A DNA stretch of 64,000 nucleotides from Planctomycetia bacterium. GTDB lineage: Bacteria; Planctomycetota; Phycisphaerae; UBA1845; UTPLA1. The translations under genes and the position numbers were made by a program. The stretch's first letter is position 1. Every line of letters begins with the position of its first letter. Under the pieces are notes generated by a model that was given only the letters and a program-made list of their open reading frames with translations, was not told where the DNA came from and did not search any database. The stretch spans positions 3,394,470 through 3,458,469 of the forward strand of contig CP054187.1 of assembly GCA_015200345.1 (NCBI GenBank). The letters run 5' to 3'. This document shows positions 1-64,000 of the stretch, piece after piece.

Positions 1-1306
1 ATTCGTTTGCCGTGTTTTCAATCAGCCGCCGAATCAGATAAGCCATGCCTGCTACAAAATCGCCGAAGGGCGCATACACGCGCAGCCGCTGGCCCATGTC
101 CACCAGCGCACGCTTCAGCGGATTGCCCATTCCCGTCAGCATCTGAAACTCCACCGTTCGGGGCGGCAGATCCAGGGCGCGCTCCAGCGCCATCGCGTGT
201 GCAATGGACCGCACGTTGTGACTGGCGAATGCCGGCCGAATCACATCGACATGCTCCAGCATCATGCGCGTGATCGTCTCGAAACTGGTATCCGAAAGCC
301 GCTTCTGGGTGAAGACGGGCGGCCGCACGCCGAGACGGTGTGCCTCCGCGATCTCGGAATCCCAATACGCCCCCTTGACCAGCCGTACCCAGATTGGCGT
401 GCCCCGATGGCGAGCGAAATCAACAAGCCCCATCAGATCGCGACGCGCGTCGCGCAGGTACGCCTGCACCACGATTCCGCAGTCCGGCCAGTCGCGGAAC
501 TCCGGCTCGGTCAGCACACGGCGGAAGACCTCAAAGGTCATGTTCTTGATGGCATGGTGCTCGGTGTCGATGTTGACGAAGGCCCCGCGTTCCTGCGCGC
601 GGCGCAAGATCGGACGCAATCGGTTCAGCACGGCCTCGACCCCCCGCTCACCTTGCGACGGATCCATCGCGTTGACGATGGCCGTCAGCTTGATCGAGAG
701 GTTGACGCGCGGCAGCGGTCCGAAGGGCGCCTCATCGAGATTCCGGTCGCGTTGCCACGTCGGCGCGACGGCACTTAGCCGATCAATCAGCTCGATGTAA
801 CGCTTCTGGAGTGTCAATGCAACGGCATCATCGTGCACGGCCTCGCCGAGCACGTCAAGCGTGAAGGCCATGCCCTGGCGCCGGAGCCTGCGAACGCCGT
901 CGATTGCCTGCTCGACCGTCGCGCCGCAGATGAACTGCTGTGCCATCGTCAGGCTTGCCCGTCGCACGGTCGCCCCGACCAATCCGCGCAGCGGCGATCC
1001 CGGTCGACACATCATCGCGGCGAGCAGAACCGGCGGCGGCAACGAAGTCAGCGGCCGATGTCCCTCGGTCAGTTTGCGCTCCAGTTCCGCGGCCACGTGT
1101 CGCGCCCCATTCGCGGAGGGAAGGACGGCAATGAACTCGAAAAGCCGACGCTTGAGGTCTTCGTCACGCGTGAGCCAGTTCATGCCGAACTGCTGCCAAT
1201 ATTCGATCGAGGCGATGGATGGCGCGCAGGCGTGTGCCCGGTGAAAGATCTCCTCCCCGATGCGCCGGGTCGCGGCTTCGATGGACCTGTCTGAAGCAAT
1301 GGCCAT
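1..1306 (-). CDS. putA: Proline dehydrogenase / PutA, N-terminal part (runs off window)
   Basis: This minus-strand reading frame is open from an ATG at 1306 to the window edge, so 435 residues are visible and the 3' end is missing. Proline dehydrogenase uses FAD to oxidise L-proline to pyrroline-5-carboxylate. The diagnostic family motifs are present: VKGAYWDSEI at about residues 310-319, and RRLIEN at about 426-431, whose arginines bind the proline carboxylate. The roughly 300 residues before the first motif are longer than in single-domain enzymes. This suggests the bifunctional form with a C-terminal P5C dehydrogenase, but that half is not in view. An AGGGG stretch lies about 10 bases before the chosen ATG. 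Identification as a PRODH domain is firm; bifunctionality is inferred. Confidence 0.92.
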   Translation of the reverse strand, partial: MAIASDRSIEAATRRIGEEIFHRAHACAPSIASIEYWQQFGMNWLTRDEDLKRRLFEFIAVLPSANGARHVAAELERKLTEGHRPLTSLPPPVLLAAMMCRPGSPLRGLVGATVRRASLTMAQQFICGATVEQAIDGVRRLRRQGMAFTLDVLGEAVHDDAVALTLQKRYIELIDRLSAVAPTWQRDRNLDEAPFGPLPRVNLSIKLTAIVNAMDPSQGERGVEAVLNRLRPILRRAQERGAFVNIDTEHHAIKNMTFEVFRRVLTEPEFRDWPDCGIVVQAYLRDARRDLMGLVDFARHRGTPIWVRLVKGAYWDSEIAEAHRLGVRPPVFTQKRLSDTSFETITRMMLEHVDVIRPAFASHNVRSIAHAMALERALDLPPRTVEFQMLTGMGNPLKRALVDMGQRLRVYAPFGDFVAGMAYLIRRLIENTANE

Positions 1307-1413
1307 GCGGTTCCGCCCCTCCACCGGGGGAGGCACGACGGGAAAGTCTAGCTTGCGGATCAGATTCCGGCAATGTTTGCCCCGCGCCGGCCGGCGCCAT
1401 TAGACTTAATTCC

Positions 1414-2172
1414 ATGATGACGCCTCCCTCTCGTCTCGTGAACCGTGTTCTAGCAATGTCCGCCGGTTTGGGGATCCTGATCGTCGGCTGCGAAGACAAG
1501 CGACGGCATCAGCCGACCCAGCAAGTGAATTTCAGCGCGACGCAACCGGGGCTGCCGGCCGGCGCGGCTCCGCTTGACGTGGCGCGCGAAGCCTTGAAAG
1601 CGATGATTCAGATGCAGCAGGCCCGGCGCGACGGATTGGGAGCAGAGGATCGACTCCATGCGTACGAGCAGGCCGTCGGCCGGCTTCACGCATTGGTGGC
1701 GCGGGACCAGATTCACAAGGAGATCGTGGAGAGCAAGGCGTATCCGGCGGACATCGAGGAAACGACCGCCGTGACGCTCATGATCGAATCCTGGACATCG
1801 ATGTTGGCGCACTACGTAGATGGGATCGATCCCAGCACCGCGCGAGTCAAATCAACGCCATCCGGGAACGTCGCAACGGTGTACGTGCAGGGCGTGAATC
1901 CGGGTGACGCGGAAAAACTGCGTGCGATTCGCGCGAGGCTGCCGTCCGAAACCGGAGTTGAAAGCGACAAACGGCTTCGAAGCGAAGCAGTCAAACAGGG
2001 GCTGAACCTGCCGATCGAGGCCGGCATCGAGCTTCGCCTGACGCGTGGAAAGGGCGATTGGCGCGTTTCGGATGTGAAGCTCATCTTGCCATTGCCACCC
2101 CCCACAGCGGCCGCGCCATCTACCGGGGTGGAAACTACTCTTTTGCCGACCAGCGCCGCTTCCGGCACATAA
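1414..2172 (+). CDS. Putative lipoprotein of unknown function
   Basis: The protein has 252 residues. The N-terminus is a lipoprotein signal: a hydrophobic stretch (about residues 12-25) ends in ILIVGC, so Cys26 is the likely lipidated residue. The start is one of two adjacent ATGs (1414, 1417); the longer in-frame extension upstream lies antisense to putA and was rejected. The mature part is mixed alpha/beta with no motif I recognise, and ends in a Pro/Ala/Thr-rich tail. It is transcribed divergently from putA, with about 107 bases between the starts. The product is probably exported and anchored to a membrane; its role is unknown. Confidence 0.75.
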   Translation: MMTPPSRLVNRVLAMSAGLGILIVGCEDKRRHQPTQQVNFSATQPGLPAGAAPLDVAREALKAMIQMQQARRDGLGAEDRLHAYEQAVGRLHALVARDQIHKEIVESKAYPADIEETTAVTLMIESWTSMLAHYVDGIDPSTARVKSTPSGNVATVYVQGVNPGDAEKLRAIRARLPSETGVESDKRLRSEAVKQGLNLPIEAGIELRLTRGKGDWRVSDVKLILPLPPPTAAAPSTGVETTLLPTSAASGT

Positions 2173-2367
2173 ACTTATGACTGAAAGTGATTTAAGGATA
2201 ATTCCGCGCCCCTGGGATGCGATATCTGCTTCTCGGAGGCAGAAATTGTTCTTTGGCTAAAGATTTTTTTGGCCCTACGCCGATTCTCTATATTGCCCAG
2301 ATTGCCATATATCACCAAACTAACATCATGGGGTAATCAATCGGGCTTGCACGGGAGCGAGAACCAC
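2173..2367. promoter_or_regulatory. AT-richer intergenic region, likely promoter zone of the B12-domain gene
   Basis: This 195-base stretch is markedly richer in A and T than its surroundings. It includes a run of seven Ts near 2265-2271 and TATA-like words near 2290-2310. It separates the lipoprotein stop from the B12-domain gene, so a promoter here is likely, but I could not pick a convincing -35/-10 pair. I saw no cobalamin-riboswitch-like conserved core. Confidence 0.35.
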
Positions 2368-3273
2368 ATGAGCGACACGTTTTCAGGATTCGGCGACAAC
2401 CGGATAGCGAGTGAAGGGCGACGCGCGGAGGTCGGTGTCCTCCCGCAGTTGCCGAGAACGATGATGAACGCGCAAAGGCTGCGCCATCAACAGAGCGAAG
2501 CCGGTCATCGCGCTGAAGCAGCACCCGCGCGGCAGGCTCGTTCCGGCTCCAATCTGTCGCTGAACGATTACCTGAATCCATTGCTTCGCGGCCATCGCGC
2601 GGCCTGTCGGCAATTGATTACCAGTGCACTCGAAATGGGCGCCGAGCCGCGAGCGTTGTATCGCGAAATCATCTGGCCGGCCATGGAACACGTGGAACGG
2701 CTTTATCGTGATGATCGGATCAACCTCGCCGCCGAGCACATGGCGACGCGGATCAACCGCACCGTGGCCGATCATTTGCAAACGCGACTGGAACGGCGTC
2801 CCGCAAATAACAAGAAAGTGCTCGTGACCAGCGCGGTCGGGGAAGCCGAGGAGTTCAGTGCGCAGATGTGCGCGGACCTGTTCGAGGCGGACGGATGGGA
2901 AACCTATTTGGTTGGCGGTGGCGTGCCGCACGATGAGATTCTTGCGCTCGTCGGGCAGATTCGGCCGGACCTGCTGATTATCGTAGGCAGCAAGCCGAGC
3001 GATGCGCCGCTCGTTCGTCTGATGGTGGACGAGATTCGTCAGATTAACGCGTGTCCGCACATGAACATCATGGTTTCCGGCGGTGTTTTCAACCGAGCCG
3101 GCGGCCTCTGGAAGGAAGTCAAAGCGGACTACTTCGCCGAAACGGCAATCCAAGCGGTCGAATCGGCCAACCAGATGCCGCCGCGGGCGGCTGCGGCCCA
3201 TTCGTCGATCGGACCGAAGAAGCGCCGCCGCCGCCGCAAGCCGCCGCTTCTCGAACAGGAACTGGTTCATTGA
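2368..3273 (+). CDS. B12-binding-fold protein lacking the cobalamin-ligand histidine
   Basis: The protein has 301 residues. The start is the ATG at 2368, preceded by GGGAG; an in-frame extension to 2269 has no such signal. Residues about 65-145 match the four-helix cap of MerR/CarH-type and methionine-synthase-type B12 proteins (WPAMEHV, INLAAEHMATR). Residues about 150-265 match the Rossmann B12 fold. In the family the first loop reads G-E-x-H-x-x-G or D-x-H-x-x-G, and its His coordinates cobalt. Here it reads GEAEEFSA (158-165), with Glu161 in the His position. The tail (about 283-301) is rich in Lys and Arg. No DNA-binding MerR helix or methyltransferase domain is attached. It may bind cobalamin base-off, bind something else, or be a regulatory remnant. 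Confidence 0.8.
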   Translation: MSDTFSGFGDNRIASEGRRAEVGVLPQLPRTMMNAQRLRHQQSEAGHRAEAAPARQARSGSNLSLNDYLNPLLRGHRAACRQLITSALEMGAEPRALYREIIWPAMEHVERLYRDDRINLAAEHMATRINRTVADHLQTRLERRPANNKKVLVTSAVGEAEEFSAQMCADLFEADGWETYLVGGGVPHDEILALVGQIRPDLLIIVGSKPSDAPLVRLMVDEIRQINACPHMNIMVSGGVFNRAGGLWKEVKADYFAETAIQAVESANQMPPRAAAAHSSIGPKKRRRRRKPPLLEQELVH

Positions 3274-3608
3274 ACCGGGCCAGTCATTCACGTCGGTGAT
3301 AGACACCGGCCGATACAAAGGATGCAAGGCCGTCGAGGCAGAAGGATCTGCAAGCCGCGGCCGCTTGATGTTGAGCAGTCGCCGGGGCCACGGTCGGCCC
3401 TGGTCGGCTGGAAAGAGCCGTCCCGATCTCGGCTCTGCTGTCAAGCCGGCTAAGCGACTGGCGGCCGATCTTTATTCACCGGTGCGAGTTCCGGTGGAGT
3501 TCCCCGCAATTGCAATGGGTTCGAGAGGCTCGCGCGGTTGTGCGTCCTGCACGGCTGCTTGTAGCATGAAATGGTCATCAGCCGAGCCGGTCGATTGAGG
3601 AGCGCGTC
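3274..3608. other. 335-base gap with no gene recognised
   Basis: The stretch lies between the B12-domain gene and the alcohol dehydrogenase, both on the plus strand. Open frames on either strand look like composition-driven shadows, with no coherent protein motif or start signal. The only clear functional element is the GAGGAG ribosome-binding site just before the GTG start at 3609. A promoter for the downstream pair probably lies here, but none is obvious. Confidence 0.4.
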
Positions 3609-4568
3609 GTGCGCTGCGTCACCGTTCATCAGGGGGCCGTGCAAGTCGGCGAACGCCCGGAACCGGTCGCACCGCCGGGTGAGGTGATCGTTCGCCCACG
3701 CGTTGCTGGAATCTGCGCGACCGATCTGGAGATCGTGAAGGGATACTCGCGATTCACCGGCGTGCTCGGTCATGAGTTCGTCGGCGTCGTGGCGTCGCGC
3801 GGCAGCCATCTGGACGGCCGCCGTGTGGTGGGTGACATCAACTGCGTCTGCGGCAAGTGCGATCTGTGCGGAAGCGGGTTGTCGAGTCATTGTCGTAAGC
3901 GGACGGTGCTGGGGATCGTCGGGCGCGACGGGGCGTTCTCGGAGGCGTTCGCGCTGCCGGAGCGCAATTGCCACGAAGTGCCCGAAGGGTTGCCGGATGA
4001 GGAAGCGGTCTTCGCGGAGCCGCTGGCAGCGGCGATGCAGGTGCTTCGGCAGGTGAAGATTGAATCAAAGACTAATGTCGTTATTTTGGGGACGGGTCGG
4101 CTGGGCATTCTGGTGTGCCAAGTGCTGGCGAAGACGGGTTGCAAGCTGGTGGGCGTGGGGCGCAATCGGCGCACGCTGGACCTGCTGGACCGCAAGCGGA
4201 TTCGCGCCTTGCACGTAGACGAGTTCCATCCGCACGCCGAGACGGATGTCGTTGTCGAATGCACCGGCTCGCCCGAGGGGCTGGCCCTGGCACTGCGGGC
4301 CGTGCGACCGCGCGGAACGATCGTGCTCAAATCCACTTACCAGGAGCGACCCGGTGTGGACCTCTCGCCGATTGTCGTGAACGAAGTGACGGTGCTGGGC
4401 AGCCGATGCGGGTCGATTCCCGACGCGCTGCGGGCCTTGGCGCGGCGCGAGATCGATTTAGCCGGGATGGTAACGCGGACGTTTCGCCTGGAGGACGCGG
4501 CGGCGGCGTTCGCGGCGGCGGCCGGCCCGGACCATCTCAAGGTGCTGCTGAAAATCGGCGCGCCGTAG
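3609..4568 (+). CDS. Zinc-dependent alcohol dehydrogenase, MDR superfamily
   Basis: The 319-residue protein belongs to the medium-chain dehydrogenase/reductase family, which uses NAD(P) to interconvert alcohols and aldehydes or ketones. Catalytic-zinc features are Cys36 (GICATD) and the LGHE motif (His55, Glu56). A structural-zinc knuckle follows the pattern C-x2-C-x2-C-x7-C (Cys81, 84, 87, 95). The Rossmann nucleotide loop is GTGRLG near residue 160. The start is GTG with GAGGAG seven bases upstream. The next gene begins two bases after this stop, so the two are probably cotranscribed. The substrate cannot be read from sequence; sugar-alcohol and threonine-dehydrogenase-like subfamilies are both possible. 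Confidence 0.88.
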   Translation: MRCVTVHQGAVQVGERPEPVAPPGEVIVRPRVAGICATDLEIVKGYSRFTGVLGHEFVGVVASRGSHLDGRRVVGDINCVCGKCDLCGSGLSSHCRKRTVLGIVGRDGAFSEAFALPERNCHEVPEGLPDEEAVFAEPLAAAMQVLRQVKIESKTNVVILGTGRLGILVCQVLAKTGCKLVGVGRNRRTLDLLDRKRIRALHVDEFHPHAETDVVVECTGSPEGLALALRAVRPRGTIVLKSTYQERPGVDLSPIVVNEVTVLGSRCGSIPDALRALARREIDLAGMVTRTFRLEDAAAAFAAAAGPDHLKVLLKIGAP

Positions 4569-4569
4569 G

Positions 4570-5385
4570 TTGAGGGTCGCGCGAGTGAGTCACCCGTTTC
4601 AAACCGTGGAGTTGCTCGAGACGCCGCTGGACGACGGCCTCCTGCTGCAATTCGAAGCGCTCTGCAATATTGACGATTTTCGACATTCTATCACGACGCG
4701 CCCCTGGAACATGGCCCCGCATCGCGGACCGCAGGCGGATCTGGCCGTACCGCGCCGCCGGCGCGTGTGCGAGCATCTGGGATTCTCGTTCGATCGGCTT
4801 ACCGCGCCGGATCAGATTCACAGTCCGCATGTGCTGCGCGTGCTGCCCGGTGACGTGGGGCGCGGTCGGACCGAGCGCGAGACGGCGATTCCGTTCACGG
4901 ATGGATTGATCTGCGATCTGGCCGGGGTGCCGGTGATGCAATTCTCGGCGGATTGTCCGATCGTGGTGCTGGTGGATCCGGTGCGGCGCGCGTTCGGCAC
5001 GGCCCATGCGAGCTGGCGCGGGACCGTCGCGGGAATCACGTCGGAGCTGGTGCGGCAGATGCAGCGTGAGTTCGGCGTCGAGCCGGCGAGGCTGATGGGG
5101 GCGATCTGCCCGTGCGCGGGGCCTGGGGAGTACGAAGTCGGTGAGGACGTTCGTCGCATTGCCAAGGCGCGGCTGGAGGCGGGCGAGACGTTTTTCTCGT
5201 CGCGCGGCGGGCGGCTGTATTTCGATTTGCGAGCGGCGAACGTGCATCAGCTTGTCCGCGCCGGCGTGCCGGTCGACCGAATCTGCGTGGCGTCGGCGTC
5301 GACCATGACGGATGGTCGATTTTACTCGCACCGCCGCGATGGGGCGGAGACGGGGCGGTTCGCTTTCATCGGCGGATTTGTTTGA
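4570..5385 (+). CDS. pgeF: Multicopper polyphenol oxidase / purine nucleoside phosphorylase family (PgeF/YfiH/LACC1)
   Basis: The protein has 271 residues, the usual length for the YfiH/LACC1 family. Family members have purine nucleoside phosphorylase, adenosine deaminase or peptidoglycan-editing activity. The conserved zinc/copper triad is visible as His84 (QIHSPH), Cys129 (SADCP) and His146 (HASWRG). The start appears to be TTG at 4570, one base after the dehydrogenase stop; GTG at 4585 is an alternative. This tight spacing to the alcohol dehydrogenase indicates translational coupling. The precise activity is uncertain because the family has been reassigned several times. Confidence 0.85.
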   Translation: MRVARVSHPFQTVELLETPLDDGLLLQFEALCNIDDFRHSITTRPWNMAPHRGPQADLAVPRRRRVCEHLGFSFDRLTAPDQIHSPHVLRVLPGDVGRGRTERETAIPFTDGLICDLAGVPVMQFSADCPIVVLVDPVRRAFGTAHASWRGTVAGITSELVRQMQREFGVEPARLMGAICPCAGPGEYEVGEDVRRIAKARLEAGETFFSSRGGRLYFDLRAANVHQLVRAGVPVDRICVASASTMTDGRFYSHRRDGAETGRFAFIGGFV

Positions 5386-5578
5386 TCCGCAGTGTGGTGA
5401 GCCTTGGTGCGATCTGAATTGAATCGCCTCGCGGCGGCGGGGTGGGAGCGCACCGCGTGGCTTATCAGACTCGCGAAATAACGCAACTTGGCGAGACCGC
5501 CGACCGATAAACGCTGCGGCGTGCTGCCGGCGACGGCAAGACGAGTCAGACCAACGGCTGCTTGCGTGGAGAGAGATC

Positions 5579-6310
5579 ATGGCGAGCGACAAAGCAGTGG
5601 TGCTTGTTTCGGGCGGGTTGAACAGTGCCGTGCTGGCGGCGATGGCGAAGCAGGAATACCCAGCCATGGCGATGCTGCATGTGCGCTACGGCCACCGGGC
5701 ACAGGAGCGCGAGACGGAGTTGTTCGAGAAGCTGGCGGCGCACTTTGAAGTACGCGAGCAACTGACGGTGGACATGCCCCACCTCGCGGCGATCGGCGGC
5801 AACGCCCGCGTGTCGCGGAAAGTCCAGCTTCAGGACGCCTTGGCGCTTACCGGCGGCGAATCCAATTGCAACGTGCGCGGACTGGTCGGGTCGCTGCTTT
5901 CGGCCGCGTTTGCCTGGGCCGCGCGGATCGAGGCGAAACATGTCTACATCGGGGTGGCGGAGAATCTCGGACCGCCAGCGCCGCCGACCGCGTCGCTGTA
6001 TCCCGAGTATTCCCACGAGTACCTGCACTTGTTCAATCACCTGTACACCATCGCTTCGCCCTCGCGAGACATCTCGCTGGCGGCGCCGCTGATGAATTTG
6101 TCACGTACCGACATCGTCAAGCTCGGTCATCGATTGAGCGTGCCCTTCGATCTGACGTGGTCGTGTCTCTCGTCGGGCACGCAGATGTGCGGCGCGTGCG
6201 TCGGCTGCGCCACGCGGAACCGCGGCTTCCTCGACGCTGCGGTGCCCGATCCGGTGATGCTGGCGGCGCAGCGCGCGGCGGCGGCCGCCGCCGCCGTCGG
6301 GGCGTACTGA
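5579..6310 (+). CDS. queC: 7-cyano-7-deazaguanine synthase (QueC) homologue with altered PP-loop
   Basis: QueC converts 7-carboxy-7-deazaguanine to preQ0 using ATP and ammonia, in the queuosine/deazapurine pathway. The 243-residue protein has the N-type ATP pyrophosphatase loop at residues 11-16, but it reads SGGLNS where the family has SGGxDS, so the Asp is Asn15. The C-terminal zinc site is intact: Cys196, Cys204, Cys207, Cys210 (C-x7-C-x2-C-x2-C). A GGAGAGAG ribosome-binding site precedes the ATG. No queD, queE or queF is nearby. The fold assignment is firm. Whether it is the working QueC or a paralogue with another substrate is open because of the Asp-to-Asn change. Confidence 0.82.
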   Translation: MASDKAVVLVSGGLNSAVLAAMAKQEYPAMAMLHVRYGHRAQERETELFEKLAAHFEVREQLTVDMPHLAAIGGNARVSRKVQLQDALALTGGESNCNVRGLVGSLLSAAFAWAARIEAKHVYIGVAENLGPPAPPTASLYPEYSHEYLHLFNHLYTIASPSRDISLAAPLMNLSRTDIVKLGHRLSVPFDLTWSCLSSGTQMCGACVGCATRNRGFLDAAVPDPVMLAAQRAAAAAAAVGAY

Positions 6311-6320
6311 TCCGACGGGA

Positions 6321-8459
6321 TCACATTCGTTCGAGCGTTCGGATGCCGAGCAGGCCCAGTCCGATGGTCAGCGCGCGATGCGTCAGTTCGCACAGGCGCA
6401 GGCGCGAGGCATAGGTCGCGTCATCCTCGGCCTGAAGGACCGGGCACGATTCATAGAACGACATGAACCGGCCCGCCAGATCAAACAGATAATCGCAGAG
6501 AATGTTCGGCAGCAGCGTCTCGCCGACGGCGTCGACGATTTCGGCGAGTTGCAGGATGCGCAGCGCCAAGGCGCGTTCGGCGGGATGGTCCAGCCGCATG
6601 GTCGCGGTCTCGGGCACGCCGGCGCGTGTTTCGACGGCCTTTCGATGGATAGACCGAATGCGGGCACAGGCGTAGAGCATGTACGGCGCGGTGTTGCCCT
6701 GAAGTGCCATCATCTTGTCCCAACTGAAGACGTAGTCCGTGTTGCGATTCTGGCACAGGTCGGCGTATTTCACCGAGGCGACGCCGATCGTTTCGGCGAT
6801 GTCCTTGATTTCGGACTCGCCCAAGCCTCGTCGTCGGTCCGGGTCGGCTTCCGACTGGCGGACGAGCGCTTCGGCCCGCTGCACGGCTTCCTCCAGAAGA
6901 TCCTTGAGTTTGACGGAATCGCCGCTGCGCGTTCGAAGCATTTTTTTGTCGGCGCCGAGGACCGAACCGAACGCGACATGTTCGAGTCGCACCTCGCCTT
7001 GCGGCCGATGCGTCCAGCCCATCGCGTGCGCCGTGGGGAAGAGCATCTCGAAATGCAGCTTCTGCGGCGCGCCGACGACGTAGATAACGCGGTCTGCCCC
7101 GAGTCCGCCGTGGAAAGGCGGGCGCGCGAGCGTGTCGACCAGCGCGGGCGAGCGCAGGCGAACCGGGTTTCGCTGCGGGTGCGCGACGCGATAAAGAATC
7201 GCGGCGAGATCGGTCGTGGCGTAAAGCGTCGCGCCGTCGGATTTCTGGATGATCATCGGCAGCGGGTCGCCCTGTGGCCCCTTGAACGCCGGTGAGCCGT
7301 CGGGCTTGGTAAGAAAAACACACAACGCGCCCTGGTCGCGGCGGCAGACGGCGCGGATCGGGCCAGTTTGAGTATCAGATGACTGGAGCGACGCGATGAC
7401 TTCGTCCATCACGCCCTTGAGCAACGGTTCGTAAAAACTCTCGCCGCAGACATCGCCATCGGCGAGCAGCACCCCGAGTTTTTGGTACACCGCGTTGCAG
7501 TCGCGCAGGGTGATCTCGATGGCGATTTCGCGGGCAAGGCGCTCCTGGGCGTCCTGCTGCCCGCCGCGCTGCATCATCTGGGCCACGTCGCGCGGGTCTT
7601 TCAGCACAGCGGCATAGGGCGTCCCCGCGGCTTCCTTCGTGAGCGTGTTGATGTACAGATATCCCGCCTCGATATCGACGAGCGTGAGCAGCGCCTCGGC
7701 GCGGCAGGCATGAAGAAACGGCTCAAAGACGCGCTGGCCGTCCTGATCCGCTTCGTACTCGGACTTGGATCGCTCGGCGACTTTTTTCAGATAAGCGAGT
7801 TTCGCTTCGCTGCCGGCCTCGATGGCGGCGCGTAACTCCGCGACGGCGCGCGGCAGATAGCCCGGTGGTTCGCCGCGGTGCCGTGCCATGGCGGCGTGCC
7901 ACATGCCGAGGATGACCATGCCGAACTGCGTGCCCCAGTCGCCGAGGTGATTCTGCCGGATGACGTCGTGACCCTGAAAGGCGAGCACGCGCGCGAAGAC
8001 ATCGCCGATGACGGTGGTGCGCAGGTGCCCGACGTGCATCTGCTTGGCGACGTTGGGCGAGGAGTAATCTAATACAACTGTCTGTTTATTCGAAGCGTCC
8101 ACCGGGTCGATGCCGAGACGATCCTCCCCGCCGGCCGGCGCGGCCGGGATCGACCCCATCGCCGAGTTCAGGGCCGCGGTTTTCAAGCGGAAATTAATAA
8201 ATCCCGGACCGGCGATCTCCGGTGCTTCGAGCAGGTCCGGCGCGGAGGGCGGCAGCGCAGCGACGATGGCTGCGGCCGCGTCGCGCGGCTTCATGCCGAG
8301 TTTTTTGGCGAGGCCCATCGCGACGTTGGATTGGTAGTCGCCGAGTTTCGCGTCCGTGGACGTGCGCACGAGCGGGTCGGCCCCCGCGGCCTGATCGCCG
8401 AAGGCGGCGGCCATGGCGGCGGAAACCATCGACTCAATCTGCCGGAGAAGCGATTGCAT
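6321..8459 (-). CDS. argS: Arginyl-tRNA synthetase
   Basis: This class I aminoacyl-tRNA synthetase charges tRNA-Arg in the cytoplasm. It has 712 residues, somewhat longer than the common 550-600. The HIGH motif appears as HVGH (142-145), followed by the ArgRS-typical LGDWGTQFG. A KMSKS-equivalent region is present in VLGADKKMLRTRSGD. The N-terminal ArgRS-specific domain (about residues 1-95) includes GDYQSNVAM and GPGFINF. A C-terminal anticodon-binding helical domain ends in GIRTLERM, typical of the family. It lies 74 bases downstream of rsfS on the same strand and is probably cotranscribed with it. Confidence 0.96.
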   Translation of the reverse strand: MQSLLRQIESMVSAAMAAAFGDQAAGADPLVRTSTDAKLGDYQSNVAMGLAKKLGMKPRDAAAAIVAALPPSAPDLLEAPEIAGPGFINFRLKTAALNSAMGSIPAAPAGGEDRLGIDPVDASNKQTVVLDYSSPNVAKQMHVGHLRTTVIGDVFARVLAFQGHDVIRQNHLGDWGTQFGMVILGMWHAAMARHRGEPPGYLPRAVAELRAAIEAGSEAKLAYLKKVAERSKSEYEADQDGQRVFEPFLHACRAEALLTLVDIEAGYLYINTLTKEAAGTPYAAVLKDPRDVAQMMQRGGQQDAQERLAREIAIEITLRDCNAVYQKLGVLLADGDVCGESFYEPLLKGVMDEVIASLQSSDTQTGPIRAVCRRDQGALCVFLTKPDGSPAFKGPQGDPLPMIIQKSDGATLYATTDLAAILYRVAHPQRNPVRLRSPALVDTLARPPFHGGLGADRVIYVVGAPQKLHFEMLFPTAHAMGWTHRPQGEVRLEHVAFGSVLGADKKMLRTRSGDSVKLKDLLEEAVQRAEALVRQSEADPDRRRGLGESEIKDIAETIGVASVKYADLCQNRNTDYVFSWDKMMALQGNTAPYMLYACARIRSIHRKAVETRAGVPETATMRLDHPAERALALRILQLAEIVDAVGETLLPNILCDYLFDLAGRFMSFYESCPVLQAEDDATYASRLRLCELTHRALTIGLGLLGIRTLERM

Positions 8460-8533
8460 GAACGTTCGAAGGATAGCCCCGGATGGAGAAGCACTTGCTC
8501 AATGCTCACTGCCTGAAGCAGTGGCATACGCCG

Positions 8534-8995
8534 TCAGGCCCAATCCACTTTGGGCCGATCGCCCCAGAGCGAATCGAGATCGTAATAGGCCCGCTTGTCG
8601 GCGTCGAACAGGTGGATGACCACATCGACGTAGTCGACGATGATCCAGGCGCCTTCGTCGTAACCCGCAACGCCGAAGGGCTTCTCACCCGACGCTTTGC
8701 CCAGATCGGTCAGATGATCGGCTACGGCCCGGAGCTGGCGGTCGCTGGTGCCGGTGGCGATGACAAAATAATCGCAGATCGGGCTGACCCCGACGAGGTC
8801 CAGGGCGACGATGTCCTCGCAGTGATTTTCCGCGAGGAGCTTAGCACAAGCGATGGCAAACGCGCGGGCCTTGTCGGTCGGCCGGTTCGGCTTGGGACGC
8901 GGGCGCGTGGATTCGGGAATGATCTTCGTCACGCGCGGCGCGCGGGCGGGCTTGTTCGCACGGGACCGGGCGGAGCGTGGGACGCGTTTGGCCAT
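8534..8995 (-). CDS. rsfS: Ribosome silencing factor RsfS (YbeB/Iojap family)
   Basis: RsfS binds ribosomal protein uL14 and blocks subunit joining in starved cells. The 153-residue protein has the family core from about residue 43 onward: DIVALDLVGVSPICDYFVIATG, then GYDEGAWIIVDYVDVVIHLFD. It ends close to the usual YYDLDSLW pattern. An extra N-terminal segment of about 40 residues is very rich in Arg, Lys and Pro; it is absent from short homologues and may contact rRNA. The gene sits just upstream of argS on the same strand. hppA, further upstream, is separated from it by a terminator. Confidence 0.93.
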   Translation of the reverse strand: MAKRVPRSARSRANKPARAPRVTKIIPESTRPRPKPNRPTDKARAFAIACAKLLAENHCEDIVALDLVGVSPICDYFVIATGTSDRQLRAVADHLTDLGKASGEKPFGVAGYDEGAWIIVDYVDVVIHLFDADKRAYYDLDSLWGDRPKVDWA

Positions 8996-9050
8996 GGTGA
9001 TGAATTATCCCCGCGCCGCAGCGCAGCTTCCAGCATCCTCGTATCAGCAA

Positions 9051-9080
9051 GAAAGCCCCAGGCACGTGCCCGGGGCTTTC
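9051..9080 (-). terminator. Rho-independent-type terminator of hppA
   Basis: This near-perfect 30-base palindrome has arms GAAAGCCCC and GGGGCTTTC around a GGCACGTGCC core, with one A/C mismatch per side. Read on the minus strand it is followed by a T-rich TTTCTTG. It lies 53-82 bases after the hppA stop and before rsfS, as expected for the end of the hppA transcript. Confidence 0.8.
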
Positions 9081-9132
9081 GGGTTTGCGAAACCTTCACC
9101 GACCACGTGAGCCGACGAAACCCTCGCGCTCG

Positions 9133-11955
<2,823 letters not shown>

Positions 11956-12003
11956 GGTCGGTGACTCCTAATCGGGGTTTCGTATTACTTCTTATGTCGA
12001 GAT

Positions 12004-12018
12004 TCGAGCGAAGCTCGA
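12004..12018 (-). other. Small perfect hairpin in the hppA leader
   Basis: TCGAGC-GAA-GCTCGA forms a 6-bp stem with a three-base loop, 49-63 bases upstream of the hppA start codon. It would lie in the 5' leader if transcription begins further upstream. A role in translation or mRNA stability is only a guess. Confidence 0.35.
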
Positions 12019-12080
12019 TTCCTGGCAGCGTGTGAAACCATCGCTCCGGGCCGATGGCGGGGGCCGCGCCACGCGCCGGT

Positions 12081-12098
12081 TTGTGATAACTTTCACAA
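12081..12098. promoter_or_regulatory. CRP/FNR-superfamily-type operator upstream of hppA
   Basis: TTGTGA-TAACTT-TCACAA is a perfect 6-bp inverted repeat with a six-base spacer. It matches the TGTGA-N6-TCACA core recognised by CRP-type regulators exactly. It lies 126-143 bases upstream of the hppA start codon and over 500 bases upstream of the plus-strand neighbour, so control of hppA is the natural reading. No CRP-family gene is in this window. Confidence 0.5.
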
Positions 12099-12282
12099 TC
12101 CTTCGAAGCGCGATGCCCGCCCGGTGTCGGCTTTAAGTCCTAGTGTCAAACGGAGTAACAACCCGGCAGCCGCTCGATTCAATGACCGCTCACCGGATTC
12201 TTTTGACCGCGCCGTTTCAACTCGCGAACCACTCGTCCTCTTCGACCGCTCGCGGCCAACTCCGCGCCGGTCGCTGAATGAT

Positions 12283-12331
12283 TCAAGGGCTGGAATGATA
12301 AGGGTTTGTGTGTGAAACATTCAAGCCCTGA
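12283..12331. other. Imperfect hairpin, 14-15 bp stem
   Basis: TCAAGGGCTGGAATG (12283-12297) pairs with CATTCAAGCCCTGA (12318-12331) with one mismatch and one bulge, leaving a 20-base loop. It is not followed by a T run and no coding sequence overlaps it. It could be a structured leader RNA or an operator; its function is unknown. Confidence 0.35.
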
Positions 12332-12576
12332 CGCGTTGTGCGCGCCTCCCGGTTGCTAAAGTAACACTGCTCATCAGGGCCTTCAGGCTCACGAGCGGCG
12401 TAACAATAGACATGACAAGCAGTTAAGTCATATCGTATGCCGAGTTGGCGAGATGTGACACCCATTTCGGTAGGCTAGCTAGAAAGCCGGATGATTCACC
12501 CCAGGTATGGGTTTGCTGCGAGTGGTTCGGCGCGGGCGGGGAATCCGGTCACAATGCTCGAACGGCAGGAGCGGTA

Positions 12577-12630
12577 ATGAACCGCCAAGGAATCATCGTC
12601 AAACTGGCGGGAAACGGCGAGAGAGATTGA
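12577..12630 (+). CDS. Possible 17-codon leader peptide
   Basis: A short ORF (start MNRQGI, end GERD) is preceded by AGGAG eight bases upstream. It ends three bases before the ATG of the secreted protein at 12634, so translational coupling is possible. It has no attenuator-like run of a single amino acid. It could equally be chance. Confidence 0.25.
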   Translation: MNRQGIIVKLAGNGERD

Positions 12631-12633
12631 ACC

Positions 12634-13797
12634 ATGAAACCGAGTATGCGAGCGGCGCGAGTCGTGATTCTTGCGGTGGCGGGATGGGCGTATGCGGCGT
12701 CGGGGGCGCTGGCGATTCCGCCGTCGACGAAGACCATCACAATCGAGGGGCGCGCAGCGGGCACAAGCGCCAGCGCGATGGAGCAGGCGAAGCAGGATGC
12801 GCTGCGCCGCGCGGTGGAGCAGGCCTGCGGGACGTTTATCAACTCGCAGAGCCGGGCGCAGAATTATACTTCTGTCTATGATAAGGTGATGGCCTCGGCC
12901 GCGGGCTACGTGACGGAGTTTGACGTGCTGTCGCGCCGGGTGGAGGCGGGAACGAGCATCTGTGAGGTGCGCGCGGTCGTCTCGACGGAGAGTTTCGAGA
13001 GCGAGTGGACGCGGCTGGCGCACACGATCGAGGCCGAGGGCAACCCGCGGTGCATCGTTGTGTTCATTGAAGACAACGACGTGGACGACGATCGTCCGGC
13101 GAAGGCCAACGGGGTGTCGCAATCGGTGATCGAGAGCTTTTTCCTGAACAAGGGCGTTCAGTTGATGGATCGCGGGGCTGGGGAAGAGGCGCGCGGGCGG
13201 GACCTTACGCTGGCGGCGATGAACGACGACGTGGGGAAACTGGCGGCGATGGCAGCGAGCTTCAAGGCGGATGTCGCCGTGCGGGGCAACGCGGAGGCGC
13301 GGCGTGCCGGCACGACGCAACTGGGGGGGCGCACGCTGTACAAATGGACGGCGACGATCAACGTGCGTGCGTACCACGCCGACTCGGCGCAAATGCTGAT
13401 GGCAAACAGCTACACGGCGTCGCACAGCACGGTGAACTCGAACGCGGGCGGCGATGAGGCCCTGCGCAAGTGCGCCGAGGAGCAGGCGGGGGCGATCCTG
13501 CGGGACGTGGGCGAGTCGTGGCGCAAGCGGCAGCAGGTGCGGCGCATCTGTCAGATCACGCTGGAGAATTGTACGCGCAAGGAGTTCAAGCTGTTTGAAG
13601 CGGCGCTGCGCGAGGTGGACGGTGTGCAGGACGTGAAGCTGCGCGAGCTGGTGAACAACGTTTGCCAGGTCGAGGTGGATTGGTCGTACGACCTCGAGCG
13701 GCTGGTGACGCGCATCGAGGAGTTGAAAGCCGGGGGGCTTGCCTTCGAAGCATCGGAACAGACTCACGACCGGGCGACGTTCAAGATTCGCAAATGA
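12634..13797 (+). CDS. Secreted protein with FlgT-N/LPP20-like domain
   Basis: The protein has 387 residues, with a signal peptide over about residues 1-27 (ending SGALA-IP). The mature N-terminus (about 32-125) starts with ITIEGRA. It then has A-x2-DALRRAVEQACGTFI and a beta-hairpin ending VRAVVSTESF, resembling the FlgT N-terminal / LPP20-type domain of periplasmic proteins. A second domain (about 140-270) and a third (about 295-385, opening with ICQITLEN) could be further small alpha/beta modules. The stop overlaps the next start as ATGA, so the pair is translationally coupled. Flagellar function is not implied, as no flagellar genes are nearby. Confidence 0.6.
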   Translation: MKPSMRAARVVILAVAGWAYAASGALAIPPSTKTITIEGRAAGTSASAMEQAKQDALRRAVEQACGTFINSQSRAQNYTSVYDKVMASAAGYVTEFDVLSRRVEAGTSICEVRAVVSTESFESEWTRLAHTIEAEGNPRCIVVFIEDNDVDDDRPAKANGVSQSVIESFFLNKGVQLMDRGAGEEARGRDLTLAAMNDDVGKLAAMAASFKADVAVRGNAEARRAGTTQLGGRTLYKWTATINVRAYHADSAQMLMANSYTASHSTVNSNAGGDEALRKCAEEQAGAILRDVGESWRKRQQVRRICQITLENCTRKEFKLFEAALREVDGVQDVKLRELVNNVCQVEVDWSYDLERLVTRIEELKAGGLAFEASEQTHDRATFKIRK

Positions 13798-14975
13798 ACC
13801 GGCGGCGTATCTTCGCACTGGTCTTGGCGGCGGGGCCGAGCCGACGCATGGGTCGGCCGAAGCTGCTTCTGGAATACGGCGGAGGGACGATCCTGGAGGC
13901 CGTGCTGGACGCGGTGTTTGATTCGCCGCTGGACGGCGCGGTGATCGTGACGACGCCGGAGATCGAGGCACTGCTGCGGGATGCCGTTCCGCCGGACGTG
14001 GCTGTGGCGTTGAATCACGATGCGGACAGCAACGTGATCACATCCGTGAAGCTGGGCCTGTCCAAAGTCAAGACGCGTTATCACCTGCAAGACGACGACG
14101 GCATCGTCGTGATGCTCGGCGACATGCCGGAGATCACGTCCGTGACGGTGTCGATGTGCGCCGAGATGTATCGAATGGCCAAGCAGCCGAGGATGCTCGT
14201 GGCGACGTATCACGGCGTGCGGAGCTACCCGGTCATCGTGCCGTTTTCGCGCATGCTGGAAGTGTTCTGCTGGGATCGGCCCCGCGTGCTGGAGGAACTG
14301 TGGGAGAGGCCGGGGGCCGACGTCCGCGAGCTGCCGATCGGGTTGTGCCCGAAGCCGATCGACGTGGACACGCCGGAGGATTACGAGCGGCTGCTGGCGA
14401 TTCATCGTGCCTCCGTACCGCGTGATGCCTCGCCCCCCCGGCTGCGTTTGATTCGTGACGACGAAGAGAAGGGACGCGGGACGGACCCCGCCCTGTCGAG
14501 CGGCGGCAGTCGGGCGGATGAGCGCGACGCCGCGGCAGGATTGCCGCTGGACTGGCACATCTCGGTCGCGAAGCATGATGACGAGATCGCTGCATGCTGG
14601 CCGGTGATGGCGGAGCTTCGGCCGCATGTGAACGAGACCGAGTTCGTCGCGCGGGTGCATCGTCAGGCGGCAAGCGGTTATCGGCTGGCGCGGCTGGAGG
14701 CGGCGGGCCGCGTGGTGAGTGTGGCGGGCTATCGAATCGGTGAAAATCTGTCGTGGGGTCGGCATCTGTATGTGGATGATCTCGTGACGGCGGCGGCGGC
14801 GCGGTCGAAGGGCTATGGGGAGGCGCTGTTCAACTGGCTGGTGGAGGAAGCCCGGCGAAACGAGTGCGACGCGTTGCATCTGGACAGCGGCGTGCAGCGG
14901 TTCGCGGCGCACCGGTTTTATCTCGCGATGCGGATGGATATCACGTCACACCATTTCGCGATCAAGCTCAAGTAG
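13794..14975 (+). CDS. MobA/MocA-like nucleotidyltransferase fused to a GNAT acetyltransferase
   Basis: The protein has 393 residues. Residues about 5-205 form an NTP-transferase domain with the signature LAAGPSRRMGRPK (11-23) and the metal-binding GDMPEI. It is closest in style to MocA/MobA enzymes that add CMP or GMP to molybdopterin, or to related sugar nucleotidyltransferases. A linker rich in Arg, Ser and Gly (about 213-242) leads to a GNAT fold (about 250-393), with the acetyl-CoA loop RSKGYGEALFNWL and LDSGVQRFAAHRFYL. It starts by ATGA overlap with the upstream secreted-protein gene. The joint substrate is unknown. Confidence 0.78.
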   Translation: MNRRRIFALVLAAGPSRRMGRPKLLLEYGGGTILEAVLDAVFDSPLDGAVIVTTPEIEALLRDAVPPDVAVALNHDADSNVITSVKLGLSKVKTRYHLQDDDGIVVMLGDMPEITSVTVSMCAEMYRMAKQPRMLVATYHGVRSYPVIVPFSRMLEVFCWDRPRVLEELWERPGADVRELPIGLCPKPIDVDTPEDYERLLAIHRASVPRDASPPRLRLIRDDEEKGRGTDPALSSGGSRADERDAAAGLPLDWHISVAKHDDEIAACWPVMAELRPHVNETEFVARVHRQAASGYRLARLEAAGRVVSVAGYRIGENLSWGRHLYVDDLVTAAAARSKGYGEALFNWLVEEARRNECDALHLDSGVQRFAAHRFYLAMRMDITSHHFAIKLK

Positions 14976-14993
14976 CTGGCGCGGCCGGTCGCG

Positions 14994-16304
14994 TTATTCA
15001 TGCCGCAGGGCATCGATGGGGTGGAGGATTGCGGCCTTGAAGGCGGGGATGATTCCGAAGACGACGCCGACCAAGGCGGAAAAGCCCAGGGCGAGGGCGA
15101 CGGCCCACCAGGGGACGACGACCTCGACCATCAGCGGGTGGCGCGTCGCAATTAGACAAATGGAGTAACCCAGGGCGACGCCGATCGCGCCGCCGACGGT
15201 GGCGAGGACGACGGCCTCGGTGAGGAATTGCGCGAGGATGTCGCGCCGCCGCGCGCCGACGCTCTTGCGCAGGCCGATCTCGCGCGTGCGTTCGGTGACC
15301 GAGACCAGCATGACGTTCATGACGCCGATGCCGCCCACGATGAGTGAGATACCGACGATGCCCGCAAGGACGCTGGTGGCGATGAGCCGAACGCGTTCAA
15401 AGTCTCGCAGAAACTCATCCTGCCGGAAGATGAGAAAGTCATTGGGTTCGCCGGGGCCAAGCCCGTGCCGTTCTCGCAGCACGCGTGTGACCTGCAACGA
15501 ACATTCCTCGACGTCTTTCTCGTCGGTGCATTCGAGGGTGAACGGCATGAAATACTTGGAGAGCGGCGAGAGCTTCAGGGCCGTGGTGAACGGGATGAGA
15601 ATGAGGTCGTCCTGCTTGTCGCCGAACATGGAGCCTTTGAGTTCGAGCAGGCCGACGACACGGAAGCGCATGCTGTTGAGGAAGATGTGATCGCCGACGA
15701 TGCGTTCGTCGCACTCCAGCCGCTTGAGCACGTCGCGTCCGAGGACGCAGACGTATTGCCCGTGATCGACCTCGAGCGGGCTGAAGAACCGCCCGGCGTC
15801 GGTGTAGAAACGGCGGATCGACTGAAACTCCTCCGTCGCGCCGCGCATTTTGACATCGGTTAGACGGCGGCGGCCGTACTCGACGGTCGCGGCGGAGAAG
15901 ACGAGCGGCGAGATGCGGCGAACCTTATCGCAGCGCATGGCGACTTCGCGCACGTCGCCGACATCGAGCAGAACCCGGCCCATAAACATGCCGCGTTCGG
16001 CGTGGGGGTCGTAGGGAAAGACAAACATCATGTTGGTGCCGAAGTTGCGGAGCGTACTGGTCATGTAGTCGCCGAAGCCCTGCACCATGGAGACGACGGT
16101 GATGGTGCTGGTGACGGCGATGATGATGCCGAGCGTGGTAAGAAAAGCGCGGGCCTTGTTGGCCCAGATCTGGGCGAGAGCGGTGAGGAGGTTCTGCCAA
16201 TGGCGTTCACCGGAAGCGCCGAGGCGATCCAGCAGACCGGCCTGATCTGCGGCGGACCGGCGGGTCGGTGCGAGGGTCGAAGGCCGGGCGTGGAGGGTCG
16301 TCAT
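14994..16304 (-). CDS. MacB/FtsX-type ABC transporter permease (second of two)
   Basis: The 436-residue permease has the MacB topology. One N-terminal helix (LLTALAQIWANKARAFLTTL region, about 37-70) is followed by a large extracytoplasmic domain (about 75-295). Three more helices follow, including VGGIGVMNVMLVSVTERTREIG and the C-terminal EAVVLATVGGAIG and FGIIPAFKAA. The ATP-binding domain is a separate gene upstream. It starts four bases after the stop of the first permease, to which it is clearly paralogous, so the two may form a heterodimer. The likely role is a mechanotransmitting exporter of a peptide, lipoprotein or small molecule. Confidence 0.9.
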   Translation of the reverse strand: MTTLHARPSTLAPTRRSAADQAGLLDRLGASGERHWQNLLTALAQIWANKARAFLTTLGIIIAVTSTITVVSMVQGFGDYMTSTLRNFGTNMMFVFPYDPHAERGMFMGRVLLDVGDVREVAMRCDKVRRISPLVFSAATVEYGRRRLTDVKMRGATEEFQSIRRFYTDAGRFFSPLEVDHGQYVCVLGRDVLKRLECDERIVGDHIFLNSMRFRVVGLLELKGSMFGDKQDDLILIPFTTALKLSPLSKYFMPFTLECTDEKDVEECSLQVTRVLRERHGLGPGEPNDFLIFRQDEFLRDFERVRLIATSVLAGIVGISLIVGGIGVMNVMLVSVTERTREIGLRKSVGARRRDILAQFLTEAVVLATVGGAIGVALGYSICLIATRHPLMVEVVVPWWAVALALGFSALVGVVFGIIPAFKAAILHPIDALRHE

Positions 16305-16308
16305 GCGC

Positions 16309-17643
16309 TTACTCGTGCCTCAACGCATCAATGGGGTGAAGGATGGCGGCTTTGAACGCGGGGATGATGCCGAAAAGAATCCCCGCGCCGGCGGAGAAGA
16401 CCAGGGCCAGCGCGACGGACCAGAGCGGCACGGATAGATCGACCATGCTTGGGTGCATGCCGGCGATGAACGCGATGCCGTAGCCGATGGCGATGCCGAC
16501 CGCGCCGCCGATGGTGCTAAGCACGACGGCCTCGATGAGGAATTGCAGGAGGATGTCGCGGCGGCGGCCGCCGACGCTCTTGCGCAGGCCGATCTCGCGC
16601 GTGCGCTCGGTGACGGAGACGAGCATGACGTTCATGATGCCGATTCCGCCGACGAGGAGTGAAATGCTGACGATGCCTGCGAGGACGGCGGAGGTGATGT
16701 TGCGGATCTTGGTGAACTCGCGCAGGGCCTGATCCTGGCGCTCGATCTCGAAATCGTCTGGCTGGCCGGGTCGCAGGCGGTGGCGCTGACGGAGAATGCG
16801 CTTGATCTGTGCCTCGACGGCGTCGATTTTGTCTTCGCCGCTGGCCTCGGCGAGAAAGCGAATGAGATCGCGCTGTTCGGGAAACATGTCGAGCATGGTT
16901 GAGTACGGGATCATGACGGTGAGATCCTGATCGTCGCCCATGAAGCTGCCCTTGGCTTCGAGGATGCCGACGACGCGGAAGCGGCGATCGGCGATTTTGA
17001 TGCTGCCGCCTTCGATGCTCTCATCGAGGTCGAGTCGCTTGAGGACGTTTCGCCCGACGACGCATACGTCACTGGCGCGGTCGACGTCGATCGGCCCGAA
17101 GAAACGGCCGCGATCGACGTAGTAGTTTCGAATGACCTGGTAATCCTGTGTGACCCCGCGCAGTGGGATGCCGGTGACTTCGGCCTTGCCGCAGGAGACG
17201 CCGACTTCGCCGTAGAGGAATGGTGTGAGGCGTTTCAGGTCTTCGCAATTGACGCGAACAGCGTTGACGTCATCGAGTGTGAGGCGGACCTGGTTGGTTC
17301 CGGTGATTCGCTGTTCCCAACGCACGTCGGGACTGACGATCATGTATTGGGTGCCGTAGCCGCGCAACATGCTGGTCATGTAATCGCCGAATCCCTGGAC
17401 GAAGGTGACCACCACGATGATGGCGGTGACGGCGATGATGATGCCGAGCGTGGTCAGGAGGCTGCGGCCTTTGTTCGCCCAGATTTGTGTGAGCGCGGTG
17501 AGGACGCCCTGCAAGGAGCGGTTCACGAACGCTCCTGCCAGCAGCGTGGCCCGGACGAGGCGTGACCGGTGCGGCGCTTCTGACGCGTCGCGCACGTGCG
17601 GGCCGGATGGCGGCGCATGCGGTGGATGGTGCGACATGGTCAT
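16309..17643 (-). CDS. MacB/FtsX-type ABC transporter permease (first of two)
   Basis: The 444-residue paralogue of the downstream permease has the same order of parts. There is a first helix near residues 55-85, an extracytoplasmic MacB_PCD-like domain, then VGGIGIMNVMLVSVTERTREIG, two closing helices and FGIIPAFKAA. I chose the ATG at 17643 because it overlaps the ATPase stop as ATGA; the longer frame to 17754 lies inside the ATPase gene. A His/Pro-rich N-terminal tail of about 20 residues precedes the first helix. Confidence 0.9.
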   Translation of the reverse strand: MTMSHHPPHAPPSGPHVRDASEAPHRSRLVRATLLAGAFVNRSLQGVLTALTQIWANKGRSLLTTLGIIIAVTAIIVVVTFVQGFGDYMTSMLRGYGTQYMIVSPDVRWEQRITGTNQVRLTLDDVNAVRVNCEDLKRLTPFLYGEVGVSCGKAEVTGIPLRGVTQDYQVIRNYYVDRGRFFGPIDVDRASDVCVVGRNVLKRLDLDESIEGGSIKIADRRFRVVGILEAKGSFMGDDQDLTVMIPYSTMLDMFPEQRDLIRFLAEASGEDKIDAVEAQIKRILRQRHRLRPGQPDDFEIERQDQALREFTKIRNITSAVLAGIVSISLLVGGIGIMNVMLVSVTERTREIGLRKSVGGRRRDILLQFLIEAVVLSTIGGAVGIAIGYGIAFIAGMHPSMVDLSVPLWSVALALVFSAGAGILFGIIPAFKAAILHPIDALRHE

Positions 17644-18419
17644 GCCCTCGCCGCGGCGCCGGAATGGAAATGCGCGGAGCATGAGTCGATAACGCGGCCG
17701 GTCTGTTGATCGGAAGCAATCAAGCCATCGCGGAGCGTGATGATGCGTTTGCATCGCGCGGCGATGTCGGCTTCGTGGGTGACGATGATGATGGTCTGCC
17801 CGGCCAGGTAGAGTCGGTCAAAGATGGCCATGATTTCGTCGCCGGTGACGGTGTCGAGGTTTCCGGTGGGTTCGTCTGCGAGAATGATGTCGGGCTGCTG
17901 GGCAAGGGCGCGAGCGATGGCGACGCGTTGCTTCTGGCCGCCGGAGAGCTGATTGGGCCGATGCTTGGCGCGGTCTTCGAGGCCGACGAGCCGCAGGGCG
18001 TCCATGGCGCGTTGCCGCCGCCGGGGGACCATGGCGTACATGAGCGGGAGCTGCACGTTCTTCAGGGCGGTGGTGCGCGGCAGCAGCTCGAAATTCTGGA
18101 AGACGAAGCCGATCTGTCGACCGCGGATGCGCGCGAGGCCGGACTGGGAGAGGCGCGAGACGTCGCGGCCGTTGAGGAAGTAATTGCCGCGCGTGGGGAT
18201 GTCGAGGCAGCCGAGGATATTCATCAGGGTGCTTTTGCCCGAGCCGCTTGGCCCCATGATGGCGACGTACTCATTTTCGCCGATGGTGAGCGTGACGCCG
18301 CGCAGGGCGTGGACCAGCTCGGTGCCGACGCGGTAGACCTTTTCAAGGTCGCGCAGCTCGATCAAGGCGCTGGGGTCGTTCAGTTGAAGTGATTCCATTC
18401 GCTGGGATCCCGGATGCAT
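17640..18419 (-). CDS. ABC transporter ATP-binding protein (MacB/LolD type)
   Basis: The protein has 259 residues. It carries Walker [11 protein letters not shown]-loop [11 protein letters not shown], signature [15 protein letters not shown], Walker [13 protein letters not shown] and the switch His in VTHEADIA. The spacing and the [15 protein letters not shown] text are typical of the LolD/MacB subgroup. It should power the two permeases encoded immediately downstream, the first of which starts within its stop codon. ATG at 18398 is a possible shorter start. The C-terminal about 25 residues are poorly conserved in the family. Confidence 0.93.
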
Positions 18420-18438
18420 GCGCCGCGCCGCAAGGGCA

Positions 18439-19821
18439 TCAACCCTGCCGGGCGGCGGCGGCCGACGCGCTTTGTTCGGAAGAGGTCTTGTCGTCCTTGT
18501 CTGCTACGTGTGTCTTGGTTTCCGGCAACGGTTCCGATTCGGCGAGCTTCTTTTTCTCCTCCTCCGGAAGCGAGACCTTGCGGCCTTCCTTGAGTTGGTC
18601 GAGGCTGCGATAGGGCCCGGTGATCACCACGTCAGTCGGTTTGATGCCGGCGACCAGTTCGACGCGTCGCGTGTCGGCGATGCCCGGCTCGACGAAGCGG
18701 ACGCGGGCCAGTTCGCCGTCGAGAACGTATACCACTTTCAAGTACTGGGCGGCCCGCGCGCGGTCGGAGAGATCCGTCTTGGCCTGCTTGGCGTCGTACT
18801 CCTTCACGAGTTCGGGCGGAAGTTCCTTCCGCATGCGGTGGACGATGGCCTCGACAGGAATCGTGATCGCGTCGGCTTTGTGGTCAACTTCGATCTCGAC
18901 GTTGGCCGTCATGCCGGGGCGGATGCGCTGGTCGTTCGAGAGAATCTCGCAAATCGTCTCGAAGGTGACCACGTCCCGGCCTTGCTGCTTGGTGCTCTTC
19001 GCGGCGACGCGCAGGACTCTGGCCGGCACGGGGTTCTCCTGATCGGCCTGAAGATAGACGCGGGCCTTTTGCCCCTCCTTGACAAGCGGCACGTCCACTT
19101 CGTCGACGCGCGCTCGGACCTGCATGCGCGACAGATCGCTGATGGTCATGATGACCGTGCCCGGGTTGTTCATCGTGCCGGTGACGACGACTTCGCCGAT
19201 CTTCGCGTCCAGCCGCGAGACGACGCCATCGATCGGCGAGCGGATCACGGTGCGATCCAGATCGTCTTTCACGCGCTTCAGGGCGGCCTGGGCTTCGAGC
19301 ATTTCCTGTTTGCGCATTTCGCAGAGCGCACGGGTCTTTTTCAGGATCGTGCTGTAGTCATGCCGCTCCTTGTCGCTGGTGGCCTCGGCCTCGGCCAGCC
19401 GCAATTGCCAGCGGTAGTCGCGCTCGGCTTTCTCCAGTTCGGCTTCGGAGTCGATCATCGCCGCCTGGAGCCGGGCGATGCGCGCTTCGCACGATTGCAC
19501 CTCGGCCCGGAGCAGGTCTTCCTTCAGCCGGCAGAGCAGGTCGCCCTTCTTGACGACCGTTCCTTCTTCCACGGGCATCTCTTCGATCTTCGCGACGATC
19601 TCGGAGCTGACTTCCACTTCCAGCGTCGCTTCCACGTCGCCCGGTGCCTGCACGAGGCGCGTGATGTCCTGCTTGACCGGCCGCGTCGCGAACACGGTCA
19701 ACGGAATCTCCTCGGCGACGTTGATCAGCGGTTTGTCATCGGCGCCGCGGCGGAAGCTGCCCAGTGCGAAGACGCCGCCGACCACGCCGACGATGACCAG
19801 AAGCGTTGCGTATTTCCTCAT
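18439..19821 (-). CDS. MacA/HlyD-type periplasmic adaptor subunit
   Basis: The 460-residue membrane-fusion protein bridges an inner-membrane ABC exporter to the outer layers. It has an N-terminal membrane anchor (about 4-22), a lipoyl/barrel half (VKQDITRLVQAPGDVE onward), a long coiled-coil hairpin (about 105-215), then the second lipoyl half with TVIRSPIDGVVSRLDAKIGEVV. Beta-barrel domains follow, and a charged, Glu/Lys/Ser-rich tail (about 415-460) is unusual. It is immediately upstream of its ATPase and permeases. No TolC-like outer-membrane gene is adjacent. Confidence 0.92.
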   Translation of the reverse strand: MRKYATLLVIVGVVGGVFALGSFRRGADDKPLINVAEEIPLTVFATRPVKQDITRLVQAPGDVEATLEVEVSSEIVAKIEEMPVEEGTVVKKGDLLCRLKEDLLRAEVQSCEARIARLQAAMIDSEAELEKAERDYRWQLRLAEAEATSDKERHDYSTILKKTRALCEMRKQEMLEAQAALKRVKDDLDRTVIRSPIDGVVSRLDAKIGEVVVTGTMNNPGTVIMTISDLSRMQVRARVDEVDVPLVKEGQKARVYLQADQENPVPARVLRVAAKSTKQQGRDVVTFETICEILSNDQRIRPGMTANVEIEVDHKADAITIPVEAIVHRMRKELPPELVKEYDAKQAKTDLSDRARAAQYLKVVYVLDGELARVRFVEPGIADTRRVELVAGIKPTDVVITGPYRSLDQLKEGRKVSLPEEEKKKLAESEPLPETKTHVADKDDKTSSEQSASAAAARQG

Positions 19822-19840
19822 GGAATAACCTTTCTTCCGA

Positions 19841-20584
19841 TCAGGCCGTCATCATCGCGCCGGCCGTCCGCAAGGCCGCGCCCAGCACGAACAAGGTGAT
19901 GCAGGCCGCAAGGGCCGCTCGGCGCGAAAGCTGTTGCGTTGCGGTAACACCAATATAGACAACAATCCAATACCAGATGACCATTGGATCGATCCCGGCC
20001 AGGTACGGCGCCTTGCCCGCCGGGAGCAGCATGTCCAGCGAGGTGCCCACCTGGGTCGTGCGATAGGCCAGCATCATCAGCAGTTGCAGCACTTCCCCCG
20101 CGAGATCGATGAACCCGGCGAAGACGCAGATGTTCATCAGCGTGTGATACTCCGGTTTGCGACCCGTCAGGGCGACGGTGGCGAAGAGCATCGACGAGAC
20201 GAACAGGATCGAAACGAGCAGCGAGACCGGGGTCGCGACGATGGCTTTCAATCGACCGACGAGCTTCATGAACTCGCCATTCTTGCGGACGCTGTCCATC
20301 TCATCGCGCAGGGCGACGCGGTCCACCAGATCGCGCTGCGCCGATTCCAGGACGGCCAGCTCGCGCTCGGTCTGCTGATCCACGACGCGATCGACCAGCC
20401 CGGTCTGCACGCGCAGGTAGCCGACGAGGGTCACGAAGATAAGCAGGACGGCAAGCGTCCATGCGTACGTCGCGGTGTCCTCGACCCGGCGGAAGAGCGC
20501 CGCGGGCGCAGCAAAAACCAGCGGGGCGTCGGCCAGCCCGGGTCGGCGGGATTCCTCATGACCTGTAACTTCAGCTAGTTCCAA
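19841..20584 (-). CDS. YIP1-family multi-pass membrane protein
   Basis: The protein has 247 residues, with about five predicted membrane helices (about 41-58, 123-145, 150-175, 197-213, 222-243). A cytoplasmic N-terminus and a charged helical segment (60-115) that may form a coiled coil are also visible. The spacing resembles YIP1-domain proteins often encoded with MacAB-like exporters. The first possible start is TTG at 20584, with no strong ribosome-binding site, so the N-terminus is uncertain. It is the first gene of the five-gene exporter operon (gap to the adaptor 19 bases). Confidence 0.65.
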   Translation of the reverse strand: MELAEVTGHEESRRPGLADAPLVFAAPAALFRRVEDTATYAWTLAVLLIFVTLVGYLRVQTGLVDRVVDQQTERELAVLESAQRDLVDRVALRDEMDSVRKNGEFMKLVGRLKAIVATPVSLLVSILFVSSMLFATVALTGRKPEYHTLMNICVFAGFIDLAGEVLQLLMMLAYRTTQVGTSLDMLLPAGKAPYLAGIDPMVIWYWIVVYIGVTATQQLSRRAALAACITLFVLGAALRTAGAMMTA

Positions 20585-20731
20585 GTTTTAGCGATGCTCC
20601 ACCGGTCGGCCGAACGGGGCCGCCACTCAACACAACGGAATCCGGACACTCTTACTTCGCGGTCAAGCGTCATTTATTTGAAGCCGTCCCCCCGAAAGTT
20701 ACCCCATAAGCTGTGCAGGCGATGCGTGGAA

Positions 20732-21808
20732 TCAAAAGAACGCCTTGGCGAGCTTGAGGATTCCCTGTTTCCACGGGACGCGATGGCTGACGCCGCTGGC
20801 GCCCTGGAACTTGTGAAGGTTGGCGAGGTACCAGCGGTAGTTTCTCACGAGGGCGTCCTTGTTGGAGTACCTGGGCTTGAACCCCAGGACACGCTCGGCT
20901 TTTTCGATTGAGACAAAAGAATCTTTAGAGGCCGTCTCGTACACCCATTTGTACAGGGGCGACAACCGGAGCAATTCGAGCACGCGCAGCGTCCAGATCA
21001 TCGGCGCGGCTGGGAAACCGCGAATCTTCTTGCCGAATCCGGCGGCGTCCAGCACGGCCTGATAATCCTCACCCATGGTCGTGAACTCTTTCGCGCCGAT
21101 GTTGAACACGTCGTTCACGCGTTGTTTGTCGAGCGTGAGGCACAGATGAATCGCGTCGCACAAGTCCTCCACGTCGAGCAACTGGTAGCGGTTCTTGCCG
21201 TTTCCGATCATCGGGAAGCCGCGGCCGTCCTTGGCCCAGTCATAAAACAGGGCGAAGACGCCGAGCCGCTCGGGACCGATGAAGGACTTGGGGCGGATGA
21301 TGGGGATACAAAGCCCCTTTGCGCGGAATTCGAGGCAGACCTGTTCGGCTTTGACTTTCGCCTCGCCGTAGGGGCCGACGCCGTATTGACGGTCGTCTTC
21401 GCGCAGCGGGTGGTGATCCGGGATGCCGTATACAGCGGTGGAAGAGATGTGCACGGCGCGATCGACGCCGGCGTCCAACGCGGCCTGCATGACGTTGCGC
21501 GTGCCGTCGATGTCGGTCGTGAAAATGTCCTGCCTGGAGTAGAGCGGCAGGGCGGCGGCGCAGTGGACGACGAGCGTGCAGCCCGCGATGGCCTCGCGCA
21601 CGTCCGAAAGATTGCGAATATCGCCGCGGACCTCGCGGATGCGCGGCAGGGCGTCGGGATAGTCAAACGGGGCGAAGTCAAGCGACGTGATTTCGTAGCC
21701 GCGTTCGAGCAGGTAGCGGATCAGATTGATGCCGAGGAATCCCGCGCCGCCCGTGACGAGAACGCGGGTTTTGGGAGACGACGAATTTGCGGTTGCCGGG
21801 TCGGTCAT
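20732..21808 (-). CDS. NAD-dependent epimerase/dehydratase (extended SDR)
   Basis: The protein has 358 residues and an N-terminal NAD loop, VTGGAGFLG (about 18-26). The active-site tyrosine and lysine are in YGEAKVK, with the partner serine in HISSTAVYG. The C-terminal half carries substrate-binding text typical of nucleotide-sugar epimerases (FNIGAKEFTTMGE). The substrate could be a UDP- or GDP-sugar or a 3-beta-hydroxysteroid-like compound; sequence alone does not decide. It is not obviously operonic with its neighbours. Confidence 0.85.
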   Translation of the reverse strand: MTDPATANSSSPKTRVLVTGGAGFLGINLIRYLLERGYEITSLDFAPFDYPDALPRIREVRGDIRNLSDVREAIAGCTLVVHCAAALPLYSRQDIFTTDIDGTRNVMQAALDAGVDRAVHISSTAVYGIPDHHPLREDDRQYGVGPYGEAKVKAEQVCLEFRAKGLCIPIIRPKSFIGPERLGVFALFYDWAKDGRGFPMIGNGKNRYQLLDVEDLCDAIHLCLTLDKQRVNDVFNIGAKEFTTMGEDYQAVLDAAGFGKKIRGFPAAPMIWTLRVLELLRLSPLYKWVYETASKDSFVSIEKAERVLGFKPRYSNKDALVRNYRWYLANLHKFQGASGVSHRVPWKQGILKLAKAFF

Positions 21809-21895
21809 GGCGTGGATGAGTTGTGCAAGGCTTTGGCGATGTACAAGGCGCGCAATGGTATCGCGCGGTGGCGGAAAACGCCACGGTGACGCAGA

Positions 21896-23161
21896 TCAGT
21901 AAAGCAGCCACCAGAGAAACGCGATGAAAAGCGCGGTGGCCGCAGCACCGGCGACGGCGAAGATCGCTTCGCGCGACAACCAGCGTCGTGAGTGCGTGGA
22001 TTGGGCGGCGTCAAGCAGCAGGGTGATGTCCTGACCGCTAGGAGCCAGCGCGCGGAGCAAGTCCGCTGCGAGGGCGTCGGCGGACTGATAGCGATCGGCC
22101 GGATCGGCCTGAAGACACTGCACGATCGCATCGCGCAGGCGTGGCGGCCAACCGGGGGGCAGGTCGGCGGCGCGAATGCTCTTCGCCTTGGCCTGCATAC
22201 GGACCATGGCGCTGCGCGTGGCAGCGCGAACGAGCCGTTGCTTGGTGAGCGCGTAATAGGCGACGAGCCCCAGACCGTAGATGTCGCTGGCGGGTGTCGC
22301 CTTTTCGCCGCGCGCGACTTCGGGGCTGATCCATCCCGGTGTCCCGAGGGCTTTCTCCGAAAGTTCGGCAACGCCTTCAACGGTGGAGAGATCGGCCAGT
22401 CCGAAGTCGGTGACTTTTACCTGGCCGCGCCGGTCGATCATGATGTTTCCGGGTTTCACGTCACGATGGACAACGCCGAGCGCGTGGCCGGCGGCGAGAG
22501 CGCGGGCGGCGTGCGCGATGATGTAGATCGCCTGATTGGCCGGCAACGGTCCGGCGGACTCGACCAGGTGGCCGAGCGTGACGCCCTGCACGTGTTCCAT
22601 CACGAAGTAGTACAGTCCGTCCTGTTGATCGACTTCGTGAATGGTGACGATGTTGGGGTGTTGCAGCTTGGCGGCGATGCGCGCTTCCTGAAGGAACATT
22701 CGCAGGCCGATCGATTCGCGCGTGGTCTCCATGCGGCGTGGCAGCATCTTGATTGCCACGACGCGGTCGAGGGTCGGATCGACGGCTTCGTAGACATTGC
22801 CCATGGCTCCCTGGCCGAGTACGGATTTGATGCGGTATTTTCCGAGCGTGCGTCCGACCCACTCGCCAGGCGGCGCCTGGGGCGTCGGGAGGAGGTCCCT
22901 GACGAGTCCCGCGACGGTCGAGGCGTGATCCGCGGCGTTCAGGACGGTGGAGCCGATCTGCTGCCAGGGCGCGGCGGCCTGTTCGAGGGCACCGGTAATT
23001 TCCTGAATTGTCTTGGATGTATCACGCCAGACGTGCCCGCAGTGTCGGCACTTGATGCGCCGGCCGACGACGTTGCGTGTGGGGACGTAGCGAGCCTTGC
23101 ATTGCGGACAGATCAGTCGGCGGGGTCCGGAGGATTGAGGTGATGACGACGCGTCGGTCAT
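21896..23161 (-). CDS. Membrane-anchored Ser/Thr protein kinase with N-terminal zinc ribbon
   Basis: The protein has 421 residues. A zinc ribbon at the N-terminus (Cys18, Cys21, Cys38, Cys41) precedes a Hanks-type kinase domain at about 110-370. The kinase has GQGAMG (117-122), the catalytic Lys138 in VAIK, HRDVKPGN (232-239) and DFG (252-254), so it should be active. A single C-terminal membrane helix (about 400-420) ends the protein with almost nothing after it, so there is no extracellular sensor. ATG at 23161 was chosen because the zinc ribbon starts soon after it; the longer frame extends over the promoter of a divergent gene. Confidence 0.93.
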   Translation of the reverse strand: MTDASSSPQSSGPRRLICPQCKARYVPTRNVVGRRIKCRHCGHVWRDTSKTIQEITGALEQAAAPWQQIGSTVLNAADHASTVAGLVRDLLPTPQAPPGEWVGRTLGKYRIKSVLGQGAMGNVYEAVDPTLDRVVAIKMLPRRMETTRESIGLRMFLQEARIAAKLQHPNIVTIHEVDQQDGLYYFVMEHVQGVTLGHLVESAGPLPANQAIYIIAHAARALAAGHALGVVHRDVKPGNIMIDRRGQVKVTDFGLADLSTVEGVAELSEKALGTPGWISPEVARGEKATPASDIYGLGLVAYYALTKQRLVRAATRSAMVRMQAKAKSIRAADLPPGWPPRLRDAIVQCLQADPADRYQSADALAADLLRALAPSGQDITLLLDAAQSTHSRRWLSREAIFAVAGAAATALFIAFLWWLLY

Positions 23162-23299
23162 GTCGGTGCCAAGTCGATTGCTCCCTCCATCGGGTCGCGG
23201 TGGCCGGCGCGAGCATTCATGCTCGCGCCGCGGCACCGTGAAGTATATCGGGATCAGGAGAGATTGCTTCGTGGGGCGATTTGTTATGATGGGACGGCT

Positions 23300-23932
23300 A
23301 TGAACCGACCGCAGCAACCGCCGGACGCAGGCAACCTCGATGCCTGGCGCGAGTTCGCGCTGGCGTACCTTCGCACGCAATGGCCGAACGACGCGCCCAG
23401 CACACTGGAATCGCCGACGGTATTCCCGCGATCACCGCTGGAGGGCGAGGGGGCCGTGGCGATTTTTCCGTTTGCGACGGCGCGCGCGGCGGCGGGGGGC
23501 GATCCGCGCATGTACGTGGTCGTCGGGGAGACGGAACCGAATTACTACCCGGCCTATGGCTTGCCCGTCGACGATGCGTTCAGCCTGCATCTTGGCACGC
23601 GGTTCATGCTGGTGATGGGCGTCGGGCAGCATGAATCGGGGACATCGGAGGAGTACGACGCCGTGGACGATGCGCGGCGGATCGTGTCGCGGGTGTCGAG
23701 CACCGCACCGGTGGAGGACGTTCGAATCGCGGCGCAGTTCAATGTGGAAGAACAGATTCACTCGGTGCTGAAGGCACGCGTCGCGGGGCGCGAGGTGTAC
23801 ATCCTGGGGCGCGATGCGCCGATGGGGTTCGTGGAGCGCGCCGATCTGCCGGCGCCGGTCGCCTATCGCCTGCACCTGGGTCGCGTGCTGCGGGCGGAAC
23901 CGGATCCGGACGGCGTCATCGCGTCCGGCTGA
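23300..23932 (+). CDS. Conserved-looking hypothetical protein
   Basis: The 210-residue, soluble, acidic protein has no signal peptide or membrane helix and no motif I recognise. The centre (about 80-180) alternates short beta-like and helical segments and includes GTRFMLVMGVGQHES. The ATG at 23300 lies after the promoter region shared with the divergent kinase. Its 3' end overlaps the 3' end of the convergent pilT-like gene by 17 bases. Codon usage matches the neighbours, which supports a real gene. Confidence 0.7.
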   Translation: MNRPQQPPDAGNLDAWREFALAYLRTQWPNDAPSTLESPTVFPRSPLEGEGAVAIFPFATARAAAGGDPRMYVVVGETEPNYYPAYGLPVDDAFSLHLGTRFMLVMGVGQHESGTSEEYDAVDDARRIVSRVSSTAPVEDVRIAAQFNVEEQIHSVLKARVAGREVYILGRDAPMGFVERADLPAPVAYRLHLGRVLRAEPDPDGVIASG

Positions 23933-25025
23933 TCATGGTGGAGGCGGTTGTCTTGATACCGCGGAGCGTGCTGGCCAAAGCGTCGGGGTTCGGGGCGTAC
24001 TGCATCGCCACGTCCATGTAAACCAGCTCGGACTGCACGAGCCGGGCGAGCGAACTGGTGAAGGAATGCATGCCTTCCTTCTCGCTGCCGGCGATGAGCG
24101 CGGGGATGTCCTGATCCTGCTCTTTGCGAATGATGTCCTTGCAGGTGGAGGTGTTGAGCAACACCTCGGTGGCGGGGACGAGCGCGCCTTCGGTGGTGCC
24201 GGGCAGCAGCCGCTGCACGCAGATGCCGCGCAGGGCGTTGGCCAGCGCGCCGCGGACGAATTCGTGCTCGGCGCGAGGGAAAAATTCGAGGATGCGCGAG
24301 AACGCCTGCATCGCATCGGCGCTGTGAAGGCTGCCGAAGACGAGGTGGCCGGTTTCGGCGGCCTGGAGGGCGGCGGTCATGGTGAATTTGTCGCGCATTT
24401 CACCGATGAAGATCGTGTCGGGGTCCTGTCGCACGATGTACTTCAATCCCTCGCCGTAGTTGGAGATGTCGATTCCGATTTCGCGCTGGGAGATGATCGA
24501 CTTCTTGGGCTTGAAGACGAACTCGACCGGGTCTTCGATCGTGACAATGTTTTCGGATCGCGTGGAGTTGATGTGTTCGATCATGGCGGCGAGCGTCGTG
24601 CTCTTTCCCGAGCCGGTGACGCCCGCGACGATGATGATGCCGTCGTTGGAGCGGTCGATGAGCTGCCCGTAGATCGGCGGCAGGTGAAGCTGTTCGTAAC
24701 TGGGAATGACGGAGTTCACGCGCCGAATGGCGGCGTTCATCTTCGTGCCTGCGCGAAAAATGTTGACGCGGAACCGGTCGCCATCGGGAAGATCGCAGGA
24801 AAAGTCCAGATCGCCATGTTCGTCGTAGTACGACCGGCGCGTGGGAGGGATGATCGGCGTCAAGCAGGCGTCGATCTCCTCGCCGGTCATGGGCGGCATC
24901 TTGACGGCGCGGAGATGCCCGCCGACGCGATAGGTTGGCGGCAGACCGGCCTTGAGGTGCAGGTCCGATGCACCGGTGGTCTTCATCGCGCCCAGCAACT
25001 GGTGAATGCTGACCGGTCCCGCCAT
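23916..25025 (-). CDS. pilT: PilT/PilU-type twitching motility ATPase
   Basis: The 370-residue hexameric retraction ATPase belongs to the type IV pilus / type II secretion family. It has the N-terminal ASDLHLKAG motif (19-27), Walker A GVTGSGKST (135-143), the Asp box TIEDPVEFVF, Walker B IGEMRD and the His box LVFGSLHSADA. The ATG at 25025 has GGGAGG upstream; the longer frame crosses the repeat element and was rejected. No pilin or assembly genes are in view, so it may be an orphan pilT or the PilU paralogue. Confidence 0.92.
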   Translation of the reverse strand: MAGPVSIHQLLGAMKTTGASDLHLKAGLPPTYRVGGHLRAVKMPPMTGEEIDACLTPIIPPTRRSYYDEHGDLDFSCDLPDGDRFRVNIFRAGTKMNAAIRRVNSVIPSYEQLHLPPIYGQLIDRSNDGIIIVAGVTGSGKSTTLAAMIEHINSTRSENIVTIEDPVEFVFKPKKSIISQREIGIDISNYGEGLKYIVRQDPDTIFIGEMRDKFTMTAALQAAETGHLVFGSLHSADAMQAFSRILEFFPRAEHEFVRGALANALRGICVQRLLPGTTEGALVPATEVLLNTSTCKDIIRKEQDQDIPALIAGSEKEGMHSFTSSLARLVQSELVYMDVAMQYAPNPDALASTLRGIKTTASTMISRTR

Positions 25026-25051
25026 GGGTTCAAACCTCCCTCCAGACAATT

Positions 25052-25159
25052 CTAAGTGAAGCCGCGATGAGCATCCATCTGTGGCACCGGCGTCTCGCCT
25101 GTGATTCACCCGCCGCGGCGGGTGCCACACCCGATGAATCATTCCGCGGCTCCACTTAG
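25052..25159 (-). repeat. Hairpin-rich element with terminal inverted repeats, copy A
   Basis: This 108-base element is bounded by 14-base inverted ends: CTAAGTGAAGCCGC at 25052-25065 and GCGGCTCCACTTAG at 25146-25159, one mismatch. Inside are two GC-rich hairpins: CACCCGCC/GGCGGGTG, and CACAGGCG/CGCCGGTG with one mismatch. Read on the minus strand it aligns along its whole length with copy B at 30256-30364. The end adjoining miaB contains the miaB stop codon. It has no coding capacity and resembles a MITE or REP/BIME-type palindromic unit. No transposase is in the window. Confidence 0.85.
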
Positions 25160-26727
25160 TTCGCGCAACTCGACGGCAGCACGTTGAGCGATCGACGCGA
25201 GGCCGGCGGGGTGCCGGCCGCACCGATGCGATCTGCGGTTTCCGCCGCTTCGGCGAGATCGCCGTGCATCGTGTGCGGGGTGACGGCCGTGACGCGCACC
25301 GGCACGATGCGACCGATCAGCTCGGCGCGGCCGCTGAAGACGACAATCTGATCGCCGGAAGTTCGCCCGACGAGCTGGCCAGCGAAAACGGCGCGGCGGT
25401 CATCGTGCGCGGCGATTTCGCGGCCTCGGTCCTGCTCGGATTCCTGCGCCTGAATGGCGCGTTTGCTGGGGCCTTCGACGAGTACGTCGACGACGCGGTC
25501 GATCATGGCGCGATGGTTGGCGAGGCTGATGTCGGCCTGTACGGCGAGCATGTCGTTATTTCGGCGGCGTTTGACGGCTTCGGGCACGTCGTCGGGCAGG
25601 CGGTCGTGGGCCGTCGTGCCCGGTCGCGTCGAGTACTTGAATATGTAGCAATTTTTATACTTGCAACGTCGAAGCAGATCGAGGCTGGCGGCGAAATCGG
25701 CCTCGGTCTCGCCGGAGAAGCCGACGATCATGTCGCCGGAGATGCAGACATCGGGCATGGCCGCCCGGGCGCGGTCGATGAAGGCGAGATACTGCTCAAC
25801 GGTGTAGCCGCGGTTCATGCGCTTCAGCACGGGGTTGCTGCCGCTCTGCGCGGGGACGTGCAGGTAGCGGCAGATGCGTGGCGACTCGGCCATGACCTGG
25901 AGGGCTTCGTCGGTGAAATCGCGCGGGTAGCTGGTGACGAATCGCAGCCGCGGCAGTTCGGGCACCTCGTCGTGCACGCGCCGCAGCAGGGCCGCGAACG
26001 AGGTCTCGCGCCCGGCGTCGTCGATGTGGTGATAATGATTGACCGTCTGCCCCAGGAGCGTCACTTCCATGACACCTGCCGCGGCGAGGCGGCGCACCTC
26101 GTCCACGATCTGATCGGCCGGTCGATGGACCTCCGGCCCGCGCGTGTACGGAACGACGCAGAAGGTGCAGTACTTGTTGCACCCGCGCGTGATGCGCACA
26201 TAGGCCTGGTGCCGGCCGACGACGCGCGGCATGGCGACGTGCGGCTCCAGACCCAGCGCACGGCCCGAATCCAGCGCTTCGAGATCGTCGTGCTGCGCCA
26301 GCGTATGGACCGGCGTCGAAAGATCACGCAATCGGCCCGAGAGCGCCACGGCGCGCTTGCGCCGCGTTTGCACGTCGGCTATCAAAGCCGGCAAACGGTG
26401 CAACTCCGATGGGCCGCAGAGGATGTCCACCATCGGCGCGCGCTCGAGCAGGCGCTCGCCGTCGCGCTCGGCCATGCAGCCGATGACGGCGACGATCTGA
26501 TCGGGGTTTCGCCCGCGGCTGCGTTTGAGCTGACCCAGGCGCGACCAGACTTTGTCCTCCGCGTGTTGACGCACCGAGCAGGTGTTGATGATCACCACGT
26601 CGGCGCGGTGGAGATCGCCGGTCGGCTCGTAGCCGGTCGCGCGGAGCGAGCCGAAGACCAGCTCGCTGTCCAGCACGTTCATCTGGCAGCCCATCGTCTC
26701 GAGGTAAATGGTCGGGCGCGGGGTCAT
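25156..26727 (-). CDS. miaB: tRNA-2-methylthio-N6-dimethylallyladenosine synthase MiaB
   Basis: This radical-SAM methylthiotransferase modifies A37 of tRNAs reading UNN codons. It has 523 residues, with three domains. The N-terminal UPF0004 domain has METMGCQMN-like text (Cys14) and INTCSV. The radical SAM cluster is GCNKYCTFC. The C-terminal TRAM domain is at about 400-470. A low-conservation tail (about 475-523) is longer than usual. The ATG overlaps the upstream TPR gene's stop as ATGA. The TAA stop lies inside the end of repeat copy A, so an insertion has probably replaced the original 3' end. Confidence 0.95.
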   Translation of the reverse strand: MTPRPTIYLETMGCQMNVLDSELVFGSLRATGYEPTGDLHRADVVIINTCSVRQHAEDKVWSRLGQLKRSRGRNPDQIVAVIGCMAERDGERLLERAPMVDILCGPSELHRLPALIADVQTRRKRAVALSGRLRDLSTPVHTLAQHDDLEALDSGRALGLEPHVAMPRVVGRHQAYVRITRGCNKYCTFCVVPYTRGPEVHRPADQIVDEVRRLAAAGVMEVTLLGQTVNHYHHIDDAGRETSFAALLRRVHDEVPELPRLRFVTSYPRDFTDEALQVMAESPRICRYLHVPAQSGSNPVLKRMNRGYTVEQYLAFIDRARAAMPDVCISGDMIVGFSGETEADFAASLDLLRRCKYKNCYIFKYSTRPGTTAHDRLPDDVPEAVKRRRNNDMLAVQADISLANHRAMIDRVVDVLVEGPSKRAIQAQESEQDRGREIAAHDDRRAVFAGQLVGRTSGDQIVVFSGRAELIGRIVPVRVTAVTPHTMHGDLAEAAETADRIGAAGTPPASRRSLNVLPSSCAN

Positions 26728-27296
26728 GGCTGGCTGGCCCCCGCGCGCGGCGATGAACTCGATGTCGTCGCTTGCGTCGTTGAAGAACGCGAGATGGCAT
26801 CGAGGCGCTTCGTCGCGGCGTCGCGCAGGTTTTTCGGCGTGGACGGGTGCGCGACGCATTCGCGGTAAAGCTCCTCGGCCTTCGCCGGGCGCGTGAGCGC
26901 TTCATACGCCTTGGCCGCCCAATAGAGCGCCGCGCCCACATTCGCGCTGTCCGGCGTCAGGATCACTAACCGCATGGCCGTCAGACCTGCGCGGGCAGCC
27001 TGATCGCGCGCCAGCGCCAGTTCGCATTCAAAGAGCTGCCACGCTTCGCGCTCGGCTTGAAGGCGAATGCGCAGACCGGCCTTGAGCAGGGCCTCGGCAC
27101 GATCGTAGCGTTTCTCGCGCAGGGCGGTGCGGGCCTGTTGCCGCAGGTTGGCCGATTCTTTCGCGGAAGCCGGCGTTTGTATGATCGGCGGCGCGGCGCG
27201 CGATCGCGGCGCGGTCGGCGCGCTCTGGAACGCGGTCGCGTGCGCGGCGAGCACCACGACGAACACGGCCATCGACCATGAGAAGGAGGTTCTCAC
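26724..27296 (-). CDS. Exported TPR-like protein upstream of miaB
   Basis: The 190-residue protein starts at GTG 27296, with ATG 27272 as an alternative, and has a signal peptide ending near AHATA. The mature part (about 55-165) has repeated helical pairs such as RTALREKRYDRAEALLKAGL and AAKAYEALTRPAKAEELYREC, typical of tetratricopeptide repeats. A Ser/Thr-rich tail follows. Its stop overlaps the miaB start, so the two are translationally coupled, although no functional link is known. Confidence 0.7.
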   Translation of the reverse strand: MRTSFSWSMAVFVVVLAAHATAFQSAPTAPRSRAAPPIIQTPASAKESANLRQQARTALREKRYDRAEALLKAGLRIRLQAEREAWQLFECELALARDQAARAGLTAMRLVILTPDSANVGAALYWAAKAYEALTRPAKAEELYRECVAHPSTPKNLRDAATKRLDAISRSSTTQATTSSSSPRAGASQP

Positions 27297-27382
27297 CCGA
27301 TTATGGTAACTTGCCACGGTGGAGCGGGTCAACGCGGGCGCGAGTTGAGGCGCGATAACCGGCCGCTTAGCATCCATACACC

Positions 27383-27913
27383 ATGCGAATTCGACCGGCA
27401 CCATTCCGGAAACGACGGGGCGCCTTATCGATCATCCTGGGTGTGGTCTGGCTGATCGCGGCGTCAGGCTGCCATGAGCCGCGCCATCAGTACGGCGTGA
27501 TGCCGCGGGATGGCGAGGAGCTGCCGATTCTCGATCTCGTGACGGGCACCCATTCGCACGAGACGCAGGCGATGCAGGTCGTGATTCGTGATGCGCCGAC
27601 GCTGGCCCAGATGCCGATCGTCGATGTGCCGGTGGACTTCGCGTCGCAGATGCTGCTCGTGGTGACGCTGGGGCGCGTCACGTCGGACCAGTATCTCGTG
27701 ACGATTGATCGCGTCTGGCGCGAGGGGGGCAGGCTGCGCGTGAAGACGACTGTGCAGACGCCGCCGCCGGGCGCGCCAGTCGCGATGGCCAGCCCGTATT
27801 GCATCGCCGTGGTACCGCGTTGTGACTTGAATGTGGCAGGATTCTCGACGCGGCCGCCGACGCGAACGCGCTCGTGGGAGCAAAGCACGCCGCCGGAGAA
27901 ACTGGGCGGTTAG
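27383..27913 (+). CDS. Lipoprotein with PrcB_C-like domain
   Basis: The protein has 176 residues, with a lipoprotein signal ending IAASGC. The region about 75-150 has a pattern of beta strands seen in PrcB_C domains, the C-terminal domain of protease-complex lipoprotein PrcB: DFASQMLLVVTLGR, then a strand pair and APVAMASPYCIAVVPR. The gene is divergent from the TPR/miaB pair and its last four bases overlap the convergent small gene. The PrcB_C assignment is by pattern only. Confidence 0.65.
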   Translation: MRIRPAPFRKRRGALSIILGVVWLIAASGCHEPRHQYGVMPRDGEELPILDLVTGTHSHETQAMQVVIRDAPTLAQMPIVDVPVDFASQMLLVVTLGRVTSDQYLVTIDRVWREGGRLRVKTTVQTPPPGAPVAMASPYCIAVVPRCDLNVAGFSTRPPTRTRSWEQSTPPEKLGG

Positions 27914-28158
27914 AGTTTCGTCACCTGGGTGTCGTTGTCCACGACCAATTCGATCAGCTCGCCGTCGTCCCGCTTGAGACGGAGGCGATGAAGCCAGAGC
28001 TTGTCGTGCTTGCCGTGCGCGAACCACGAGCCGGTCGGCTTGTCGCGCACGGCCTGCACCGTGCCCTCGATCTGGGTCTGCCACGCGCCTTCGCGCGTGC
28101 GGATGGTCTGCGTGATGCGCACGCGATCGTTCGGCTTGATTTCATTCATCGTGACCAT
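27910..28158 (-). CDS. Small conserved-looking cytoplasmic protein
   Basis: The 82-residue protein is mostly beta-strand forming, with alternating charged residues (VRITQTI, EGTVQAV, WLHRLRLKRDD, ELIELVVD). This suggests a small beta-barrel such as an SH3- or OB-like fold. It has no Cys, no signal peptide and no recognised family. ATG at 28149 is an alternative start. It converges on the PrcB_C-like lipoprotein gene, with a four-base overlap of the stops. Confidence 0.6.
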   Translation of the reverse strand: MVTMNEIKPNDRVRITQTIRTREGAWQTQIEGTVQAVRDKPTGSWFAHGKHDKLWLHRLRLKRDDGELIELVVDNDTQVTKL

Positions 28159-28377
28159 GGGAAACTCTCACATCGCCTTGATCGCTCCACCTGCGGCTTG
28201 CTGTTCCGCGGGAGGAAGGCGACCACGGCTCAAATGGTAACAGGCGGGCACGACCGCGGCCACGCATCGCGCTGGTCGAAGCCGCTTGCTTGACCTGCTT
28301 CACGCTTCGCGCAAGAATGCGGAGGTTCGGGGCCACGCCTCGCGGTCCTGCGAACCATTCGGAAACCCAGCGCCGCG

Positions 28378-29358
28378 ATGTCCACGCCCGCCGTCAGCGT
28401 CATCATACCGACCTTTGAACGGGCGGACCTCCTCGTCGAGGCGCTGGACAGCGTCGCCGCACAAACTTTTACCAACTACGAAGTCATTGTCATCGACGAC
28501 GGTTCCACGGAGGACATCGCCGGACGAGTCCGGGATCACTCCACGCGCCCGCGCGTGATTCGCCAGCCACACGCCGGACCGGGCACGGCGCGCAATCGCG
28601 GCATGGCCGAGGCACGCGCCCCGATGGTTGCCTTCCTCGATAGCGACGACCTGTGGCTGCCGACCAAGCTTGAGCGCTTCATGGCGGCGCTGGCGACGCC
28701 CGGCGTCCCGCGCATCTGGTACGGTCCGATGAGCCCGATCGACGCGCGGCGGCAGCCGGTTCGCGGCCGCACGAAGGATTGCTTCGAGGGCGACATCACC
28801 GAGCGGTTGTTCTGTAAGAGTTTCGTGCACGTGCCGACCGTCGTGTGCGACCGCGCGCTGCTCATCGACGCGGGCGGGTTTGAGGAATCGCTGCCGGTTT
28901 GCGAGGACTACGATCTGTGGCTGCGCGTGTCGGCGGCGCAGCGGTTCGGGCTGATCCCCGAGCCGCTGGCGCTGCGACGATTGCACGACGGGCGATTGAG
29001 CAAATCAGACATGAGTCGAAATGTCGCTGTGAAGGCACGGATGCTGGAGCGGTTTTATCGCTCGCCGTTGGGGGCGAAAAAGCTTAATCGCGGCATTGCC
29101 GAGGCGAGGCTGGCGCGGGTCTATCTGGCGGCGGGACGAGCGGCGTTCTTCACGGCGAACTATTTCGATGCGGCGGCGCTGTGCGCCAAGGCCCGCGAGT
29201 TCGGCGGTTCGCCGCTGCGCGCGGGGCCGATCCGTTTCCTGTCACGCGTGTTGGGAAGGGTCATCGGGAACTCCGCGATCACCGCGCGAACAACTCATGC
29301 CGATTCCATGTGTACGAAACCGGCGGATTGCAATCCCTCGTCCACCAGCGTCAGATGA
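28378..29358 (+). CDS. Family 2 glycosyltransferase
   Basis: The 326-residue GT-A fold enzyme transfers sugars from a nucleotide donor. It begins AVSVIIPTFERADLLVEALDS, followed by VIVIDDGSTED and GTARNRGM, and has the metal-binding DxD in FLDSDDLW (about 81-88). The acceptor-side motif CEDYDLWLR (about 178-186) holds the likely catalytic base. The C-terminal about 90 residues are helical, TPR-like, with repeated Ala-rich helices. It has no membrane helices. It probably takes part in surface polysaccharide or glycoprotein synthesis, but no biosynthetic cluster surrounds it. Confidence 0.88.
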   Translation: MSTPAVSVIIPTFERADLLVEALDSVAAQTFTNYEVIVIDDGSTEDIAGRVRDHSTRPRVIRQPHAGPGTARNRGMAEARAPMVAFLDSDDLWLPTKLERFMAALATPGVPRIWYGPMSPIDARRQPVRGRTKDCFEGDITERLFCKSFVHVPTVVCDRALLIDAGGFEESLPVCEDYDLWLRVSAAQRFGLIPEPLALRRLHDGRLSKSDMSRNVAVKARMLERFYRSPLGAKKLNRGIAEARLARVYLAAGRAAFFTANYFDAAALCAKAREFGGSPLRAGPIRFLSRVLGRVIGNSAITARTTHADSMCTKPADCNPSSTSVR

Positions 29359-29385
29359 ATGCTGTACGATGATGTCCCGCACGCG

Positions 29386-29994
29386 TCACTCGATCATCAA
29401 GAACTCTTTCATGTGCTTGTCGTACATCTCCTGCGCCGCCGGGTCGAACATCGGCAGCCGCAGCTCATTAATCACCTTCGTCCCCATGCCGACCCATTCC
29501 TTCCAGCATTTCGCGCACACCGTCGCGTGAATCTGTTCGCCCAGCGGGCCTTTGAACGGCCGTCGTTCCATCTTCGGGCCCGGCGCACCGCAGCGCCGAC
29601 AGGAGAAACCTTCGGTCGCCGCGATGGTGCTTCCCTCGCCGGATTCCGCGCGTTTCTCCGTGACCGTCGGCACCTCCGCGCCGATCGACGTGAGCAATTC
29701 GGCCATCGCCTTCATGGGCATGAGGTCGCCCTTGCGATGGGCGATGCGGTAGCCGTTGGTCAGCGTCTGGATCGCGAGGTCCCTGTGGCCCGTGGCGATC
29801 TGCACGCGACCGAGCATCTCGTAGGCCTTGGAATGCTGGCTGTTCACCGCGAGCACGCGCTGAAAGCACGGTCCCGCGTCCATCGCGCGCCCGGCATCGA
29901 GCAGCGCCGTGCCGAGGCTGAACTGGGCCATGTCGTCGTTGGGATTCTGCTCGACGAGTTTTTGAAATTGAGCGATCTTCGCGTCGTCCGCCAT
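29386..29994 (-). CDS. TPR protein fused to a YggX-like Fe(II)-trafficking domain
   Basis: The protein has 202 residues. The first about 105 residues form TPR helices (AQFSLGTALLDAGRAMDAGPCFQRVL, KAYEMLGRVQIATGHRDLAIQTL, split here only in description). The C-terminal about 75 residues match E. coli YggX in pattern. They contain a Cys near the domain start (CRRC), then RPFKGPLGEQI, CWKEW, KVINELRLP and a closing HMKEFL. YggX is linked to iron delivery and protection of Fe-S clusters. The ATG at 29994 has GGGAGC upstream. The extra CxxC is not in E. coli YggX. Confidence 0.72.
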   Translation of the reverse strand: MADDAKIAQFQKLVEQNPNDDMAQFSLGTALLDAGRAMDAGPCFQRVLAVNSQHSKAYEMLGRVQIATGHRDLAIQTLTNGYRIAHRKGDLMPMKAMAELLTSIGAEVPTVTEKRAESGEGSTIAATEGFSCRRCGAPGPKMERRPFKGPLGEQIHATVCAKCWKEWVGMGTKVINELRLPMFDPAAQEMYDKHMKEFLMIE

Positions 29995-30447
29995 GGTGAA
30001 AGCTCCCGTTGCAATCGCGTCGGATGATTTGTCGGGGATTGTAGCGGCATGGGTTGCAACGGGCGAGCAATCCGATCCCGAAGCGCCAGCGACCGGTTGA
30101 GCATTGCGCAAACTCCTAAAACCGGGCGCTTGCGCTTCCGGCTCGGATCGCGGCGTCACGCGAAATCCGACAGTTGCTCCACCGTCGGCGGCGGGATCGG
30201 GCTGCACCACGTGCGCCATTATATGGGCAAACACCGCCAATCCCCGCAGTCACCGCTAAGTGGAGCCGCAGAATGATTCATAGGGTGTGGCACCGGCGTC
30301 CCGCCGGTGAATCACAGGCGAGACGCCTGTGCCACAGGTGAATGCTCATCGCGGCTTCACTTAGTCTGGCCGACGCGCCCGCGCTATGGTAAATTACACC
30401 GCTCGGACTGACCAGGACACAATCACCGAACCCCAGGAGGACGCGCC
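29995..30447. other. Intergenic region holding repeat copy B
   Basis: Between the divergent TPR-YggX and aldehyde dehydrogenase genes. Bases 29995-30255 are open in frame with the minus-strand gene but lack a start signal or protein-like composition. Bases 30256-30364 are the repeat. The last 83 bases should hold the dehydrogenase promoter; TATGGT near 30385 is a weak -10 candidate, and AGGAGG precedes the start codon. Confidence 0.4.
30256..30364 (+). repeat. Hairpin-rich element with terminal inverted repeats, copy B
   Basis: This 109-base element has ends CTAAGTGGAGCCGC (30256-30269) and GCGGCTTCACTTAG (30351-30364). Two internal hairpins are perfect: CACCGGCG/CGCCGGTG and CACAGGCG/CGCCTGTG. 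Compared with copy A, the first hairpin differs on both arms in a way that keeps the pairing. It sits immediately upstream of the aldehyde dehydrogenase promoter region. It has no coding capacity. Confidence 0.85.
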
Positions 30448-31938
30448 ATGACCGCCACCGCAGCCGCCCCTATCAAGCCCGATGTCGAGATCAAGTATAC
30501 CCAGTGCCTCATTGACGGCCAATGGGTGCCCGCCGCGAGCGGCAAGACGTTTGAGACGATCAACCCGGCGACCGGCGATGTGCTGGCGCAGGTGGCCGAA
30601 GGCGACAAGGCCGATGTGGACAAGGCCGTGAAAGCGGCACGGCGAGCCTTCGAGGAAGGCCCGTGGCGGAAGATGTCGGCGTCGGAGCGCGGGCGGCTGA
30701 TGTACAAGCTGGCCGACCTGATCGAGAAGAACAAGGAGACCCTGGCGAAGCTGGAGACACTGGACAACGGCAAGCCGATCCGCGACTCGCTGAACGCCGA
30801 CGTGCCGTTGACCGTCGCGTGCTATCGCTACTACGCGGGCTGGGCCGACAAGAACCACGGCAAGACGATCCCGATCAACAACGTCGGGCCGAATCAGTTT
30901 TTCTGCTACACGCGGCACGAGCCGGTCGGCGTCTGCGGGCAGATCATCCCGTGGAACTTCCCGATGCTGATGCAGGCGTGGAAGTGGGGGCCGGCCCTGG
31001 CGATGGGCAATACGGTCATCCTCAAGCCGGCCGAGCAGACGCCGTTGAGTGCCCTGTTCGTGGCACAACTCGCGCTGGAGGCGGGCTATCCGCCGGGTGT
31101 CATCAACGTCATCCCCGGCTTCGGGCCGACGGCCGGCGGCGCGATCGCCTCGCACATGGATATCGACAAAGTGGCGTTCACCGGTTCGACCGAAGTCGGC
31201 AAGATCATCATGGAGGCGGCGGCTCGCAGCAACCTGAAGCGCGTCTCGCTGGAACTGGGCGGCAAGAGTCCCAACGTGATCTTTGCCGACGCCGACGCCG
31301 ATGCAGCGATCCAAGGCGCGTACTTCGCGCTGTTTTTCAACCAGGGACAGTGCTGCTGCGCCGGGTCGCGCCTGTTCGTGGAGGAAAAGATTCACGATCA
31401 GTTCGTGGAGAAGCTCGTCGGCATCGCCAAGAGCCGCCGTGTGGGCGATCCGTTCGACATGAAGACGCACCAGGGGCCGCAGGTCAGCCGCGAGCAGTTC
31501 GATCGCGTCATGGGCTACATCGAGAAGGGCAACCAGGAAGGGGCCAAGCGCGTGGCCGGGGGCAGCCGCGTGGGCGATCGCGGTTTCTTCATCGAGCCGA
31601 CGGTGTTCGACAACGTGCGTGACGACATGACGATCGCACAGGAGGAGATTTTCGGCCCGGTGCTGTGCGTCATGCCGTTCAAGGACATGGACGAGGTGAT
31701 CGAGCGATCGAACCGGACGCTGTACGGCCTGGCGGCGGCGGTGTGGACGAAGGACATCGAGAAGGCCCTGCGCTACGCGAACAACGTGAAGGCCGGCACG
31801 GTGTGGGTGAATTGCTACGACGTGTTCGACGCCGGCGCGCCGTTCGGCGGATACAAACAGTCGGGCATCGGCCGCGAGCTGGGCGAGTACGCACTGGAGC
31901 ATTACACGGAAGTGAAGACGGTGACGGTGAAGGTGTGA
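30448..31938 (+). CDS. NAD(P)-dependent aldehyde dehydrogenase
   Basis: The 496-residue class 1/2-type ALDH oxidises aldehydes to acids. The family signatures are all present: [24 protein letters not shown] for cofactor binding, the general base Glu in LELGGKSP, the nucleophile in GQCCCAGSR and EEIFGPVL. A run of three cysteines surrounds the catalytic one. AGGAGG lies before the ATG. The closest relatives by style are retinal/betaine-type dehydrogenases, but the substrate is undetermined. Confidence 0.95.
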
Positions 31939-31967
31939 ATCGCAAAATATGAGTGAATATCGCGACG

Positions 31968-32393
31968 TTATTTCCGATCCAGGTGAAATCTGTGCAGCAG
32001 GCGATGCACGACGGGGCCGAAGAGCACGGCGGAGACGGTGAGGAAGACCACGCCAGAGAAGAGGGCGTAGGCGGAGGCGAAGAGCTTGCCGCCCGTTGTT
32101 TTCAGCTGATCGACCGGTCCCATGCCGCCAAGGATCATCGACGCGTTCAGGAGCGCGTCGATCCACGGCAGGCGTTCAAAGTAGTGGTAGCCGACGACGC
32201 CGATTCCCAGCGAGACGAAGACGATCCCCGCGGCCAGTGCGCCGGCGCGCAGAAGGCGGATCACAAAACGCGCGAACGGCACCAACGGCTGCGATTTGTG
32301 TTCGAACTTCAGGAATCGCGGCTTTGCGCTGTGTCCCGTTGATGCGGATAGAGTTGCATGGTCGTCGGGTGGTGTGGAGACGTGTCGAGGCAC
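31968..32393 (-). CDS. Small integral membrane protein, unknown function
   Basis: The 141-residue protein starts at GTG. After a hydrophilic N-terminus of about 40 residues it has three hydrophobic segments (about 48-68, 78-95, 102-128). The text around GPVDQLKTTGGKLFASAYALFSG recurs in uncharacterised bacterial membrane proteins and faintly recalls ion-channel pore helices, but there is no TVGYG selectivity filter. No partner gene is evident. Confidence 0.65.
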   Translation of the reverse strand: MPRHVSTPPDDHATLSASTGHSAKPRFLKFEHKSQPLVPFARFVIRLLRAGALAAGIVFVSLGIGVVGYHYFERLPWIDALLNASMILGGMGPVDQLKTTGGKLFASAYALFSGVVFLTVSAVLFGPVVHRLLHRFHLDRK

Positions 32394-32408
32394 GATCGGC
32401 TCGCGTTA

Positions 32409-32494
32409 GGAAACTGTCTTATTTGGGGCGGCACGCGCATCCCGCCCGTGTGTTCACCCGCCGTGGGGGGCACAGGAGATTTGAGATAGTTTCC
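32409..32494. repeat. Second hairpin-rich element with a different terminal inverted repeat
   Basis: This 86-base element has inverted ends GGAAACTGTCT (32409-32419) and AGATAGTTTCC (32484-32494), one mismatch. The interior is GC-rich and echoes copies A and B (GGCAC...CCCGCCCGTG, CACCCGCCG, GGCACAGG), but the ends are unrelated. It looks like another member of a modular family in which the core is kept and the ends vary. Confidence 0.55.
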
Positions 32495-32632
32495 CGGCGT
32501 GTTCCTGTTTTTTCAACCGCGGCGCAGGCAGCGACGCCGAGACCGGGCGAGTGCGTCGGATGTCATCTCGGCAGTTTGCCCGATGCTCCTACCAAGCGCC
32601 CGAAGGCAGTGGCGAGGGGCAAAGCATGCGAA

Positions 32633-32985
32633 TGGAGGCGGTGGGAATCGAACCCACGTCCCGAAGCACTTCAGGATAGGCCTCTACGTGCATAGTCGGT
32701 CGTTTGTTGTCGATTCGTTCGTCGCCGGCCGACAGGCTCCGCACGAGTCCAGCCCGACAAGTGTCTCATCAACCTGCGGCCGGGCGGCGTTTGGTTGACC
32801 AGCCTGCTAAGTGACGTCTCCCCGCCCAGCAGGTGTCAGCGGTTCGACGGGCAGCCTGTTTTAGGCAGCCATGCTCAACTGTGAGTTGGCATATAAAAGT
32901 GTGCCAGGTGTTTAACGAGGCCTCCTAGCAACCTCGGCACGCCACCTATCCGTCAACTTGCCCGGTCGAAGCCAATTCGCCCCCG
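32633..32985 (-). ncRNA. ssrA: Transfer-messenger RNA
   Basis: tmRNA rescues ribosomes stalled on broken mRNAs. The minus strand begins GGGGGCG and ends CGCCTCC-A, which pair as the acceptor stem with one G-U. The 3' part GTGGGTTCGATTCCCAC is the T arm. The tag reading frame lies at 32890-32861: resume codon GCC, then codons giving ANSQLSMAA and TAA. The size of 353 bases fits a one-piece tmRNA; CCA is not encoded. The tag ends in MAA rather than the common LAA. It lies just downstream of the phosphohexomutase-like gene on the same strand. Confidence 0.96.
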
Positions 32986-32993
32986 GCGACAAC

Positions 32994-33068
32994 GCCGAGT
33001 CAAACCTCGGCGAAGACGTTGCGGATCTTGAACATCCTCATTCTAGTCACTCGGACCTGGAATGTCAC
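32994..33068 (-). promoter_or_regulatory. ssrA: Candidate tmRNA promoter and leader hairpin
   Basis: On the minus strand GTGACA (33068-33063) and TAGAAT (33046-33041) are spaced 16 bases apart, a reasonable sigma-70-type promoter. This would start the transcript about 50 bases before mature tmRNA. The leader contains a perfect 7-bp hairpin, CGCCGAG/CTCGGCG (32994-33013), nine bases before the mature 5' end, where RNase P would cut. The -35 overlaps the end of the upstream gene. Confidence 0.4.
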
Positions 33069-34690
33069 AACCGGCTGCCCAGCAGCGGTTCCAATTCGGC
33101 CAGGCGCTGATCCACCAGCTTGCGCGTGCGGGCCTCAAGCGTGACCCGGAGCGTCGTCGGCGAGCCGGCGCTGCGGAGATTGAACCGCCAGTCGGGATAC
33201 TTCACCGTCAGCCCGTCGATGCGCTCCAGTTCGGCCTCCGGATGTGCGGCGGTGACGGCCTGGATGACCTGACCGGGATCGCTGCAATGGAAGAGGATTT
33301 CCCCGGAGGAGCGGCTGCGCATCAACGGACGAGCAAGTGAGGCAAGGCTGCGCTCGCCGGATGAAAGCAGGTTGAGCAGCTCAATGATCGCGAAGAGGGG
33401 GGACTCGGCGCAGGCGGCATCGCGGAAGTAGAACCGGCCGTCGAGGTCGGCGCCAAAGACCGCGCCGGCGTCGGCCATGCGCTTGCGGAGGTACGACGGT
33501 CCGACGCGTTCGCGGTGCACCGCGCCGCCGGCCTGCGTGATCTCCTCGATCGCGGCAGAATTGAACCGGTGATCGAACACGAAGACATCGCCTGCGCGGC
33601 GCTGGAGCATGTCGCGCGCGATCAGCGCGGCGACGACATCGCAGTTGATCGGCGCGGCCTTGTCGTCGAGAAAGGCGCAAAGCGAGCCGTCGGGGCTGAA
33701 GGCGACAGCGAAATCGGCGGCCTCGGCCCTGGCGCATTTTCGCAAGGCGGTGAGGGCCATGGGATTCGTGGGATTCGGGTCGCGGGCGAATGGTTCCGCG
33801 GGCGTGTCGTTCAGGGCGACGAGCCGCAGGTTACGCACCCCGGTCAGCGCATCGACCATGCGCCGGCCCATGACGCCGTTGCATGCATCGAATACGACGA
33901 TCGTCTTTTTTTTCAGGACCGCGCCGCCGCGAAACCGTGCCCGGATCGCCGCGTGGTACACGTCCGTGAGATCGCGCGATTCGCAGCGGGCCGACGCGCC
34001 GGTGACATGACGCGGGACGCGCGAAGCGATATCGCGAATGCCGGTCAGGCCGGTGTCGGCACTGATGGGCATGGCCCGCGCGCCGCAGATGACAAATCCA
34101 TGCCTGCCGGCCGGCTCGCATCCGCCCGTGGCGTAAACGCCGCCTCCTGCTCCGAGGTGGAGTACGGCGAAGGTGAGCATCGGCGCGTCGACGCAGCCAA
34201 GATGAAGGACGTCCATGCCGGTGCTGTGCACGCCCTCGATGAAGGCGTCGAGGAGCACGGCGCTGTGCGGGCGGGCGTCGTGCGCGACGATGAGCGCGCG
34301 GGCGTTGGGGTCGGAGCGGTCCATCGCGCGGAGCCGGCTTTGCAGATACTGGGCCGTGGCGTGCCCGATACGCCAGGCGAAGTCGGTGGTGAACGGCATC
34401 GGGGCCGTGCCGACGATGTCGTGTGTGCGGAAGAGGTCTTCGACGCGAGGCTGGGGAGCGGCCGGCGCGACCGGGGAAACCGATTTGGATGTCAGGGACG
34501 CCCCCGCGGTGGCGGCACCGGCAGTGATCGACGAGGCGGGCGCGGGGGCTTCGTCGTCGTTAAATTGACACCCGTGGCATTTTGGGTAATTGGTCCGGCG
34601 GCGTCCCCGGCAGATCGCGTTGGAAAGCTTGAATGGCTCCTCGCCGGGGCAATAGCGATAGTAATCGGAGGTGGATTGAGCGCCGGCCAT
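33065..34690 (-). CDS. Phosphohexomutase-fold protein with degenerate active site
   Basis: The protein has 541 residues. Residues about 85-540 follow the four-domain plan of phosphomannomutase/phosphoglucomutase, but each catalytic loop is changed. The phosphoserine loop (family TASHNP) is ATGGCEP at 187-193. The metal loop (family DGDGDR) is SPDGSL at 332-337. The sugar loop (family GEMSGH) is GADLDGR at 413-419. The phosphate loop (family SGTEP) is AGSPT at 508-512. Enzyme activity is therefore unlikely. The N-terminus carries Cys14, Cys27, Cys38 and Cys41, which could bind a metal, followed by a 40-residue Ala/Ser/Thr linker. It starts 12 bases after the phosphatase lipoprotein stop, so the two are probably cotranscribed. 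Confidence 0.8.
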   Translation of the reverse strand: MAGAQSTSDYYRYCPGEEPFKLSNAICRGRRRTNYPKCHGCQFNDDEAPAPASSITAGAATAGASLTSKSVSPVAPAAPQPRVEDLFRTHDIVGTAPMPFTTDFAWRIGHATAQYLQSRLRAMDRSDPNARALIVAHDARPHSAVLLDAFIEGVHSTGMDVLHLGCVDAPMLTFAVLHLGAGGGVYATGGCEPAGRHGFVICGARAMPISADTGLTGIRDIASRVPRHVTGASARCESRDLTDVYHAAIRARFRGGAVLKKKTIVVFDACNGVMGRRMVDALTGVRNLRLVALNDTPAEPFARDPNPTNPMALTALRKCARAEAADFAVAFSPDGSLCAFLDDKAAPINCDVVAALIARDMLQRRAGDVFVFDHRFNSAAIEEITQAGGAVHRERVGPSYLRKRMADAGAVFGADLDGRFYFRDAACAESPLFAIIELLNLLSSGERSLASLARPLMRSRSSGEILFHCSDPGQVIQAVTAAHPEAELERIDGLTVKYPDWRFNLRSAGSPTTLRVTLEARTRKLVDQRLAELEPLLGSRL

Positions 34691-34702
34691 GATGCGCGCA
34701 TT

Positions 34703-35281
34703 CTAATGACCGGGCGAGGGCGTGGCCACCCGGCGCGCGGCGGCGTCTTCGAGGTACTGCCGCACGTCCGAGCCAAGCTGCTCATTCTTCAGACCGGCTT
34801 CGCACGCGCGGCGGACGGCCTCTTCCGCGGAGCAAACACCGCGTGCGCCGAGGTACAGCCCGTACATGGCCCCGGCCCGGTTCCCGCTGGCACAATGGAT
34901 CAGGACGGGCTGGTTGCCGGCCAATTCCATCGCTTCGAGAAAGGCGTTGGCCTGATCCGGGGTCAAGCGGTCGGACTGCATCGGAACACGAAAGTATTTC
35001 ATCCCCAGCGCCTCGGCGTATTTGCCCTCATCTCCGAGCGGCTCGTCCTCGCGGCGCAGATCGATCACCGTTTTGACGCCCTCGCGCGCCATGCGGCGCA
35101 GGCCGGCCTCGGTCGGCGTCCCGGCGATGTAGTAGCGGTCCTGATGGACGAGGTTCTTCACGTCCGCTGCGGGTTCCTGCGGCTTGGGCTGTGCGCAGCC
35201 CGCGGAGTAAGCGACCCAGGCGGCCAACGCGATCACGAAGAACTCATTCACCCGGAATCGAGCGAGGGGGCGGCTGGTCAT
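34703..35281 (-). CDS. Lipoprotein Cys-based phosphatase / rhodanese-like (TIGR01244-DUF442 type)
   Basis: The protein has 192 residues, with a lipoprotein signal (AYSAGC, Cys29). The body follows the DSP-like fold: YYIAGTPTEAGLRRMAREGVKTVIDLR, then the active-site loop HCASGNRAG, with Cys130 and Arg135. The loop is C-x4-R, one residue shorter than classical tyrosine phosphatases (C-x5-R). This is as found in the beta-lactamase-hydrolase-like family and in rhodaneses. It is placed outside the cytoplasmic membrane by its signal. It is followed 12 bases later by the degenerate phosphohexomutase gene. Whether it removes phosphate or moves sulfur is unresolved. Confidence 0.78.
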   Translation of the reverse strand: MTSRPLARFRVNEFFVIALAAWVAYSAGCAQPKPQEPAADVKNLVHQDRYYIAGTPTEAGLRRMAREGVKTVIDLRREDEPLGDEGKYAEALGMKYFRVPMQSDRLTPDQANAFLEAMELAGNQPVLIHCASGNRAGAMYGLYLGARGVCSAEEAVRRACEAGLKNEQLGSDVRQYLEDAAARRVATPSPGH

Positions 35282-35435
35282 GACGTGATCCCTTTCTGCC
35301 TCGTGCAGCGGCCGGTCCGGCGCGACGTCGCTCATTGTAGCGCTCGCCGCTTCCGGCACAACCATCGGACGCAACCGGCGCGCTGGATTGTGAGCCGACC
35401 GCTTCCTGACGAGCGCGACTCGGATCACGCGGATG

Positions 35436-37091
35436 CTAACCGAATCGTGCGGCAATGGGCATGCGTCGGCCGACGCCGAAGGCGCGGGAGGTGACTTTAA
35501 GTCCCGTGGCGGCCTGTTTGCGCTTGTACTCATTCATGTCCACCTTGCGTACCACGTCGCGCACGACGGCCGCATCGAATCCGCGCGCAATGATCTGATC
35601 GGCCGACTCCTCCTGCTCGACGTAGTGATGCAGGATGGCGTCGAGGTCGTCGTAGGGCGGGAGCGATTGCTGGTCGTGCTGATCGGGGCGCAGTTCGGCC
35701 GAGGGCGGCTTGGTGATGGACCGCGCGGGGATGATCTCCCGCCCGGCGCGAGCATTGATCGCGCGTGATAGTTGATAGACCACCGTCTTGGGCACATCGC
35801 TGATGACCGCCAGGCCGCCGCACATGTCGCCGTACAAGGTGCAGTATCCGACCGCCAGTTCGCTCTTGTTCCCGGTGGTCAGCAGCAGCCAGCCGAACTT
35901 GTTGGAGAGTGACATGAGAATGTTGCCGCGCAGGCGGGCCTGCATGTTCTCTTCGGTGGTGTCGGGCGGTCGGCCGTCGAAGTGCGGCGCGAGGTGCGTC
36001 TCGATGGCCGCGTGCATCGGTTCGATGGGAATGACGCGATAATCAATACCGAGATTGGCGGCCAGCGCCCGGGCGTCGTCAAGGCTGTGATCGCTGCTGA
36101 AGCGCGAGGGCATAGCGACGCCGTGCACGCGCGCGGGCGAGAGCGCCTCCACGGCGATGGCCGCGGTCAGCGCCGAGTCGATCCCGCCCGACAAGCCGAG
36201 TACGACGTCGGTGAAGCCGCATTTGCGAACGTAATCGCGCGTGCCGAGCACCAGCGCCTGCCGGATCGAATCAAGATCGTCGGGATAAGGCTCGATCCGT
36301 GCAGCGGCAGGCGGGTCGGTTTCGACAATCAGCAAATCTTCGTCGAAGGCCTTGGCGCGGGCGACGAGGCGACCCGTCGCGTCGAAGTACGCGCTGGCCC
36401 CGTCGAAGATCAATTCATCGTTGCCGCCGATTTGATTGACGATGGCAATGGGGCGACCGATGGCCGCAGCCTGGCTGCCGAGCAGCTTCTCGCGAAAGGC
36501 TTGCTTGCCCGCGATGAACGGAGACGCCGAACTGTTCACGATGAGCGTCGCGCCGGCACCGACGAGATCATCCAGCGGATTGCGCTCGTACAGCGGCCGA
36601 TCGAAGAATCGCTTGTCGTTCCACAGATCCTCGCAGATGGTCACGCCGATGCGAACATCGCGGCCCTGCACGGGAAGATCGTACACGCCCGGTCGCTGGG
36701 CCGGCTCGAAGTAGCGATGCTCGTCGAACACGTCGTACGTCGGAAGAAGAGATTTGTGGAAGGTCGCGGCGACTCGTCCGCCTTGGAGCAGCGCCAGCGC
36801 ATTGTGCAGCCGGCGACCTACTGGTTTCTCGCTCGGCTGAAGTGTTCCGACCAGCATCGCTGGTCCGTCGCGCAACCGTTCCGCCAGCGCGGAGGTTGTG
36901 CGGAGGACGTCCTCCACAAAGCGGGGCTTGAGCAGCAGGTCTCGGGGCGGATAGCCGCAGAGGGTCAACTCGGGAAAAACGACGAGGTCGGCGCCGGCCC
37001 GGCCGGCCTGCGCTGCGAATTGCTCGATTTTTGTCGCGTTACCGGTGACATCCCCGACGAGGGGGTTAATTTGGGCGAGCGCCAAACGCAT
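35436..37091 (-). CDS. nadE: Glutamine-dependent NAD+ synthetase
   Basis: The protein has 551 residues and makes NAD from nicotinate adenine dinucleotide. The N-terminal nitrilase-type glutaminase (about 1-265) has the Glu/Lys/Cys triad in FPELTLCGYPP (Glu41), FHKSLLP and TICEDLW. The C-terminal synthetase has the ATP loop LGLSGGIDSAL and the LLTTGNKSELAVGYCTLYGDM segment. The ATG at 37091 starts directly with MRLALAQINP; the longer frame to 37424 has no protein-like sequence. Its stop is 154 bases upstream of the phosphatase lipoprotein start. Confidence 0.96.
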   Translation of the reverse strand: MRLALAQINPLVGDVTGNATKIEQFAAQAGRAGADLVVFPELTLCGYPPRDLLLKPRFVEDVLRTTSALAERLRDGPAMLVGTLQPSEKPVGRRLHNALALLQGGRVAATFHKSLLPTYDVFDEHRYFEPAQRPGVYDLPVQGRDVRIGVTICEDLWNDKRFFDRPLYERNPLDDLVGAGATLIVNSSASPFIAGKQAFREKLLGSQAAAIGRPIAIVNQIGGNDELIFDGASAYFDATGRLVARAKAFDEDLLIVETDPPAAARIEPYPDDLDSIRQALVLGTRDYVRKCGFTDVVLGLSGGIDSALTAAIAVEALSPARVHGVAMPSRFSSDHSLDDARALAANLGIDYRVIPIEPMHAAIETHLAPHFDGRPPDTTEENMQARLRGNILMSLSNKFGWLLLTTGNKSELAVGYCTLYGDMCGGLAVISDVPKTVVYQLSRAINARAGREIIPARSITKPPSAELRPDQHDQQSLPPYDDLDAILHHYVEQEESADQIIARGFDAAVVRDVVRKVDMNEYKRKQAATGLKVTSRAFGVGRRMPIAARFG

Positions 37092-37345
37092 AGGTAGGCG
37101 GATTATAGAGGGGGGTGCTGCGTTTTGCGCCGTGCGGAGCGGCAGAGTCTCCAAGAGGGCATGAGCGGGTGAAGCCGAACGGCAAAAATGACCACCAAAC
37201 CGGTTTGGCGGGACGGGCGAGGAGATTTTGTTGGAATTCGCGGACCGAGCGGTTAGGATGGATGCCATCAGCATGCCGTGGGTGGGCCGACTGACCTTCG
37301 CAATCGACGGACTGGCACGAATTCGGGGGAAGGCGGAGTCGATCA

Positions 37346-38482
37346 ATGCAAACGCCGAGCTTTCGGGCGAAGGGTGTCCTGTGTTGTCTGCTGGTTCTCC
37401 AGCTCCATGTTTGGCCGTCGGCATGTTCGCTGCCGGGGCTGCCCGGTCCGGACGGCTGGGTCACGGTCCCGATCAACGTCGGCGACGATCTTGATCGCGC
37501 CTTTGCAGGCACCCCGTTTTCCGGCGCGCGGTCGCTGTCTGTGAATGTCTGGACGAGCGCGTTTCGGGTCGCGTCTCCCAACGGGCTGCATGAGTTGACA
37601 GGGGCGTTGGGGGAAAGCCGTTTCGGCTCGATCGTTCGCTCGATACGAGTTTCCACGAGCGAAGCCTGGGCCGAGGCGGAACTGGACCGCGATGGCAAAC
37701 TGCATGCACTCGCGTCATCGACGGGGCATTCGTGGGAGCGTCCGGCCGATTGGACCAGCGCAGCAGCGGAGGATGAGTCGTCGCTGTACGCGGCACTGAT
37801 GGATGCCAACAGCGAGTTGGTCATCGCGTCGCAGGTGTTGGATGCCGCCGTGACGTACGGGATGGCGCCTGGCGGGGATGGAAGCGGGAGTGGCCATGGG
37901 GCGAACCCGTCCGCCAAAATCGGGTCGCGTTCGCAGGCGATCAGCGGCGACTTGTCGGGTGTGCTGGGTCTTCTTGCGATTCTGCTTGGCGCGCAGCTGG
38001 TGGGTGCGAACTTCCCGGCGGTATTCTTTTTGATCCAGGTGGTGGTTTCGGTGAGTTTACTGCTTGCGGTGTTCAATTTGGCGCCCGGCGGGGCGCCGCA
38101 GTCATCCGGCGGCACGAACAACCCGGCGAACAACGGCAACGGGGGGCAGAACGGTGGCACGCCGGTGACTGGCGGCGCGACGCTGCGCGTGAGCAATGTT
38201 CTGCTGAACGACGTACCGATCTGGTATGTCGTGCCGCTGCCGCTGGCTGGAGAGCAGGCGATGGGCAATCTACTGGGCGACGAGGCGATTCCCTCCGGTG
38301 CGTCACGTGACTTTGATGTCCCGCCCGGCACGCGCAAGGTGAACATCATCGTTCCGACGGATACGGATTGCTTGCGCGTCTATCAATGGAACGGCGTTCG
38401 GTTGGTCACGGGCGAAGTGACGGAGCTGGTTCAAACCGATGCCATGCAAGGGACGCTCTACCCCAGCGATTGCGGAGGATGA
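37346..38482 (+). CDS. Exported protein with two membrane segments and Gly/Asn-rich linker
   Basis: The protein has 378 residues. The signal region ends WPSAC (Cys27), so it may be a lipoprotein. Residues about 30-180 are a beta-rich extracytoplasmic part. Two hydrophobic helices (about 204-222 and 226-247) follow, then a low-complexity Gly/Asn/Ser/Thr stretch (about 250-278) and a C-terminal beta domain (about 280-375). I do not recognise any family. GGAG precedes the ATG. It lies 67 bases before the secreted metzincin-like gene and both are plus strand, so they may be expressed together. Confidence 0.68.
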   Translation: MQTPSFRAKGVLCCLLVLQLHVWPSACSLPGLPGPDGWVTVPINVGDDLDRAFAGTPFSGARSLSVNVWTSAFRVASPNGLHELTGALGESRFGSIVRSIRVSTSEAWAEAELDRDGKLHALASSTGHSWERPADWTSAAAEDESSLYAALMDANSELVIASQVLDAAVTYGMAPGGDGSGSGHGANPSAKIGSRSQAISGDLSGVLGLLAILLGAQLVGANFPAVFFLIQVVVSVSLLLAVFNLAPGGAPQSSGGTNNPANNGNGGQNGGTPVTGGATLRVSNVLLNDVPIWYVVPLPLAGEQAMGNLLGDEAIPSGASRDFDVPPGTRKVNIIVPTDTDCLRVYQWNGVRLVTGEVTELVQTDAMQGTLYPSDCGG

Positions 38483-38549
38483 GCGGATGCACGCATGCAA
38501 GCATGGGTCAAGGATCCATCAATGACTTCGCCATCGCGGGAGTGATCGG

Positions 38550-40967
38550 GTGAATCACAACATGAGAAGCCAGACGAAGGAGGTCTGGCGCAATGCGACT
38601 CCAACGAAGTCGCCGGGCCGCTGGATCCGTGCCTCAATCGTGGCGTTGTCCGGGTGGCTGATCGGTGTGACCAACGGGCCTGCCTCCTTGTGCGCGGCGC
38701 CGCCGGACGATGGCGCGACCGGAGCGGTTGAACGGCCTGCCATGCAGCCGGCAGTGAAAGTCTCCAAGCCGATGAAGAATCGACAGCGACCCGGGAGTTG
38801 GTGTCGGTATCCCGAGGGCCGGCCGCGCGCGCCGCAACCGCCGGAAGGGGTGTTGCGATTGCTGGGGGTGCCGGAGTCGGAGCCGAACAACACGGTGGAA
38901 ACGGCGCAGTTGCTGCCGCTGGGGACGGGTCCGGGACAGGACGTGGACCTCAACGTGGCGGGGGCGATCAGCGCCGTCGGTGATGTTGATTTTTATCGAT
39001 TTAATGCGCAGAAGGGCGACATCCTCGGCATCGCGGTGGTCGGCGTCGGGTCAATGGACCCCATCACGACGCTGGTGCGGGGCAGCGACGGCTCGGCGAT
39101 CATGCTGAACGACGATTTTGAGTTCCACACGTTTTCTTTCCCGGAGTCGGCGCCGTGGCCAGGCGGCGATCAGTTCACGGATTCCGCCATGACGTATGTC
39201 GTGCCGGTGACCGGGCAGTACCTCGTGAAGGTCGCCGCGTTCAGCGCCTTGAGTACGGGGGAGTATCAGCTTCGCTTGCGCAGCCGCAAGCCCAACCTGC
39301 ATCAGCTCGAATCGCCCGGTCAGCAGATTGTGTTTCTCGACTTCGACGGCGCGACGATTAACGTCTGTGCGATTTTCGGCTGTTTCCCTCCGATCAGCCC
39401 GCCGATTCGCACGCTCTCGCCGCTGGCGAACTTTTTGCCAAGTTGGGGGCTGAACGCCAACCAGGAATCGGCCGTGATTGACGCGATCATTGCAGTCGTC
39501 GAAGAGAACTTCAACAGCCTGCGCCTCGCCTCCCTCAACGGCAACCTGGACGCCGGGGATCCGCCGGGCAGTTTCGACGTCACCGTGTTGAACAGCCGCG
39601 ATCACCTGGACCCGTTTGGCCAGCCGAACGTCACCCGCGTCATCATCGGCGGCACAGTCGCCGAGTTCACGATTGACACGATCGGTCTGGCGGAGTGCGT
39701 TGATCCGGGGAATTACGCGCCGGAGGACACGTCGGTCGTGCTGCTGGATTACTTGAGCGAGGCGCCGGGCGGCAGCCCGATTTGCTGCTCGATCAACGAC
39801 CTGCCGCGTGCGCCGGGCTTCACCATGGTGCAGGCCGTGGGGCGCGTCGTGGGGAACATCGTCTCGCACGAGCTGGGGCACTGCCTGGGCAACTGGCACA
39901 CGACGGTGCAAAACGGCGAGACGAACATCATGGACGAGGGCGGCAACATCCTGGCGCTGGCCGGGGCCGGTCCCGATGGCGTGCTCGGTACGGGCGACGA
40001 CGTGGACATTGATTTCATCTCCGACGCCTTCAGCGCGTTTGAGGAATTGTTCGTCGGTTCGAATGCGACAGATGTCAACACTGCATTCGGCCTGGCGACC
40101 GGGGCGGTGCCGCCCGTGTCGCCGACGTTGCTGACGGTACTGCCTCTTGCCGGCAGCGATCTGGGCAATCTGGACCAACTATCGGTGACGTTCAGCGAGC
40201 CGGTGGTGGGCGTGACGGCGGCGTCGTTGCGAGTGAACGGGTCGGCGGCGACGAGTGTCAGCGGCGCAAGCGGCGGTCCGTACCTGTTTCAGGGATTTAT
40301 TCCTCCCGGCGATGGGCTTGCGGTCGTGGAACTGGCTTCGGGACAGATTCGCGACGACGTCGGAAATTATTACGCGGGCGGGAACTGGCAGTATCAGATT
40401 CGAGATTGCAATTCCAATCAGCTTCTCGATATGGATGAGATCGATGCGGGAATTCTCGCGGACTGCAACGACAACGGCGTGCCCGATGTCTGTGAAGCGG
40501 GCGTGCTTCGCGCGCGCACGGTCCCCGCTGCCACGATTGGAGTCGGGCAATCCATTCAGCTGGGAGAGTATCTCCCCTTCACCGGCGGGCAGGAGCCGAT
40601 CGAGTATGAGTGGGAGCTGCGCGGCAATCCAGGCGGCGAGATCGTGAACGGATTCGATCCGTCGTACGGACCCTTGCCGATCGGTACGTATGTGGTGAAA
40701 GCCACCGCGGCAGATTCGGCGGGTTGCCGGGCGGTCGGTTTTGTGACGGTATTCGTGGTGAGTTCGGGTGGAGACGGCGGTGAGCCGAACGGGAACGACA
40801 ACTTCGGCGGGACGCCGAATCCGAATCCGAACGGCAACAACAATGTGCCTCCTGCATTTGGCAATGGTGTGATGTGTGGCGCGACCGGCGGCGGCCTGAC
40901 GATCCTCTTGTCGCTGGTCGGAACGCTTGGCCTGCGCGGCGCCGCGCGGCGCCTTCGGCGTGTCTGA
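38550..40967 (+). CDS. Secreted metzincin-like metalloprotease with PPC domain and C-terminal anchor
   Basis: The protein has 805 residues. The signal helix is at about 27-50. A pre-peptidase C-terminal (PPC) domain starts at ESEPNNTVETAQ (110-121). The protease region has the zinc motif HELGHCLGNWH (His440, Glu441, His444, His450) and a following Met-turn (NIMD, Met461). A Big-like domain (about 530-620) is followed by the calcium-repeat motif DCNDNGVPDVC, an Ig-like domain and an Asn/Pro/Gly linker. The end has a Cys (VMCGA), a hydrophobic helix and an RR-rich tail, as in bacterial C-terminal sorting signals. It should be exported and cell-surface anchored. Confidence 0.85.
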   Translation: MNHNMRSQTKEVWRNATPTKSPGRWIRASIVALSGWLIGVTNGPASLCAAPPDDGATGAVERPAMQPAVKVSKPMKNRQRPGSWCRYPEGRPRAPQPPEGVLRLLGVPESEPNNTVETAQLLPLGTGPGQDVDLNVAGAISAVGDVDFYRFNAQKGDILGIAVVGVGSMDPITTLVRGSDGSAIMLNDDFEFHTFSFPESAPWPGGDQFTDSAMTYVVPVTGQYLVKVAAFSALSTGEYQLRLRSRKPNLHQLESPGQQIVFLDFDGATINVCAIFGCFPPISPPIRTLSPLANFLPSWGLNANQESAVIDAIIAVVEENFNSLRLASLNGNLDAGDPPGSFDVTVLNSRDHLDPFGQPNVTRVIIGGTVAEFTIDTIGLAECVDPGNYAPEDTSVVLLDYLSEAPGGSPICCSINDLPRAPGFTMVQAVGRVVGNIVSHELGHCLGNWHTTVQNGETNIMDEGGNILALAGAGPDGVLGTGDDVDIDFISDAFSAFEELFVGSNATDVNTAFGLATGAVPPVSPTLLTVLPLAGSDLGNLDQLSVTFSEPVVGVTAASLRVNGSAATSVSGASGGPYLFQGFIPPGDGLAVVELASGQIRDDVGNYYAGGNWQYQIRDCNSNQLLDMDEIDAGILADCNDNGVPDVCEAGVLRARTVPAATIGVGQSIQLGEYLPFTGGQEPIEYEWELRGNPGGEIVNGFDPSYGPLPIGTYVVKATAADSAGCRAVGFVTVFVVSSGGDGGEPNGNDNFGGTPNPNPNGNNNVPPAFGNGVMCGATGGGLTILLSLVGTLGLRGAARRLRRV

Positions 40968-41034
40968 CGATGGGATTGGCGGTTGGCGTCGCGCATTGGC
41001 CGAATCGCAGCGGCGCGGTAAAACAACGACCGCT

Positions 41035-41424
41035 ATGAAGGACGGACTCGTTCCCGGCGTTCAGCGTGAAGTGAGTTTCGTGGTCGAAGATTCGATGTCC
41101 CCGATCTTCGAGGGTCGGCAGGTGCATCGCGTCTGCGCGACGTGGACGCTTGTTCATTACATGGAGCTGGCCGGTCGGCTCGTGTTGATTGACTTTCTGG
41201 ACGACGATGAGGAAGGCGTCGGGAGCCATGTCTCGTGCGATCATCTCACGCCGGCACCGGTCGGCAGCACGGTGCGCGTGGAGGCGACGGCGCGGGACGT
41301 AACCGATCGGGAGCTGGTCTGCGACGTGGTGGCCATGCGAGGCTCGCACGTGGTGGCGACGGGCCGGACGGTGCAGAAGGTCTTTCCTCGCGCCGTGCTC
41401 AAGCGTATTCTGCACGAGGCCTGA
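41035..41424 (+). CDS. Hotdog-fold thioesterase (FlK-like)
   Basis: The 129-residue protein resembles the fluoroacetyl-CoA thioesterase-like hotdog family. The parts visible are VHRVCATWTLVHYMELAGRLVLIDFL (described here as one helix-strand unit), GSHVSCDHLTPAPVG, then the strand-rich RVEATARDVTDRELVCDVVA and a C-terminal strand. Glu is present in HYMELAGR where family members place a catalytic residue. I chose the ATG at 41035; the longer frame begins inside the upstream metzincin gene. Acyl-CoA thioester hydrolysis is the likely activity; the substrate is unknown. Confidence 0.75.
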   Translation: MKDGLVPGVQREVSFVVEDSMSPIFEGRQVHRVCATWTLVHYMELAGRLVLIDFLDDDEEGVGSHVSCDHLTPAPVGSTVRVEATARDVTDRELVCDVVAMRGSHVVATGRTVQKVFPRAVLKRILHEA

Positions 41425-41499
41425 CGATTGCGACGCGTGCGATTGGCGAAGGGTGCCGAATTTTCTGTCACGAGAAGAAAAAGCGGGAGAGGAATTAAT

Positions 41500-41808
41500 A
41501 TGGTAAAACTGGTGGCGGTGTATCGAAAAGTCGAGGATCCGGCCGCGTTTGACAAGCACTACTTCGAGACGCATCTTCCGCTGGCGAAGAAGATGCCGGG
41601 TCTGATTCGCACCGAGTTGGAGCGGGGCCGGGGTTCGCCCAATCCGGAATGGGAGCCGCCGCACCTGGCCGCGCACCTGTACTTCAAGGACATGGACGCG
41701 CTGAAGGCGGCGCTGGCATCGCCCGAAGGCAAGGCGGCGGGGAAAGACCTGATGAGCTTCGCCGGCAAGTACGTGCGGATGTTTTTTACGGAAGTGGTTG
41801 AGGCCTGA
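41500..41808 (+). CDS. EthD-family dimeric alpha/beta-barrel protein
   Basis: The 102-residue protein begins MVKLVAVYRKVEDPAAFDKHY, the pattern of the EthD/ferredoxin-like dimeric barrel family, with the conserved HLPLAKKMPGL and a C-terminal helix-strand. GGGAGAGG lies eight bases before the ATG. Family members act as small monooxygenase-like or degradation proteins, often without a known reaction. It follows the thioesterase gene by 75 bases on the same strand. Confidence 0.85.
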   Translation: MVKLVAVYRKVEDPAAFDKHYFETHLPLAKKMPGLIRTELERGRGSPNPEWEPPHLAAHLYFKDMDALKAALASPEGKAAGKDLMSFAGKYVRMFFTEVVEA

Positions 41809-41819
41809 TACGGCGCGGC

Positions 41820-42518
41820 GTGACGGCATTGAACGACGCAGTTCCTCCGCGGCACCCCATGCGACGGACCGCCCTGATCATCGTCATTGCCCTGGCCGCG
41901 TGCGCCCTGGTGTATGTGCCGCTAAGGTGTCACATGACGCGGGAGGTCGCGCCGAGCGAACCGATTCTTGTCGCGGGGGCGGCCTGTCCGCCCGACGTGC
42001 TTGCCAAGCTGAACGAGTCCGGCTGGCGCGAGCGGGTCGGGGAGGAGCTTGGGTTGTGGGTCAGTGCGGGCCGCCAGCGACTGGTGGGGTTGCGCGGCGA
42101 GCGGATCGAGTTCATCTACGTTTGTTCGACGGCGGCGCGCGGTCTGGGCGGGCGTGAGAACTCCTATCAGACGCCGCTGGGTTGGCACGTGATTGATGAG
42201 AAGATCGGTGCGGGCCAGCCGTGGGGGACGATCTTTGTCGAGCGCAAGCCGGTGGGCAAACCGTGGTCGCCGGATCAGCCGACGGAAAAAGATTACGTGC
42301 TCTCGCGCATTCTCTGGCTGCGCGGACTGGAGCCGGGTGTGAACCAGGGCAAGGGATTTGATTCGCACGATCGGTTTATTTACATCCACGGCACGCCGGC
42401 CGAAGGCAAGCTGGGCACGCCGGCTTCGATGGGGTGCATCCGGCTGTCGAACGACGACGTGATCGAGCTGTTCGATCGCGTGCCGAGTGGAACGAGGCTG
42501 CTGGTGACGGAGTGGTAG
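41820..42518 (+). CDS. L,D-transpeptidase (YkuD domain)
   Basis: The 232-residue enzyme cross-links peptidoglycan or attaches proteins to it. A membrane anchor or signal (about 15-36) is followed by a YkuD domain. The catalytic motif IHGTPAEG and SMGCIRLSNDDV carry the conserved His and Cys. The start may be GTG at 41820 or ATG at 41859; the latter gives a better signal peptide. It lies 11 bases after the EthD gene. Planctomycetes are now known to have peptidoglycan, which fits. Confidence 0.92.
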   Translation: MTALNDAVPPRHPMRRTALIIVIALAACALVYVPLRCHMTREVAPSEPILVAGAACPPDVLAKLNESGWRERVGEELGLWVSAGRQRLVGLRGERIEFIYVCSTAARGLGGRENSYQTPLGWHVIDEKIGAGQPWGTIFVERKPVGKPWSPDQPTEKDYVLSRILWLRGLEPGVNQGKGFDSHDRFIYIHGTPAEGKLGTPASMGCIRLSNDDVIELFDRVPSGTRLLVTEW

Positions 42519-42551
42519 CGGCGGCCGCCTGGATTCCTTGCCGGAGATCCG

Positions 42552-43754
42552 TCAGCCGCGTTGATCGATCGGGATGTACTTCTCTTCGAACGAACCTTCG
42601 TAGACCGCGCGGGGGCGGAAGATTCGATTTTCCGGCAGGTACTCCAGCACGCGCGCGACCCAGCCGGCCGTGCGCGCCACCGCGAAGATGACCGGGAAAA
42701 GCGGCGGGGGGAATCCGATCGCCTGATAGACCAGGCCGGAATAAAAATCGACATTCGGAAAGATCGGCTTGCCGGCGGCCTGCATGGCGGCGCAGACGGC
42801 CTCCTCCACGGCGACTGCGGTATCGAACACCATGGCCATGCCGCGATCGTGGCAGAGCTTTTTGGCCTGCTTCTTGAGCACGCGCGCTCGCGGGTCGTAC
42901 GCCTTGTACACGCGATGGCCGAAGCCGATGATCTTCTGCCCCTTGGCCATTTTCTGGGCGACCCAATCCTTGGCCTTGGCCGGTCCGCCGATGTGCTCCA
43001 GATCGTCCAGGGCGGCCTCGTTCGCTCCGCCGTGCAACGGGCCTCGGAGCGCTCCGACCGCGGCCGCGATGGTCGAGTACATATCGGCCAGGCAGCTGTG
43101 AACGACCATGGCCGTAAACGTCGATGCATTCATGCCGTGATCGGCTTGCAGAATCAGCGTGACGTCGATGACCCGCTCGGTCACCGGGTCGGGCTTCTCA
43201 CCGTACATCATGTACAGGTAGTTCGCGGTGAACGACAGCTTCGGATCGGGCTGGATTGGTGCGAGACCCTGCCGCACGCGCGAAATCGCCGAGGCGATCG
43301 TCCGCAACCGACTCAACACGCGGATGCCGATCGCCACTTCACCCGCCAGACCGTCGGCCGGGTTGGAGACGTACTCGGTGATCTGGCGCGCGGCCGGATC
43401 GTGACAGCCCAGTGCCGCGACCGCCGTCTGGAGCATGTTCATCGGATGGGCGTCGCGCGGCATGGATGTGATCAGTTGCAACACGTTGTCGGGGATCTTC
43501 GCCTCGGCGTTGAGCAGGGCGTCGAACGCCTCCAGCTCCTTGCGCGTCGGCAGTTTGCCGTGGATCAGCAGGTACGCGACTTCTTCGTAGTTGCTGTGCT
43601 CACAGAGGTCTTCGATGGAGTAGCCGCGGTAGATCAGCCGGCCCTTTTCGCCGTCGACGAAGCCGACCTTGGTGACGTTGGTGATGGCTCCTTCCAGGCC
43701 GCGACCCTGATCAATCTTGACGGGAAACTCGATTCGTCCGACGTAGTTCGCCAT
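42552..43754 (-). CDS. gltA: Citrate synthase
   Basis: The 400-residue enzyme condenses oxaloacetate and acetyl-CoA at the entry of the TCA cycle. The signatures GPLHGGANE (with the catalytic His) and GFGHRVYK are present, followed by the catalytic Asp in PNVDFYSG. The length and the DHGMNASTF segment put it near the short bacterial/archaeal citrate synthase and 2-methylcitrate synthase group, so methylcitrate synthase is an alternative. It is divergent from sucC with 256 bases between, consistent with shared control of TCA genes. Confidence 0.95.
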   Translation of the reverse strand: MANYVGRIEFPVKIDQGRGLEGAITNVTKVGFVDGEKGRLIYRGYSIEDLCEHSNYEEVAYLLIHGKLPTRKELEAFDALLNAEAKIPDNVLQLITSMPRDAHPMNMLQTAVAALGCHDPAARQITEYVSNPADGLAGEVAIGIRVLSRLRTIASAISRVRQGLAPIQPDPKLSFTANYLYMMYGEKPDPVTERVIDVTLILQADHGMNASTFTAMVVHSCLADMYSTIAAAVGALRGPLHGGANEAALDDLEHIGGPAKAKDWVAQKMAKGQKIIGFGHRVYKAYDPRARVLKKQAKKLCHDRGMAMVFDTAVAVEEAVCAAMQAAGKPIFPNVDFYSGLVYQAIGFPPPLFPVIFAVARTAGWVARVLEYLPENRIFRPRAVYEGSFEEKYIPIDQRG

Positions 43755-44010
43755 GATGCGTGCCTTGTTGTATACGGGATGTCAGGTTCGTGATGCCTTC
43801 CTTGTGCGGTTCGTGCCCAGCCCTGCTCTGTTGCTGGTCGGAGTATAGGGCAAGCACGGGGGTTGTGAACACAAGTGCACGCTGCCGCCACAGCTTGGAA
43901 TCGGCTCGCCGGGCTGTTACGATTACGAATCTTTCCGGATGCGGTGACCCGGCCCGCTGCGGCCGACCTGCTTTATCGGATGGGCACTTAACCACACGGA
44001 GCCATACACC

Positions 44011-45186
44011 ATGAAGGTCCACGAATATCAGGCCCGACAACTGCTTCAGAAGGCCGGCGCCCCGGTGCCCAAGTTTGAGGTCATCGACCAGCCTTCCCAG
44101 GCTGCGGCGGCCATCAAGGCCCTGGGCGGAGGGAATCTCGTCGTGAAGGCGCAAGTTCACGCGGGGGGTCGCGGCAAGGCGGGCTACGTCGTGCTGTCCG
44201 ACAATCCCGCCGACATCGAGCAGCATTGCAAACGCATGCTCACCGTGCCGATGGTCTCAAAGCAGACCGGGCCGCAGGGCATCGCCGTGCGCAAGGTGCT
44301 GCTCGCCCCGGCCGTAGAGATCGACAAGGAGTATTACGTCGGCATGGTGGTGGATCGGGCGAGGAACTGCCCGGTGATGATGGTCTCGCGCGAGGGCGGC
44401 GTGGAGATCGAGGAAGTCGCCGCGAAGAACCCCGACGCGATCATCAAGGAGTGGCTGCACCCGCACTTGGGCCTGCAACCGTTTCAAGTGCGGCGGTTGT
44501 GCGACGCGCTGGGTCTGGGTGGCGAACACGCGAAACAGGCCGGCGTGACGATGACAGCGCTGGCGAAGTTGTTCGTGCAGTACGATTGCAGTCTTGCGGA
44601 GATCAATCCGCTCGTGTTGACGAAAGCGTCGGGAAGCACACCGGGCCAGATCATGGCGATCGACGCGAAGTTCAATTTCGACGACAACGCGCTGTTTCGC
44701 CACCCCGACTTGCAGGAGATGTTCGACCCGACCGAGGAGAACCCCAACGAGCTGCGGGCGCAGAAGTTCAATTTGAGTTACATCGCACTGGACGGCAACA
44801 TCGGTTGTCTGGTGAACGGGGCCGGCCTGGCGATGAGCACGATGGACATCATCAAATTGCACGGCGGCGAGCCGGCGAACTTTCTCGATGTCGGCGGGTC
44901 CGTCACGCCCGAGGGGGCCGTCGAGGCGTTTCGCATCATCCTCGCCGACCCGAAGGTGAAGGGTATTCTCGTGAACATCTTCGGCGGCATCGCCAAGTGC
45001 GACGTGATCGCCGAGGCGTTGATCCACGCGGCCCGGGAAGTGGGCTTCAAGATTCCCGTGGTCGTGCGGCTGGAAGGCACGAACGTGGAGCGAGCGCGAA
45101 AGCTGCTGGCCGAAGCGAACCTGCCGCAGTTGATCCCGGCGGCGGACCTGACCGACGCGGCGAAGAAGGCGTGCGCGGCGGTGTGA
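44011..45186 (+). CDS. sucC: Succinate-CoA ligase, beta subunit
   Basis: The 391-residue ATP-grasp protein begins MKVHEYQARQLLQKAGAP. It includes the ADP-binding VVKAQVHAGGRGKAG, LAEINPLVL and the GGIAKCDVIAEAL region with GGKCD-like text (FGGIAKCD), all typical of SucC. The enzyme makes ATP or GTP from succinyl-CoA together with an alpha subunit (SucD). sucD normally follows sucC directly; here a molbindin gene follows instead. Confidence 0.95.
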   Translation: MKVHEYQARQLLQKAGAPVPKFEVIDQPSQAAAAIKALGGGNLVVKAQVHAGGRGKAGYVVLSDNPADIEQHCKRMLTVPMVSKQTGPQGIAVRKVLLAPAVEIDKEYYVGMVVDRARNCPVMMVSREGGVEIEEVAAKNPDAIIKEWLHPHLGLQPFQVRRLCDALGLGGEHAKQAGVTMTALAKLFVQYDCSLAEINPLVLTKASGSTPGQIMAIDAKFNFDDNALFRHPDLQEMFDPTEENPNELRAQKFNLSYIALDGNIGCLVNGAGLAMSTMDIIKLHGGEPANFLDVGGSVTPEGAVEAFRIILADPKVKGILVNIFGGIAKCDVIAEALIHAAREVGFKIPVVVRLEGTNVERARKLLAEANLPQLIPAADLTDAAKKACAAV

Positions 45187-45222
45187 GGCGGTTTGCGCAA
45201 TGACGGAATCCGGGAGCACGAC

Positions 45223-45435
45223 ATGAAATACGGCGCACGCAATCAACTCGTCGGCAAAGTCACGGCCATCAAGAAGGGGACGGTGATGTGTCAGGTGACG
45301 GTCAAGGTGAAGGGGCCGGTGGAGATCACCAGCGTGATGACGATGGATTCGCTGAAGGAGCTGGGCCTCAAGAAGGGGGCGAAGGTGCGGGCGATCGCGA
45401 AGGCGATCAACGTGCTGCTGGCGAAGGAAACTTGA
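45223..45435 (+). CDS. Molbindin-like single TOBE/Mop-domain protein
   Basis: The 70-residue protein has the Mop fold signature: ARNQLVGKVTAIKKGTVM at the start and then VTSVMTMDSLKELGL-type text (here ITSVMTMDSLKELGL) and VRAIAKAINVLLA. Mop proteins form hexamers that store molybdate or tungstate. GGGAGC lies before the ATG at 45223. It follows sucC by 36 bases with the same direction. No molybdate transporter is adjacent. Confidence 0.88.
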   Translation: MKYGARNQLVGKVTAIKKGTVMCQVTVKVKGPVEITSVMTMDSLKELGLKKGAKVRAIAKAINVLLAKET

Positions 45436-45510
45436 CGCGACGCGCAGTATGGAGTGGTGCCGCGTGCGGATACACCAGCTCCTGTGCGGGCGATCACGAT
45501 CACTTTCACC

Positions 45511-48225
45511 TTAATGTCCGACGACCGGGCGGTCAGAGTCCGGCGATGTTTTTGCTCGTCCTTTGTTCGTACCCGGCTTGTCCGGCTTGGAATCCGATTG
45601 GGTGGCGGCGTTGTTTATCTTTGACGCGGCGCCTTTGGAATTTGCATGCTTGGCAGCATTCCCCGCTTCGGGCGACAGCTTTGCTTCCAGCAGTTCAATC
45701 CGCTTGATGAGTTCGCCTTTTTCTTCGCGCAGGGCCTCCAACTCCTCGCGCAGATCTTCCCACTCCAGCTTCGCGGGCGTCTTCTCGCGGATCGCTTTCA
45801 GGGTCCGTTCGGCGGCGGAACGCACGCGCAGCAGTCCGGTGCGCGTCAGTTGCTCGATGTCACGCAACGCGGGCCGCGCCTTGTCGCCGGCGGCGGCGAG
45901 CGCTCCCAGGGCCGCGTTCTGCACATTGCGGGGCGTTTCCTTCAGGCAGTCGCGCAACGCGTCAATCGCCATCTCCTGGGCCTCGGGGTGATCGTCGAGC
46001 GTTCCCGATGAGAACATCTCCCCCAGCGCCCGCGCCGCAGCCGCTCGACACGCGTGCGGCGAGCCGGGCTTGCTCCATTCGATTAGCACGTGCGCGTCCT
46101 GGTAGTCTCCGTATTTGCCGATCGACGAGAGAACAGCCTCGCGGATGATCTCGTCGTCGGATTCGCGATCGAGCAAGTCGCACAGAAACTCGACCGGCTC
46201 GTCGCTCAAGGCGGCGTAGGCCTCGATCGCGGCCGCCTCGACGCGATAACTCGGGTCGCCGACGGTGACGAGTTCCTCGATCGCGTTGGTCACGTCGGGT
46301 TCCTCGCTGAACCTGCCCAGCGCGGTGACAACGGTTCGGCGCGCCTTGGGATTCTTAATTTTCAACCCCGCCAGCAGCGCATCGCGCGCCACGTCGCCCT
46401 GCAATTCGCCCAGCGCTTCGGCGATGGTCGATTGCACGCCGTAATAGGGTTCGTTCATCAATCGCGCGGCCAGCAGCGCCGCGTCCTGCGCCGTGCCCTT
46501 CTTTTTGAAATAATCAACGGCGCGCGCGCGGCCCAGCACCGACGGATCGTCCGAGAGCTGCGCTTCCCAACAATCGCGCGGTTTCTCCTCCGTCAGCGTC
46601 ATCAGCACCGCGAACTCGGGATCGACGCGCACCATTCGCGGACGACTTGCCAGCGGAAGCAGCCACGTCACGTCCTTCGTCGTCACGTCGCGCGTGATGC
46701 GCTTGGGCGGCGACTTGCCGTCGAATACGAACTCCAGGGCCAGCGGGAAATGAAACGCATCGTCCTTCTGCCTCTGTTGCACGCGCACTTCGGCGAACGA
46801 TTCTTCGGCATTCCAGGTGTACGTGACGTTCACTTCCGGCGCGCCGGGCCGCTCGGTCCAGTCGTAGAAAAATCGCTCAAAGGACCGGCCGGTCAAGTCC
46901 TCGATCGCGCGGCGCAGGTCGCTCGTCTCGACCGTCTGGTACTGATGACGCGTCGCGTAGGTGTTCAGCATCTTCCAGAACAGCTCGTCGCCCAGCCGCC
47001 GGCGAATCATGTGCAGCACCCACGCGCCCTTGGGATAGGCTCGGCTGTCGAACTGCTCATCGGGGTCCTTGTAGTTCCGCTCGACGATGGGGCGGGTCTT
47101 GCCGCCTTCGATCGCGCCGCGCGCCTTGCCGCGCATGTTCCAGGCGAACTCGTCGGCCCCGAGCGCCTCTTCGTCCCAGAGCGCCTCAAAATAGCTTGCG
47201 AAGCCCTCGTTCAACCAGATGTGCGCCCACTCCTTGCACGTCAGCAGGTCGCCCCACCATTGATGGGCCAGTTCATGGGCCACGAGGCCGTCGCTGTCCT
47301 CGTCGAGGTGCGCTCGGTCGTCGTGCAGCGTCCGCTCGGTCAGCGTCGTGGCGCTGGTGTTCTCCATGCCGCCGCCGAAACCGTAGCAGCAGACTTGCGC
47401 ATATTTCGGCCAGGGGTATTCGACGCCGATCTTGTCCGAGAAAAAGTCGAGCATCTTCGTCGTATGCGCGAACGAGTTCTTGATGCGATCCTTGTACTTT
47501 TCGCGAACGTAATACGTCACCGGCCGCCCGCGCCACGTCTCCTCCTCGACGTAAAACTCCCCGACCACGAGCGTCATGAGGTAGGCGACGTGCGGCTGAT
47601 CCTGCTTCCAGTGAAACGTGCGCGTGCCGTCGCCGTTGTCGCGCTGTTCAATCATTTTGCCATTGCTGATGGCGATGTTGGGAGCGTCGACGCGGCAGAT
47701 GATCTCGGTTGTCTGCCTCTCGTTGGGATGGTCGAAGCAGGGAACCCAGTAGCGATTGGTGATGGCCTGGCCCTGCGACCACATCAGGTAGGGCACTTCC
47801 GGATCGCTGGGTTTCGGCGCGAAGAAGCTCAAGCCCGCCTGCGGATCTTCGACGCGGTACTCGATCTCGACCGTCGCGCTTTGGCCGGTCGCAAGTTTGC
47901 GCGGGAGCATGATCGTCAAATGCTCGCCGTCGTTTTCATAGTCGCACCGCGTCGGCTCGCTGCCGTCGGTGGTGACGCGAACGCCGCGCACGGCAAAGTT
48001 GACCGCGTTGAGCCGGATCGTCTCCACGTCGCGCAGCGCGGAGAATTCGAGCGTCGCCACGCTGTCGAAGGTCTTGGCCTTCAGATCGACCCGCGCGTCG
48101 AGCTTGATGTGCCGGACGTCGAGCGGGCGGTCGGCCGGGAAATGGGGGGGGCCTTGCTCGGCACGGGCAGCCATCGCAAGTACCAGAATGCAACCAAGCG
48201 ATGCAAGGGCAGTTCCTCGCTTCAT
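45511..48225 (-). CDS. M1-family aminopeptidase with C-terminal HEAT repeats and coiled coil
   Basis: The protein has 904 residues and a signal peptide ending near MAARA-EQ. The M1 core has the substrate motif GGMEN (285-289) and the zinc motif HELAH (317-321), with the distal Glu340 in WLNEGFASYF. This is followed by DWTERPGAPEV. Residues about 560-800 are HEAT-like helical repeats (EALGELQGDVARDALLAGL, TALGRFSEEPDVTNAI). A coiled coil at about 805-850 and a low-complexity Lys/Ser tail end the protein. It should remove N-terminal residues from peptides outside the cytoplasm. Confidence 0.94.
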   Translation of the reverse strand: MKRGTALASLGCILVLAMAARAEQGPPHFPADRPLDVRHIKLDARVDLKAKTFDSVATLEFSALRDVETIRLNAVNFAVRGVRVTTDGSEPTRCDYENDGEHLTIMLPRKLATGQSATVEIEYRVEDPQAGLSFFAPKPSDPEVPYLMWSQGQAITNRYWVPCFDHPNERQTTEIICRVDAPNIAISNGKMIEQRDNGDGTRTFHWKQDQPHVAYLMTLVVGEFYVEEETWRGRPVTYYVREKYKDRIKNSFAHTTKMLDFFSDKIGVEYPWPKYAQVCCYGFGGGMENTSATTLTERTLHDDRAHLDEDSDGLVAHELAHQWWGDLLTCKEWAHIWLNEGFASYFEALWDEEALGADEFAWNMRGKARGAIEGGKTRPIVERNYKDPDEQFDSRAYPKGAWVLHMIRRRLGDELFWKMLNTYATRHQYQTVETSDLRRAIEDLTGRSFERFFYDWTERPGAPEVNVTYTWNAEESFAEVRVQQRQKDDAFHFPLALEFVFDGKSPPKRITRDVTTKDVTWLLPLASRPRMVRVDPEFAVLMTLTEEKPRDCWEAQLSDDPSVLGRARAVDYFKKKGTAQDAALLAARLMNEPYYGVQSTIAEALGELQGDVARDALLAGLKIKNPKARRTVVTALGRFSEEPDVTNAIEELVTVGDPSYRVEAAAIEAYAALSDEPVEFLCDLLDRESDDEIIREAVLSSIGKYGDYQDAHVLIEWSKPGSPHACRAAAARALGEMFSSGTLDDHPEAQEMAIDALRDCLKETPRNVQNAALGALAAAGDKARPALRDIEQLTRTGLLRVRSAAERTLKAIREKTPAKLEWEDLREELEALREEKGELIKRIELLEAKLSPEAGNAAKHANSKGAASKINNAATQSDSKPDKPGTNKGRAKTSPDSDRPVVGH

Positions 48226-48305
48226 GAAAAAATCCCCTCGTGAGGTTTGGGTCAGGTGTGCAACGTCATGCCGTGGCGCCGGGGCTAAGAGACCTGCGCC
48301 GGCAA

Positions 48306-48869
48306 CTAGGATACCGCCAAACCCAGTTCGGATGCTACCGATGACAGGGCGGCGATGCAGTTTCGGATGTGCTCATCCAGCGGGATGCCCAGCAGGTCGG
48401 CCCCGGCGGCGATGTCCTCGCGGCTGACGGCGGCGGCAAAGGCGGGCGTCTTGAGCTTTTTCTTGATGCTCGACGGCTCCATGCCGGCGAGGCGGGTTGG
48501 CCGAACGAGAGCCGCGGCGGTGATGAATCCGCAGAGTTCATCGACCGCGAAGAGTGCTTTTCGCAGGGGCCGATCGCGCGGGTAGGCGTCGAGGTTCCAA
48601 TCAGCGTGGGAGAGAATTGCGCCGACGACTTCTTCGTCAACGCCGCGTTCGCGGAGGATCTTCGCCCCCTCGCGTGTGTGATCGGGCGGCTGGGGCCAGC
48701 GCTCGTAGTCGAAATCGTGCAGAAGCCCGACGATGCCCCAGAGATCGGCATCACCGCCGAGCAAACCGGCGTAATGCCGCATGGCCGCCTCGACGGCGAG
48801 CATGTGCCGGCGCAGGGAATCGGACGCGACGTATTCGCAGACGAGTTTCCATGCGTCGGGGCGATTCAT
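48306..48869 (-). CDS. HD-domain hydrolase
   Basis: The 187-residue protein has a metal-dependent HD phosphohydrolase pattern: RRHMLAVEAAMRHYAGLL, then GLLHDFDYERWP with the HD pair, then EVVGAILSHAD and a final helical part. HD proteins of this size act on nucleotides or nucleic acids. The ATG at 48869 is nine bases beyond the asd stop on the minus strand, so it is the last gene of a four-gene run (kinase, HEAT, asd, HD). Confidence 0.85.
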   Translation of the reverse strand: MNRPDAWKLVCEYVASDSLRRHMLAVEAAMRHYAGLLGGDADLWGIVGLLHDFDYERWPQPPDHTREGAKILRERGVDEEVVGAILSHADWNLDAYPRDRPLRKALFAVDELCGFITAAALVRPTRLAGMEPSSIKKKLKTPAFAAAVSREDIAAGADLLGIPLDEHIRNCIAALSSVASELGLAVS

Positions 48870-48877
48870 GGGCGCGC

Positions 48878-49897
48878 TCACAGCAATTCCGCAATTTGCA
48901 CCGCATTCAGCGCCGCGCCCTTGCGGAGCTGATCGCCGACCACGAACAGATCGATGCCCCGGCCGTCGGGCTGGCTGATGTCCTGCCGGATGCGGCCAAC
49001 TAGACAATAGTCTTTTCCCGTGGCGTCCAGCGGCATGGGGAAGCGATTGGCCGACCGGTCGTCCAGCACGCGCACGCCCGGCGCGTCCTCCAGGATCGCC
49101 CGCGCTTCGGCCTCGGGCATCGGCCGCTCGAACGTCAAATTCACCGACTCGCTGTGCGCCCGCAACACCGGCACGCGCACGCACGTCGCCGTGATGGCAA
49201 TGGTCGGCTCGCCGAAAATCTTGCGCGTCTCGGCGACCATCTTCTGCTCTTCCTGGTTGTAACCGTCTGCCTGCATCGCGCTGTTGTGCGAGAACAGGTT
49301 GAATGCGATCTGGTAGGGCAGCACTTTCGGCGTGACTGGGCGACCTTCCAGCGCGTCGCGGGCCTGTTGTTGAAGCTCGAGCATGGCCTGCATGCCCGCG
49401 CCGCTGGCCGATTGATAGGTGCTGACCACAATCCGCCGCACAGGATTGACGCGATGCAGCGGCCACACGGCCACGTTCAGGATGATCGTCGAACAGTTGG
49501 GGTTGGCGATGATTCGTGCGTCGCCGATGGCCTGCGGGTTGATTTCCGGCACGACGAGCGGCACGCCTGCGTCCATGCGAAACGCGGAGCTGTTGTCCAC
49601 CACATAGGCCCCGGCCTCGACCGCGACCGGCGCCCACTTCCTGCTCACCGATGCGCCGGCGCTGAACAGGGCGATGTCGATGCCGTGAAACGAGTCGGCG
49701 CGCACTTCCTGCACGGTCAACTCACTCCCGGCGTAGCTCACTTTTTGTCCGGCGGATCGCGCCGACGCCAGCAGGCGGAGATTCTCACCCGGCACGCCGC
49801 GCGCGTGGAGGATGTCCAGGAATTCCTGCCCGACGGCGCCGGTCGCGCCAAGGATGGCGATGCGCTTTTTCGAGAGTCCGTTTCCACTTCGAGTCAT
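48878..49897 (-). CDS. asd: Aspartate-semialdehyde dehydrogenase
   Basis: The 339-residue enzyme reduces aspartyl phosphate to aspartate semialdehyde in the lysine/threonine/methionine and diaminopimelate pathways. It has the NADP loop LGATGAVGQEF, the nucleophile Cys135 in ANPNCSTI and the conserved ISQPDGRGIDLF near the end, in the form of short ASADHs. Its ATG overlaps the HEAT gene stop as ATGA. The product feeds peptidoglycan synthesis, in keeping with the L,D-transpeptidase in the window. Confidence 0.96.
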   Translation of the reverse strand: MTRSGNGLSKKRIAILGATGAVGQEFLDILHARGVPGENLRLLASARSAGQKVSYAGSELTVQEVRADSFHGIDIALFSAGASVSRKWAPVAVEAGAYVVDNSSAFRMDAGVPLVVPEINPQAIGDARIIANPNCSTIILNVAVWPLHRVNPVRRIVVSTYQSASGAGMQAMLELQQQARDALEGRPVTPKVLPYQIAFNLFSHNSAMQADGYNQEEQKMVAETRKIFGEPTIAITATCVRVPVLRAHSESVNLTFERPMPEAEARAILEDAPGVRVLDDRSANRFPMPLDATGKDYCLVGRIRQDISQPDGRGIDLFVVGDQLRKGAALNAVQIAELL

Positions 49898-50907
49898 GGA
49901 TGCTGATTCCCGTCAGTTACTTCAGTGCCTTCGTTTTGCATCCAGTTTATCGGCAGACTGGTTGGAGCGGGACGGCGATGAGTCTCCGCCCGTCTTGTCT
50001 CGATGTCGGCCCAGAGTGCCTGACGCGCCTCATCCGTCAGCACATCCGAAGCGGCCACAGGCCTCCCCGCTAGCCTCGTCAATCCGGCTGCGGCGATCTC
50101 TGACACGGTTCGTTGATTCCTGCGATTCGCTTCGCGACCGCCGCCGGCCCCTGTTCCATCGACCGGGCGTTTGGTTCGAACGAATTCCTCTGCGCGCGCT
50201 GCCTCGCGTTCCATCGCAAGTGTACCTTCGAACAAGGTGTGATCGGTCAACAGTTCGACCAGTCGTGTTAGGAGCTTATCGCAGATTGATTTCACGACCC
50301 TGCAATCATCGACCGACTCGAGCCAGACTGCGGCGCTTTCGACCGCTTGCGCGCGAAGGTTAACACGGTCGTTGTGCAGGGCGGCCAGAATGCATTGCGC
50401 GGCGTCGGCATCGCTGCTGCGCGCCAGCGCCGCCAGCGCGGATTCAACGACCGCCTCCTGAAGATTGATCGACGCCGTGCAGAGCAGTTTGATCGACGCT
50501 TCATCACCGTCAAACACCAGCGTCCGGGCCGCGGTGTCTCGGACCTCTGCGTCAGCATCCAAAAGCAGTCCTCCCAGCAGCTCGTGCGACTGGGGCGGAG
50601 ACAGATTCGCTGCCGCAAAGACCGACAGCAGGCGCACCTCCGGCCGGTCATCGCGCGCCAGGCGGCGAATCGCCCCCGTAGCGTTGTCGCCGACAGCAGC
50701 AAGATACGATAGATACCGCCCGCGCACGGCCAGATCGTCGGTCGCCATCAGGCGCGAGGCCCACCAGTGCGCGCGGATCGTATCCCGCTGCCAGAGCGTG
50801 GCGAGAAACAGCGCGACCAGCAAGGCAATTGCCCATCGCGCCCGGCGCGCGCGCTTCAGGTCGCGCAACATGGGTTCGGCGGATTGTGAGGCTGCGAGGT
50901 CGGCCAT
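49894..50907 (-). CDS. Single-pass membrane protein with HEAT-like repeats
   Basis: The 337-residue protein has one N-terminal helix (about 25-42), then HEAT-like repeats (about 60-240: RRLARDDRPEVRLLSVFAAANL, ASIKLLCTASINLQEAVVESALAAL). The C-terminal about 75 residues have high Arg and Thr content. The ATG at 50907 was chosen; the frame further upstream lies inside the kinase gene. Its stop overlaps the asd start. It has no enzyme motif and is probably a scaffold. Confidence 0.7.
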   Translation of the reverse strand: MADLAASQSAEPMLRDLKRARRARWAIALLVALFLATLWQRDTIRAHWWASRLMATDDLAVRGRYLSYLAAVGDNATGAIRRLARDDRPEVRLLSVFAAANLSPPQSHELLGGLLLDADAEVRDTAARTLVFDGDEASIKLLCTASINLQEAVVESALAALARSSDADAAQCILAALHNDRVNLRAQAVESAAVWLESVDDCRVVKSICDKLLTRLVELLTDHTLFEGTLAMEREAARAEEFVRTKRPVDGTGAGGGREANRRNQRTVSEIAAAGLTRLAGRPVAASDVLTDEARQALWADIETRRAETHRRPAPTSLPINWMQNEGTEVTDGNQHP

Positions 50908-50917
50908 GGGGCGATCA

Positions 50918-52735
50918 TCAGACGCGGCCGTAGTTCGCGAGCTTCCACTGACGGCGGATTTCCTTATCGGCCATCTTGGTGCAGACGCGGCCGTAGATCG
51001 TTCGCCAGTACATCTTCCACGCGGCGGGGGTTCGGCCGGGGCCGCACAGGAATTGCTTGAGGAAGCGGAGTTTGTCCGACGCGGTGCAGGCCGGGCTGGA
51101 CAGCAAACTGGCACACAGGCGCACGACACCGCGGAGTTGTTGCGTTTCGGTCGTGTGGCGAACATGGTTGATGCCGTCCATGTCGATGAACGTCAGCAGG
51201 GGGGGCGTCGTGTAGGGCGCGGGCCAGACGACGAGAAGGTTCGGCGCCTTCAGATCGCGATGAACGAAGCCGCGTTCATAGAATGTTTTGAGCAACTGCA
51301 CCACGGCGTCAATCAGTTGATTCTTTACCTTGCGCTGACGATCGGGCGACACTTGCGCGAGATCACGCGTGAGAAACGTCTCCAGATCGACCGAGTCCTG
51401 GACGAACTCCGTCATCAGCAGCGAATCAACGCGAACAAACCGCGCGACGTACCGCTCCAGAACCATCAGGGGCGCCGCCACCGGCAGATCGCGATTGCTC
51501 AACATGTTCGCAATTTTCCATGAGCGTCGATTTCTAGACGGACCCAGCGCGTGGAGCAGCCATTTCCAGCCGTTACGAGGCAGATGACGCTTCACAATGA
51601 CGGGTACCGGATCCGGCTGCACCGGCAGCATCGCTTTGCAAACCGTCGCAGTGTGGGAGTCCTTCAGCAGTTCGTGCTTCGCGGGATCGACCCACGCCAG
51701 CGGCTCGCGCAGCCATTGCTTCCACTGTGCTTTCTTGTAGGTCAGCCTGGACGCCAGGGCGGTCGGCGATGGATGCTTGCATTGCAGCAGCACGTGGCCG
51801 CGCCAGCCCGGCGCGGGTTTGATGCGTGAGAAGTAACGGCTGTCGCGCGCGGTGCGCCGGTCGCGCTTCGACCAGAGCTTGTTGGCGTGCAGATCGGCCT
51901 GAACCGCGAGATCGGCGGTCAACCGGCCGGTGTCGATGCGGAAATGCCTGGCAAAGGGGCTGGCGCTCGCGCAGGCATCGCGATGGGCCAGATACGATTG
52001 CAGGAATCGCAGACGCTGCGACCGCGTTGCGTGTCGCCGGAACCACTGATTGAGTTGCGCCAGGTTCGAGGCAATTTCACGCATGCCGACGGGCCGGGCG
52101 GTGCGCGCCTTGTGCAGGTCGACGAAGAAGACCTCACAGGTGTCGCCACGCTGCCGCGCGAGAATATTGCCCGGGTGCATGTCGTCATGCTGGAAACCGC
52201 ACTGATGTGCCCGCGCGATCAACCGGGCCAGCGCCTCGCTTAACTGGGCCGCGCGGCGCGGGTCGCTGCGAACAGCCAGCCAATATTCATTCAACGGCGA
52301 GACCTCGCGAACCGCTTCGGTCACCAGCAGCGACGTGCCCGTGCCGCCGCGCCGATCATCCCACGCGACCGCCACCGGCACCACGGCGGTAATGCCATGC
52401 GCCGCGGCGTAGGCACCGATTCGCCATTCATTCATAGCGGCCGGTCCGCGAAGCCGAAGCTTGATCCGATCCGACACGCTTTGAGGGTGATAGTATTTCG
52501 CGAAGTACTCCCGCCCGCCGCACGAAACGCTCCACACGTCGCGATGGCTGTTCCGCTTTACCAATGTGGTCGTCGCGCCGGCACGAAGATTGAACCAGTC
52601 GATCAACCCGCTGCGCAACAATTCTGCATGGTCTGCCGAGGCCCGCCAGCGATACGCACCGGCCATCCAGTCCACCCAGTGCGGTCGGATGGGTGCGTTC
52701 TCATCAGGGCAGGAAGCGGTTACGGCGCGCGTCAT
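50918..52735 (-). CDS. Tandem lipopolysaccharide-kinase-like protein
   Basis: The 605-residue protein has two protein-kinase-like domains of the RfaP/WaaP-Kdo kinase type. Domain 1 has the catalytic HDDMHPGN at 183-190 and metal-binding VDLHKA (Asp206). Domain 2 has HRDLKAPN at 492-499 and FIDMDG (Asp518). Lys80 (FAKYY) and Lys382 (VKRH) are candidate ATP-binding lysines. A 265-residue linker without repeats separates them. The ATG at 52735 (CGGAGA upstream) was preferred to an in-frame TTG at 52849. It likely phosphorylates a lipid or sugar of the cell envelope. Confidence 0.82.
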   Translation of the reverse strand: MTRAVTASCPDENAPIRPHWVDWMAGAYRWRASADHAELLRSGLIDWFNLRAGATTTLVKRNSHRDVWSVSCGGREYFAKYYHPQSVSDRIKLRLRGPAAMNEWRIGAYAAAHGITAVVPVAVAWDDRRGGTGTSLLVTEAVREVSPLNEYWLAVRSDPRRAAQLSEALARLIARAHQCGFQHDDMHPGNILARQRGDTCEVFFVDLHKARTARPVGMREIASNLAQLNQWFRRHATRSQRLRFLQSYLAHRDACASASPFARHFRIDTGRLTADLAVQADLHANKLWSKRDRRTARDSRYFSRIKPAPGWRGHVLLQCKHPSPTALASRLTYKKAQWKQWLREPLAWVDPAKHELLKDSHTATVCKAMLPVQPDPVPVIVKRHLPRNGWKWLLHALGPSRNRRSWKIANMLSNRDLPVAAPLMVLERYVARFVRVDSLLMTEFVQDSVDLETFLTRDLAQVSPDRQRKVKNQLIDAVVQLLKTFYERGFVHRDLKAPNLLVVWPAPYTTPPLLTFIDMDGINHVRHTTETQQLRGVVRLCASLLSSPACTASDKLRFLKQFLCGPGRTPAAWKMYWRTIYGRVCTKMADKEIRRQWKLANYGRV

Positions 52736-53022
52736 GCTGTCTCCGGATCGGCCGTCGAGCGGCCTGCGCGAGGTAACGGCTGTTTGCGCTGTGGAGGCGT
52801 CAACCCAGTGCGGAGGTGTGGGATCGGTCTTGTGGTGCGAAGCGCGCAAGGATTCTAGTCCAAACCTCGGTCCTGGTCCAATCGGGAGCCACCGGTCCGG
52901 CGACCACCATGCAGTCAGTTTAGCGGATACAAAGGGTTACGCCACCCCGATTTGTGAAGTTGGGCGCACGCTTGAGGCGGTACTGATGGGGAAGGAATCT
53001 GTCATCCGCCGGGCGAGGGCAG

Positions 53023-54166
53023 TTAAGGCTTCTTGTCGCCGGCGGCGCGAACCGGCTCCTTCGCCCGTTTCTCCGCGCGGAGCCGAAGCATCGCCTCGAT
53101 GTATTCGTCGATCGCGCCGTCGAGCACCTTCTGCGGATTGCCCGACTCGATGCCGGTGCGCAGATCCTTTACTCGCGGGTCATCCAGCACATAGTTGCGA
53201 ATCTGATTGCCCCAGGCAATGTCGCCTTTCGCGGCGTTGATCTTTGCCATTTCGCCTTCGCGCTTGGCCTCTTCCAGCGCCTCGAGCTTCGAGATCAGCA
53301 TCGCCATGGCCTGTTGCTTGTTCTGCGCCTGACTGCGCTCGTTCACGCATTCCGCGACAATCCCTGTCGGAATGTGCTTGATGCGCACGGCGGAGGCCAC
53401 CTTGTTGACGTTCTGACCGCCCGCGCCACTGCTTCGACAAAAGGCCGTAATCTCAAGGTCCTTTTCGGGCAGTTCGATCGTACTCTCGGGGAACACCGGC
53501 AGCACATCCACGGCGGCGAAGCTCGTCTGGCGCTTGCCCTGTGCATTGAAGGGGCTTATGCGCACGAGACGATGTACACCTTGCTCGGTGCTCATGTAGC
53601 CGTAGGCGTAGGGGCCTTTGATGAGCAGGTTGACCGACTGGATGCCGGCCTCTTCGCCGTCTTTTCGGTCCAGTTCCTCGACTTTGTAACCTTTGCGCTC
53701 GAAATACCGCAGGTACATGCGAAAGAGCATCGAAGCCCAGTCGCACGCCTCGGTCCCCCCCGCGCCGGCCTGAATGGAAAAGTAGCAATCCCGCGCGTCA
53801 TTCGGGCCGGACAGCAGCGCCATGAGCGCCACGCGGTCCAACTCCTCGGCCAGGGCAAGTCGCTCCTGGTCCGCCTCGGCAAGCGTCGCGGCGTCGTTCT
53901 CGGATTTGCCGAGTTCGTAAAGCACGGCGATGTCGTCGGCGCGGCGCGAGATCGCCTCGACCGGATCGATCATTGCTTTGAGGCTCTTCAACTCGGCGAT
54001 GGTGGATTGCGCAGCCTTGCCCGAATCCCAGAATCCGGGAGCGCTCATCAAATCTTCTTTTTCTTTTAACTGTTTCTTCTTGGCGGGGAGGTCAAAGAGA
54101 GTCCCGCAGCGCGGTGATGCGGGCCGTGAGTTCTTCGAGCGTGGCGGTTCCATCGGGCATCGGCAT
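53023..54166 (-). CDS. prfB: Peptide chain release factor 2 (programmed +1 frameshift)
   Basis: RF2 ends translation at UGA and UAA. The protein (380 residues after frameshift) has the UGA/UAA-reading SPF motif at 204-206 and GGQ at 249-251. The ATG at 54166 opens frame 1, which reaches TGA at 54094-54092 after 24 codons; the remaining 356 codons are in the +1 frame. The site CTT-TGA-C at 54097-54091 is the classical RF2 autoregulatory signal. The first 24 residues (MPMPDGTATLEELTARITAL and onward) match the RF2 N-terminus, which supports the join. Confidence 0.95.
54091..54100 (-). promoter_or_regulatory. prfB: RF2 +1 programmed frameshift site
   Basis: TCTCTTTGAC on the minus strand contains CTT-TGA-C with the in-frame stop. 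When RF2 is scarce the slow UGA makes the ribosome slip one base and continue, making more RF2. CGGGA, a weak Shine-Dalgarno-like stimulator, lies five bases upstream of the CTT. Confidence 0.9.
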
Positions 54167-54312
54167 ATCTGGCTCTCCCTGTGTTGGTGCCATACTATAG
54201 ATCGGCACGCATTGCACCGCAACGCAAGGCGGCGGAACCGGCGCCGCGTGGACGCCTCACCGCGTCGGCGCGGCCAGCTTGTGAAGACAACCTTTTTCTG
54301 AATTGGCGACAA

Positions 54313-55605
54313 ATGGATAATACCAACCCACTCTCGAACACCGGCGCACGGCGATCGCGCGCCAACTGGCTGCTGCGGATCGTACTGCTGGTCGCGCTGG
54401 CTGTGCTCGGCGCGTGCATTTTTGATTTTCAGACTCGGCCGGAGCTTGTTTCCGGGCCGATGGTTCAGATGCCCGCTGCCGACGCGATCAGCTTCGTTTG
54501 GGAGATGAAGGGCGACTGGATGGTGAACGGCGCCGTCCAGGTGTCCGGCCCGGACGGTTTGGATCAAACGGTCGCATCCTCCGACGGTGCATCGCCAGGG
54601 AAGCGGCGGTTTCAGGTGGCGGTAGATGGGGTCAAACCGGGAGCGACGTACACCTACACCGTCGTCAACCGCGGCTGGTTTCGCGATGTGCCCATCGCGG
54701 GACCGTTCACCGTGACCACGCCGCCTCCGCCGGGCCAGTCGTTTCGCTTCATTTGCTTTGGCGACAGCGGCAGCGGCAGCAACAGCCAGGCCGAACTGGC
54801 GGAACTGATCGCCTCGAAAAAGCCTGATGTCGTGATTCACACCGGCGATTTGATCTACCCGGCCGGGGACATCAACGACTATCGCCCCAAGTTCTTTGAG
54901 CCGTACAAAAATCTTATCACGAGTTGCTTCTTCATGCCCAGCCTCGGCAACCACGATTGCGCGACGGACCGCGGCGCGCCCTTGCTCGAGGTGTTTGATC
55001 TTCCACAGAACGGGCCGAAAGGAATCCCGCCCGAGCGAAATTACTGGTTTGATTATGGCGACGCGCGGTTTGTCGCGCTGGATTCGAACGACGCCTTCCC
55101 GGCCGGCGTCATCACCGCGCTGGACCGCAAGGAGAAGGTCGGCCCGTGGCTGCGGGAGGTGCTGAAGGGGGCGGGCAGCCGATGGAAGTTCGTGTACTTC
55201 CATCACCCGTTCTACAGCCACAGCAAGCATTCGGCCGAAGGCGCGGCATATGTGAAAGAGGCTTTTGTAGATATTTTTGAGGAATACGGAGTGGATGTGG
55301 TCTTCACCGGCCACAACCATCTGTACGAGCGCACCGCGCCGATTCGCAAGGATCAGATCGTGCCCGAAGGCCAGGGCGTGGTCTACGTCGTCAGCGGCGC
55401 CGGTGGCGCCGAGCGCTACGCCAAACGCCCCGATCCGCCGCCGTACATTCGCGTCGCGGTCGATGACGTGTTCAGCTTCACACTGGTTGAACTGTCATCG
55501 AAGCGATTTGAGCTGAAGCAGATCAACGAGCGCGGCGAAGTGATCGACGAATACGTGATCCAGAAACCTGACAACACCCAGGCGCAAGCGACGGCGTCAG
55601 ATTAG
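54313..55605 (+). CDS. Purple acid phosphatase-like metallophosphoesterase
   Basis: The protein has 430 residues, with an N-terminal membrane helix (about 22-38) that may be a signal anchor or lipoprotein signal (LGAC). An Ig/FnIII-like domain (about 60-160) precedes a calcineurin-type fold. The metal-binding motifs are GDSGSG, GDLIYP, GNHD, HHPFYSHSKH and GHNHLYER. These are the five blocks of purple acid phosphatases. It probably hydrolyses phosphate esters outside the cell. The ATG at 54313 is preferred; the region upstream serves the divergent prfB promoter. Confidence 0.9.
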   Translation: MDNTNPLSNTGARRSRANWLLRIVLLVALAVLGACIFDFQTRPELVSGPMVQMPAADAISFVWEMKGDWMVNGAVQVSGPDGLDQTVASSDGASPGKRRFQVAVDGVKPGATYTYTVVNRGWFRDVPIAGPFTVTTPPPPGQSFRFICFGDSGSGSNSQAELAELIASKKPDVVIHTGDLIYPAGDINDYRPKFFEPYKNLITSCFFMPSLGNHDCATDRGAPLLEVFDLPQNGPKGIPPERNYWFDYGDARFVALDSNDAFPAGVITALDRKEKVGPWLREVLKGAGSRWKFVYFHHPFYSHSKHSAEGAAYVKEAFVDIFEEYGVDVVFTGHNHLYERTAPIRKDQIVPEGQGVVYVVSGAGGAERYAKRPDPPPYIRVAVDDVFSFTLVELSSKRFELKQINERGEVIDEYVIQKPDNTQAQATASD

Positions 55606-55616
55606 AACCGTTTTCT

Positions 55617-55724
55617 AAACTCCTCTCCCCCTTGGGGGCGAGGTCGGGTGAGGGGGAAAAGTGGTTCAAACGAATTGATTCACCCTCACTCCAACCCTCT
55701 CCCTGGAAGGGAGAGGGAGTTTTG
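55617..55724. repeat. Palindromic repeat with two hairpins between convergent genes
   Basis: This 108-base unit has ends AAACTCC(T)CTCCC and GGGAGAGGGAGTTTT. The left hairpin (55622-55643) has arms CCTCTCCCCC and GGGGGCGAGG. The right hairpin (55695-55717) has a perfect 9-bp stem, CCCTCTCCC/GGGAGAGGG. Sequences of this kind (CTCTCCC...GGGAGAGG) recur in intergenic regions of many bacteria. It is placed between the plus-strand phosphatase and the minus-strand S41 gene, so it can end transcription in both directions. Confidence 0.8.
55695..55724 (+). terminator. Terminator of the phosphatase gene
   Basis: The 9-bp perfect hairpin CCCTCTCCC-TGGAA-GGGAGAGGG is followed by AGTTTTG on the plus strand. 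The mirror hairpin at 55622-55643 gives AGTTT on the minus strand and can end the convergent gene. Confidence 0.7.
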
Positions 55725-55775
55725 AAACAGCTTGTAATGTAAGGTGAATTCCGAGCCATCAGCCCGGCACGTCTT

Positions 55776-57068
55776 CTAGCGACGCGGTTCTCCGGCGGAT
55801 GAATAGGTCAGTGCCGCGTCGAGGACCGGATCCTTCCCCGCGATGACATCTTCGATGGTCGGCTCAACCAGCACGTGCGGCGCGACGGTCTGCACGTCTC
55901 CGTCCACCAGAGAGAAGTAATTTGTCGAGTACGTTACGACGAGCTTTGAATAGGGGAGCGTCAGCGGCCTGATCTCGCCGTAGGCGTTCGGGCTGCCGCC
56001 GGTCGGTTCGCCGATCAGCACGGCGCCGTACCGCTGGCGTAACTGGATCGCGTTCATCATCGCAGACGAAAACGTGCCGCGGCCGATCAGCACGAGCAGG
56101 TGGCCCGGCGCGCGCAGCCCAGGTCGCCGGAGCAGGTGCGGGTACATCGCGTCGATGACCATGGAGTTGCCGCCGCCGTTGCGGCGCAGGTCGATGATCA
56201 GCCGCCATTTTTTAGCATCCGGTCCGTCCCCGGTCGGGATCCCCTCGAACATCTTCTGGCACAGCGCGCGGAACTCTCCGAACCCCGAGCACGTGTTGTA
56301 CGCGAGATACAGCGCCGGGTCGTGCGACGGCGTCACGATGGCCTGATACCAGTAGGGGTCGGCCCGCTGCTCGGCGAGCGGCACGCGCTCCGACGCGAAC
56401 ACCCACCGCCATTCGCGCTCCGACGCGATCGGCTCTATTTCTATCGTCGTCTCATTACCACTCGCATCGGCCAGGGTGAACGCAGCGCGATCCAGGCCGG
56501 TGATCAACCCGCAGGCATGCAGGATCTCCGGATTTCGCATCGCCAGTGGGATGCGCCGCCGTATTTGCGTTTCATTCTCGGCGGGGAACGTCGCGCCGAG
56601 CCGCCGAGCGGCCTCCTCAATCGGAACCGCGCCGATTCGAACGAGCTTGGCGCCCAGGGCGGCCTCGTGCCGGCGGAGCGATCGCGTCACGTAGTACCCG
56701 TCGCGCAGCCATTCTGCAACGATCGGCAGCGTGCGAAACCCGCCGATCTGCGCGAAGTTCTGCGCCTGCGTGTGGCCGTCGCCGATCAGCGCGATCAGCC
56801 GCAGCATTCCGACGACGATCTGATGATCCGCCAGGTGCGGCACGTCTTCTCGCAGTTTCGTCGCCGCCGCGTCAAACGACCCGCGCGAGCACTTGAAGAA
56901 GGCGTTCTTGTGCAGGCGGGGCAGCTCGCGCGCCAGGTAATCGACATCTGTCTGCCACTTCGTGTCACGCGAAAGCTCGCCTTCGCCCGGGCGCGGCGCT
57001 GCGCAACCGCCAACGGCGCAGATCGTCGCGGTCAGGATGATTCGGAGGCAGGGGCGAAGTGGAGTCAT
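55776..57068 (-). CDS. S41-family peptidase-like lipoprotein
   Basis: The 430-residue protein has a lipoprotein signal ending VGGC. The C-terminal half matches S41/C-terminal processing peptidases: LIIDLRRNGGGNS, then the catalytic Ser in GRGTFSSAMMNA and GEPTGGSPNAYG. Whether the serine-lysine dyad is complete cannot be decided by eye. A PDZ domain was not evident; the N-terminal about 250 residues include a helical cap. The ATG overlaps the stop of the upstream squalene-cyclase-like gene as ATGA. Confidence 0.82.
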   Translation of the reverse strand: MTPLRPCLRIILTATICAVGGCAAPRPGEGELSRDTKWQTDVDYLARELPRLHKNAFFKCSRGSFDAAATKLREDVPHLADHQIVVGMLRLIALIGDGHTQAQNFAQIGGFRTLPIVAEWLRDGYYVTRSLRRHEAALGAKLVRIGAVPIEEAARRLGATFPAENETQIRRRIPLAMRNPEILHACGLITGLDRAAFTLADASGNETTIEIEPIASEREWRWVFASERVPLAEQRADPYWYQAIVTPSHDPALYLAYNTCSGFGEFRALCQKMFEGIPTGDGPDAKKWRLIIDLRRNGGGNSMVIDAMYPHLLRRPGLRAPGHLLVLIGRGTFSSAMMNAIQLRQRYGAVLIGEPTGGSPNAYGEIRPLTLPYSKLVVTYSTNYFSLVDGDVQTVAPHVLVEPTIEDVIAGKDPVLDAALTYSSAGEPRR

Positions 57069-58264
57069 CGGCCGTTCCGCGCATCGCCGGCTTCACGGCC
57101 CAGCGCCGTTTGAAGCGTCGAGACGGTCAACCCGGTGACATAGTCCGCGTCGCCCTCCAGCCAGCGATCGGCTTCGTTCAGCCAGCTTCCATCCGGCCGC
57201 TGAAGCGAGATGACCTTGCGACAAAGCTCCACGCGCCAATCGTGCGAACGGTCCGTGGCGTCGATCAGCACCGGCTCGCCCCACGCCGCCAGTGCCCGCG
57301 AAAAAACGTGATAATAGTAATACAGCCCTTCGTGCTTCTGACGTTCGGGCATGCCGGGATTTACGTCCAGCGAGTAATTCTGCCGAATCCATGCCAGGGC
57401 CGACGTGACGCGCGGGTCATCCCGCGACAGCCCCGCATACAGATAACTCTTGAACCCCGCATAGGTCATGGAGCCGTAGCTGCGCAGCGGCCGACCCAGT
57501 TCAAATCCGCCGGTTGCCTTCGACTCGCCGCCGTCCGCCGCCGTATAGACAAATCCGCCGTCGCTCGCGCCGCGTGCGAACGGCTGATCATTCGTCGATT
57601 CGTTCATCTGGCAGCGCGAGATGAAGACCAAGGCCCGCTGATAGACCGGGTCATCCTTCGACAGTCCGCTTTGATGCAACGCCTCCAGCATCATCTGGGT
57701 GTTGGACAAGTCGGGGCGCTTCGTGGTGTTGTAGCCGGCACCGCCGTACCACGAATCCTTCACGGTCTTGTCTTCGCTCTCATCGTATTGCAACTTGGTG
57801 AGGAAGGCCTGCGCCTTGGCGAGGTGCGGAGCGTGGCGCTCGCGATCCAGCGAGGCGAGAAACATTAGAACTACAGATGTCTGATAATTCGCCAGATTCT
57901 GCTGCCGCTCGTAAAAGCCGCCATCCGGCTGCGCATGGCGCAGAATCGACTCGACCGCCCGCCGGACGACCGGGTGGTTCGATCCGTATTCCGGAGCGTC
58001 AGCAAAGGCCTTCGCGACGATGGCCGTGACCGCGGGGCCGTATTTCGCATTCCAGCCGCCGTCCTTTTCCTGTCGCGCCGCGAGGAACTTCAGCGCCTTG
58101 CTGATCGCGCCCTCCGTCGCCTTCTTCACCTCCGGCGCGACGGGCGGCATCGGCGGCGGGGGAGCCTTGCCTGCGGACTTTTGTGGTGAGGACCAGACCG
58201 GCGAAAGGACTGTGAGCAGGATTCCTGCCGAAGCAGCCATTGTGAGCAGGGGGGCTTTTCGCAT
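57065..58264 (-). CDS. Exported squalene-cyclase/prenyltransferase-repeat protein
   Basis: The 399-residue protein has a signal peptide (about 1-25), then a Pro-rich stretch and an alpha/alpha-barrel of the prenyltransferase and squalene-oxidase repeat family. Repeat motifs are ARQEKDGGWN, HAQPDGGFYE, DGGFVYTA and LQRPDGSWLN. There is no DxDD cyclase motif, so catalysis as a terpene cyclase is unlikely. Such proteins are abundant in Planctomycetota without known function. It is coupled by ATGA to the S41 lipoprotein. Confidence 0.82.
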   Translation of the reverse strand: MRKAPLLTMAASAGILLTVLSPVWSSPQKSAGKAPPPPMPPVAPEVKKATEGAISKALKFLAARQEKDGGWNAKYGPAVTAIVAKAFADAPEYGSNHPVVRRAVESILRHAQPDGGFYERQQNLANYQTSVVLMFLASLDRERHAPHLAKAQAFLTKLQYDESEDKTVKDSWYGGAGYNTTKRPDLSNTQMMLEALHQSGLSKDDPVYQRALVFISRCQMNESTNDQPFARGASDGGFVYTAADGGESKATGGFELGRPLRSYGSMTYAGFKSYLYAGLSRDDPRVTSALAWIRQNYSLDVNPGMPERQKHEGLYYYYHVFSRALAAWGEPVLIDATDRSHDWRVELCRKVISLQRPDGSWLNEADRWLEGDADYVTGLTVSTLQTALGREAGDARNGR

Positions 58265-58420
58265 TGGTGAGTTCCTGTGAATTGGTTTTTCACAAGCGGC
58301 GCAATCGCCGATTGACGCCGCGCCGCAACCATCTAGCATCGTCGCACGCTCGTACGGCGGTCCACGGCACGGTGCCGACGCGGCCACCTGTCTGGTTGAG
58401 CGCAATATAGCAGGAAACCC

Positions 58421-59653
58421 ATGCCCTTTCTCCACGGTTCACTTTCGTTTTCCCGCTTCAGGGTGGTCGGCGGTTCGCCCAGGCGGCTCGACGACAACCT
58501 GATGGACAAGTTTCGCGGCCACGTCATCGGCAAGGGCAAGGCCCGCTCCGACGGCGAAGAGGTCGGCTGGCTCGGCGGGCGGCATCTGCTTGACCGCGAG
58601 TTCGACACCGACAAGAACGTAATCCTCGACTGCCTGCACTTCGGCATGCGCGTGGATACATCGAAGGTTCCCCCCGACCTGATGCGCGCGTATATCGAGC
58701 AGGAGCGTGAGGCGCTTCTGAAGGCGCACGACGGCTGGAAACCGGCGCGGATTCGCAAGGAGGCGATCGAAGCAGCCAAACAACGCGCGGCGGGTGAGTT
58801 GAAGGACGGTCGATTCCGCTCGATGCGGCAGTTTCCGATCCTGTGGGACACGCGCAGCGACGTGGTCTATCTCGGTGCAACGCAGCCGGCCGTGCAGGAG
58901 CGGTTCATGTCGCTCTTTCGGGACACGTTCGACAAGCGCGTGGAGCGGTTGTCGGCCGGTCGATTGGCATACCGATGGGCCGAGGCGGCGGGGAACGCGC
59001 GGCGGATCGAGACGGCGCAGCTTGCGAAGTATGTACCGCATGAGCGTGGTAATGGACACATCGAGGTGTATTGGACGGCGGCCGATCCGGCCTCGCGCGA
59101 TTACCTCGGCAATGAGTTCCTGCTGTGGCTGTGGTGGACGGTTGCGGAGCAGTCGGATGTGATTCATCTGCCGGATGAGACGGATGCCTCGGTGCTGATT
59201 GTCAAGCAACTGACACTCGAATGCCCCTGGGCCGAGACAGGCAAGCAGGTGCTGACGGCCGACGGTCCGGCGTCGCTGCCGGAAAGCCGCCGAGCATTGC
59301 AGGGCGGCAAGCTGCCGCGCAAGGCGGGCCTGGTGCTGCATCGTGATGGATCACAATACGAATTGGTGCTTCAGGCCGAGACGTTCAACGTGTCGGGCGG
59401 CGTGCTGCCGAAGCTGGAGAAGCCGTCCGGTGAACCGGTGCCGGGCGATCGGCGCGAACAGGCCGAAGAGCGCGTGGAGCAGGTGCGGCATTTCAGCGAG
59501 ACGCTTGATGCGTTGTATCACGCGTACCTGGCGCAGCGATTCAGTGACGACTGGGCGCGCGTGCAGCGGGAGATCGCCGCCTGGGTTCTCGGCGTGGATT
59601 CCGCCGACGCCATTCGCGGTCGCATGGCGGATGCCGGCGTCGCGGCAGGCTAA
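58421..59653 (+). CDS. rdgC: RdgC-like recombination-associated protein
   Basis: The 410-residue protein contains a segment with FRSMRQFPILWDTRSDVVYLG and VERLSAGRLAYRW, matching in order the central part of RdgC-like proteins, which form ring dimers on DNA and control RecA. It is longer than E. coli RdgC (303 residues). A second part (about 225-350, opening with YLGNEFLLWLWW) is found in related long homologues. It is predicted to be cytoplasmic. The assignment rests on pattern, so moderate confidence. Its 3' end overlaps the convergent asparaginase gene by four bases. Confidence 0.6.
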   Translation: MPFLHGSLSFSRFRVVGGSPRRLDDNLMDKFRGHVIGKGKARSDGEEVGWLGGRHLLDREFDTDKNVILDCLHFGMRVDTSKVPPDLMRAYIEQEREALLKAHDGWKPARIRKEAIEAAKQRAAGELKDGRFRSMRQFPILWDTRSDVVYLGATQPAVQERFMSLFRDTFDKRVERLSAGRLAYRWAEAAGNARRIETAQLAKYVPHERGNGHIEVYWTAADPASRDYLGNEFLLWLWWTVAEQSDVIHLPDETDASVLIVKQLTLECPWAETGKQVLTADGPASLPESRRALQGGKLPRKAGLVLHRDGSQYELVLQAETFNVSGGVLPKLEKPSGEPVPGDRREQAEERVEQVRHFSETLDALYHAYLAQRFSDDWARVQREIAAWVLGVDSADAIRGRMADAGVAAG

Positions 59654-60765
59654 GCGCGCTGGTAAAGAAACGCCGATTCAACCAGCCGCGCGCCGGCCTC
59701 GTCGCAGACGGCGTACTTGGCGCCCGACCACATTGCGGCGGATCCGTGACGGCCGTCCTTCGCCAGCGCGTAGAGAATCAGGCCATATGCCGGGCGGCCC
59801 TGCTTGTCGCGCAGACGCGGTTCGGTGTGATCCGCGACGCGCCGCATCACTTCGAGACAAGCGTCTTGAGGCGACTTGCCCTGCCGCATCAGTTCCACGA
59901 CCAGAAACGAGGAGCAATTCAACAGGTTGGCCTCGCCCCGGCCGGTGGAACCCGCGGCGCCGACCGCGTTGTCCACGTACAATCCCGCGCCGAGGATCGG
60001 CGAATCGCCCACGCGTCCGGGTATCTTGTACGACAGGCCGCTCGTCGTCGTCGTCGCGCCGAGATCGCCGCGGCTGTCCACCGCCGCGCAGTGAATGGTG
60101 CCCCACGTAAACGGGATCGCGTCGCGCCCGCGCGCGCCGGCGGCGGGGTTGATCTCCTCGTCACCCAACCAGTCATCCTCCTTGTCGCGCGACTCCTTCC
60201 ACTTCAGCCACGCCTTGCGCGACGCTTCGGTGAGCAGGTCCTGTTCCTTAAATCCGTGTGCCTTCGCGAAGCGCAGCGCGCCCTCGCCGACGATCAGCAC
60301 ATGATCGGTCCGCTGCATGACCAGCCGCGCCACCTGCGCCGGATTGCGTATGTTGCGAAGGGACGCGACCGCGCCGGCCTTGTGCGTCGGCCCGTGCATC
60401 ACAGAGGCGTCCAGCTCGACGATGCCGTCTTCGTTGGGCAGCCCGCCGTAGCCGACCGACTGGTCGTTGGGGTCATCTTCGACAATTGTCACGGATTCAA
60501 TCGCTGCATCGAGCGGGTCCTTTCGCGCGACCAGCGCCTTGTAGCCGACTTCGATCGCCTTGAGGCCGTTCGAGCTGGAGATGATCACCGGCCGCTTGCC
60601 CGGCTTGGCGCCGTCTGTCGACGGCTGCTCCGCCCGGGCCAGTTGTGGGAGGAACGCCGTCTCCACACCCAGCATTGCACCCGCAAGCGCTGCTCGGTGG
60701 AGAAACTCGCGCCGCGTGGCGGACCCCGATTCACTCGTACCTGTTCGCAGGTTGATTTCGTCCAT
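59650..60765 (-). CDS. N4-(beta-N-acetylglucosaminyl)-asparaginase family, Tat-exported
   Basis: The 371-residue N-terminal-nucleophile hydrolase cleaves itself before a Thr to become active. The likely nucleophile is Thr223 in TWGTIHCAAVD, followed by TTTSGLSYKIPGRVGDSPI with the conserved Arg and Asp. The N-terminus has a twin-arginine signal (TRREFLHRA, about 17-25) and a hydrophobic stretch to ARAEQ, so the folded protein is exported by Tat. Glycosylasparaginase or isoaspartyl-peptidase activity is possible. Confidence 0.9.
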   Translation of the reverse strand: MDEINLRTGTSESGSATRREFLHRAALAGAMLGVETAFLPQLARAEQPSTDGAKPGKRPVIISSSNGLKAIEVGYKALVARKDPLDAAIESVTIVEDDPNDQSVGYGGLPNEDGIVELDASVMHGPTHKAGAVASLRNIRNPAQVARLVMQRTDHVLIVGEGALRFAKAHGFKEQDLLTEASRKAWLKWKESRDKEDDWLGDEEINPAAGARGRDAIPFTWGTIHCAAVDSRGDLGATTTTSGLSYKIPGRVGDSPILGAGLYVDNAVGAAGSTGRGEANLLNCSSFLVVELMRQGKSPQDACLEVMRRVADHTEPRLRDKQGRPAYGLILYALAKDGRHGSAAMWSGAKYAVCDEAGARLVESAFLYQRA

Positions 60766-60863
60766 GGACGGTTAGATACCCTAAGCGGCAGCGCTTCACC
60801 AGCACGAAAACGCGACCTGTTCTTGTGAATGGGATCGATAACAAAAGATGGAGGATAATTTGC

Positions 60864-60908
60864 ATGAACAGCCCTAAGCGTCTAAGGTTGGCTGTGGCAG
60901 CGATTTAG
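60864..60908 (+). CDS. 14-codon leader ORF in frame with the sigma factor
   Basis: An ATG with GGAGG eight to nine bases upstream opens 14 codons (MNSPKRLRLAVAAI) and ends in TAG at 60906-60908. The frame then continues without another stop into the sigma-factor gene. The peptide is positively charged and hydrophobic, like a signal sequence start. It may be a leader peptide that governs expression of the sigma factor, or a nonsense mutation in a longer N-terminus. Confidence 0.35.
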   Translation: MNSPKRLRLAVAAI

Positions 60909-60986
60909 GTGCTGGCCGTGCCGATGATTGACGGGTCAAATCATCCGGTGGGGCTAACCGCGCATGGGTTTACAGTGTCTGAACTT

Positions 60987-61601
60987 ATGAGCAAAAAGGC
61001 GGCCACGGACAGCCCGGTGGAAGACGACGCAAAGTCGGCTGCGGAGGACATCGCGGCCATCGAGCGGACGCTCGCGGGCGATCTGTCGGCGTTCGACGGC
61101 TTGATCGAGCGCTATCAGCGGCGGGCGGTCGCCGTGGCCTATCGGCTGCTGGGCAATATCGACGACGCCCAGGAAGTCTGTCAGGAGTCTTTTCTGCGGG
61201 CGTTTCGGTCGCTGTCGGGTTTGCAGGAGCGAGGCCGATTCGGTCCCTGGCTGATGCGAATCGTCAGCAACCAATCGCTGAACTTCCGGCGCGGCCGTCG
61301 GCCGATGCTGACGTTGCAGGGCGAGGATGACGACAGCGGAGATTCGCAGGCGGCGTCGCTGAAGTCGCGTGGCGAAGAAGGAGACACGCTCGAGGCGTCG
61401 GAAATGCAGCAGGCGATCACGGCGGCGATCGCGTCGCTGCCGGATCAACAGCGGCTGGCGCTGGTGCTGTTCGCGATTGAGGAGATGCCCCAGAAGGACG
61501 TGGCGGAGATTCTTGAGTGCAGCGTGGAAATGGTCAAGTGGAACGTGTTTCAGGCCCGAAAGACCCTGAAGGAGAAACTCAAGGGCTTTTTGGAGGAATG
61601 A
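60987..61601 (+). CDS. ECF-type RNA polymerase sigma factor
   Basis: The 204-residue protein (from ATG 60987) has region 2, with AYRLLGNIDDAQEVCQESFLRAF, and region 4, with LPDQQRLALVLFAIEEMPQKDVAEIL and the recognition helix EMVKWNVFQARKTLKEKL. An acidic linker (about 115-145) joins them. The start is uncertain: the ATG at 60924 and GTG at 60909 are in frame. It is followed by an anti-sigma-like and an STN-domain gene, suggesting an autoregulated operon. Confidence 0.92.
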   Translation: MSKKAATDSPVEDDAKSAAEDIAAIERTLAGDLSAFDGLIERYQRRAVAVAYRLLGNIDDAQEVCQESFLRAFRSLSGLQERGRFGPWLMRIVSNQSLNFRRGRRPMLTLQGEDDDSGDSQAASLKSRGEEGDTLEASEMQQAITAAIASLPDQQRLALVLFAIEEMPQKDVAEILECSVEMVKWNVFQARKTLKEKLKGFLEE

Positions 61602-61656
61602 ATCGAACGGAGTCGGCGGCGGGATCGAAAAGTCGGCGGTCAGGAATTGCGAAGTA

Positions 61657-62409
61657 ATGAACGGTGAGAATGAAAATGTCGAAATGCTCCTGGCAGCTTG
61701 CCTCCCCGGCGAGCGAACGCGGGAAGAGCGCGCTCGCGTGGAAGCGTTGCTGATGGATGATGCCCAGGCCCGGCGCACCGCCGCGGCGTATGAAAAGCTC
61801 GCCGCGCTGCTCAAGGGCTGGCGCACCATACCGGCGCGATTCGACTGGTCGGCCAACGCCGCACGCGTCGTGAGGCATGTCCGCTCCGGCGGGGCCGAAA
61901 CGCAATCGACGGATGCCGCGCGGCTCGATGAGTTGGTTCCCCACTGGAGCGGCCCGGTTCCCGAGGTCGACTACCGCGCTCTCAAGGCGCGAATCTCCTC
62001 GGCCGTGCGGCGCGAGGCGCGCACGATCAAGACCGGTTCGATCGGAAAGATCCGCTCGCGGCGGCGCGTCCTCGCTTGGATCGGTCGCGTCGGCGCGCCG
62101 CTGGCGGTCGCGGCGGCGATTGTGATCGCCGTCTGGTGGCCCCGGGACGTCGGCGGACCGTTGGATGCGCCGAACGGCGCTTCGCCTTCGGGCGGCACGG
62201 TCGCGAAAGGTCCGGAACCGGCGCTGCGCCCGCGCACAGTGCTCGTTTCGCTCGAAACACCGGAGCCGATCGGAGTGGTGACCTTCACGTTTGACGAGGC
62301 CAGACGCGATCCGAAATCGCCGCCCGAGCCGCAGGGCTGGGCGGGTATCGCAGCCGATCGCGACGGGGCTGCCGCGAGTGACTACGTCGTGGACCCGTTC
62401 CTTTACTAG
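61657..62409 (+). CDS. Putative anti-sigma factor
   Basis: The 250-residue protein is encoded directly after the ECF sigma gene. Its N-terminal about 55 residues (LLAACLPGERTREERARVEALL) resemble the cytoplasmic helical part of anti-sigma factors, but no zinc-binding HxxxCxxC is present. A single membrane helix lies at about 143-165, followed by a Pro/Gly-rich extracytoplasmic part. The role is inferred from gene order and topology. Confidence 0.7.
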   Translation: MNGENENVEMLLAACLPGERTREERARVEALLMDDAQARRTAAAYEKLAALLKGWRTIPARFDWSANAARVVRHVRSGGAETQSTDAARLDELVPHWSGPVPEVDYRALKARISSAVRREARTIKTGSIGKIRSRRRVLAWIGRVGAPLAVAAAIVIAVWWPRDVGGPLDAPNGASPSGGTVAKGPEPALRPRTVLVSLETPEPIGVVTFTFDEARRDPKSPPEPQGWAGIAADRDGAAASDYVVDPFLY

Positions 62410-62440
62410 CCGGCGGTTCTGCGTGGTACGAGGTGACGTG

Positions 62441-63583
62441 ATGCAAAACACGAAAACATGGACGTGGTTGTGCGCGGCCTTGCTCGGGCTGGCGGTGATC
62501 AGCCGAAGCGGCGCGGCCCAGGCCGATGGTCCGGACGTGGCGCAGCTGCTGGATCAAAAGGTCGAAAGCCTGACCATGAGCGGCATGGAGTTGCCGGCCG
62601 CGCTGGCCGATCTGGGCAAACAGGTCGGCGTCACGATCGTGCTCGATGACGAGTCGGCCGAAATGCTGCCGTGGGGCAAGCAAACAAAACTGGCCGACGT
62701 GACGATTACCAATGCATCGCTGCGCGAGGCATTGCCGAAGATTCTCGGCGCGTTGGGCATGACGTACGAAGTGCGCGAACAATCGGTGGTCGTGGTGGCG
62801 ACCGATCCGCTGCGGCGGTTGGCGCGGCGGGCGACGTGGGAGGAACTGAAACTGCTGCGCCGAATGAGTGAGACGGCCTATTCGCCGGCGGCGTTCGGTG
62901 AGTTCAAGCTGCAATATCGCATCACGTCGAAGGTGGACGCGCCCAAGATGCTGCTGGAGCAGATGGAAAAGTCGGGCCAGGGCTCGGTCGCGCAGGTGCT
63001 GGAGACGGCCACGGGCGCGCTGCGCTGGGGCTGGACGCCGGAAGACGATCACATCGTGATCCGCACGGGGCAGGCGCAGATCGCCGGCAAGCTGTCGCGC
63101 CGGGTGACGGCGCGCTACACCGGCCAGCCGCTATCGCAGATTCTGGTGGACCTGGGCGACAAGGCCGGCGTGATGTTCAAGCTGGAGCCGGGCCTTCTGT
63201 TGAAGCTGCCGCCGTCGGTGAGTAGCTATACGCTTGTCTTACAATCGACGTCGATTCGGGCGGCGCTGGAGCTGATGGCTGCCGAGACAGGGCTGAAGTA
63301 CGAGATTCACGCCGATGCGGTCTCGATCGGCGTCGGCGAAGCCGCCGCCGGATCAGGTCCGGCCACCGGCGGCGCGACGCGCTCGGGCAGCAGTCCGATC
63401 GCCGCGAAGGTCAGCATCCCGGCGAAGGAAGGCGGCGTGTCGTATGAGATCTTCCTGCGTGAAGACGAACTGCCGGCCGAGTTCCTCGAACATCGCGAGC
63501 AGCTCAAGCAGCAGTACATTCAGAAGCTGATGGCCGAACTGGCCCCCGACCCGCGCATCCGAACGGGAGAGGAACAGAAGTAG
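62441..63583 (+). CDS. Exported STN-domain protein (secretin/TonB-type short N-terminal domain)
   Basis: The 380-residue protein has a signal peptide (about 1-26). Two STN-like units are seen: about 40-115 (MELPAALADLGKQVGVTIVL, TLADVTITNASLREALPKIL-like text) and about 218-300 (VTARYTGQPLSQILVDLGDKAG, SIRAALELMAAETGLKYEI). STN domains occur in the periplasmic portions of secretins and TonB receptors that signal to anti-sigma factors. No channel domain follows. With the preceding sigma and anti-sigma genes it suggests a cell-surface signalling set. A C-terminal Ala/Gly-rich linker precedes a helical tail. Confidence 0.75.
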   Translation: MQNTKTWTWLCAALLGLAVISRSGAAQADGPDVAQLLDQKVESLTMSGMELPAALADLGKQVGVTIVLDDESAEMLPWGKQTKLADVTITNASLREALPKILGALGMTYEVREQSVVVVATDPLRRLARRATWEELKLLRRMSETAYSPAAFGEFKLQYRITSKVDAPKMLLEQMEKSGQGSVAQVLETATGALRWGWTPEDDHIVIRTGQAQIAGKLSRRVTARYTGQPLSQILVDLGDKAGVMFKLEPGLLLKLPPSVSSYTLVLQSTSIRAALELMAAETGLKYEIHADAVSIGVGEAAAGSGPATGGATRSGSSPIAAKVSIPAKEGGVSYEIFLREDELPAEFLEHREQLKQQYIQKLMAELAPDPRIRTGEEQK

Positions 63584-63661
63584 TCGCCATGTTCGGCAGT
63601 CGGTCTGCCCGAACCATGCAGCGTCGCGGGCAGCGACTCGGTGTGCGTCGCTGGGGCGGCC

Positions 63662-63690
63662 TTGAATCGCCTGCCTATTCCCCCTATAAA
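63662..63690 (+). promoter_or_regulatory. Sigma-70-type promoter of the tRNA gene
   Basis: TTGAAT (63662-63667) and TATAAA (63685-63690) are separated by 17 bases. The expected start near 63697 lies eight bases before the tRNA, a compact stable-RNA promoter. Confidence 0.75.
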
Positions 63691-63704
63691 TTACCGCTCG
63701 AAAC

Positions 63705-63777
63705 AGCGGCGTAGCTCAGTTGGCAGAGCAAGGGATTCATAAGCCCTGGGTCGCCGGTTCAAGTCCGGCCGCCGCTA
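63705..63777 (+). tRNA. tRNA with CAU anticodon (Met, or Ile2)
   Basis: The 73-base gene pairs AGCGGCG with CGCCGCT as acceptor, GCTC with GAGC as D stem and GCCGG with CCGGC as T stem with loop TTCAAGT. The anticodon loop is TTCATAA, with CAT at 63738-63740. The anticodon stem has one A/G mismatch at the loop end. CCA is not encoded. The A1-T72 base pair speaks against an initiator only weakly, but the anticodon stem lacks the three G-C pairs of initiators. Elongator Met is likelier; lysidine-modified Ile2 cannot be excluded. Confidence 0.95.
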
Positions 63778-63800
63778 ATTCCTCTTGTCCATCCGATACA

Positions 63801-63853
63801 GACTCGCGTCTTGACACGCGTGCTGTTGCGCGAGTCGGGTCTTCGGACCCGGC
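63801..63853. other. Structured region: nested palindromes and a UUCG hairpin
   Basis: GACTCGCG (63801-63808) pairs with CGCGAGTC (63829-63836) around an inner CACGCGTG palindrome. Overlapping this, CGGGTC-TTCG-GACCCG (63836-63851) forms a stem capped by the stable cUUCGg tetraloop. The region lies between the tRNA and the end of a convergent gene and may serve as a bidirectional terminator, although no T run follows. Confidence 0.45.
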
Positions 63854-63892
63854 CTGCGGTAGTTGCCAGACCCCAATTGCATCCCGCGCTTG

Positions 63893-64000
63893 TCAAACCG
63901 CGATCCGCGCCTTGATCGGATTGCAAACGCGCTCCCAGTCTTCGCGAAGCAGTTTGACGGCCTCGGTGTGCGTGCCGGCCTGCATCACGAGGTACGTGTC
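63893..64000 (-). CDS. 3' end of an unidentified gene
   Basis: On the minus strand an open frame enters from the window edge and ends in TGA at 63895-63893, giving 35 residues ending WERVCNPIKARIAV. Codon use is coding-like (third-position G/C). The fragment is too short to identify. Confidence 0.6.
   Translation of the reverse strand, partial: DTYLVMQAGTHTEAVKLLREDWERVCNPIKARIAV

Follow-up and report, generated by a model that had tools for sequence, protein, structure and literature searches.

The two ~108-base repeats at 25052-25159 and 30256-30364 of the 64-kb stretch of DNA analysed here (the window) are, in our reading, copies of an IS630-type miniature inverted-repeat transposable element (MITE) that was scattered at CTAG and TTAG sites by an IS630-family transposase. 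Judging from the sequence comparisons described below, we place the probability of this reading at roughly 0.93. Each element was inserted with duplication of 2 bp (TA), because the orthologous site in a congener (G001) is a bare YTAG and the filled site in this genome (G000) is Y-TA-element-TA-G. The central part of the element is an inverted pair of hairpins resembling a REPIN, which is also found outside the MITE.

The window repeats belong to a dispersed family

A preliminary description of the window had reported the two repeats and their inverted ends, and both repeats proved to be real. The copies, on the minus strand at 25052-25159 and the plus strand at 30256-30364, align from end to end; CTAAGTGRAGCCGC has four exact matches in the window, which are the four ends of both elements; and folding of both repeats is far stronger than that of shuffled sequence (z -5.6 to -9.5). 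The inverted ends stand with a correction: the outermost C and G belong to the CTAG target and the TA next to each is the duplication, so that the element proper has the limits given in Table 1.

Table 1. Features of the two window copies
Feature	Position	Strand	Sequence or setting	Basis
MITE copy 1, element proper, 102 bp	25055..25156	-	between miaB and pilT-like ATPase gene (T2SSE family)	alignment with other copies; empty site in G001
Duplicated target TA, left of copy 1	25053..25054			G001 CTAG versus filled CTA...TAG
Duplicated target TA, right of copy 1	25157..25158			comparison with G001
REPIN-like core of copy 1	25080..25129	-	TGTGG-hairpin-linker-hairpin-CCACA	
Hairpin 1 of copy 1	25107..25124	-	CACCCGCC GC GGCGGGTG	
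Hairpin 2 of copy 1	25085..25103	-	one stem mismatch	
MITE copy 2, element proper, 103 bp	30259..30361	+	divergent intergenic region, TPR/iron-traffic-domain gene versus aldehyde dehydrogenase gene	G001 empty site
Duplicated target TA, left of copy 2	30257..30258			comparison with G001
Duplicated target TA, right of copy 2	30362..30363			comparison with G001
REPIN-like core of copy 2	30286..30336	+		
Hairpin 1 of copy 2	30291..30309	+	CACCGGCG TCC CGCCGGTG, GTGG just before	
Hairpin 2 of copy 2	30313..30331	+	CACAGGCG AGA CGCCTGTG, GTGG tag on opposite strand	

The possibility that only these two copies exist was dismissed by a search of the whole 3.88-Mb single-contig genome, which returned 20 matches over most of the element at 82-100% identity, together with ~20 further places that carry the inner ~50-bp core alone. 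The family copies are dispersed around the contig, with a mean pairwise identity of 84% among the 20 (closest pair, 98%). The family thus has the properties of a MITE, being short (~108 bp, below 200 bp), non-coding, dispersed in 20 copies and bounded by terminal inverted repeats. One copy (L002) has the terminus CTTAT instead of CTTAG. No exact match to the full-element pattern was found in a scan of 84,980 species. Imperfect partner ends also occur in the genome and were left uninterpreted, because a reversed control pattern was matched more often than the pattern itself.

Empty sites in a congener show insertion with TA duplication

G001, the sole congener compared, consists of one contig and is 87-90% identical to G000 at the L004 locus. 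Query segments beside each of the 20 copies were located in G001 in every case (20/20), and clean empty junctions were obtained for eight copies, including both window copies (L008, at 25052, and L001, at 30256). For 12 of the 20, the orthologous locus was found and the junction was intergenic, diverged and without a clean alignment. The empty site was a bare CTAG for six copies (L001, L002, L006, L008, L009 and L011) and a bare TTAG for two (L004 and L015), and filled sites in G000 read C-TA-[AGTGG...CACT]-TA-G. At the window copies, the empty sites are CAATT-CTAG-GTCGC (copy 1) and TCG-CTAG-TCTGG (copy 2). The search for flanking duplications that had been proposed was successful, with the TA duplication found at the eight clean empty sites. 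CTAG is ~12-fold depleted in the window (17 observed in 64 kb, 213 expected); the eight YTAG empty sites are therefore not due to chance, and the CTAG target of the elements is a rare site here.

Insertion into TAG stop codons leaves the protein end unchanged

Six of the 20 copies (L002, L004, L008, L009, L011 and L015) lie exactly in a stop codon. The six genes have a TAG stop in G001 and a TAA stop in G000, and their C-terminus is kept at the identical residue, because an element that has A as its first base, once inserted at C-TA-G, yields C-TAA whichever way it lies. Copy 1 of the window (L008) turned the TAG of miaB, found at the equivalent position in G001, into a TAA at 25156-25158 (minus strand) that is made up of the element's first base and the right duplicated TA, and it now separates miaB from the pilT-like gene. 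A CTAG target combined with a first base A allows protein-silent insertion into TAG stops, a simple route to tolerance in gene-dense DNA. Placement in stop codons need not mean a preference for stops. We do not claim such a preference beyond that for CTAG, as the numbers (6/20 copies, compared with 2/17 window CTAGs at gene-like stops) are too few.

IS630 elements of related genomes share the element ends

A TA duplication within CTAG suggests the IS630 family. Neither an IS630 DDE domain nor a relative of the IS630 transposase of genome G016 was found in G000 or G001. IS630 transposases are present in genomes of the same family or order, namely G016, G014, G002 (four), G055, G028 and two further MAG species. 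A scan of loci L090-L095 for terminal inverted repeats, with TA imposed, gave no pair; contigs or copies were broken there, and the IS630 ends were therefore taken from intact relatives. The intact copies of G002 start C-TAAGTAGAAACGCAAAATGATTTACC and, at the other end read inward, C-TAAGTAGAAACGCAGAATCC; the G028 end is C-TAAGTGGTTTTCCAAAATGATTCAG. In the IS630 elements of G002 (intact), G028 and D1_Bin_8, both ends read C-TAAGT(A/G)G... and are flanked by C and G, as expected of a CTAG target. When the G016 end was slid along the window, it matched at 21/26 and 20/26 bases at the two elements, and the next best of 127,948 positions reached 16/26; the G002 and G028 ends gave a similar outcome. 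Counting against the reading, the right arm of the G000 element fits the IS ends less closely (8-14 of 26 bases) than does the left (15-21 of 26).

MITEs of like architecture exist in G016, G014 and G006. Those of the sister genus g6 have the same architecture with different arms, and the arms of the G016 MITE are most similar to the IS630 of G016 itself (22/26). An autonomous IS630 partner is co-resident with the MITEs in G016 and G014, and none was found in G000. MITEs can outlive their autonomous partner, and a co-resident partner is no strict requirement. The G000 copies are orphans, since no IS630 transposase was found in that genome; its IS630 gene would have been lost or never resident. 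From the relatives, we infer that this IS630 group is what moved the copies. The proposal that the repeats are non-autonomous mobile elements like MITEs is thus supported by the empty sites, the TA duplication and the matching IS630 ends.

According to the mechanism that we propose, an IS630-family transposase encoded elsewhere would recognise the ends, AGTGGAGCCGCAGAATGATTCA... and its inverted partner, presumably reading these terminal repeats and not the hairpins, and would place the ~103-bp unit at the TA within CTAG or TTAG, duplicating the TA. Where the CTAG includes a TAG stop, insertion would create CTAA and the gene would end at an unchanged residue. The REPIN-like module would spread independently in the phylum, and most likely became part of the MITE before this genus and g6 diverged; the MITEs of g6 have this core between other arms.

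The hairpin core covaries as a phylum-wide module

The central ~50 bp of the element consists of two hairpins in inverted orientation, each tagged with GTGG. The published rule for REPs requires a stem of 7-20 bp closed by a loop of 2-5 nt, with GTAG or GTGG lying 0-2 nt 5' of it (PMC6006769), and the inner core agrees with the GTGG-tagged version of this rule. It also has the two inverted units and the many dispersed copies, outside the MITE too, of a REPIN. Tagged REPs were previously reported in Planctomycetes by Di Nocera and colleagues (PMC3733652). We found the core in 31 of 61 related genomes, mostly without IS630-type ends, and it is dispersed by itself in the order and in the phylum. 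The inner ~50 bp is built like two REPs in inverted arrangement, and the earlier comparison with REP/BIME units holds for this part but fails for the 108-bp unit as a whole.

The preliminary description correctly noted that hairpin 1 differs on both arms between the window copies with pairing kept (Table 1), and it gave this pattern as expected if the folded DNA or RNA is under selection or is the unit that a transposase recognises. The step from covariation to recognition by a transposase was based on a single two-state difference. Across the 20 local copies, hairpin 1 is divided into 6 versus 11 copies, plus 3 with one-sided changes; the both-sided change in G000 is essentially one two-state allele switch at one pair. 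Covariation in the 20 copies was rejected as proof of selection: the number of both-side-changed pairs was 3, compared with a shuffle mean of 3.1, and these were mostly the one switch.

Strong covariation of the core is seen only in the comparison across genomes. Core hairpins consist of GTGG, an 8-bp stem and a TCT, TCC or GC loop, and the stem is perfect in 101 of 198 scored halves. All four bases are used at stem positions 4 and 8, which are paired in 59 and 65 of 67 distinct units, respectively (shuffled expectation, 30 and 37). The pattern GTGGCACNGGCNTCYNGCCNGTG, in which positions 4 and 8 are free, was matched in 21 of 294 genomes of the phylum and a control pattern in 0; both free pairs were complementary in 117 of 130 of the matches listed. 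The hairpins do covary, as a module separate from the MITE, and the opposite expectation, that other copies lack paired changes, did not hold outright, as paired changes are seen across genomes. This hairpin family spans the phylum and has positions that compensate freely, and it provides a test set for the recogniser of GTGG-tagged hairpins in Planctomycetota.

The core was also seen in other arrangements. At four loci of G024 (L208, L210, L212 and L214), GTGGCAC cores are bordered by a different pair of inverted arms, AGAAACTATCTCAA / TTGAGACAGTTTCT, and these loci apparently represent another family of palindromic elements with this core. At L227 (G035:C30:290400-290720), single GTGGCAC hairpins occur in tandem with a period of ~43 bp, direct and not inverted.

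Possible role of RAYTs in spreading the core

Four Y1_Tnp matches were found in G000, and the scanned flanks of these RAYT loci contained no repeat unit. Single GTGGCAC hairpins lie ~400 bp or less from three RAYTs (L070, L081 and L263), and L240 (G003:C107) has three copies of GTGGCACAGCCGCCCCCGGCTGTG at 661-775, ~200-300 bp from a Y1_Tnp domain. It is possible that this triplet links the GTGGCAC hairpin family to a RAYT. Among the RAYT loci examined, none had this core on both sides; single hairpins and the one triplet were what lay nearby. Two other RAYTs (L270 and L275, genome G226) are each bracketed by two inverted copies of a different, GTAG-tagged hairpin (GTAGCGCCGCCTTCAGGCGGCA; GTAGCGCCGACTTCAGTCGGCC) and have the layout of classical REPtrons in Planctomycetota. 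The transposase with matching ends that had been sought exists as an IS630 (DDE) element in relatives and was found neither in the genome itself nor as a RAYT flanked on both sides. A RAYT is plausible as the mover of the core, and we have low to moderate confidence that RAYTs drive the core as a replicator in its own right. We regard as tentative the further idea of two nested replicators, in which a REPIN-type pair with a probable RAYT system sits inside an IS630-type MITE, the unit can be copied by two unrelated transposases, and the core, present inside at least one other palindromic family in related genomes, acts as a module shared between mini-transposons.

Alternative explanations

The RAYTs of G000 raise the question of whether a resident RAYT (a Y1 HUH transposase), and not IS630, moved all 108 bp as a large REPIN or BIME. 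In favour of this explanation, the inner core obeys the REP rule and the genome has the four Y1_Tnp matches. However, HUH transposition is not known to produce a target duplication, and the TA is duplicated here, which refutes the explanation for the outer element; the element ends match those of IS630, and no repeat unit was found in the RAYT flanks scanned in G000. We consider it very improbable. The same low probability applies to mobilisation by another TA-duplicating family (e.g. IS5/IS427-like) or an unknown transposase, with a convergent likeness to IS630 ends. Such a family would account for the failure to find an IS630 gene in G000, but not for end matches of 21/26 and 20/26 that are unmatched among the window positions, for the identical CTAG flanks, or for the matched MITE and IS arms within g6, and these ends were not seen on an intact element from any other family.

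Least probable, and by our estimate close to negligible, is that selection holds the elements in place as conserved structured RNAs, regulatory sites or terminators. The strong folds and the location of sites between genes of possible operons are in keeping with such a role, but the congener has a bare YTAG and no element at orthologous sites, no Rfam match was obtained for the three loci searched, and no terminator T-run lies 3' of the hairpins. Single copies may have been co-opted later. The evidence argues for the IS630-type MITE.

Relationship to known elements

The closest described element is RUP of Streptococcus pneumoniae with IS630-Spn1. RUP is ~107 bp long, non-coding, strongly folded and inserted at TA, with inverted ends like those of IS630-Spn1, in the passages that describe it (PMC3049150, PMC2229807), and those passages report no further signatures of structure or function (PMC2229807). 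The Planctomycetota element is of a like kind in another phylum; it differs from RUP in end sequence, in a target narrowed to CTAG/TTAG, in having no partner IS in the genome, in silent stop-codon insertion and in its nested, independently dispersed hairpin pair. Correia/NEMIS, ERIC and Nezha MITEs are described in the same sources as dispersed, highly base-paired elements of 100-200 bp with terminal inverted repeats and TA ends (PMC2229807, PMC3049150). Their hosts are different, Nezha is linked to ISNpu3-like elements, and the passages on them make no mention of a REP-pair core or stop-codon conversion. GTAG/GTGG-tagged REPs, REPINs and BIMEs resemble the inner core in the GTGG tag, 8-bp stem, 2-3 nt loop, inverted pairing and many copies; in contrast to these and their RAYTs, the hairpin pair here lies inside an IS630-type MITE. 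A literature search, with most subscription papers outside it, returned no account of IS630 MITEs in Planctomycetota or of insertion into stop codons. The composite element is new and unusual and its mechanism known. It gives a clean bacterial example of a MITE whose target, duplication and likely mobiliser all follow from sequence, within a phylum where the genetics of mobile elements is little developed.

The IS630 elements of Phycisphaerae/Planctomycetota MAGs (G002, G016, G028, OFTM236 and D1_Bin_8) have the terminal sequence and the CTAG target in common with the MITE; unlike it, they are autonomous, ~1.2 kb long and encode a transposase, and they lack the hairpin core at their ends. Two individual copies had further features. 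The IS630 transposase of L090 (G016:C604) is in two frames that overlap at an A-rich run, CTAAAAAAAACG, at ~225-245, and resembles IS elements with frameshift expression. At L092 (G014:C1, ~1.0 Mb), a decayed IS630 is interrupted at positions ~830-1470 by DNA with a Y1 (IS200/IS605-type) transposase domain match (L061).
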